39,616 bases of DNA from Verrucomicrobiota bacterium (GTDB lineage: Bacteria; Verrucomicrobiota; Verrucomicrobiia; Verrucomicrobiales; Akkermansiaceae), in the NCBI GenBank assembly GCA_027619375.1, contig JAQCFL010000008.1, positions 1-39,616 on the forward strand. Reading direction: 5' to 3'. Positions 1-39,616 of the stretch are shown here, piece after piece. Every line of letters starts with the position of its first letter. Position 1 is the stretch's first letter. The notes beneath the pieces were generated by a model. The model saw only the letters and a program-made list of their open reading frames with translations. It searched no databases and was not told where the DNA came from. The position numbers and the translations under genes are program-made.

Positions 1-63
1 GAAATTGGCGGTTGGAAATTCTTCGAAGGTAGCCTCGGCGAGAAATGGCCCCGCTTACATTGA
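1..63 (+). CDS. C-terminal end of a protein truncated by the window edge (…EIGGWKFFEGSLGEKWPRLH*)
   Basis: Frame 1 is open from base 1 to TGA at 61-63 with protein-like composition; too short to identify. Confidence 0.35.
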   Translation, partial: EIGGWKFFEGSLGEKWPRLH

Positions 64-861
64 AGGCCAGTACCAGTTCAGCATTCACCATGCCGAACAC
101 TCTTGGTTGGCAACCGCCCAGCCGATCCCCAGCCACCGTGGCGTGACCGTCCCGGTCGCACGCCTCCCCCCGCGCATGCCCCCCTCCCCGCGTAGCGGCG
201 CCTCTGCGAGGCGTCGGCGGCTCCACCATCCTCCACTTCCACACCCCTCCCGCATCCGCGCAGCACCCGTCTCCTCACCCGTGATGCGGCCGTCCCCAAT
301 GCGCTGTTCGCTTCCAGCCTGCAGAAGCTCCCGAGAGTGCATCCCCCTCCCCCTCAACCCCGGCCCAAATGGAGTCCGGTGGCAGACTGAGCCTGCGAAC
401 GCCGACACCGCTCTCGCGCGCCCCCACCACCCGTTCTCCCACCTCCGCCCAGACGTCCCTCCCCCTCCGCGCCTCCCCCGCAAGCTCCCAGGCCCCGCCG
501 TGCCCTACGACGCCTGGAAGGCGAAAGAGGAGCAGCGGGCGACAGAGACCTCCGCGCCCCCTTCACCTCGCCGCGAGACCAAGCACCGGTCACAATCACA
601 GATCCATAACAACTCGAACCCCACAAACACTCTCCAATAAATATCTGTGCAAACACGTGCACAATTCCTCCAGATCAACCATCTGAAGCCACCCAGACAC
701 CCCTCTTAACTCCAACCCTTTCCCTCGAAATCCTTTCTTCCACCCTTGCCCAAACCACCCAAATTCACTACCCCCCGCACTGACAGATCTTTTGCCCGTC
801 ATCAATCATTGGCTCTCTGCGACCTCTGCGGTCTCCTGTTCAAATTCATCCCCGAGCACGA

Positions 862-3800
862 TCAAAGCTTCGACGCCAGAAACGCGAGCAGGTCGGCCAT
901 GTCGGTGGGAGTCATTCCGGCCTCGATGCCGGCGGGCATGGCGGACTTTCCGGTGCCTGTGAGCGAGGCGATTTCGTCGCGTTTGAGGATTCGCTCATTG
1001 CCGTCCAGCAGATGCAGGATGACGCTGTTGGCGGTCTCCGCAGCGACCAGCCCATAGACGCTCTCGCCGTTCTTGAGCGTGGCGGTGTAGGCGAGGTAGC
1101 GTGGCTCGACGGAACGGCTGGGATCGAGGATGGCGGTGAGCAGGGCGGAGGGCGAACGGTCGCTGATGCCGGTCAAATCGGGTCCAACCGCGCGGCCCAG
1201 ATCGCCGAGCTGGTGGCAGGCGCCGCAGCGGGCGGTGAAGTGGCTTTGGCCTTTGGCGGGGTCGCCCCCTGCCTTGAGTGCGGGAGCGAAGGTCTTCACG
1301 ACGCCGGCGCGGTCAGTCGAAGCGAGGCCGGAGAGCAGCTTTTGGGCGCGGCCCTTGAGCTTGGGGTCCTTGTGTCCGAGCAGGCGTTCGCGCGTGTTGG
1401 CGCTGAGCTCCACGGGGGCGATGGTCTTGTCGGCCACGCGATCGAGCAATGCGTCGGAGGACAGGGTGTTCGTGAGCAGGGCCTCTTCGGCGGCGGCGCG
1501 GGTGGCCGGACTGAGCGTCTGCCAAGTGTCGAGGACCCGGGCGCTGGCTCCCAGCCGAACCAAGGTGGCGATGGCCGCGGACTGGAGCTGGTTGGAGTGG
1601 GTGGCACCCATGAGGCTGGCCATGAGGTCGAGATGGCGCGGGGACGCCAAGCCCATCGCGGCGATCCGCTCGTCCTCGCTGGCTGCGGCGTCGCCGATGA
1701 CGGCCGCCGCCTGGTCTTCAACGGTCGCCCGCATCGCAGGCGAGGTGGCCGCGAGCAGGCGCCAACGGGAAGTGCCCTCGCGTCCGAGGAGCCCTTCGAC
1801 CATTCCAGCGAACGCCGCGGGATCGCGCTTCTCCATCTTGAGTAATCCGGCCACGATCGGTTCGCTGAGCTCGGTCGCCGCTCCGGCCAGGGCCTGGTAA
1901 TGCGGGACGGCGGAGCTGAGCACCGCGGCGGCGAAGTAGGGGTCCTCACCGTCGCACTTGGCGATCTTCAACAGGGCGGCGCCAGCCTTGGCGTCATCGA
2001 ACTCTCCGTAGGTGAAGGCGGCCTGCAGGCGGACTTTTGGCTCCGGGTCATCGGCGAGTGCCAGCGCCGCATCTGGGATCGTCTCGAGCGACTCGAGGAA
2101 GGGGAGCGCATGGCGCCGGGTCGCTGCCTCGGGACTTCTCAAAAGCGCCAGGAGTTGAGCCCCATGCGGGTCGCGGCGCGTGCCGTGGCGGAAATTCTCC
2201 CGGGCTGCGATCGATTTCGCTATGCCGTTGGTGGTGCACGACTCCGCTGTTTGCCAAGCATGCTCCGCTCCTTTTCTGGAGATGCGATAGATGCGTCCCC
2301 TGCCCTGTCCGGAATACTCGTGTGGCCGCATCTCGACCTGCGCCGCCGGTGGCAACCACTGCGGGTGTTCGATCATGGAGCGATACATGTCGACGACCCA
2401 GAGCGAGCCGTCGGGCGCGGTGCGCGACATCACCGGGCGGCACCATTGGTCTTCGCTGGTGAAGAAATCCCGCTCGCCATCGGGTGCTCGCTCCGCGATG
2501 AAGCTCGGGCCAATCGCGGTGAGGATGTGGCGTTGCACGAGGTTCGAGAAGGGTTCGCAGGTGAAGGCCACGCTTGTGCCCGGCAGCTTCGGGAACAGGA
2601 TTTCGTCGCGGTAGATCGAGATGCCACAGGCGGAGGTGTAGCGGCCGACCTGGTCGAAGCTGTGGAAGCGCTTCTCCGGTTTGCTGGCGGCATGGATGGT
2701 CGGCTGAACGCCGCGCAGTTGCTTGCGGGGGTCGGGGGCGGGCACTTCGGGGTTGCGGGCCAGGTAGCGGTCTTCGAGGACGTAGTGCCAGAGCGGGTGG
2801 GCGTTCTGCACGCCGAACCAGTTGCCCTCGTCATCGCAGACGCGGCCGAACTGGGACGGGCCGGCCACGGGTTCGAACTCGCCGGTGGGGCGGAAGCGGA
2901 AGTCGCGCGAGCCGAGGTTCACCTTCTCGCCGGTCTTCATGCATTCGATCACCGTAGTGACCCCGAAACCGGCATGGTGGCCACCGCTGGCGCAATAGAT
3001 CCAGTCGTCCATCCCCCAGCGCAGGCCGTTGACACGCAGCTGCTGGTTGCCCTCCATGAAGCCCTTGAACCAGGTCTCCCGCAGGTCGGCGACGCCGTCG
3101 CCGTCGGTGTCCTCGGCGTAGAAAATCTCGCCCGCCGCGCTGACGATCACACCTTTGCCGTAGGCCATCACGCCGGTGGGAAAGGCCACCTGCGCGATCA
3201 GTTCCTGCCGTTGGTCTGGTTTGTGATCGCCGTCCTTGTCGATCAGCCGCACCACCTTGCCATGGACCCCGTTCTCACCCGAGGGGTAGTCGGCCATCTC
3301 CGCGACCCAGACCGAGCCGTCCTCAGCCCAGTCGATCGCGACCGGGTCGCGCACCAGCGGCTCGGCGGCGACGAGTTCGAGCTCGAATCCGTCCGGGACC
3401 TGCGTCTTGCGCAAGCTGGCTTCCGGCGAAAGCGCGGGCTCGGCGCGCTCGATCCCGGCCGATCCGTAAAGCGCGGCGATCTCGGCTTGAGTCAGGGCGC
3501 GATCAAAGAGCGCGGCCTCGTCGAGGCGGCCTTCGAGATTGGCGAAGTTGTCGCTCCTCCCGCCGAGGAAAATCTGGCGGGTGCCGCCATGGGTGGCGGC
3601 CAAGCCGCCCTCGAGCTCCAATGCGCCGTCGAGATAGACGCTGATCTGCTCACCCTGGCGCAGGACAACGCAGTGATACCAACGTCGGGTCTCCAACGGG
3701 GTTTTGCCGACCAGTAAATCGTTCTTCGCGTTGCCGTTGAAGGCGATCAGTTTCCCTGTGGAAGTCGGCAGGTGGGAACCGCCGATGCCGATGTGGTCGC

Positions 3801-5517
3801 CTGGCGCCTCTTTGTCACCGCTCTCGCCGCGGGAGAACAGGTAGGCGGTGACCGGTCGCGCCTCCGTTGGCAGGCCGTTCCAGAACCAGAACACGACGCT
3901 GTAATCGCGGCCGAGTTCGGCTTCCGCCTTCATGCGCCCACCCGCGAAGACGGTCGCGCGGCTTTGATGGGCGTCGGGGAACCCTTCGCCCTCCACGCCC
4001 GGCAACTGAAACGCCACGCCGGGTTCAAAGGCTTCCGAGCCGACCATGTCGCCGAGCCTCCACTCGCGGATTGCTTTCAACTTCTGCACCGCTTCGGCGT
4101 AGGCCCCGCGCGGTTCCTCGTAGGGTTTCCGTTTCTCCCCGGAAACATCCTCCAACAGCCCCAGCAAGGTCTCGACGATTTCCGGCTCGGCATCGACCGC
4201 CAATCCCGCCGTGACCGACGGCCAGGTGGTGTAGCCGCCGAGGTGGTGCTGCTCCGGCGGGGGGATGTATCCGGTCGCTCCGTTGGCGAGTTCGATGTTC
4301 ATGGTCAGTGGCAGCGGGCTGCGCTCTTTGAGATGCAGCCCGGTGATCGCGTAGACCTCGTTCGGGATCGCGGTGATGCCGAGGTCGCCGATCCGCAAGG
4401 CCTGCAGGACGACCTCGGTGGTGGGGTTCTCGTGCAGGTGGACCGCCTGACGTGCGTAGACCTCGGGACGATCCTTCGGCAAACGGTCGCCCATCCCGGC
4501 CACCATGGCCCGCGCCCACTCGAGCCGCTTCTCGTCCGGCGTGCGGTGCTTCAAGGTCAGCCGCCGCTCGGTCATCGCCACGGGGAGGTCCTTTCGGTGC
4601 TCGATCCCTGCAACAGCCGCTGCCGTCATCGTCGCGAGCTCTTGCGAGTAGCGGAGAATGGAGCTCTCGCTCTCCCCCCTGGGCTTGCTGTAATCGACAA
4701 GGTGGAGGTCGCCGCTGGTGCCTTGCGAGAGGATCGCCGCGCCGCCATGCTCTGCTTCCAACAAGTTGCAATACCGGCCGAAGTAATCCGCCGAGAGACC
4801 GGGGTGGCCGCCGAAGTAGTGCATCGAGAAATTGCCCAGCAGGCAGAGCGGTTGGCCGTCTGCACCGCGCACGCTCAGCACGGTGAACCACGGGTCCTCG
4901 GGCCCCGACTCGCCGACGTAGTCCGGATTCTGACAGCCGGGGTGCATCATGGCGCGAACGGTGCGCTCGCCGAAGGGGTCGATACCCATTTTGTCCGGCG
5001 CGGTGATCCAGCGCCGTGTTTTGGTGTAGTCGGACGCGTCAAATCGCGCCCAGCCAGCTTCGGCAGGAGCCAGGGCGGCGTAGGCGGCGATGATCGCTTC
5101 GGCGATCTTGGGGGGGAGAAACTCGGTGTATTCCGGGTCGCGGTCGGTGCCGAGGCACATGTCCATCACGCTCGGTGCCGCGTGGGTGTGATTCGCGGAG
5201 ATCAGGATGCGCTCAATCTTGATCCCCGTTCTCTCGGCAGCGATGGCCTTGGCCTTGTCGCAGAGTGGCGTCGGGAGCATGCAACTGTCGACGACGCAGA
5301 TCGCCACCGGCCCGGTGCCGTCATCGACCACCAGCGCGCGGGCATGCAGCGGGTCGGAGACTTTGCCGACCGTGCGGGACAGGAAGCCACCGTTCTGGAT
5401 CACCGGCAACATCTCCTCCGGCGGCGAGACATCGACCTTGGCGGCGCCGGCGCGGAACTCGGCGCGGAGCGCGGTCGATGCCCATAAGAGCGGGACAAGA
5501 AAGGTGACCCATCGCAT
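862..5517 (-). CDS. Multidomain secreted protein: neutral/alkaline ceramidase-like N-terminal domain, LamG-like domain, PVC-type membrane-bound dehydrogenase domain, HEAT-like region, C-terminal cytochrome c (CGACH heme motif)
   Basis: 1551-aa ORF; signal peptide MRWVTFLVPLLWASTALRA; LamG-like stretch 'DYSVVFWFWNGLP…RWYHCVVLRQGEQISVYLDG…GRLDEAALFDRALTQAEIAALY'; 'PDGFELELVAAEPLVRDPVAIDWAEDGSVWVAEMADYP'; 'RCGACHQLGDLGRAVGPDLTGI'. Confidence 0.85.
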   Translation of the reverse strand: MRWVTFLVPLLWASTALRAEFRAGAAKVDVSPPEEMLPVIQNGGFLSRTVGKVSDPLHARALVVDDGTGPVAICVVDSCMLPTPLCDKAKAIAAERTGIKIERILISANHTHAAPSVMDMCLGTDRDPEYTEFLPPKIAEAIIAAYAALAPAEAGWARFDASDYTKTRRWITAPDKMGIDPFGERTVRAMMHPGCQNPDYVGESGPEDPWFTVLSVRGADGQPLCLLGNFSMHYFGGHPGLSADYFGRYCNLLEAEHGGAAILSQGTSGDLHLVDYSKPRGESESSILRYSQELATMTAAAVAGIEHRKDLPVAMTERRLTLKHRTPDEKRLEWARAMVAGMGDRLPKDRPEVYARQAVHLHENPTTEVVLQALRIGDLGITAIPNEVYAITGLHLKERSPLPLTMNIELANGATGYIPPPEQHHLGGYTTWPSVTAGLAVDAEPEIVETLLGLLEDVSGEKRKPYEEPRGAYAEAVQKLKAIREWRLGDMVGSEAFEPGVAFQLPGVEGEGFPDAHQSRATVFAGGRMKAEAELGRDYSVVFWFWNGLPTEARPVTAYLFSRGESGDKEAPGDHIGIGGSHLPTSTGKLIAFNGNAKNDLLVGKTPLETRRWYHCVVLRQGEQISVYLDGALELEGGLAATHGGTRQIFLGGRSDNFANLEGRLDEAALFDRALTQAEIAALYGSAGIERAEPALSPEASLRKTQVPDGFELELVAAEPLVRDPVAIDWAEDGSVWVAEMADYPSGENGVHGKVVRLIDKDGDHKPDQRQELIAQVAFPTGVMAYGKGVIVSAAGEIFYAEDTDGDGVADLRETWFKGFMEGNQQLRVNGLRWGMDDWIYCASGGHHAGFGVTTVIECMKTGEKVNLGSRDFRFRPTGEFEPVAGPSQFGRVCDDEGNWFGVQNAHPLWHYVLEDRYLARNPEVPAPDPRKQLRGVQPTIHAASKPEKRFHSFDQVGRYTSACGISIYRDEILFPKLPGTSVAFTCEPFSNLVQRHILTAIGPSFIAERAPDGERDFFTSEDQWCRPVMSRTAPDGSLWVVDMYRSMIEHPQWLPPAAQVEMRPHEYSGQGRGRIYRISRKGAEHAWQTAESCTTNGIAKSIAARENFRHGTRRDPHGAQLLALLRSPEAATRRHALPFLESLETIPDAALALADDPEPKVRLQAAFTYGEFDDAKAGAALLKIAKCDGEDPYFAAAVLSSAVPHYQALAGAATELSEPIVAGLLKMEKRDPAAFAGMVEGLLGREGTSRWRLLAATSPAMRATVEDQAAAVIGDAAASEDERIAAMGLASPRHLDLMASLMGATHSNQLQSAAIATLVRLGASARVLDTWQTLSPATRAAAEEALLTNTLSSDALLDRVADKTIAPVELSANTRERLLGHKDPKLKGRAQKLLSGLASTDRAGVVKTFAPALKAGGDPAKGQSHFTARCGACHQLGDLGRAVGPDLTGISDRSPSALLTAILDPSRSVEPRYLAYTATLKNGESVYGLVAAETANSVILHLLDGNERILKRDEIASLTGTGKSAMPAGIEAGMTPTDMADLLAFLASKL

Positions 5518-5632
5518 GGACGATGCTAGTCAGGGACCCTGGCTGGCGTCGAGCAGTTTGGCTGGGGCGGGCTCGCGAACAATCCCGGGCCGAGCCCTTA
5601 GGGCCCCTGATCAAGCTCGGGACCGTTTTGAG

Positions 5633-8600
5633 CTACGGCCCGGTGAACCCCAGCCGGAAAAGCCGTCTCGCATCGTTCGCCAGATCGGGGTCGGTGATCC
5701 TCACCACCACCGTTTCGGCGGCCTCGCCGGGGATCGGCACTCCCGGCAGCACCGTGTAGTCCCCCACCGGCACGTCCGGCCAGGCCGTGCCATCGTCGCT
5801 GGTCTCCACTTCCATCACCACCCCCGGCGGCAACTCGGTGGAACGGCGGAATCGCAGGTCCACACCACCTCCCGCCAACTCGATCCCGAGCGCCCCCTCA
5901 CCCGCGTCCGGCCGCACCGGAGAGAGCCCGAAAAGCCATTCGAGATAGGTGCCCAATCCGTCCTCGTCGATATCCGCCTCCATCTCGGCGTCGCCCGCCG
6001 CGATCTCCGCGTCGCTGAACCACAACCGCTGAAAATCAGCGAACGAACCCGGCCCTGTCGTGGAAAACGTCAGCAGCACCCGGTCGTTCACCTCGTCGTA
6101 GCTCACGTTGAAGGTTCCCAGCGAGCCGAATGGCTGATCGATCGTCGCAAACGTCCCGGTCATCTCCCCGTCGCACTCGATCACCGCGAAACTTTCGCCC
6201 GGTCCGGGGATGTAGCCATTGATCAAGCGCGGTTTCAGGGTCCCGCCCAGTTCCAGATCCCCCATCACCTGCAGGTGGTCGAAGTCCACCCCGGCCGCGC
6301 CGTTGCCGCCGATCTCAATCTCCAGTGCCAGGCCCGGTTCGAGCGTCACATTGCCGGTGAACTCCACCTCGCCCGGCGAGAACCCGATGAAGGCGGCACC
6401 ATCGAGGCTGGTCGTCAACGCCGCAATCTGTCCGTTCATGGACATCGACGAAGTACCGGTCGCGGTAACCGAAGTGAAATTCAGCCTTCCCGCCCCCGAC
6501 ATCACCGTGCTACCCGATGTCACGAGCGCGCCCGTCCCTCGGATCTCGCCTCCCTGTCCCACGTCGAGCGTTCCCGTGTTGTTCACTCCACCGGACACGA
6601 GGAGCAGCGATGCCAGATCCGCAAAGAGCCTTCCGGCGTTCGGAAGCGAGGCTGCGGCAGGCTCGAGCGTCAGGGTCCCTGCCGCCTTGGTCGCGACGGT
6701 CCCCTCGTTCATCTCCAAGTTCTCGACGGTTCCCTGCCCGCTCACCGACGAGTTGACGGGAACGACGATCCCCGTCGTGGCAGCGGGCGGTGGTCGCAGG
6801 ACATCGGTGAGATTGTTCATCGTCAGGAAGATCACCCCCGCAATGGTCCCGATATCCACGGTCCCACCCGCGCCCGGGGTCGTCGAAACACTTGCGCCAT
6901 TGAAAACCACGTCCTCCCCGAACGTGTTTCCACCCCCCAAAATGAGATCGCCTTCCACGTTGAGCGGATTGGCCGCGTCCTCGCCCTGCATCGTCGAGCG
7001 GGTAACCTCGATTCCACCGCCACCGGTTCCACTCATGTTTCCGCCCATGATCGTTGAATCGAAGATTTCGATGCTGCTTCCATCGGTATCTGCAATCAGC
7101 CCGCCGGTCGGCGTCATCCGCAGATCGAGTGCATCCCCCCGGAGACTCCCCCCTGGGACGCGCCACTTGCCCTCCAGGACCGTCGTCGAGCCGGGGGCGG
7201 GCTGAAACCTGCAGAGGCCGGAAAACACCCGGATTCCGCTGCGTTCCCTGAAGGTCCAGACCATCGTGTGCCCGCCAATTCTGGCACCCCCATTGACATC
7301 AAAATACACGCCTTCGTCGATCTCGACCTCCTGATTCGGGTCTGCGGATTTCATGTTGGCGAACGGCCCGTTGAACGCCACGGTGCCCTCCCCGCCGGGT
7401 TCGGCCACAATCAGGAAAATCCCCCCGGGATCGGTGTTCAATGTCATCGTTGTGGTGGTGCTACCCCCCGGAATGCCGACATTGGCCCCGTCCTCAAATG
7501 TCAGCGCATCGACGAATGCAACATTGGCGCCGCCAACCAATTGAGTGCCCGATCCGGTGACGGTCACGTCCTCGAACGAAGATCCGGCCCCCAGAAGTGC
7601 CGTCCCGCCCGCTGACCCGATGATGCCGCCAACCACGTTCGCATCCAGACCAAAGACCAACATCCCATCGCCCAAGGCGAGGATTTCTCCATTGGTGTTG
7701 TCGAAGTCCGTTCCCAGGAGAGTGGTCGTCCCGGCCGTTCCGCGGATAGCCCCGTTGTTGGTCCAGTGAATCCCGTCGATTTTGCATCCTCCCGCACCCT
7801 CGACCTTTTCGTTGTTCGTGAATTCGTCCACTTCGATGTCTCCATCGATCACCGTCACCCTCACATTGTTCTCCACATCGTCCCCTAGCCAGTCGGTCCG
7901 TGCGCCGTTGAAGAGGAGTTCGCCGATGCCATCGAGGATCACCGACCCGGTCGTGGTCAGGCGAGTCGCGGAGGCCGTCCCGTTGATGGCGAACAAGCCG
8001 TCAACTTTGATGACAAGCGGATCGACGCCCGGGTTGTTAACGGTGCACCCCGCGCCGTTGGCGACGGCGAAGACGCCGTCCTCCATGATCTCGACATCGC
8101 AGTCGACGAAGTTATTCGTGGACGTGGAGCAGTCGAATCGACCGGTTGGCCGAACGGCAACGAAGAACCGGTTGAAGTCGCACCCCTGGCTGACCAACGT
8201 CCCGTCGAACGCTTCGAGGCGCCCCGTCCCGCCGCCCTCGAACTGATTTCCCACCTCGCAGCGCACCGTGCCGCCCGAGTAGGCTCCAACCGTGTTGTCA
8301 GTGCAATCATGGGCACCATTGAATGCGCGAAATCTGAGAAGCGATCCCTCTCCGTAGGAACAGGCTGACGAGTCAACGAGGTTCGCATTCGGCCCAATCT
8401 CAACGAAATCGTCGTCGAGCGCATAGAGGTTGACCCGCGCGATGTCCACATTGCGGAAACTCAATCCCCACGCATGGCACTCCGTGTCCGCGGAAACGTC
8501 CAACCCCACCCTCCCCGCGCCCCCATCGTAGAGGCAGTTGCGCCCGGACAAATCGATGATCGAGTGGCTCTCTCCGAGGTTCCCGGCCGGGACCGGAGAA

Positions 8601-9847
8601 GTCGCCGTAAAACTCTGACCATTGATCGCGTTCGTGCCGTGAACGAGCTTGCCGTCACCGCCACCGGGCACCGGTGCCGCCAGCGCAGCCGCCAGACTTC
8701 CCGCGCCGGTTGCCGCGTTGTTGCTCACCGTCACCGCCAGCGGCTGTTCGGAGGCGCCGATCTCGACCGACGTCCCCACCACCCGGGGCGCACCGCGGTT
8801 GTCCGTGGTGCCAGTGAATGTGGTATCGCCGGCATCGACCAGCGGGCTGTCCCATCTCGGCATCCTCCAGAATGGACAGTCGCCTTCACGGAACACCGCA
8901 CCCAATGCGATTCCCAGAGCATTGTTCGAGTCGTTTGCATGGATCAAATAGCCTTCGTTCGTGTCGGAGAAATTCCAGCCCTCGGAAGTAATCCCGTCCG
9001 GCGGGTTCTCACCTCCCGGCGGGTTATCGGGTCCGAACATGGATGTCCCAAAATTATCTACACCTTGTCCGGAGATGAGGTTCCCTGCGACGACACAATG
9101 CGACAACCGACACGACCGCACGTCGAATCCATTGACCATGATTCCGGCCGTGATCGCCGTGGGGGACAAGGCAATGTTGCCCTCGATGGTGCAGTGGGTC
9201 AATTGGGCGTCGGATACGGGTGCCCAGAGGTGTGTGATCGCGACTGCAGCCTCTGGAAACGCATTCCCTCTGACGATTGTGTTCTCCATAGTAAAATTGG
9301 CGAAGCCGGTGATAATGGCGGCGTCACCCACTTTCGGGGAAAAATTCCCAACGAATGAACTCGCCGAAATGGAACAAGAACCTTCGAAGACATAAAGAGC
9401 GGCGACCCTGTTATCCCGGAACGTGCAGTCGATGATCGCGATGTCGGAGGAAGAGCTTTGGACGCAAGTCGAATCGTAACTACTGCTCGCTGGATCAACA
9501 CTGTGAGTAAACACGAGCTTCCGCAACGTCGCGGCAGTGTCCGTAATTTCGAGGATCCGAGTCTTGTTCTGCCCATCGAGAATAGTCCCCGTCGCTCCGC
9601 CATGAATCGTCAGTTCCTTCGTGATTTCGATGAGCGAGTCGAGCAAGATCGGCAACCCCGGCACATCCAAATCGAAGGTAATCGTATCCCCCGGATTCGC
9701 GATGGCGACGGCCTCCCGCAACGTTCCTGGCCCGCTGTCTAAATTACTCGTGACGATCCGCATATCCGCCCAGAGCGAACCGGTCCCGAGAGACATCGCA
9801 AGAACAAACGCCTTCACGAAAACCCGCCTGCATGAATTCGCTTTCAT
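5633..9847 (-). CDS. Large secreted beta-helix / choice-of-anchor-Q-like surface protein
   Basis: Start chosen at MKANSCRRVFVKAFVLAMSLGTGSLWA (signal peptide) rather than the longer ORF start at 9961; CSLREA-like N-terminus 'VTSNLDSGPGTLREAVAIANPGDTITFDL'; many short Gly/Asn/Thr-rich repeats. Confidence 0.75.
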   Translation of the reverse strand: MKANSCRRVFVKAFVLAMSLGTGSLWADMRIVTSNLDSGPGTLREAVAIANPGDTITFDLDVPGLPILLDSLIEITKELTIHGGATGTILDGQNKTRILEITDTAATLRKLVFTHSVDPASSSYDSTCVQSSSSDIAIIDCTFRDNRVAALYVFEGSCSISASSFVGNFSPKVGDAAIITGFANFTMENTIVRGNAFPEAAVAITHLWAPVSDAQLTHCTIEGNIALSPTAITAGIMVNGFDVRSCRLSHCVVAGNLISGQGVDNFGTSMFGPDNPPGGENPPDGITSEGWNFSDTNEGYLIHANDSNNALGIALGAVFREGDCPFWRMPRWDSPLVDAGDTTFTGTTDNRGAPRVVGTSVEIGASEQPLAVTVSNNAATGAGSLAAALAAPVPGGGDGKLVHGTNAINGQSFTATSPVPAGNLGESHSIIDLSGRNCLYDGGAGRVGLDVSADTECHAWGLSFRNVDIARVNLYALDDDFVEIGPNANLVDSSACSYGEGSLLRFRAFNGAHDCTDNTVGAYSGGTVRCEVGNQFEGGGTGRLEAFDGTLVSQGCDFNRFFVAVRPTGRFDCSTSTNNFVDCDVEIMEDGVFAVANGAGCTVNNPGVDPLVIKVDGLFAINGTASATRLTTTGSVILDGIGELLFNGARTDWLGDDVENNVRVTVIDGDIEVDEFTNNEKVEGAGGCKIDGIHWTNNGAIRGTAGTTTLLGTDFDNTNGEILALGDGMLVFGLDANVVGGIIGSAGGTALLGAGSSFEDVTVTGSGTQLVGGANVAFVDALTFEDGANVGIPGGSTTTTMTLNTDPGGIFLIVAEPGGEGTVAFNGPFANMKSADPNQEVEIDEGVYFDVNGGARIGGHTMVWTFRERSGIRVFSGLCRFQPAPGSTTVLEGKWRVPGGSLRGDALDLRMTPTGGLIADTDGSSIEIFDSTIMGGNMSGTGGGGIEVTRSTMQGEDAANPLNVEGDLILGGGNTFGEDVVFNGASVSTTPGAGGTVDIGTIAGVIFLTMNNLTDVLRPPPAATTGIVVPVNSSVSGQGTVENLEMNEGTVATKAAGTLTLEPAAASLPNAGRLFADLASLLLVSGGVNNTGTLDVGQGGEIRGTGALVTSGSTVMSGAGRLNFTSVTATGTSSMSMNGQIAALTTSLDGAAFIGFSPGEVEFTGNVTLEPGLALEIEIGGNGAAGVDFDHLQVMGDLELGGTLKPRLINGYIPGPGESFAVIECDGEMTGTFATIDQPFGSLGTFNVSYDEVNDRVLLTFSTTGPGSFADFQRLWFSDAEIAAGDAEMEADIDEDGLGTYLEWLFGLSPVRPDAGEGALGIELAGGGVDLRFRRSTELPPGVVMEVETSDDGTAWPDVPVGDYTVLPGVPIPGEAAETVVVRITDPDLANDARRLFRLGFTGP

Positions 9848-10217
9848 GGCCGAATACTGGGAAGTTCCTTTTGCCGGCCGGCCCGGATGGCGACCCGGAT
9901 GGCGGGGCTGGTGAGGGAGAAAAAGGCCGGAAGGGGTTGAAATGCCGACCTGAGCGCTCATAGCGGGCAGTTTGGCCCTGCGTTGCGGGCCGAGTCAAGG
10001 TGGAAGGGCGCGAATTGAAGCCTCTGGGCCGCGTTTCACCCGACTCAGGGCTTTCGGAGGCAGGCCTTTCCCAGTCCGATCTCCATGGGCGGTGGCGGGT
10101 TGAATGGGTCAGGGCATGGCGCGTGGTTAAGGCAGGGACCGACCTCCAGCTCCGCCCTCTCCTACCACGACAGCTACCGTAGCGCCTGCCTCCCCGGATC
10201 GGCTCTTCAATGTGGCG

Positions 10218-10262
10218 CAGGTTTCCAACCTGTGAAAGGCGATCGGGATTCCCATCCCGATC
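10218..10262. repeat. Tandem hairpins: CAGGTT-TCC-AACCTG and GATCGGGAT-TCCC-ATCCCGATC
   Basis: Two perfect inverted repeats separated by 8 nt in an intergenic region. Confidence 0.75.
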
Positions 10263-10597
10263 TCTCCGGCCTTCCCCCCGCCCTCGCTGAACTCATGCGA
10301 TCAAACACGAACCACGCCATCCCTGCATCCTGCCAACGAACATCCATCAAATCAGGGCCGTTGATACTTTTCGAAGCTTTCTCCAGGCGCCGCGATCCCC
10401 CGGGCCTTGTCCCCGCTGTCGTAGGGAACCAAGGACGCCGCGAACCAAACTTGTGGCTCCTTGTGCTTCAAGAGCCGATCTACAAGCGGCAGCGCTTGCT
10501 GCACATCAAGTTCGCGGAGCCTCGGGGCGCCCCCTTCCTCATAGTTGGCCACTTCAATTCCCCATCAGCGCTCCCAAGGTGTGTCCACAAGCGGAAT

Positions 10598-11617
10598 TCA
10601 AGCCAGTTGAAACGTCTGACCTACTCCTCTCTTGCCGGCCAATTCATAAACCACGCTGGCCAATGCCACATCGCAGATGGCCATGCCGATGGGTATGGCC
10701 ACGATCCGTTCCTCATCCGATTCGCGGCACGCCTTTGTGCCAGAGACGATCTCGCCAATGGTGGCGTAAATCGGGGGGATGCCGCCTGGAAATTCCTCGC
10801 AGGTTTCTCCATTCTCGTCGGGATGATCCAGCGAGATTTTCTGGAAGTATTCCGCCAGCGGGATGTCATCGACGATGAACTTGTCCGCCTGGTGCAGGGC
10901 CGGAGCCGTGTAGGCGCAACCGCCCTCGATGCCAACCCCGAAGGCACCGGGAGCAAACCACTCCTGTTGGATGATCTGCACGTCGCCGTTGGTGCAGGTG
11001 GAAATCACCTCCGCGCCGCGGAGGCAACGTTCGGCAGTGTCGCAAAGCACGACCTCACCCGAAAAGTAGTCGGCGGCCTGCGATCCCAGGACGGTCATCG
11101 CCTCCGGCCGGACATCGTAGAGCCGCACCTGACGCAGTCCAGGCAGCACGTGGGTGAGAAATCGCAGGTGCTTGGCACCTTCAAATCCGCAGCCTGCCAC
11201 GGCAAGAGTCTCAGCCCCGGGCCGTGCGCAAAGCCTGGCAATTGCCGCACTAACGGCCGCAGTTCGCAGCCCGGTCAGGTAAGCGCAGTCCATGATGGCA
11301 AGGGGCACCCCTGTGTCGATGTCGTTGAAGACCTGCACGCCGGTGACGTTTGGCAGATCCCACTCCCGGTTTCGGGGAAACCCTCCGACCCATTTCAGGC
11401 CGCAGGCACCCAGTTGCCGCAAATAGGCCGGCATGGCGTGGATGAAGTTTTCCGGGTGGGTGCCGGTGGGATGCACTCCAATTTTCGGATGCATCTCGTA
11501 GGTGCCGGCGGCATGTTCCCGAAGAGCCCCCTCCACGGCCGTCAAAACATGGTCCGGTGTCAAATCAAGGCTTTCCACGTCACGCCGCGACAAGAGCAGA
11601 ACATCGAGTGATTTCAT
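10598..11617 (-). CDS. Ornithine cyclodeaminase / mu-crystallin family protein
   Basis: 'LKWVGGFPRNRE…GVPLAIMDCAYLTGLRTAAVSAAIARLCARPGAETLAVAGCGFEGAKHL' and 'EVISTCTN' family motifs; start chosen at MKSLDVLLL. Confidence 0.8.
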   Translation of the reverse strand: MKSLDVLLLSRRDVESLDLTPDHVLTAVEGALREHAAGTYEMHPKIGVHPTGTHPENFIHAMPAYLRQLGACGLKWVGGFPRNREWDLPNVTGVQVFNDIDTGVPLAIMDCAYLTGLRTAAVSAAIARLCARPGAETLAVAGCGFEGAKHLRFLTHVLPGLRQVRLYDVRPEAMTVLGSQAADYFSGEVVLCDTAERCLRGAEVISTCTNGDVQIIQQEWFAPGAFGVGIEGGCAYTAPALHQADKFIVDDIPLAEYFQKISLDHPDENGETCEEFPGGIPPIYATIGEIVSGTKACRESDEERIVAIPIGMAICDVALASVVYELAGKRGVGQTFQLA

Positions 11618-11701
11618 CCGGCCACCGTCCTCCCGACCGGTCGCAGAGGCAACGTCAGAACAATGGATGACCACTCTACATCAAAATACGGCGAATCAAC
11701 G

Positions 11702-12778
11702 CTACCGCTGCACCCGCGCATTCCCCTTCCAGATGCTCCAGACCTGATCCTCATCCGCCGGCTGCCCGTAGTCGGTCAGCAACGTCGCGGCGAGCGCTCC
11801 GCTGGCCCAGCCAAACTGCGCACACCTCTCGCCTTCCCAGCCCCGGAGAATGCCGTAGAGCAACCCGCCCACAAAGCCGTCACCACCGCCGATGCGGTCC
11901 AGCACACCGATCTCGCGCGGCATGATGACGTGCCAGTCGTCGCCGTCGGCCACGATACCACCCCATTCGTGCAGGTTCACGCTGATCACTTCCCGCAAAG
12001 TCGTTCCATAAACCGAGGCGTTGGGGAACTTCTCCTTCACGCGGTTGATCATCGCCTTGAAGCCGTCAATCTTCGCCGCAATCCCGCTTCCGCCCGCTTC
12101 CGGACCTTCCACACCGAGACACAACTGAAAGTCCTCTTCGTTCCCCACGAGAATGTCGGCCAACGTGCCGATCTCATGAAACGCCGCCGTCAACTCCTCC
12201 TCGCGGCCCTTCCAGAACGTGGCCCGGTGATTGAGGTCGAAGGAGATCTTCGTGCCGTGCTTCTTTGCGGCCCGCACCACATCCAGGCAGAACTTCGTCG
12301 ACTCCACCGAGAGCGCCGCGATCAATCCCGACAAGTGTACGATCTGCGCCCCGTCCTCTCCAAAAATCCGCTCCAGATCGAAGTCCTTCGCATTGAGCTC
12401 GCGTCCCACCTCCCCGGCGCGGTCGTTCCAAACCCTTGGCCCACGGGATCCAACGCCGCTGTCCGCCATGTTGATCTGATGGCGATAGCCCCAAGGCCCT
12501 CCTTGCTCGATTTCCGGCCCCTCATAATCCATGTGCCGGCTTGCCAGATTGTCCTTGATGAAGCGCGAGACCGGACTGCCCTTCACGAAGGAGGTCAGAA
12601 TCTTCACCGGCAATCCGAGGTAGGAAGCCACGCTGCCCACATTGGATTCCGCGCTGCTCGCCGTCATCTTGAAGGTGTCGGAGCAATGAAACGGCTGGCC
12701 ATTCACTGGTGTGAGTCGGGTCCCCATGCTCGTGGGGATCACGAGCGCGTATTTGCAGTTCTGTTTGAGTTCGATCAT
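11702..12778 (-). CDS. PfkB-family sugar kinase (2-keto-3-deoxygluconate kinase-like)
   Basis: PfkB signature 'DRIGGGDGFVGGLLYGIL'; start chosen at MIELKQNCKYALVIPTSMGTRLTP. Confidence 0.8.
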   Translation of the reverse strand: MIELKQNCKYALVIPTSMGTRLTPVNGQPFHCSDTFKMTASSAESNVGSVASYLGLPVKILTSFVKGSPVSRFIKDNLASRHMDYEGPEIEQGGPWGYRHQINMADSGVGSRGPRVWNDRAGEVGRELNAKDFDLERIFGEDGAQIVHLSGLIAALSVESTKFCLDVVRAAKKHGTKISFDLNHRATFWKGREEELTAAFHEIGTLADILVGNEEDFQLCLGVEGPEAGGSGIAAKIDGFKAMINRVKEKFPNASVYGTTLREVISVNLHEWGGIVADGDDWHVIMPREIGVLDRIGGGDGFVGGLLYGILRGWEGERCAQFGWASGALAATLLTDYGQPADEDQVWSIWKGNARVQR

Positions 12779-13008
12779 GACGGTTCCAAGGCAGGAATAC
12801 CTGCATGGCAGGTAACAGGAGCAGCGAGGATGGGCAAGCACTACACCAGCGCTTTCCCAGCAGTCAGATCCGGGGCCCAAGAAACGAGAACAGCGTCAAA
12901 ATAAGTGGCTGGAGCCCACAATGACCACTTGGCACGCATGGGAGGATCTGCCACCGTCCCGCCCACAGAGCCAACCCGCCATATCTACCCAAATACCCCT
13001 GATTATCC

Positions 13009-13797
13009 ATGCCAGCCCAAGACTATCTCCACAAATTGTTCGCCCTCGAAGGTAAAGTAGCCGTCGTCATCGGCGGGACCGGCGAACTCTGCGGCACCAT
13101 GGCCGAGGGCCTCGCCAAAGCCGGAGCACAGGTGGTTCTGGTCGGACGCAGTGAAGAGAAGGCCAACGCCCGCCTCGAAACCATCCGGGCCGCCGGTGGT
13201 TCCGCCTATTTCGCCCGAGGCGAGGTCTCCGATCGCGAGTCCCTCAACGATCTCCTCGACAGCGTCATCGCCCAGTCCGGCCGCGCCGACATCCTCGTCA
13301 ATGGCGCCGGCATCAACTCCCCCACCCCCTTCCTCGAGATCACCGACGCCGATGTGCACCGCATCATCGACACCAACCTGATCGGCGTCTTCCGCGCCTG
13401 CCAGATCTTCGGCAACTACTTCCTCAGCCGCGACGTGCAGGGCTCCATCATCAACGTCGGCTCCATCTCCGGCCTGAACCCGCTCTCCCGCGTCTTCACC
13501 TACTCCTGTTCCAAGGCCGCCGTGCACAACCTCACCCGGAACCTCGCCCGGGAGTGGGCCGACCGGGATATCCGCGTCAACACCCTCGTCCCCGGCTTCT
13601 TCCCCGCCGAACAGAACCGCGCCGTCCTCGACGAGAGCCGCGTCGCTGAAATCCTCCGCCACACTCCGGCCTCACGCTTCGGCAACTCGGCGGAACTCAT
13701 CGGTGCCACACTCCTCCTGGCCTCGAACTCGGCCGGCGGATTCATCACCGGCACCGAACTGGTGGTCGATGGCGGTTTCAACGCGATGAGCATCTGA
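13009..13797 (+). CDS. SDR-family oxidoreductase
   Basis: Glycine-rich NAD(P)-binding '[28 protein letters not shown]', 'VNGAGIN', YSCSKAA catalytic motif. Confidence 0.85.
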
Positions 13798-14013
13798 GGA
13801 ACCCTCCTCCCTTGGCACCCACCGGATTCACCTGATCACGGAAATCCCGGGCAAAATCCCGCCATCCACACTCCGCAATGGATGGGAGAATCGCGAATCG
13901 TTCCAATCCCTTGAAATAACGGGATTCTGCCCCAGAGTGTCTTGCTCGGGGGGGCAACGGGGTGTATGGATCGCCCGCCCGCACCGGGCTCACTGTCTTT
14001 CCCATACGCTCCT

Positions 14014-17000
14014 ATGCTCAAGTGGACTCTCCAAAAAATCGTCGGATCGAAAAATCAGCGCGAAATCAAGCGCCTCCGGCCGATCATCGCCAAAATCAAT
14101 GAATTCGAGGAGAGGCTCCAGCGGGGCACCCTGGAGGATCTCCACGCCAAGGTCCGCGCCTGGCAAACACACCTCCACCGCTATCTTCCCCTCGAGCATC
14201 TCGCCACCAGACGCGAGATCCAGCGCATGGACAGCGAGGGCCTCGCCACCACCTCCGCCGCCCTCGAAGAACGCATCGCCCCCCTCCGCCAGGAGTTCTC
14301 CAGCCTCCCCGCCCGCGTCCAGGCCACCCCCGAGTCCATCGACGCCGCGAAGACGGCCTTCCACGCCATCGAGGACGAGTTCCCCAAGGTCCGCGCCAAG
14401 TATCTCGACGAAATCCTCCCCGAGGCCTACGCCGTCGTCAAAAACGCCGCGCGCCGCCTCGTCGGCAGCACCATCACCATTTGCGACCAGCCCCTCGACT
14501 GGGACATGGTCCACTTCGACGTGCAGCTCATCGGTGGCGCCACCCTGCACCGCAACATGATTGCGGAAATGCAAACAGGTGAGGGCAAGACCCTCGTCGC
14601 CACCCTCCCCGTCTTCCTCAACGCCCTCACCGGCCTCGGCGTCCACGTCGTCACGGTGAACGACTACCTCGCCCGACGCGACTCCGAATGGATGGGCGCG
14701 GTCTTCAAGTTCCTCGGCCTCACCGTCGGAACGATCCAGAACCAGATGCCCCCCCACGAACGCCGGGAGCAATACGCCTGCGACATCACCTACGGCACCA
14801 ACGCCGAATTCGGCTTCGACTACCTGCGCGACAACGGCATGGCCTCCTCCCGCAGCGAGCAGGTCCAGCGCGGCCACTACTTTGCCATCATCGACGAGGT
14901 CGACTCCATCCTCATCGACGAGGCCCGCACCCCCCTCATCATCTCCGGCCCCTCCTCCGTGGCCACCTCCACCGAGATCTACGACCGCCACAAGCCGCTC
15001 ATCGAGCAACTCGTCAAAAAGCAGAACCAACTCTGCAACGACCTCGCCGAGGAGGCCAAAAAGGCCCTCGAAGCTGGCGACGACGACCTCGCCGGCCAGT
15101 GCATGTTCAAAATCAAGCTCGGCCAGCCCCGCAACCGCCAACTCCTCCGCCTCATGGAGGATCCCGACCTGCGCCGCCTCCTCCAGAAGTCCGAGCTGTC
15201 CATGTACCAGGACGCCCAAAAGCGCGCCCTCTTCCAAATCAAGGAGGAGATCTTCTTCACCATCGACGAGAAAAGCCACGACGCCGACCTCATGGAAATG
15301 GGGCGCAACTTCCTTTCCCCCGACGATCCGGACGCCTTCGTCCTCCCCGACCTCGCCTCCGCCTTCGCGGAAATCGACGCCAACCTGGAACTCCCCGACG
15401 AGGTCCGCGCCAAGAAGAAGGAAGAAGTGCAGATCCGCCTCGACGGACAGGGCGAGCGCATGCACGCCATCTCCCAGCTTTTGAAGGCCTACTGCCTCTA
15501 TGAGAAGGACGTCGAGTATGTCGTGCAGGGCGGCAAGGTCGTCATCGTCGATTCCAACACCGGCCGCGAAATGCCCGGTCGCCGCTGGTCGGATGGCCTG
15601 CACCAGGCCGTGGAAGCCAAGGAGGGCGTCGCCGTCGAACAGGAGACGCAAACCTACGCCACCATCACCATCCAGAACTACTTCCGCCTCTATGAAAAAC
15701 TCGCCGGCATGACCGGAACGGCGGAAACAGAAGCGGCCGAATTTTCCGACATCTACGGCCTCGACGTTCTCCCCATCCCCACCAACCAACCGAACCAGCG
15801 CACCGACCGCAACGATCAGGTCTTCAAGACCCGCCGCGAGAAATACAACGCGGTCATCACCGTCATTCAGGAAGCCCACACCAAGGGGCAACCGGTCCTC
15901 GTCGGCACCGCTTCGGTGGAATCCTCCGAGACCCTGGCCCGCATGCTGAAACGCGCCAAGATTCCCCACGCCGTCCTCAACGCCAAACTCCACCGCCAGG
16001 AAGCCGAGATTGTCTCCCGCGCCGGACACAAGGGCTCCGTGACCGTCTCCACCAACATGGCCGGTCGGGGAACGGACATCAAACTCTCCGAAGGCGTCGC
16101 CGAACTCGGCGGCCTCTTCGTGGTCGGCACCGAGCGCCACGAATCCCGCCGTATCGATCGCCAGCTTCGCGGTCGTTGCGCCCGGCAGGGCGATCCCGGG
16201 ATGTCCCAGTTCTTCATCTCCTTCGAGGATGACCTCATGCGCAACTTCGCCGCCGCCGAGCGAATGACCTCCATGATGGAGCGCTTCGGCATGGAGGACG
16301 GCGAGGCCCTCGAACACCGCTGGCTCAACCGCTCCGTGGAAACCGCGCAAAAGCGGGTCGAACAAAACCGCTACCGCCAGCGCAAATACGTCCTCGATTT
16401 CGACGACGTCATGAACAAGCAGCGCGAGGTCGTCTATGGCTACCGCAACGAAGTCCTCGGCTCCGAAGATCCCCGCGAACTCATCTACGAACTCATCGAG
16501 AAAGCCATTCCCGAAAAGGTGGAAAGCTACCTCCTCGACCGGGATGAGGGATCACCCGATTACAACGAACTGATCGGCTGGGTGAACACCACCTTCCCCC
16601 TTCGTTTGGACCGCGAGGCCAATACCTTCGAAGAAAAAACTCCCAAGGAGATCACCGAATTCATCGTCGCCCAGGTCAAGCAGGCCTACGAGCTGAAGGT
16701 CACCCACGAGGAGCCCCAGCTCCTCGACAACCTCGAGCGCCACATCATGCTCGTCGCCATCGACCGTCTCTGGCAAGAGCACCTCTACAACATGGATTCC
16801 CTCCGCGACGGCGTCCACCTCCGCGCCCAAGGCCAGAAAGATCCCCTCATCGAATACAAGAACGAGGCCTACGCGCTTTTCGTGACGCTCATGGACAGCA
16901 TCGACAACGAGGTCCTCAACAACCTCTTCCGCTCCACCACCAATCTGGAGAAGTTCGAGCAGTTCATGCACAACCTCCCCTTCCAGCTCAGCGGCACGGA

Positions 17001-17184
17001 GGCCCCCGCCCCCATCGGGCGGGACAACATCGCCACCTCCGGTTCCTCCGCCGCCCCGGGAGGAGATGGAGGACTCAAACTCAACCTCCCCAAGCGCCGG
17101 CCGACCCTGAAAACAGGCCGGAATGAGCTCTGCCCCTGCGGCTCCGGCAAGAAGTTCAAGTCCTGCTGCGGCCGGGAAGCGTAG
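14014..17184 (+). CDS. secA: Preprotein translocase subunit SecA
   Basis: 'MIAEMQTGEGKTLVATLPVFLNAL', 'VNDYLARRDSEWMG', 'TNMAGRGTDIKL', C-terminal zinc motif 'RNELCPCGSGKKFKSCCG'; start at MLKWTLQKIVGSKNQREIKR. Confidence 0.97.
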   Translation: MLKWTLQKIVGSKNQREIKRLRPIIAKINEFEERLQRGTLEDLHAKVRAWQTHLHRYLPLEHLATRREIQRMDSEGLATTSAALEERIAPLRQEFSSLPARVQATPESIDAAKTAFHAIEDEFPKVRAKYLDEILPEAYAVVKNAARRLVGSTITICDQPLDWDMVHFDVQLIGGATLHRNMIAEMQTGEGKTLVATLPVFLNALTGLGVHVVTVNDYLARRDSEWMGAVFKFLGLTVGTIQNQMPPHERREQYACDITYGTNAEFGFDYLRDNGMASSRSEQVQRGHYFAIIDEVDSILIDEARTPLIISGPSSVATSTEIYDRHKPLIEQLVKKQNQLCNDLAEEAKKALEAGDDDLAGQCMFKIKLGQPRNRQLLRLMEDPDLRRLLQKSELSMYQDAQKRALFQIKEEIFFTIDEKSHDADLMEMGRNFLSPDDPDAFVLPDLASAFAEIDANLELPDEVRAKKKEEVQIRLDGQGERMHAISQLLKAYCLYEKDVEYVVQGGKVVIVDSNTGREMPGRRWSDGLHQAVEAKEGVAVEQETQTYATITIQNYFRLYEKLAGMTGTAETEAAEFSDIYGLDVLPIPTNQPNQRTDRNDQVFKTRREKYNAVITVIQEAHTKGQPVLVGTASVESSETLARMLKRAKIPHAVLNAKLHRQEAEIVSRAGHKGSVTVSTNMAGRGTDIKLSEGVAELGGLFVVGTERHESRRIDRQLRGRCARQGDPGMSQFFISFEDDLMRNFAAAERMTSMMERFGMEDGEALEHRWLNRSVETAQKRVEQNRYRQRKYVLDFDDVMNKQREVVYGYRNEVLGSEDPRELIYELIEKAIPEKVESYLLDRDEGSPDYNELIGWVNTTFPLRLDREANTFEEKTPKEITEFIVAQVKQAYELKVTHEEPQLLDNLERHIMLVAIDRLWQEHLYNMDSLRDGVHLRAQGQKDPLIEYKNEAYALFVTLMDSIDNEVLNNLFRSTTNLEKFEQFMHNLPFQLSGTEAPAPIGRDNIATSGSSAAPGGDGGLKLNLPKRRPTLKTGRNELCPCGSGKKFKSCCGREA

Positions 17185-17307
17185 ATTGAGGCCCATCGGA
17201 CCCCGAATTGGAGCAAAAACCCCGTATTTCCTGCCAAAACTTGGCTTGACGAACTCCGGGGCCACTCCTAGTCTCCGCGCCCCTACCCTGCACAGGAGAG
17301 ATTACAC

Positions 17308-17574
17308 ATGGCGAAAAACACCATCCGCGGCATCATCGTAAAGAAGGGCGAGTCTGTTGACCGCGCCCTCAAGCGTCTCAAGACCAAGCTCGACACCGAA
17401 GGCATTCTCGAGGAGATGCGCCGTCGCCGTGCCTTTGAGACCCCCACCGAGCGCAAGATCCGCAAGGCCCGCACTTCGATCAAACGACACAAGGTCCGCT
17501 GGCGCTACGTCTCCGAAGGCACCGACGCCAAGAACGCCGAGCGCAAAGCCACTCGCGAAGCCGCCGAGGCCTGA
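17308..17574 (+). CDS. rpsU: 30S ribosomal protein bS21
   Basis: 88 aa; 'IRGIIVKKGESVDRALKRLKTKLDTEGILEEMRRRRAFETPTERKIRK'. Confidence 0.93.
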   Translation: MAKNTIRGIIVKKGESVDRALKRLKTKLDTEGILEEMRRRRAFETPTERKIRKARTSIKRHKVRWRYVSEGTDAKNAERKATREAAEA

Positions 17575-17603
17575 AGCCGCACGGTAACACAATTTTCAAA
17601 TTG

Positions 17604-17633
17604 GGCGGTCCGTTTCGGACCGCCTTTTTTTTT
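17604..17633 (+). terminator. Intrinsic terminator after rpsU
   Basis: Perfect 9-bp stem GGCGGTCCG-TTT-CGGACCGCC followed by nine Ts. Confidence 0.92.
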
Positions 17634-17737
17634 GTGGTCTGCCGCAGAATCTGTGGGCGACTGAGCGTTGCCTGCGAGCGGAATTTTGCCGCTGCGTGAC
17701 CGATGATAGCAGGTCGGCCCAAGCCGATTTCGACACT

Positions 17738-17887
17738 GACGGTCGCTCCGCGCCGTCCGGTGGGTTGGCGCATCGAGAAACACTCCAACCCGGGCACGTT
17801 CGGAGGTCCGTCAATCAACGCTTTCATGCATCAACGCTTCATGCCGTGGGGAGAGGTGAAACAACCGGACGGCGCGGAGCGACCGTC
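17738..17887. repeat. 150-bp element bounded by 24-bp perfect inverted repeats
   Basis: 17738-17761 GACGGTCGCTCCGCGCCGTCCGGT and its exact reverse complement at 17864-17887; internal GGGTTGG (17762-17768) / CCAACCC (17785-17791). Confidence 0.85.
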
Positions 17888-17983
17888 CCCTTCGATCATT
17901 CAAGGAGAGCTGGCGTTTATTCTCCAGGGAAATCAATGTTGTTCTTAACTTGGCTGGTCCCTTCTAACACATTGCCTCCTGCT

Positions 17984-18000
17984 CGTGACGCCGCGTCACG
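17984..18000. repeat. Short perfect palindrome CGTGACG-CCG-CGTCACG
   Basis: 7-bp arms, 3-nt loop, intergenic upstream of trkH. Confidence 0.7.
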
Positions 18001-18124
18001 GGATCAAAACCTTCTCTTGATTCCACTACCATCGGGATGGTCCCCACCCGGTTGGCGAGACCACGCTACGCCCGGCACCCCCCCGCCATTGACTTACCCG
18101 GTGCGGCCCCGATAGTCTGCCTCC

Positions 18125-19870
18125 GTGCTGAACGCGCTCGATCCCATCCGAAGGCGTCTCGAAAGGCCCCTGCTGTTTGACGGATTGGCGTTCGCACTGG
18201 CCAGTGTCGCCGCCGGTCTGTTGCTCATGGAAATCGGCTGGGACCTCGACGCCGCCGCACGGGCATCGGTGATCCGCTCGTCTTTCGCCCTCGCCGGGCT
18301 CGTGCTGCTGCTGGAAGTCCTCCGCGTGGTTATTCTCCGCAGCGAGCGCACCAGCCTGTGGCAAAAGCTCCTGATGACCGGCATCCCCGCGCTCGCGCTG
18401 GCACAGATGTTCGTCGCCGAAGCCCTCTTCGGCGAGACCGGCGGCCTTGCCTTGCGCGGCACCGGTCTGCTGATGCTGGCGACCAGCCAGCTCACTCTAG
18501 TCGCCTCCGCCCTGCTGCGCCTCGTCCGGCTCACCGATCGCGCCTGGTTTCGGAAGGCCTCGCCCGGCATGCTGGTGGTGGGGAGCTTCGTCACCGTCAT
18601 CCTCATCGGCACCCTCCTCCTCAAAACCCCAAAGGCCACCTCCGGGGGCATCACCTGGATCGACTCGATCTTCACCAGCACCAGCGCGGTGTGTGTGACC
18701 GGCCTCATCGTGCGCGATACCGCCGTCGATTTCACCTTCAGCGGGCAGGCCATGATCCTTGTCCTCATTCAGATCGGAGGCCTCGGCGTGATGACCCTTG
18801 CCTACTTCCTCGCCCTCATGTCGGGTCAGGGCATCTCATTGCGCGACCGCGTGTTCCTCAATGAGATGCTGTCGCAGAACAACGTGCTGATGGTCGGCCG
18901 CTTCGTGTTGCGCATCGTCCTTATCACCCTGCTCCTCGAGGCGCTCGGCGCGTGGATCCTCCATCTCCGCTGGGGCGGTCTCGGCGGCGGTCTCTGGCAC
19001 AGCGTCTTCCACTCGGTCTCGGCCTTCTGCAATGCCGGCTTCTCCACCTTTTCCAGCGGCCTCATGGACGACGCCGCACGGGAGGAACGAGTCGTGCAGA
19101 CCGTGATCATGGTGCTGATCGTCCTCGGCGGGCTTGGCTTCGTCACCGCCGGACGCGTGCCCGGGCTCGTCTTCGCGCCGTTGCGGCGGAAGTTGTTGGA
19201 AACGCTCGGCCGACGGGGGCCGAAGGTGCGGGTGCCGGTCCACGTGCGGCTGGTTTTATTCACCACCGGAATCCTGTTGCTCGGCGGTGCGCTCGGCTTC
19301 ACCTGGGTCGATGCCGCCGACCCGTGGCCCGCCGCCTTCAACAGTGTCACCGCCCGCACGGCCGGCTTCAACATCACCGAGATGGCCGACCTGTCCGCTG
19401 CGGGCGTGGTGTTGATGTGCTTCCTGATGGTCGTCGGGGGCAGCCCCGGCGGAACCGCCGGGGGCTTGAAAACCACCACGGTCGCCCTCGGCGTGCTCGA
19501 AATCCGGCGCATCGTACTCGGCCGCACCGACGTGAATCTCTGGGGCCGCCGGGTGTCGCGCGACGTCCTCGACCGCTGCCACGCCACCCTGGTCCTCAGC
19601 TTCCTGTGGATCATCGCTTCCGTCGTCGCGGTCGCCGCGCTCGAGCCCCGACTCGCCCTCGACGACGTCATTTTCGAATGCGTCAGCGCCTTCTCGACCG
19701 TTGGCCTCAGCCGCGGCATCACCGGTGATCTCGGTACCGCCTCCAAACTGGTGATCATCACCACCATGCTGGTCGGCCGGATCGGCATCCTCGCTTTCGC
19801 CATTTCCCTCGGCGGTCGCCCGCGACCCCGGCATTTCCGCTACCCCGAAGCCCGCCTGCCCCTGAACTAA
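18125..19870 (+). CDS. TrkH/KtrB-family potassium uptake protein
   Basis: 581-aa membrane protein with repeated pore-loop segments ('DSIFTSTSAVCVTGLIVRDTAVDFTFSGQ', 'HSVSAFCNAGFSTF', 'NSVTARTAGFNITEM'); GTG start. Confidence 0.9.
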   Translation: MLNALDPIRRRLERPLLFDGLAFALASVAAGLLLMEIGWDLDAAARASVIRSSFALAGLVLLLEVLRVVILRSERTSLWQKLLMTGIPALALAQMFVAEALFGETGGLALRGTGLLMLATSQLTLVASALLRLVRLTDRAWFRKASPGMLVVGSFVTVILIGTLLLKTPKATSGGITWIDSIFTSTSAVCVTGLIVRDTAVDFTFSGQAMILVLIQIGGLGVMTLAYFLALMSGQGISLRDRVFLNEMLSQNNVLMVGRFVLRIVLITLLLEALGAWILHLRWGGLGGGLWHSVFHSVSAFCNAGFSTFSSGLMDDAAREERVVQTVIMVLIVLGGLGFVTAGRVPGLVFAPLRRKLLETLGRRGPKVRVPVHVRLVLFTTGILLLGGALGFTWVDAADPWPAAFNSVTARTAGFNITEMADLSAAGVVLMCFLMVVGGSPGGTAGGLKTTTVALGVLEIRRIVLGRTDVNLWGRRVSRDVLDRCHATLVLSFLWIIASVVAVAALEPRLALDDVIFECVSAFSTVGLSRGITGDLGTASKLVIITTMLVGRIGILAFAISLGGRPRPRHFRYPEARLPLN

Positions 19871-19871
19871 C

Positions 19872-20555
19872 ATGAAATACGGAATCATCGGAATCGGTGC
19901 CTTCGGGCGCAACCTCGTCATCGAGCTCTCCAAAATGGGCCACGAAATCCTCGCCGTCGATCTCTCCGAGAACGCGGTCGAGCGAATCAAGGACCACGCC
20001 GCCCTCGCCGTCGTCGCCGACGCGACCCGGGCCGCCGTGGTCGAGGAACTCGGACTCGCTTCGCTCGATGTGATTGTCGTGGCGATCGGCAAGCAGTTCG
20101 AGGCCAGCGTGCTGGTCTCCACCCGCCTCTACCAGGTGAAAGGACCCACCCTCTACGTCCGCGCGGTCAACGAGCTGCACGTCCAGCTCCTCGGGATGGC
20201 CGGGATCGAGGGCGTGATCCAGGTCGAGGCGCTGGCAGCCTCGCAGTTCGCGCGGCGGCTCGACAACCAGAGCCTCGTCCGCCACTTCGGGGTGGACCGC
20301 ACCCACGCGGTGGCGGAGATCGGCGTGCCGGAGACCTTCATCGGACGCACCCTGAGCGAGGTCGGACTGCGCCCGAAATACCGTCTGAACCTCATCACGA
20401 TCCGCCGCGGAAGCGTCCCGGAAGAGGCCGGCGAGGCCCTCGACTCCGTCCCCACCCCGGACTTGCGCTTCGAACGCGGCGACTTGCTCGTGGTTTACGG
20501 CCACGAGAATGATCTACGGTATTTCTCGGAGAAGGTCGTGGGTCAGGATGGTTGA
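19872..20555 (+). CDS. TrkA/KtrA-family RCK-domain potassium channel regulator
   Basis: Rossmann motif 'YGIIGIGAFGRNLVIELSKMGHEILAVD', RCK-C-like C-terminus; 1 nt between the trkH stop and this ATG. Confidence 0.9.
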   Translation: MKYGIIGIGAFGRNLVIELSKMGHEILAVDLSENAVERIKDHAALAVVADATRAAVVEELGLASLDVIVVAIGKQFEASVLVSTRLYQVKGPTLYVRAVNELHVQLLGMAGIEGVIQVEALAASQFARRLDNQSLVRHFGVDRTHAVAEIGVPETFIGRTLSEVGLRPKYRLNLITIRRGSVPEEAGEALDSVPTPDLRFERGDLLVVYGHENDLRYFSEKVVGQDG

Positions 20556-20674
20556 TGAACGATCAAGAGCCCGCTTTCACCCCTGCCGGATCGCCCTGCG
20601 GCCGCACTGCCCTTTGCGAGAAGGGAATAAATTGGTGAAGCCGCTTGCCGCTCCCCGGCCGGTGGGCTCCCCGC

Positions 20675-21919
20675 CTAAAACGCCTTCACCAACAGCGAGG
20701 CGTTGTGCCCGCCGAAGCCAAAGGAATTGCTCAGCGCCGTCGCCACCTTCACTTCCCGGGCCAAGGTCGCCACGTAATCCAGATCACAACCCTCTTCCGG
20801 GTCCTCCAGGTTGATGGTTGGGGGAACAATCCCCTCCTTGATGGCCATGATGCACGCCGCGATTTCCACTCCCCCGGCCGCGCCCAGCAGATGCCCGGTC
20901 ATCGATTTGGTGGAACTGACCAGCAGCCCGTTGTTGGCGTAGTCGCCGAAAGTGGCCTTGATGGCCTTCGTCTCCGCCACATCGCCCACCGGAGTGGAGG
21001 TGCCGTGGGCGTTCACGTAGTCCACCTGGTCGGGATTCAATCCGGCATGGCGCAAGGCCATCTCCATGCAGCGCCGTGCCCCGGAGCCGTCCGGCTGCGG
21101 CGAGGTCATGTGATAGGCGTCTCCACTCGACCCATACCCCACCAACTCCGCATAAATCTCCGCGCCCCGTGCCTTGGCGTGCTCAAGCTCCTCGATCATC
21201 AGTACTCCCGCCCCTTCGCCCATCACGAAGCCGTCCCGTCCCTTGTCGAACGGCCGGGAGGCCCGCTGCGGCTCATCGTTGCGCGTGCTCAGGGCCCGCA
21301 TGCTGCTGAAGCCGCTCAGTCCCATCGGAAGAATGGTCGCCTCCGCGCCCCCACACAGAAAGGCCTCCGCGTCCCCAAACTTGATCATCCGCCACGCCTC
21401 CCCGATGCTGTGATTCGAAGTCGCACAAGCCGTCACGATGGCCATGTTCGGCCCACCGAATCCATACTCCATCGAAATCATGCCACTTGCGATGTTGGAG
21501 ATCATCATTGGGATCACGAAGGGACTCACCTTCGACGGTCCACGCTCCAGCAGGACGGTGTGCTCCCGTTCGAGGGTGGCGAGTCCGCCGATGCCACTGC
21601 CCACCATCACCCCGATCCGGTCGCCGTTCACCTTCGCCGGATCCATCCCGCTGTCCTCCAATGCCATCTGCGCCGCGGCAATCCCGAAATGCGCATAGCG
21701 ATCCGCCCGACGGGCGTCCTTCGGATTGGTGAAAAACGGGCTCGGATCAAAATCCTTCACCTCTCCCGCGATTTGGCAGGGATACGCCTCCGGATCGAGC
21801 AGCGTGATGCGGCCGATGCCGCTCCTTCCGTTCTTCAGTCCATCCCAGGTCGTGGCCAGGTCATTGCCAAGGGGACTGACAACGCCAATTCCAGTTACTA
21901 CAACTCTGCGGTCGGTCAT
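20675..21919 (-). CDS. fabF: Beta-ketoacyl-ACP synthase II
   Basis: 'RRVVVTGIGVVSPLGNDL', 'TACATSNHSIGEA', 'NAHGTSTPVGD', 'KSMTGHLLGAAGGVE', 'NSFGFGGHNASLL'. Confidence 0.95.
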   Translation of the reverse strand: MTDRRVVVTGIGVVSPLGNDLATTWDGLKNGRSGIGRITLLDPEAYPCQIAGEVKDFDPSPFFTNPKDARRADRYAHFGIAAAQMALEDSGMDPAKVNGDRIGVMVGSGIGGLATLEREHTVLLERGPSKVSPFVIPMMISNIASGMISMEYGFGGPNMAIVTACATSNHSIGEAWRMIKFGDAEAFLCGGAEATILPMGLSGFSSMRALSTRNDEPQRASRPFDKGRDGFVMGEGAGVLMIEELEHAKARGAEIYAELVGYGSSGDAYHMTSPQPDGSGARRCMEMALRHAGLNPDQVDYVNAHGTSTPVGDVAETKAIKATFGDYANNGLLVSSTKSMTGHLLGAAGGVEIAACIMAIKEGIVPPTINLEDPEEGCDLDYVATLAREVKVATALSNSFGFGGHNASLLVKAF

Positions 21920-21983
21920 GAGATTAAGAAACGCCTACGTGGCGCAACCTGTGCATAAGGGGCCGGACTCGGGGAATCAAGCC

Positions 21984-22223
21984 TCATCCCAGTCTGCGAT
22001 CCCGCCCCCGAAAGTTCTCCCGGCCGCACTGGGGACACGCCCGCGCAACGCGCCGATCAGGCGCCTCATAGGCACAGCCACACACCCGGCAACGCACCGT
22101 GGAGCGCTTGATGGCGTTGGCTCGCACCCGGTCACGCCGCCGATCAATGAAGCCACTGATCCCCGCCCCCAGGAAACACGCCCCCAGGATCACCATGAAA
22201 AACTCTGCCAGGGTGACCTCCAT
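21984..22223 (-). CDS. Small membrane protein with C-terminal zinc-ribbon-like CxxC…CxxC
   Basis: 79 aa; N-terminal TM segment, then 'VRCRVCGCAYEAPDRRVARACPQCGREN'; abuts the upstream gene in the ExbB/D operon. Confidence 0.6.
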   Translation of the reverse strand: MEVTLAEFFMVILGACFLGAGISGFIDRRRDRVRANAIKRSTVRCRVCGCAYEAPDRRVARACPQCGRENFRGRDRRLG

Positions 22224-23035
22224 CAGCGCTCCTCGATTTCGGGATTCTCCTCGGGATTCGTCGCCTCAAAACGAACCACCACCACATCAAGAGTCATTTC
22301 CCCGGCGTCCGGATCCGCGTCCAGATGTTGCTTTCGCAACCACGCCTTCAAGGCCTCATCGATCTCCGATCCAAGCCCCTCAAGGGAGAGACAAAAATTC
22401 ACCCGCCCCTCCGGTGTCACTCCCACCGTAAACGTGGCATCGATACCCACCAACTCGGCCCGCTTCTCGCCTCCCCACTCAATCCTCCTCGTTCCCCAGC
22501 GCTGCTTCAGCGGCCCCCTCGCCACCGACACGGCATCGACCCTCTTCGCCACCTCGCCCTTGATCACCCTGTTCGGTCGCACCTTGGTGGGCGGCAACGG
22601 AAATAGTTCCACCTCCATCAAATCCGGAAGGGTCATGTCCTCTGGCTTCTCGATCTGCGGAAGAAGACGAGGCTGATACGCACAACTCTCCGCCAACGCC
22701 GTTGTCAAACTCTCCATCTCCTGGCGCAGCGAGCCGGTCCCGGGCGGATCCCAACGATCCGGAAAGGGTGATTGAAAACGCGCCCAGTCGAGCAACTCCC
22801 GCGAGGTGGCGTCGTCATCATCCAGCGCGATCACCTGCGCCGCCTCCCGGGTGGGAATCGCAATGAGCGGCACCCGCACGTGCAAGACCGAGGCCGCAGC
22901 CGCAAAGAGTCCCGTCGCCACCATGACACCCGCAATGACCCGCCCCAGCGAACCACCCGGCACCCGCCAGGCAAAGGAAAGCCCGGCTTCCTGATCGTCC
23001 TGCTGCCGACGTCCGATGCGGCTACTCGTCTTCAT
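22223..23035 (-). CDS. TonB-like energy-transducer candidate
   Basis: Single N-terminal TM segment; C-terminal 'FTVGVTPEGRVNFCLSLEGLGSEIDEALKAWLRKQHLDADPDAGEMTLDVVVVRF' resembles a TonB CTD; downstream of exbD-like gene; start chosen at MKTSSRIGRRQQ. Confidence 0.5.
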   Translation of the reverse strand: MKTSSRIGRRQQDDQEAGLSFAWRVPGGSLGRVIAGVMVATGLFAAAASVLHVRVPLIAIPTREAAQVIALDDDDATSRELLDWARFQSPFPDRWDPPGTGSLRQEMESLTTALAESCAYQPRLLPQIEKPEDMTLPDLMEVELFPLPPTKVRPNRVIKGEVAKRVDAVSVARGPLKQRWGTRRIEWGGEKRAELVGIDATFTVGVTPEGRVNFCLSLEGLGSEIDEALKAWLRKQHLDADPDAGEMTLDVVVVRFEATNPEENPEIEER

Positions 23036-23504
23036 TGGGCTCCGGGGTTGGGGGAACATTCACATCCCCCGCAGCAGGCTCGGGCGACTCCTCCCCCCTC
23101 CGGCTTCCAACCAGCATCACCGTGAGCCCCAACTTGCGGCCCACCTCGATGATCTGCCGTTCCACCGCGACCGGCAGCATCCGATCAGCCAGCAGGAGCA
23201 CCGTCTCCGCACCCGCCTCCTCCGCCGAACGCTTCAGCTCCTCCTCCAATTCCTCCAAGGCCACCCGCTTCAAGCCAACGTAAATCATCGGGATCGGTCC
23301 GCTCCGCGCCGTCACCACCACCCGCGGCCCGTAGTGCGGCAGACGAAAATTGCTCTCCGGCAGACTCACCACCGACACCCCCGCCTCCCGCTCGACATTC
23401 GTGATCAAAACAAAGAACACCAACAACAGCACCAGCACGTCGAGCACGGCCAGCAGATGCACAATGGCGGGCCGCTCCGGCAAAGTGAGCTTCGCCTTCA
23501 TCAT
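23022..23504 (-). CDS. ExbD/TolR-family biopolymer transport protein
   Basis: 160 aa; single TM with Asp 'LLAVLDVLVLLLVFFVLITNV'; periplasmic 'ETVLLLADRMLPVAVERQIIEVGRKLGL'. Confidence 0.8.
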   Translation of the reverse strand: MMKAKLTLPERPAIVHLLAVLDVLVLLLVFFVLITNVEREAGVSVVSLPESNFRLPHYGPRVVVTARSGPIPMIYVGLKRVALEELEEELKRSAEEAGAETVLLLADRMLPVAVERQIIEVGRKLGLTVMLVGSRRGEESPEPAAGDVNVPPTPEPNEDE

Positions 23505-24208
23505 TTCGCTCCGTCGGCGCGCTTCTCCAAAAGGGTGGCCTTCTCCCTCGCCTCCACTTCGTCCCGGAAGGAAACGATCTCCGTCTGCGAACGCGCGTCA
23601 GCAATCAGGTTCACGACCTCGATTCCGGTCCGCTCCAATCGATACAACAACCGCTTCCCTTTCCCAATCATCGAGAGGTAAAATACATACGAACCCGTCG
23701 CGATGGTGAGCCCGGCGGCGGTGGTCACGAGGCTCTCGAAAATCCCGCCCGCCATGCCGGCCTGCGTGATCAGGCCCCCCTGCTCGTTGATCTCCATGAA
23801 CACATCCAGCAGCCCCAGCACGGTCCCCAGAAGCCCCGCCAGCGGTGCCAACAGCGCGATTCCGAGGAGCGCCCGGAGATTCTTCTCGATCCGCGGCACC
23901 TCCAGACACACCGCTTCCTCCGCGATGTCCCGCAAATCGGAACGAGGCATGTGGTTGCGGATCAGAACGCTGTGCGCCACCCGCGCCACCGGCCCCGGCG
24001 AACGGGAGGCCTCATGAATCGCCTCCGCAAACGCCTTCCGACGAACGTGGTTGGCAATCCCCCGCAAAAAATCGGCCGCATTGATCCGCACCCCGTGGAA
24101 ATACAGCAGCCGCTCCACCACGAAAACCACCGCAAAAAAGGCGAGCACCGCCTGCAGCCAAAGCACCGGGCCGCCATGGTTCAAGAGGTCATCCATTGCA
24201 GGCACCAT
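23501..24208 (-). CDS. MotA/TolQ/ExbB-family proton channel protein
   Basis: 'IAEEAVCLEVPRIEKNLRALLGIALLAPLAGLLGTVLGLLDVF…GGIFESLVTTAAGLTIATG'; 4-bp overlap with the exbD-like gene. Confidence 0.9.
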   Translation of the reverse strand: MVPAMDDLLNHGGPVLWLQAVLAFFAVVFVVERLLYFHGVRINAADFLRGIANHVRRKAFAEAIHEASRSPGPVARVAHSVLIRNHMPRSDLRDIAEEAVCLEVPRIEKNLRALLGIALLAPLAGLLGTVLGLLDVFMEINEQGGLITQAGMAGGIFESLVTTAAGLTIATGSYVFYLSMIGKGKRLLYRLERTGIEVVNLIADARSQTEIVSFRDEVEAREKATLLEKRADGAK

Positions 24209-24264
24209 ACCCCCCGCCCCCCGCCTTGGCGAGAGCTTAAGCGTCTGTGAACAACCGGCTCAGC

Positions 24265-25950
24265 CTACCCTTTCTGCTTCGCCCACGAGTCCCGCAATCC
24301 AATCGTTTGACAGAAGATCGGCTCCTCGCCCGGACGGTGAAGCACACAATCTGCGGAAAAATAACCGATCCGCTCGAACTGACAGAGGAATCCCGGCTCC
24401 ACCGCCTCCAATCCCGGCTCCAACTTCACCCCCTGCAGCACCTTGAGGGAATCCGGATTCAGACAGCTGAGAAATCCACCCTCCGCCCCATCGGGATCCT
24501 CCGCCGTGAACAGGCGATCATAAAGCCGCACCTCGGCATCCCGGGACTGCTCCGCGCTCACCCAGTGAATGGCCGCCTTGCAGACCACCCCTTCCGGCGC
24601 ATTCTCGCCAATCGTTCCCGGAAGAAACTCGCAATGCACCTCGGTGACCTGCCCGGTCACCGCATCGACCACGTGACCGACATGCTTGATGATGTACCCC
24701 CCCCGCAACCGCACCGCCCCGTCCGGCCTCAGGCGGAAATACTTCTTGGGCGGATCAATCTCGAAGTCCTCCCGCTCGATCCACAACTCCCGCCCCAACG
24801 GCAGCTTCCGCGTGCCAGCCTCGGGGTCTTCCGGATTGTTCTGCACATCGACCTCCTCGCTCCCGCCCTCCGGATAGTTCACCAGCACCACCTTCAGCGG
24901 ATCGAGCACGGCCATCCGGCGCGGCGCGGTCTTGTTGAGCACCTCCCGCACGGCGTGTTCCAACACGGCCATGTCGGTGATCCCCTTGAACTTCGTGATC
25001 CCCACCCCTTCGCAAAATGTGCGGATCGCCGCCGGCGGATAACCCCGACGACGCATCCCGGAGAGGGTCGGCATGCGCGGATCGTCCCAACCGGATACAT
25101 GCTTCTCCTGCACCAACTGCAGGAGCTTGCGCTTGCTCATCACCGTGTAGGTCAGGTTCAACCGCGAAAACTCGATCTGCCTCGGCACGGCCGGCACCGG
25201 ACAATTCCGCACCACCCAATCGTAGAGCGGACGATGATCCTCGAACTCCAAGGTGCACAGCGAATGCGTGATGTGCTCCTTGGCGTCTTCCAGCGGATGC
25301 GCGAAGTCATACATCGGATAAATACACCAGGCCTCCCCGGTGTTGTGATGGCTAGCGTGAATAATCCGATAGAGCGCCGGATCACGCATGTTCAAGTTCG
25401 GCGAAGCCATGTCGATCTTCGCCCGAAGCACCGCCTTGCCGTCGGGAACCTCCCCCGCCTTCATCTTCTCAAAGAGCTCCAGATTCTCCTCCCGCGAGCG
25501 ATCCCGATACGGCGACTCCGCTCCCGGCTCGGTCAGATTCCCCCGGCCAGCACGCACTTCCTCGACGCTCTGCTCATCCACGTAGGCTTTTCCGTCTTCA
25601 ATCAACTTCACCGCGCACTCGTAAAAGTAGTCGAAATAGTTGCTGGCATAATAGAGGTGCTCGCCCCAATCAAATCCCAGCCAACGCACGTCCGCGATGA
25701 TGCTGTCGACGTATTCCTGGTCCTCCTTGGCGGGATTGGTGTCGTCAAACCGCAGGTGGCACCGCGCCCCCGTCGCCGCGTTCTCCCGGGCGATCCCGAA
25801 ACTCAGGCAGATCGCCTTGGCGTGCCCGATGTGCAGGTAGCCGTTCGGCTCGGGCGGAAAGCGCGTCACTGTGGTCTGGTGTTTCCCGCTCGCCAGATCC
25901 TCGGCGATGATCTCCCGAATAAAGTCCCGCTTCTGCTGCTCCTTGCTCAT
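24265..25950 (-). CDS. glnS: Glutaminyl-tRNA synthetase
   Basis: '[21 protein letters not shown]' (HIGH motif), '[37 protein letters not shown]'. Confidence 0.96.
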
Positions 25951-25957
25951 GATTGCT

Positions 25958-27295
25958 TCAGACCGTCTTGCTGAGTTCATCGAGGAGGATGCGGTTCATC
26001 CGGATCCCCGCTTCGAAATTCACCACCGCGAAATTCTCGTTGGGCGAATGGATTTGGCAATCCGGCAGGGCCAGGCCGAGCAACAGGGTGTCCGCTCCAA
26101 GCACCTCCTTGAAGTCCTGCACGATCGGAATGCTCCCACCCTCGCGGATCAACACCGGATCCGCCCCAAAGCTCTTCCTCAACGCCTCCTGCGCCGCCTT
26201 CCCATACTTGGAATTCGGATCGGTGTGGTAGGCGCTGCCGTAGTGGCCGTCCACGATCTCCAGCGTCACCCCGCTCGGGCAGTGTTTCTCCAGATGCTTC
26301 CGCACTTTCGCCAGAATGTCGGCCGGCTTCTGATTGGGCACGAGGCGGAAGGACAGCTTCACCTGCGTCTTCGCCGGCAGCACCGTCTTCGAGCCCTCCC
26401 CCTGATAACCTCCGCCGATCCCGTTCACCTCCGCCGTGGGACGCGCCCACAATCGTTCCGCCGAACTGAATCCGGCTTCTCCGAACAACTCCCGCGAACC
26501 GGTCACTTTCAGCACATCCGCCCCGCTGACGCCCGGCACCGTCGCCCACATCTCCCGCTCCCATTGCTCCAGGTCCGCCACGTCATCGTAGAATCCCTCC
26601 ACCGCGACCCGCCCCGCCTCATCGTGCAGACTCGCCACCAACCGCGCGGCCACCGTGGCCGGGTTGGCCACCACGCCGCCATAAACCCCGGAGTGCAAAT
26701 CCCGCGCCGGACCGTGCACCCAGAACTCGCAACAGGCGATCCCCCGCAAGCCATACCCCAGCGTCGGCACTCCCGGGGCCACCATCCCGGTGTCACTCAC
26801 CACGATCACATCGCAGGCGAACTCCTCGCGGTTCTGCTCCAGAAACGGCCGCAGATTCGGCGAACCAATCTCCTCCTCCCCCTCCAGCAGCACCGTCAAA
26901 TTCACCGGCAACTCCCCCTTCTCCTCCATCGTCTCCGCGATGCCGCACAAATGCGCGAAGTGCTGCCCCTTGTTGTCGGTGGAACCCCGCGCCCAGATCT
27001 TCCCATCCTTCTCGACCGGCTCAAACGGCGGACTGTCCCAGAGATTCAGCGGATCGACCGGTTGCACGTCATAGTGGCCGTAGAGCAGCACATTCACCCG
27101 ACCGGCCTCATGCTTGTTCTTGCCCACCACCACCGGATGCCCGGGCGTCGTCTGCACTTCCGACTCCAGCCCGGCCTCCTTGATCTTTCCCGCCAACCAC
27201 TCCGCACAGGCCGCCACATCCTCCTTGTGCGCCGAGTCGGTGGAAATACTGGGAAAGCGGAGAAGTTCGAAGAGTTGTTCCTGCCAACGGTTCAT
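25958..27295 (-). CDS. M20-family dipeptidase / metallopeptidase
   Basis: '[26 protein letters not shown]', '[10 protein letters not shown]', '[13 protein letters not shown]'; start at [12 protein letters not shown]. Confidence 0.93.
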
Positions 27296-27442
27296 GCCGC
27301 ATGGATGCCGGGCCTCGCCCCAAGCCGCAAGAACGAACAGTGATCCCCGAAAATTTCTGTCCCTGTCGGCCCTTGGTTGGCGCTCCCCAGCCAACGGCTA
27401 AAGGAGCACGGGCGTCCCGCCTGTGAAACCTCGCGATGCCCC

Positions 27443-27721
27443 CTACCCGTTAGGATCGTTCTCTCGCATCACCCGCAGAAAGTCATAAACTCCCAGCAAA
27501 AACAAAAAAATCGCCAGAAACCCGCACCCCCCCCACCAAAAGGCGAAACGGATCACCGATTCCTCCAGCCACGCCGCCAAGGGCCAAGTGCCGAGCGCAA
27601 ACATGACCAGCAGAGCCCCAATCACATAGAGGATGAAATTCCGCCGGGCACTGCGCTCACGCAAAATGGATCGGGACAGCCCGACGATCACTGCAATCCA
27701 AGATCCATCTTTCTTCCCCAT
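27443..27721 (-). CDS. Small hypothetical membrane protein
   Basis: 92 aa, two hydrophobic segments. Confidence 0.55.
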   Translation of the reverse strand: MGKKDGSWIAVIVGLSRSILRERSARRNFILYVIGALLVMFALGTWPLAAWLEESVIRFAFWWGGCGFLAIFLFLLGVYDFLRVMRENDPNG

Positions 27722-27820
27722 AAGTTCGGAAAACCCTCGCCGATCGATCCGCTGAGGTCAAACCCCACCGCACCAAGCCGACAGTCCTCCCCGCTACCCA
27801 CGTGGGGCCAGCAACGAAAC

Positions 27821-28252
27821 TCAGGCCTTTTCCTCGGCCGCAGCCTCAGGAGCAGCTTCCTCAGCAGGCTCTTCAGGAGCGGTCTCCTCAGCAGCAGGTG
27901 CCTCGGGAGCAGCTTCCTCAGCAACGGGTGCCTCAGCAGCGGCCGGAGTCTCCTCCACCGCAGGCGCTGCTGCCGCAGGCGTCTCCTCAGCCGGCATTTC
28001 AGCGGCGGGAGCGGCCTTCGTGGCTGCTACTTTCTTGGCAGCCTTCTTGGCGGGCGCCTTTTTCGCCGCCTTCTTGGCTGCTTTTTTCACTGCCTTCTTG
28101 GCTGCTTTTTTCACTGCCTTCTTGGCAGCAGGCTTCGAAGCTTTCGGAGTCGACTTCGCAAGCGCGGCCTGCGATTTCGATTGCTCCTTCTTGCGTTTCA
28201 AATACTGCTTCCGGCGGCGCCGCTTGATAACCTTGTTGAGCTGCTTTCCCAT
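27821..28252 (-). CDS. Lys/Ala-rich histone H1-like basic protein with Glu/Ala/Pro-rich acidic tail
   Basis: 143 aa: MGKQLNKVIKRRRRKQYLKRKK…(KKAxKKAA)n…EETPAAAAP…EEPAEEAAPEAAAEEKA. Confidence 0.75.
   Translation of the reverse strand: MGKQLNKVIKRRRRKQYLKRKKEQSKSQAALAKSTPKASKPAAKKAVKKAAKKAVKKAAKKAAKKAPAKKAAKKVAATKAAPAAEMPAEETPAAAAPAVEETPAAAEAPVAEEAAPEAPAAEETAPEEPAEEAAPEAAAEEKA
28071..28118. repeat. Two perfect 24-bp tandem repeats inside the Lys/Ala-rich ORF
   Basis: TTCTTGGCTGCTTTTTTCACTGCC x2, followed by a partial third copy. Confidence 0.85.
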
Positions 28253-28334
28253 AGGGTGGGCGAGGCTTTAGGCGTCCCACCCCTGTCAATCAAGCGAAAT
28301 CCTTTGCCGAATTCCCTTCGGACACCCAAACAAC

Positions 28335-29495
28335 ATGCCCGGCATCATCGTCAATCCCCGCTCCCGCATTTTCCACGGCCACGATTGGGTCTATGCCAGC
28401 GAGATTAAAAAACTCTTCGGCGACCCCCAACCCGGCGAGGTCATCTCCCTGAAAGACTACAAGGACCGGCCCCTCGGCTCCGCCATTTACAACCCGGCCA
28501 GCCAGATCGTGGCCCGCCGCTTCTCCCGCCGCCGCCAGGACCTCGACCGCGAGTTCTTCCACCGCCGCATCGGCCTCGCCCTCGCCCTCCGCGACCGCCT
28601 CCCCGTCAATCCCCGTCTCGCCCGTCTCGTCTGGAGCGAATCCGACGGCCTCCCCGGCATCATCGTCGACCGCTACGGCCCCCATCTCGTCCTCCAGACC
28701 CTCACTCTGGCCATGGACAAGCGCAAGGAACTCATCGCCGAGGTCCTCGTCGAACTCCTCAGCCCCGAGAGCATCATCCTCCGCAATGACTCCCCCATGC
28801 GCAAAGCGGAGGGCCTCGAGGTGGAGACCGGCGTCCTCCATGGCAGCGATCCCGGTCCCTTCCTCGTCGAAAATGGCGATCTGGAATACCACGTCGAACT
28901 CATCAGCGGCCAGAAAACCGGCCTCTACCTCGATCAACTCGACGCCTACACCGAAATCGCCGCCCTCGCCGAAGGCAAACGCGTCCTCGACTGCTTTTCC
29001 AATCACGGCGGATTCGGCCTCGCCTGCGCCAAAGCCGGCGCCGCGTCGGTCACCTGCGTGGACATTTCCCCCGAGGCCATCGCCGCCGTGCAGGAAAATG
29101 CCCGCCTCAACAATGTGGAGATCACCGCTGTGGAGGCCAACGTCTTCGACTACCTGAAGACCTGCGAAGAACAGTTCGACCTCATCATCCTCGATCCCCC
29201 CTCCTTCACCCGCAGCAAGAAGGCCCTCAACGACGCCATGCGCGGCTACAAGGAAATCCACCTCCGCGCCCTCAAACTCCTCGACCGCGATGGCTACCTC
29301 TCCACCTTTTCCTGCTCCCACCACGTCTCCCGCTCCCACTTCTTCGAGAACATCAACGAAGCCTCGGTGGATGCCAAACGCTCCCTGCGCCTCGTCCAAT
29401 CCCACGCCCAGCGCTGCGATCACCCCGTCCTCGTCAGCATCCCCGAAACGGAATACCTGAAGGGATTCACCTTCCAACTCCTCCCCGCCAGATGA
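28335..29495 (+). CDS. Class I SAM-dependent rRNA methyltransferase, RlmI-like with N-terminal PUA-like domain
   Basis: 'VLDCFSNHGGFGLACAKAGAASVTCVDIS', 'FDLIILDPPSFTRSKKAL'; N-terminal 'RSRIFHGHDWVYASEI'. Confidence 0.9.
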   Translation: MPGIIVNPRSRIFHGHDWVYASEIKKLFGDPQPGEVISLKDYKDRPLGSAIYNPASQIVARRFSRRRQDLDREFFHRRIGLALALRDRLPVNPRLARLVWSESDGLPGIIVDRYGPHLVLQTLTLAMDKRKELIAEVLVELLSPESIILRNDSPMRKAEGLEVETGVLHGSDPGPFLVENGDLEYHVELISGQKTGLYLDQLDAYTEIAALAEGKRVLDCFSNHGGFGLACAKAGAASVTCVDISPEAIAAVQENARLNNVEITAVEANVFDYLKTCEEQFDLIILDPPSFTRSKKALNDAMRGYKEIHLRALKLLDRDGYLSTFSCSHHVSRSHFFENINEASVDAKRSLRLVQSHAQRCDHPVLVSIPETEYLKGFTFQLLPAR

Positions 29496-29989
29496 AACTG
29501 CCCTGGGTCAAGCTCTCCGCCTTCCTCCTCCTCGGACTCGGCGCGGCGATCTACCTCTGGTGGCACCTCTCCGACGAGCAGGCCGTCCTCCGCCAAACCG
29601 ACGCCCTCTTCGAAACAGCCTCCGTCCAACGCCTCTCCCTCGGCGACGCCGACAAACCCCTCCAGGTCTTCCGCTCCATCATTGCCGACCCCTTCATTCT
29701 CAAAGGCAGCGACCCCATCCCCTCCGGCACCTACTCCGAAGCCGAGGCCGTGGCCCTCCTCAAGGACTTCCGCGACAACGTGGGCGGCTCCCGCATCCGC
29801 CGCCTGGAGACCGCCGTGGCCTTTCCCGACCCCGACGAAGCCCGCGTCGAGACCCTCATCGAGGTCGATCTCTCCTGGGGCCGGGGACCCCACAGCGTCG
29901 ATAAATTCAAGGCTGAGCTCCTTTTCCAGCGCACCCCGGAGGGCTGGATTCTCACCCGCGCCGCCTTCCTGCACCGTCCCGGCAAATAA
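29492..29989 (+). CDS. Hypothetical membrane-anchored protein
   Basis: 165 aa; N-terminal TM segment; 4-bp ATGA overlap with the preceding methyltransferase. Confidence 0.65.
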
Positions 29990-30045
29990 ATCTTGGCAAA
30001 GCGGGGGTTTTCCCCCAACTTCCGCCGCCCCGAACCGCAATATTC

Positions 30046-30291
30046 ATGGTTTCTCTTCGACTCACACGCAAAGGTACTAAGGACCGCCCCTTCTATAAGA
30101 TTGTGGCTATTGACTCTCGCAAGCGCCGTGATGGCCGCTTCATCGAACAACTCGGAGTTTACGACCCCATGCAAGAGGGCGTGAACTACAAGGTCGATCT
30201 TGAAGCTGCTGACAAGTGGCTCGGCTGCGGTGCCCGTCCCTCGGTCACCGTCGCCAGCATCATCAAGAAGGCCCGCAGCGCCGCTGCCTAG
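30046..30291 (+). CDS. rpsP: 30S ribosomal protein bS16
   Basis: '[42 protein letters not shown]'. Confidence 0.95.
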
Positions 30292-30556
30292 GCCCCGTCC
30301 CGAACGGCTCGGACTTTTTAAAGTCCTCTCGAGGCGCTGGCATGCCTCCTTTGTGCCCTTGCTGGCATGCGTCTCTTTGTGTCCTGAGGCCCGCGTTGGG
30401 ATTCCCTGTCCCATCGGTCACCGAATCTCCTCTCTGCGCTGACCGGAACTCCTCTCCATTCTGGAGGGACATCGAACGGCAGCCAGTGGTCCCACCCTGA
30501 TCCTTATACGCCTCATCAGCGAAGTTGATTTGCACGGAGGCCGCATGGATCGCGAC

Positions 30557-30841
30557 TCCTCATCCCCGGGGGATCAAAGCCATGACCACGGGGTCATCCT
30601 CATCCCGGAGGGATCAAAGCCATTAGCGCGGGGTCGAGGAGCGGAGCGACGACCACCCCGGGAAACGACGGCCCGAACGGGGCCGCACCCCGGCGGGGTG
30701 CCAGCAGCGGACGTTCCGCCCTCCACCTCTCGCGGCGGCGGCGACCCTTGCCAGGGTCGGGAGCACGTGGGACGGTCTACCGGTGGTGTCGTCGCGTTGC
30801 TCCTCAACCACCGGCTAATCGCTCGGTATCCCTCCGGGATG
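30557..30841. repeat. REP/BIME-like composite element: 40-bp-period direct repeat nested with a ~60-bp imperfect inverted repeat
   Basis: Direct copies 30557-30595 and 30597-30635 (33/39 identical by eye); 30601-30660 vs reverse complement of 30781-30841 share CATCCCGGAGGGAT, ATTAGC, GAGGAGC and GCGACGAC blocks. Confidence 0.75.
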
Positions 30842-30897
30842 TGTCCAACAATCAGAGTGCCAACACCGGACAACCAGACCAATAGCACGCCTCCCTC

Positions 30898-31299
30898 TCA
30901 ACCTTTCAACCGTTTGAACCCGGACAGCTTCGCTGCCCCTTGGTCGAAGGTATAAGTCACCTCCGCTCCCACTGACGCGTTGCGCTGTGCGATCAACGCG
31001 TCGGCAAAGTCTCCTCCCTGCTCTTGATAAATTCGCAGCGCCCGGCGCACACAGCCGTTGTCTTCCAGTTCGAACTCCGCAGTCTTCAGCAATTGCGTCA
31101 GGACAGTCGCAATCTCCTCCCGGGTGTACTTGTACCCGCGAGCCAAAACCCACACGAGTTCGCAGAGCACAATCACCCCTATCCAACCTTGGTCTTCCGC
31201 CGTGCAATTCTTCTTCAGAAATCGCTCCGCCGCAGGAGATTGCTTCGGATCATCGCCGGTGAGAAACCGCACCAGGATATTGGTATCGATTCCAGTCAT
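30898..31299 (-). CDS. PIN-domain toxin (VapC-like)
   Basis: 'MTGIDTNILVRFLTGDDPKQ'…'GGDFADALIAQRN'; 4-bp overlap with antitoxin gene. Confidence 0.85.
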   Translation of the reverse strand: MTGIDTNILVRFLTGDDPKQSPAAERFLKKNCTAEDQGWIGVIVLCELVWVLARGYKYTREEIATVLTQLLKTAEFELEDNGCVRRALRIYQEQGGDFADALIAQRNASVGAEVTYTFDQGAAKLSGFKRLKG

Positions 31300-31529
31300 G
31301 CCTCTCCGCCTTGGCCAATGGCCTCATCCATTTCTGCGATACTCAAGCTTCTCGGCGGCTTCGGGAGCAGGCCCTTGAGATCCGCGAGCGTTCCACCAAC
31401 CACTTCCACCATCAACCGCCCCTCGGCATCCAGATGAAAATCCAGCTTGTCGCCCTCATGCAGTCCGATCGCTTCCCGGAGCCCCGCCGGGATCGTGACC
31501 TGCCCCTTGCTGGTAATGGTCGTCGTCAT
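31296..31529 (-). CDS. AbrB/MazE-family antitoxin (VapB-like)
   Basis: 'MTTTITSKGQVTIPAGLREAIGLHEGDKLDFHLDAEGRLMVE'. Confidence 0.88.
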   Translation of the reverse strand: MTTTITSKGQVTIPAGLREAIGLHEGDKLDFHLDAEGRLMVEVVGGTLADLKGLLPKPPRSLSIAEMDEAIGQGGEA

Positions 31530-31530
31530 T

Positions 31531-31547
31531 CCTTACCTAAGGTAAGG
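31531..31547. promoter_or_regulatory. Candidate autoregulatory operator of the TA pair
   Basis: Perfect palindrome CCTTACCT-A-AGGTAAGG directly upstream of the antitoxin ATG and overlapping its likely Shine-Dalgarno (AAGG). Confidence 0.65.
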
Positions 31548-31808
31548 AGTTTTCGACGATTGTCAATGGTTGGCGTCCCCCCTCCAGTGGAGCGACCTTA
31601 AAACACCAAAATGCTCCGCCTGAACGCACTTCCCATTTCAAAAATCATCAATCCTAACTCATCAATCAAATCGATTCGGCCATTGGGTCACACGTCAAAA
31701 CGGAGGGTCAAAATCAGCCTTAACGACTTACCACACCGCGACAATCCATCCTTCCCACCGCCCTTTTTCCTTGAGCACCTTCCCGGCCCTCACAAATATG
31801 TGCTCCCG

Positions 31809-32462
31809 ATGAACAAGTATATAGTGGAACTGATCGCGACCTTCTTTCTCGTTCTCATCATCGGCCTCGCCGCCGTTCTCGGCCTGGCCGGGCCCTTCGC
31901 TCCCCTCGCCATCGGCCTCGGCTTGGTCGTGCTTGTTTACATGGGCGGCCACGTCTCAGGAGCCCACTACAACCCCGCCGTCACCCTCGGCATCTTCATC
32001 CGTGGCCGCTGCAAGGGCAGGGAGGTCCTGCCCTACATCCTCGCCGAACTCCTCGGCGCGGTGCTGGCGGCCTTGGTCGTGAAAAACATCTTCGCCGGCC
32101 ACGTGCAGGTCGATGGCAAGGCCGCCGAAATCACCCTCTGGGCCGCCGGAGCCACCGGCCCCGTCATCGCCTCCGAGTCCCTCTTCACCTTCCTCCTCGT
32201 CTTCGTCATCCTCAACGTGGCCACCGCCAAAGGCACCGCCAACAACCAATACTACGGCCTCGCCATCGGATTCACCGTCCTCGTCGGCGTCACCACCGTC
32301 GGCAGCGTCTCCCCCGGCGCATTTAACCCGGCCGCCACGGTGGGACTCGCCCTGATGGGCAAAATGGCCTGGGCCGACACTTGGATGCACTTTCTCCCGC
32401 AGGCCCTGGGTGGCGTTCTCGCCGCCTTCGCCTTCAAAGGCCTCTATCCGGAGGACAAGTAG
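31809..32462 (+). CDS. MIP-family aquaporin next to the arsenic resistance genes
   Basis: 'HYNPAVTLGIF' and 'AFNPAATVGLA' NPA motifs; start chosen at MNKYIVELIATFFLV, not the longer ORF start at 31611. Confidence 0.9.
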   Translation: MNKYIVELIATFFLVLIIGLAAVLGLAGPFAPLAIGLGLVVLVYMGGHVSGAHYNPAVTLGIFIRGRCKGREVLPYILAELLGAVLAALVVKNIFAGHVQVDGKAAEITLWAAGATGPVIASESLFTFLLVFVILNVATAKGTANNQYYGLAIGFTVLVGVTTVGSVSPGAFNPAATVGLALMGKMAWADTWMHFLPQALGGVLAAFAFKGLYPEDK

Positions 32463-32537
32463 AGCTGCCCGACTCCCCTCCTCCCTCCCCGGAAACGCGA
32501 ATCATCGAAAAATAGGATTGACCACCCACCCCGCCAT

Positions 32538-32561
32538 ATAATTCCATATTTCTGGAATTAT
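32538..32561. promoter_or_regulatory. Candidate ArsR operator
   Basis: Perfect 9-bp dyad ATAATTCCA-TATTTC-TGGAATTAT overlapping the arsR ATG (32560). Confidence 0.6.
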
Positions 32562-32889
32562 GAAAATTATCGATGCTGTTTCAGCCCTCGGGGCCCTCGC
32601 CCAACCGGCTCGCTTGAAGATCTTCCGGCTGCTGGTGAAAAGCAGTGGAGAGGGCACTTGTGCAGGCGATCTCGCCAAGCGCTTCGGTCTCCCCAAACCG
32701 ACTCTTTCCTTCCACCTGAAGGATTTGGTGAACGCCGGATTGATCGAGTCCTGCCGGGACGGTCGTTCCATCATCTACCGCCTGCGTCCGAGCGGCATGC
32801 GGCAGCTGATGACCTTTCTGACCGAGGACTGCTGCCAGGGGCGTCCGGAACTGTGTCTGCCTGAGAAGTGCGGAACCGCAGGATGCTAG
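32560..32889 (+). CDS. arsR: ArsR-family transcriptional regulator with Cys-rich C-terminus
   Basis: wHTH '[14 protein letters not shown]…[21 protein letters not shown]'; C-terminal '[22 protein letters not shown]'; arsenic operon context. Confidence 0.9.
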
Positions 32890-32905
32890 AAGGAAACCAG
32901 ACACC

Positions 32906-33922
32906 ATGAGCATTCGAATCGGAATCAATGGCTTCGGCCGGATGGGACGCCTCGGATTTCGAGCGGCCTGGGATCGGGGCGATCTGGAAATCGTGCACGT
33001 CAACGAGCTCCACGGCGGCCCTGAAACGGCCGCACACTTGCTCGAGTTCGATACGGTCCACGGAACCTGGGATCGGAGCATCGTCGCCGGAGACGATTGC
33101 CTTGAGGTCTCCGGGAAGCGGGTCGGCTACAGCACCAAAGCCACTCCGGGCGAAGTCGATTGGGCCTCGATGGGCATCGACATTGTCGTCGAGAGTTCGG
33201 GGCAATTCCGCACACCCGAAACCCTGCAACCCTACTTCGACGGCGGCGTTGCGAAGGTCGTCGTCGCCGCTCCCGTGAAGGAAGGTGCCCTCAATGTCGT
33301 CATGGGTTGCAATGACCACCTCTACGACCCCGCAAAACACCATCTCCTCACGGCCGCCTCCTGCACAACAAACTGCATCGCCCCCGTCGTGAAGGTGATG
33401 CACGGAAAGATCGGCATCAAACACGGCATGATCACAACCCTCCACGATGTCACCAATACCCAGGTCATCGTTGACGCACCCCACAAGGATCTCCGGCGGG
33501 CCCGGTCCGCCCTCAACTCCCTCATTCCGACGACAACAGGATCCGCTACGGCGATCACGATGATTTATCCCGAACTGAAAGGGAAACTCAATGGCGTCGC
33601 GGTCCGCGTTCCGGTCTTGAATGCGAGCCTGACCGACTGCGTCTTCGAGATGGATCGACCGGTCACCGTGGAAGAAGTGAATGGACTGCTCAAAGAGGCC
33701 TCCGAAACCGATCTGCGGGGCATCCTCGGCTATGAGGAACGCCCTCTGGTGTCGACCGACTACGTGAATGACCCGCGTTCCGGCATCGTGGATGCGGCCT
33801 CCACCATGGTGAACGACGAAACGCAGGTGAAACTCCTGGTCTGGTATGACAACGAAGTCGGCTACGCCTGCCGGATGATGGAGCTGGTAAGCAAGGTCGC
33901 GGCAAGCTTGCCGAAGGCCTGA
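32906..33922 (+). CDS. ArsJ-associated glyceraldehyde-3-phosphate dehydrogenase
   Basis: '[20 protein letters not shown]', catalytic '[15 protein letters not shown]', '[16 protein letters not shown]'; immediately upstream of arsJ. Confidence 0.92.
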
Positions 33923-33934
33923 CCACGCAACTCG

Positions 33935-35191
33935 ATGAACGCTCGAAACTACGGAATTGTCACGGCAGCCTACTGGGGATTCACCCTCACGGATGGTGCT
34001 CTGCGCATGCTTGTGCTGCTGCATTTCCACACCCTCGGCTACTCCCCGGTGCAGCTGGCCCTCCTGTTCCTGCTCTACGAATTTTTCGGCATCGTCACCA
34101 ACCTGTTCGGTGGCTGGATTGGGTCCCGCATGGGCTTGAAGATCACCCTCTTCGCAGGCCTGGCCACTCAGATCGCCGCCCTGACGATGCTGTCGTTCGT
34201 CCAACCCGAATGGGTGGCCGTGGTATCGGTGGCCTACGTGATGGCCGCCCAGTCGCTTTCCGGGATCGCCAAAGATCTCACCAAGATGAGTTCGAAGAGC
34301 GCGGTGAAGCTTCTCGTTCCAAGCACAGGCCAGGAACCGCCTTCCTCGGAGCAACAGTTGTTCAAGTGGGTGGCGATCCTCACGGGATCGAAGAATGCCC
34401 TGAAAGGTGTCGGCTTTCTGCTGGGCGGCCTCCTCCTGGGGTGGATCGGCTTCGCCCCTTCGCTGTGGCTGATGGCGGGGGGACTCGCCATCATTCTCTT
34501 CGCCGGAATGATTTTGCTGAAGCAAGACCTCGGCAAGTCGAAGAAGAAGGTGAAGTTCTCGCAACTATTCTCCAAGAGTCGCGAGATCAACATCCTCTCA
34601 ACGGCACGCTTCTTCCTCTTCGGTTCCCGCGACATCTGGTTCGTGGTCGCCCTGCCGGTCTTCCTCAAGGACGCCTTGGGTTGGAGCTTCGCCAGCGTGG
34701 GAGCCTTCATGGCTGCCTGGGTGATCGGCTATGGATTCGTCCAGGCGTTCGCGCCGTCATTTGTGAGACGCAGCGGCGCTGATGCTGGAGCCCGGGCAGC
34801 CCTGCTCTGGGGGTTTTCGCTGGTGATTGTGACGGCCGCCATCGCCACTGCGGTCCACTTCGACTATCATCCCACCACCTCCGTCCTCCTCGGCCTCGCC
34901 GTCTTCGGCATTGTGTTCGCCGTGAATTCCGCAGTGCATTCCTACCTGATCCTCGCCTACACCGACGCTGACGAAGTGGCACTCAATGTGGGCTTCTACT
35001 ATATGGCGAATGCTTGCGGCCGTCTGGTCGGCACACTTCTTTCCGGCCTCCTCTACTTGACGGCCGGCCTTCCCGGATGCCTCTGGACCAGCGCCGCGTT
35101 CACCCTCATGGCGGCCGTTCTCACCATCAAGCTGCCGCGCTTGCCCGCGGCCATCCCCCCGTTGCACAAACCCACTGATCCCGCACCATGA
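33935..35191 (+). CDS. arsJ: Organoarsenical efflux MFS transporter ArsJ
   Basis: '[51 protein letters not shown]'; follows the GAPDH gene. Confidence 0.9.
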
Positions 35192-36285
35192 GTCTGAATA
35201 CCAAATCAATGAGCATCTTCGAACGGCATCTCTCGGTGTGGGTCGGGATCTGCATCCTCGTGGGCATCGGCCTGGGCAAGCTGGCCCCCGGCCTCGCCGA
35301 GTCGCTCGACGGCATGTCCATCTATGTGGACGACGCCCCGGTGGTCTCGATTCCCATCGCCATCTGCCTCTTCTTCATGATGTATCCGATCATGGCCAAG
35401 ATCGACTTTCGCGAGGTCGTCAAGGCGAGTCGGAACCCCAAACCCGTCATCCTGACCTTGATCGTGAACTGGGCCATCAAGCCCTTCACGATGCTGGCCA
35501 TCGCCACGCTGTTTCTCGGCGTCTTCTTCAAGGATCTCCTGCCTGGATCGGAGATCGTGAAGGACGGCAGCGAAGTGGAACTTTATCGATCCTACATCTC
35601 GGGCGCGATTCTTCTGGGGATCGCCCCCTGCACGGCCATGGTGCTGGTCTGGAGCCACCTCGCCAAAGGAAACCAGGGACTCACCCTCGTCATGGTGGCC
35701 ATCAATTCCCTCACCATGCTCTTCCTCTACGGAATGATCGGCGGTTGGTTGCTTGGGATCAACCACATGCCCGTGCCATGGCAGGCACTGCTATTGTCAG
35801 TATCCATCTATGTGGCCCTCCCGCTGATCGCCGGCTATTTTTCCCGGATGTGGATCGTGAACACCAAGGGGGAGGAATGGTTCACCGAAAAATTTTTACA
35901 CGTGCTCACCCCGGTCTCCATCATGGCTTTGCTGGCCACCCTCGTCCTGCTCTTCAGCTTCAAAGGCGAGACAATTCTGGCCAACCCGCTGACCATCCTT
36001 TGGATCGCCATCCCGCTCACCTTGCAAACCTTGCTGATATTCGGCCTCACCTATGGCTTGGCCAGGCTGCTGAACTTCTCCTACGAGGACGCCGCCCCCT
36101 CGGCCATGATTGGGGCCTCCAACCACTTTGAGGTCGCCATCGCGACCGCTGTCATGCTCTTTGGCCTCTCTTCCGGGGCCGCCCTCGCCACCGTGATCGG
36201 CGTCCTCATCGAGGTTCCCCTGATGCTGTTTCTCGTCCGATTCTGCCAACGGACCCGACCTTGGTTTTCCGATGAGAAGAGTTAG
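35188..36285 (+). CDS. acr3: ACR3-family arsenite efflux transporter
   Basis: '[23 protein letters not shown]', '[37 protein letters not shown]'; 4-bp overlap with arsJ. Confidence 0.93.
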
Positions 36286-36348
36286 CCATACCGGCTCAAC
36301 GCATTCCATCAGCCCTACGCTCCCCTCCCTCCCCCCAAACCCGGGCGC

Positions 36349-36486
36349 ATGGGCAAGATGCACTGGGCCGACACCTGGATGCATTTCCTCCCCCAGGCCC
36401 TCGGTGAAGTCCTCGCCGCCTTCGCCTTCAAGGGACTCTATTATCCGCAGGACAAATTAGACTCCCCAACGATGCACCAAATGTGA
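36349..36486 (+). pseudogene. Truncated 3' remnant of a second aquaporin gene
   Basis: MGKMHWADTWMHFLPQALGEVLAAFAFKGLYYPQDK… vs MGKMAWADTWMHFLPQALGGVLAAFAFKGLYPEDK at the end of the intact aquaporin. Confidence 0.88.
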
Positions 36487-36502
36487 ATAGGTTGTTCACA
36501 TT
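36480..36502. promoter_or_regulatory. Palindrome AATGTGAA-taggttg-TTCACATT (possible operator)
   Basis: 8-bp perfect arms, intergenic upstream of the Na/Pi cotransporter. Confidence 0.4.
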
Positions 36503-36641
36503 GGCATTCCGTCATCCCCCTGGCCCGTCGGACTTTCTGCGGGTTGATAATCTCAAACTTGAGAAGGAATAGTCTGGTCAGATCCCGTCAGTGTGACGAA
36601 ATCGCCACACAATTCCCGCTGCCGCGGCCCTCACCACAAGC

Positions 36642-38372
36642 ATGACGACCTTCCTCCAAATTCTCGGATCCCTCGGCATCTTCCTCTTCGGCATGAAGGT
36701 CATGTCAGAGGGCGTGCAGAAGCTCGCCGGAGCCCGCATGCGCCGCGCCCTCGCCTCGGTCACCAAGAACCGCGTCAGCGGCGTCCTCACCGGCCTCTTC
36801 ACCACCGGCCTCGTCCAATCCTCCTCCGCCACCACCGTCCTCGTCGTCTCCCTCGTCAACGCCGGTCTCCTCACCCTCACCGAATCCATCGGCGTCGTCA
36901 TGGGCGCCAACCTCGGCACCACCCTCACCGCCTGGATCGTCGCCACCATCGGCAAATTCAGCCTCGCCAAGATCGCCATCCCCATCATCGGCATCGGCTT
37001 CCCCATCTTCTTCATCGCCAAAAACAATGGCAAGGCCCTCGGCGAGTTCCTCATCGGCTTCGGACTCCTCTTCCTCGGCCTCGACTTTCTCAAGGACTCC
37101 GTCCCCGACCTCAAGACCCTCGTCGTCGAAGACCCCGCCACCGCCGCCCATATCCAGTCCTGGATCGAGTTCTTTAGCGGCAAGGGCTACTTCTCCTACG
37201 TCCTCTTCCTCATCGGCGGCATCATCCTCACCCTCATGGTGCAGTCCTCCTCCGCCGCCATGGCCATCACCATCACCTGCGCCATCAACGGCTGGTTCGG
37301 TGACGATCCCTTCGAGGTCTTCAGAATCTCCGCCGCCGTCGTCCTCGGCGAAAACATCGGCACCACCATCACCGCCTGGCTCGCCGCCCTCGGCGCTAAC
37401 CGTAACGCCAAACGAGCCGCGCGGGCCCACCTCCTCTTCAACGTCATCGGCGTCATCTGGATGCTCGTCTTCTTCCTCGGCTTCACCTCCTTGGTCTGGC
37501 AGATCACCCAACACCTCCCCGACAGCCTCCGCACCGTGAAGGGTGACTTCCAAAAGAGCGAGGTCGCCTTCGCCACCGCCATCTTCCACACCAGCTTCAA
37601 CTTCATCAACATCCTCCTCCTCATCTGGTTCGTCCCCCAGATCGCCAAAATCGTCCAGCGATGGATTCCCGACAAAGGCACCGAATCCGCCCGACCCCGC
37701 CTCCGCTACATCTCCCAGAACCTCGTCGATCTCGGCGAACTCAACATCGTCGAGGCCGAAAACGCCATCCGCCTCATGTCCCATAACTGCGACAAGATGT
37801 TCAAGGGCTTCGTCGATGTCTTCCAACACCCCAAGGAGGACCTCTCCGCATCGGTCTCCGCCCTCAAGAAAATGGAGGAGGAGGCCGACGAGATGATGCA
37901 CGACATCACCGAATACCTCGTGCAATGCTCCACCCGCGAGATCGGACCGACCCACGCCACGAACATCGCCCGGATGATCCGCATCGTCGCCGAACTTGAG
38001 GAATGCACGGACCGCATCTACCGCCTCGTGAAACTCGTGCAGCGCAAATACAACAAGAACCGCGAGTTCTCCGAGGAACAAATCAATGGCGTCCTCGAAA
38101 TGACCACCGTCGTCGGCCAATCCCTCAGCGTCGCCGACAACTTTCTCCTCCGACCCGTCCCCTCCGATGTCATCGGCTCCGTGCACACCCTCGAGGAACG
38201 ATCCGACAAACTGCGCAAGTCCTACAACAAGGAGGCCATGCGCCGCATGGCCGGCGGCGACATCCAGGTCGAGATGCTCTACACGGACATCAACAACCAC
38301 CTCGAGGCGATCGCCAACCACGCCCTCAACATCATCCAGGAAAGCTCCGGCATCGCCCAATCAAGAGGCTGA
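36642..38372 (+). CDS. Na/Pi cotransporter family protein with C-terminal PhoU-like domain
   Basis: 'GSLGIFLFGMKVMSEGVQKLAGARMRRAL', repeated 'QSSSATTVLVVSLVNAGLL' and 'QSSSAAMAITITCAINGW' motifs; helical C-terminus. Confidence 0.93.
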   Translation: MTTFLQILGSLGIFLFGMKVMSEGVQKLAGARMRRALASVTKNRVSGVLTGLFTTGLVQSSSATTVLVVSLVNAGLLTLTESIGVVMGANLGTTLTAWIVATIGKFSLAKIAIPIIGIGFPIFFIAKNNGKALGEFLIGFGLLFLGLDFLKDSVPDLKTLVVEDPATAAHIQSWIEFFSGKGYFSYVLFLIGGIILTLMVQSSSAAMAITITCAINGWFGDDPFEVFRISAAVVLGENIGTTITAWLAALGANRNAKRAARAHLLFNVIGVIWMLVFFLGFTSLVWQITQHLPDSLRTVKGDFQKSEVAFATAIFHTSFNFINILLLIWFVPQIAKIVQRWIPDKGTESARPRLRYISQNLVDLGELNIVEAENAIRLMSHNCDKMFKGFVDVFQHPKEDLSASVSALKKMEEEADEMMHDITEYLVQCSTREIGPTHATNIARMIRIVAELEECTDRIYRLVKLVQRKYNKNREFSEEQINGVLEMTTVVGQSLSVADNFLLRPVPSDVIGSVHTLEERSDKLRKSYNKEAMRRMAGGDIQVEMLYTDINNHLEAIANHALNIIQESSGIAQSRG

Positions 38373-38428
38373 TTTCGGGATCGCCTTTTTGACTTCCGTT
38401 CCGCGATCAACGAAGGAACAATCCCCCG

Positions 38429-39595
38429 ATGCGTCGTTGCGCCTTCCTCCTTCTGCTCACCGCCACCCTCTCCGCCGAGCCACCTCAACTCCGCCAGGGT
38501 CAATTCCTCACCCCCGCAGCGGGCCGCCTCGAACTCGATCGCATCGCCGAAAAAGTCCCCGACCTCGAAGCTTGGAACCTACGCCGGGTAAAGGTCCGCG
38601 AAGGCATCCTCCAGGGCGCGGGCCTCTCCCCCCTCCCGGAGAGAACGCCCCTCAATCCCCTTCGCCACTCCAAACGCAGCCACGAGGGCTACACCGTCGA
38701 AAACGTCGCCCTCGAAACCGCCCCCGGCCTCTTCCTTTGCGGCAACCTCTACCTCCCCAGCGAACCGGCGGACTCCATCCCCGCCGTCCTCTGCCCCCAC
38801 GGCCACTCCCGCGATCCCAACTACGCCAACGAGGGCCGCTACCGTCCCGACCACCAATACCGCTGCGCCGCCCTCGCCCGCATGGGGGCCGCCGTCTTCT
38901 CCTACGACATGATCGGCTACGCCGATTCCCGCAAGACCGGCTGGACCCACCGCCACGGCGACCAGGTCCTCCGCCTCCAACTCTGGAACAGCATCCGCGC
39001 CGCCGACTTCCTCCTCTCCCTCCCCAATGTCGATCCAAAGCGCCTCGCCATCACCGGCGCCTCGGGCGGCGGCACTCAGACCTTCCTCCTTACCGCCATC
39101 GACGACCGCATCGCCGTCTCCGCGCCCTGCGTCATGGTCTCCGCCCACTTCTTCGGCGGATGCGTCTGCGAAAGCGGCCTGCCCGTCCACGTCCGCCCTG
39201 ACCACATCACCAACAACACCGAGTTCGCCGCCCTCTGCGCCCCCCGCCCCCTCCTCCTCATCTCTTGCGGCGGCGACTGGACCGCGAACACCCCCAAGGT
39301 CGAACTCCCCTTCCTCCAGCGCATCTACGGCTTCTATGACAAGAAGGACCTCGTCGAGAACGCCCACTTTCAGGACGAACAACACGACTACGGCCCAAAC
39401 AAACGCCAGGCCCTCTACCGCTTCTTCGTCAAACATCTCCAGCTCGACCCCAAGCCCTGGAAAAGGCCCGGCTCCGACGAAATCGACGAATCCACCATCA
39501 CCATCGAGGACCACGGCACCATGCAGGTCTTCACCGACGCCCACCCCCTCCCCCCCCACGCCCTCAATCCCGACGCCCCAGTCAATCTGAGGTAG
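38429..39595 (+). CDS. Alpha/beta hydrolase (acetyl-xylan-esterase / dienelactone-hydrolase-like)
   Basis: Signal-like N-terminus MRRCAFLLLLTATLSA; nucleophile elbow 'ITGASGGGTQTFLL'; 'AVLCPHGHSRD'; late Asp/His region. Confidence 0.8.
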   Translation: MRRCAFLLLLTATLSAEPPQLRQGQFLTPAAGRLELDRIAEKVPDLEAWNLRRVKVREGILQGAGLSPLPERTPLNPLRHSKRSHEGYTVENVALETAPGLFLCGNLYLPSEPADSIPAVLCPHGHSRDPNYANEGRYRPDHQYRCAALARMGAAVFSYDMIGYADSRKTGWTHRHGDQVLRLQLWNSIRAADFLLSLPNVDPKRLAITGASGGGTQTFLLTAIDDRIAVSAPCVMVSAHFFGGCVCESGLPVHVRPDHITNNTEFAALCAPRPLLLISCGGDWTANTPKVELPFLQRIYGFYDKKDLVENAHFQDEQHDYGPNKRQALYRFFVKHLQLDPKPWKRPGSDEIDESTITIEDHGTMQVFTDAHPLPPHALNPDAPVNLR

Positions 39596-39596
39596 G

Positions 39597-39616
39597 GGAC
39601 GGTCGCTCCGCGCCGT
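39597..39616. repeat. Third copy (truncated by window edge) of the GGACGGTCGCTCCGCGCCGT repeat
   Basis: Matches the repeat ends of the 17738-17887 element, immediately after the hydrolase stop. Confidence 0.8.

Follow-up and report, generated by a model that had tools for sequence, protein, structure and literature searches.

A 3′ aquaporin remnant that probably marks the right edge of an acquired arsenic cassette in a Verrucomicrobiota genome

Introduction

Gene displacement that leaves the old 3′ end behind has been described for effector loci (PMC5361080). In Vibrio type VI effector-immunity arrays and in Rhs loci, the module that comes in takes the place of the resident gene, whose former 3′ end is pushed downstream, and the mechanism proposed for these loci combines homology on one side with an illegitimate join on the other (PMC5361080). 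Arsenic resistance operons are a separate matter. A glyceraldehyde-3-phosphate dehydrogenase (GAPDH) together with ArsJ is reported to export arsenate as 1-arseno-3-phosphoglycerate, and Acr3 exports arsenite (PMC6205960, PMC9454679). In Sinorhizobium meliloti an aquaporin-family channel gene, aqpS, adjoins the ars genes (PMC9454679).

The locus described here brings these elements together: an intact aquaporin gene, an arsR-GAPDH-arsJ-acr3 cassette and the 3′ end of a second aquaporin. It lies in a 39,616-nucleotide stretch of a Verrucomicrobiota genome (contig JAQCFL010000008.1), referred to throughout as the window. Gene order was compared with G035 and G025, two genomes of one genus in the same family, and with G007, the only other genome of the window's own genus that was compared.

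The arsenic cassette and its surroundings

The order in the window is rpsP, a putative vapBC pair, aquaporin, arsR-GAPDH-arsJ-acr3, the aquaporin remnant and a Na/Pi cotransporter gene (Table 1). The perfect inverted repeat over the arsR start, ATAATTCCA-TATTTC-TGGAATTAT (32538-32561), is unique in the window, where none would be expected by chance, and is probably the ArsR operator. Third-position GC content (GC3) is 0.70-0.81 in the ars genes, 0.86 in the aquaporin and 0.88 in the Na/Pi gene, as imported genes might show, GC3 being a weak marker. Within the intact aquaporin, C-ending codons are far more frequent in the middle part (32133-32312; up to 0.89) than at the two ends.

Table 1. Features of the rpsP-Na/Pi region, in window coordinates
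Feature	Position	Strand	Evidence or remark
rpsP (ribosomal protein S16)	30046..30291	+	left anchor; identity 87.5% (G007), 75% (G035), 81% (G025); upstream neighbour conserved
putative vapBC toxin-antitoxin pair	30898..31529	-	PIN-like vapC 30898-31299; AbrB-type vapB 31296-31529
intact aquaporin, MIP family, 217 aa	31809..32462	+	Pfam MIP, 109 bits; same post-rpsP position in G035 and G025
left repeat copy, last 35 aquaporin codons	32355..32459	+	repeat search, codon alignment
pyrimidine tract past aquaporin stop	32467..32499	+	weak likeness to 36312-36343
perfect 9-bp inverted repeat, candidate ArsR operator	32538..32561	+	overlaps arsR start codon
arsR	32560..32889	+	HTH_5 / HTH_metalloreg
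ArsJ-associated GAPDH	32906..33922	+	NF033735, 551.8 bits (cut-off 450)
arsJ	33935..35191	+	NF033734, 588.3 bits (cut-off 400)
acr3	35188..36285	+	TIGR00832, 384 bits (cut-off 282.8)
pyrimidine tract before remnant	36312..36343	+	weak likeness to 32467-32499
aquaporin 3′ remnant	36349..36456	+	36 codons with TAT; read-through ORF to 36486
conserved element upstream of Na/Pi gene	36574..36604	+	26/31 identical to G007; 0/500 shuffles as good
Na/Pi cotransporter with PhoU domain	36642..38372	+	right anchor; 78% identical in G007, directly after rpsP there

G007 also carries an acr3 (locus L034, on the 2-kb contig C76), 84% identical, whose neighbour is another ArsR-like protein, of 122 aa. The G007 genome yielded no arsJ, and the setting of acr3 thus varies within the genus.

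The antitoxin of the putative vapBC pair has an AbrB match; its partner, called vapC by inspection only, has no NCBIfam match. The pair occupies the place, between rpsP and the aquaporin, of a LOG-like gene in G035 and G025, and was not found near rpsP in G007, G035 or G025. No LOG-like gene was found elsewhere in the window's genome or in G007.

The aquaporin remnant

The 36 codons at 36349-36456 (forward strand), one of them an inserted TAT (Tyr), are homologous to the 35 codons before the stop of the intact aquaporin (32355-32459). In a repeat search within the window, 32355-32447 and 36349-36441 matched over 93 nt at 86% DNA identity; the longest run without a mismatch is 20 bp, and homology with scattered mismatches lies on both sides of it. 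A protein query of the whole genome returned two aquaporin matches only, the intact gene and the remnant (E=1.8e-14), and a DNA search of the genome gave the remnant E=3.5e-26; the match is therefore not due to chance. The remnant keeps 35 of the 217 aquaporin codons and lacks the first 182. Its original stop has gone (GAC AAG TAG in the intact gene, GAC AAA TTA GAC in the remnant) and, because the aquaporin stop is out of frame or gone, the frame stays open to 36486 by chance read-through. Partial homology to a gene, a lost stop, an indel and a missing start region are the marks of a pseudogene, and the segment is almost certainly what remains of a second aquaporin gene. Most likely it was left as an inert scar when the arsenic genes were inserted, and it probably does nothing today.

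The original prediction, drawn from the window's letters, had an orphan aquaporin 3′ fragment downstream of acr3, and the genome search bears this out. Its codon-by-codon match is real and starts at 36349 as proposed, but extends over 35 aquaporin codons and not about 32, and the end that it gave, 36486, is that of the chance ORF and not of the homology. The expected three or so non-synonymous codons and one extra Tyr were recovered, as was a start about 60 bp after the acr3 stop (63 bp by measurement, acr3 ending at 36285). The cassette does lie between direct repeats of aquaporin 3′ ends about 4 kb apart (3994 bp, start to start). In contrast, its suggestion that the cassette could be lost or gained by recombination between these repeats is not supported. 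In bacteria, RecA-dependent recombination needs a stretch of perfect identity to begin, its length being put at up to 30 bp, and mismatches are a further hindrance (PMC8918686); since the longest identical run here is 20 bp, homologous excision is unlikely.

Divergence of the two copies

Between the remnant and the intact 3′ end, there are ten synonymous codon differences and three non-synonymous ones (A>H, G>E, E>Q), giving dS 0.79, dN 0.056 and dN/dS 0.07 (Nei-Gojobori). Such a share of synonymous changes (10 of 15) would be improbable if both copies were neutral (p=1.4e-4), or if one were neutral for the entire time and the other constrained (p=0.01). Therefore, most of the divergence arose while both were working genes, in agreement with the earlier proposal of a paralogue under purifying selection before its 5′ part was lost. 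Three changes belong to the remnant side, namely A>H, the additional Tyr and the loss of the stop, the G035 and G025 aquaporins keeping the intact state, and G>E falls at a position where all compared aquaporins have G or A. Together these changes would fit, as expected, a later phase of decay.

Which copy is the older resident can be approached through the relatives. The remnant has 71% and 70% of codons identical to the G035 and G025 aquaporins, the intact 3′ end 48% and 52%, a contrast that, on these small numbers, falls short of significance (Fisher p 0.14 and 0.34). Seven of eight polarisable synonymous changes fall on the intact side, the remnant agreeing with G035 or G025 (p 0.035, one-sided), although codon bias is a confounder that could yield the same lean. 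On codon comparison the balance thus leans towards the remnant being the end of the old resident gene, the intact one having arrived with the cassette. A chimeric intact gene, its 3′ end alone imported with the cassette, was also considered and set aside: the last part of the gene has a lower C3, but the remnant is much alike (0.61 vs 0.58).

Comparison with relatives

In G035 and G025 the order is rlmI-like gene, MKLPW-type protein, rpsP, LOG-like gene, aquaporin, the last being 62% and 61% identical to the intact aquaporin of the window. With this gene just downstream of rpsP in both, the aquaporin belongs to the locus. In G007 the order is rlmI-like, MKLPW, rpsP, Na/Pi transporter. The 328-bp spacer between the last two holds no trace of an aquaporin and no ars genes, and G007 may itself have lost the aquaporin. 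Homology with G007 is detectable no further left than the element at 36574-36604, placing the right junction between 36457 and 36573. The flanks 3′ of the aquaporin have no homology with G035 or G025.

The arsR-GAPDH-arsJ genes occur free of aquaporin in many genomes of the order, and in the 13 related cassettes that were inspected no aquaporin lies close by. Starting from aquaporins, an acr3 homologue was found in the flanks of three of 80 loci (L108, L117 and L153, in the last of these 7.5 kb away). No donor with an aquaporin beside this cassette was found, and plasmid records held no aquaporin above 52% identity.

Origin of the locus

The arsenic cassette is probably an insertion whose right edge the remnant marks, because rpsP and the Na/Pi gene are adjacent in G007 and arsR-GAPDH-arsJ is free of aquaporin across the order. 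An insertion or deletion scar had been suggested as a possibility at this place, and the gene order in G007 and the 13 aquaporin-free cassettes uphold a scar at the edge of the cassette. The preferred reading, to which we give a probability of about 0.6, is that the segment is a second aquaporin's 3′ end, no longer functional, which marks the right edge of an acquired ars cassette and was left there by displacement. For the displacement step taken by itself, which we infer, the odds seem slightly favourable. The incoming DNA would have carried the arsenic genes together with a homologous aquaporin or its 3′ end, and would have joined the locus by homology at one border and by an illegitimate join at the opposite one. 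This would have stranded the 3′ end of the displaced aquaporin between acr3 and the Na/Pi gene, where it may afterwards have lost its stop, gained a codon and taken on amino-acid changes.

Could the two copies instead descend from tandem paralogues, two aquaporins in a row between which the cassette came to lie, the second losing its 5′ part in the insertion or through a deletion afterwards? That both evolved under constraint agrees with such a history, and so does the weak likeness between the pyrimidine tracts after the intact stop and before the remnant, as if a single spacer had been split. However, no tandem aquaporins occur at the locus in G035, G025 or G007, and the synonymous changes seem unequally divided between the copies. 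The two C/T-rich tracts, just inside the cassette borders, align locally with p ~0.005 (dinucleotide shuffles), a value to be read with their low complexity and post hoc discovery in mind; such tracts have six matches in the 4.08-Mb genome, their likeness is possibly chance, and they were rejected as a flanking direct repeat. Tandem paralogy is thus unlikely, though well short of negligible. Quite improbable is a site-specific integration into the aquaporin 3′ end, in which the element would have supplied the gene with a new 3′ end, the former one coming to lie at the element's far border. Such elements do show this succession of intact gene, cassette and old 3′ end, and a 20-bp identical core is common to both copies, but the homology continues beyond this core on both sides, unlike simple att sites. 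Moreover, domain and profile searches of the genes in the block recognised no recombinase, the block lacks any tRNA or Rfam RNA, third-position make-up is equal in the remnant and the intact 3′ end, and no such structure occurs at the 13 other ars cassettes.

An assembly artefact, by chimeric joining, might be suspected in a draft of 466 contigs that is 84% complete, yet both flanks match the gene order of G007 and the identical run of at most 20 bases is below usual assembly k-mers, so that a mis-join would be unexpected; we regard it as very improbable. Hardly credible at all is a short functional ORF derived from the last aquaporin helix, even with a frame of 45 codons from ATG to stop and a low dN/dS. 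The low ratio is accounted for by selection on the complete gene prior to truncation, inspection shows no ribosome-binding site ahead of the ATG, and the original stop is lost. A conserved short ORF with its own start, which would have spoken against a remnant, was absent from 188 family genomes, where the other matches are C-terminal ends of full aquaporins, bar one very weak match to a 51-codon frame in G066 (39%, E=0.0056). Nor does the fragment recur elsewhere: a family-wide search returned only the aquaporin 3′ ends of G035 and G025 and short, chance-like matches. It is conceivable, if very doubtful, that the aquaporin 3′ end is a recurrent landing site, with cassettes carrying a homologous aquaporin end and repeated turnover at the rpsP-aquaporin locus.

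Comparison with known systems

The remnant itself is a routine genomic scar of a well-known kind, ordinary in bacterial genomes and of local interest. It gives the insertion an orientation, the arsenic cassette having entered a pre-existing aquaporin locus, and for this reason the aquaporin is not to be read as an arsenic gene from its neighbours. As in AqpS-type operons, an aquaporin stands beside ars genes. Differently to these, it lies upstream of the probable arsR operator, its nearest relatives stand beside rpsP without ars genes, and no aquaporin is co-inherited with the ars genes in the 13 related cassettes. The position upstream of the operator and the ars-free, rpsP-linked relatives make the adjacency probably incidental. 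By gene order, the aquaporin appears as a resident of the locus in relatives, outside the cassette.

In gene content, order and curated family scores, the cassette is like known arsR-GAPDH-arsJ(-acr3) operons; unlike these, it has an aquaporin on one side and an aquaporin remnant on the other. For its arrangement, the nearest counterparts are the Vibrio type VI and Rhs loci. The present locus differs from them in that the gene is an aquaporin, the cargo is an arsenic cassette and a single event is seen. As at a displacement locus, relatives have a resident gene at the corresponding site, here the aquaporin downstream of rpsP in G035 and G025, and the mechanism proposed for those loci, one-sided homology with an illegitimate join (PMC5361080), is the one that would have stranded the old aquaporin end downstream of acr3.
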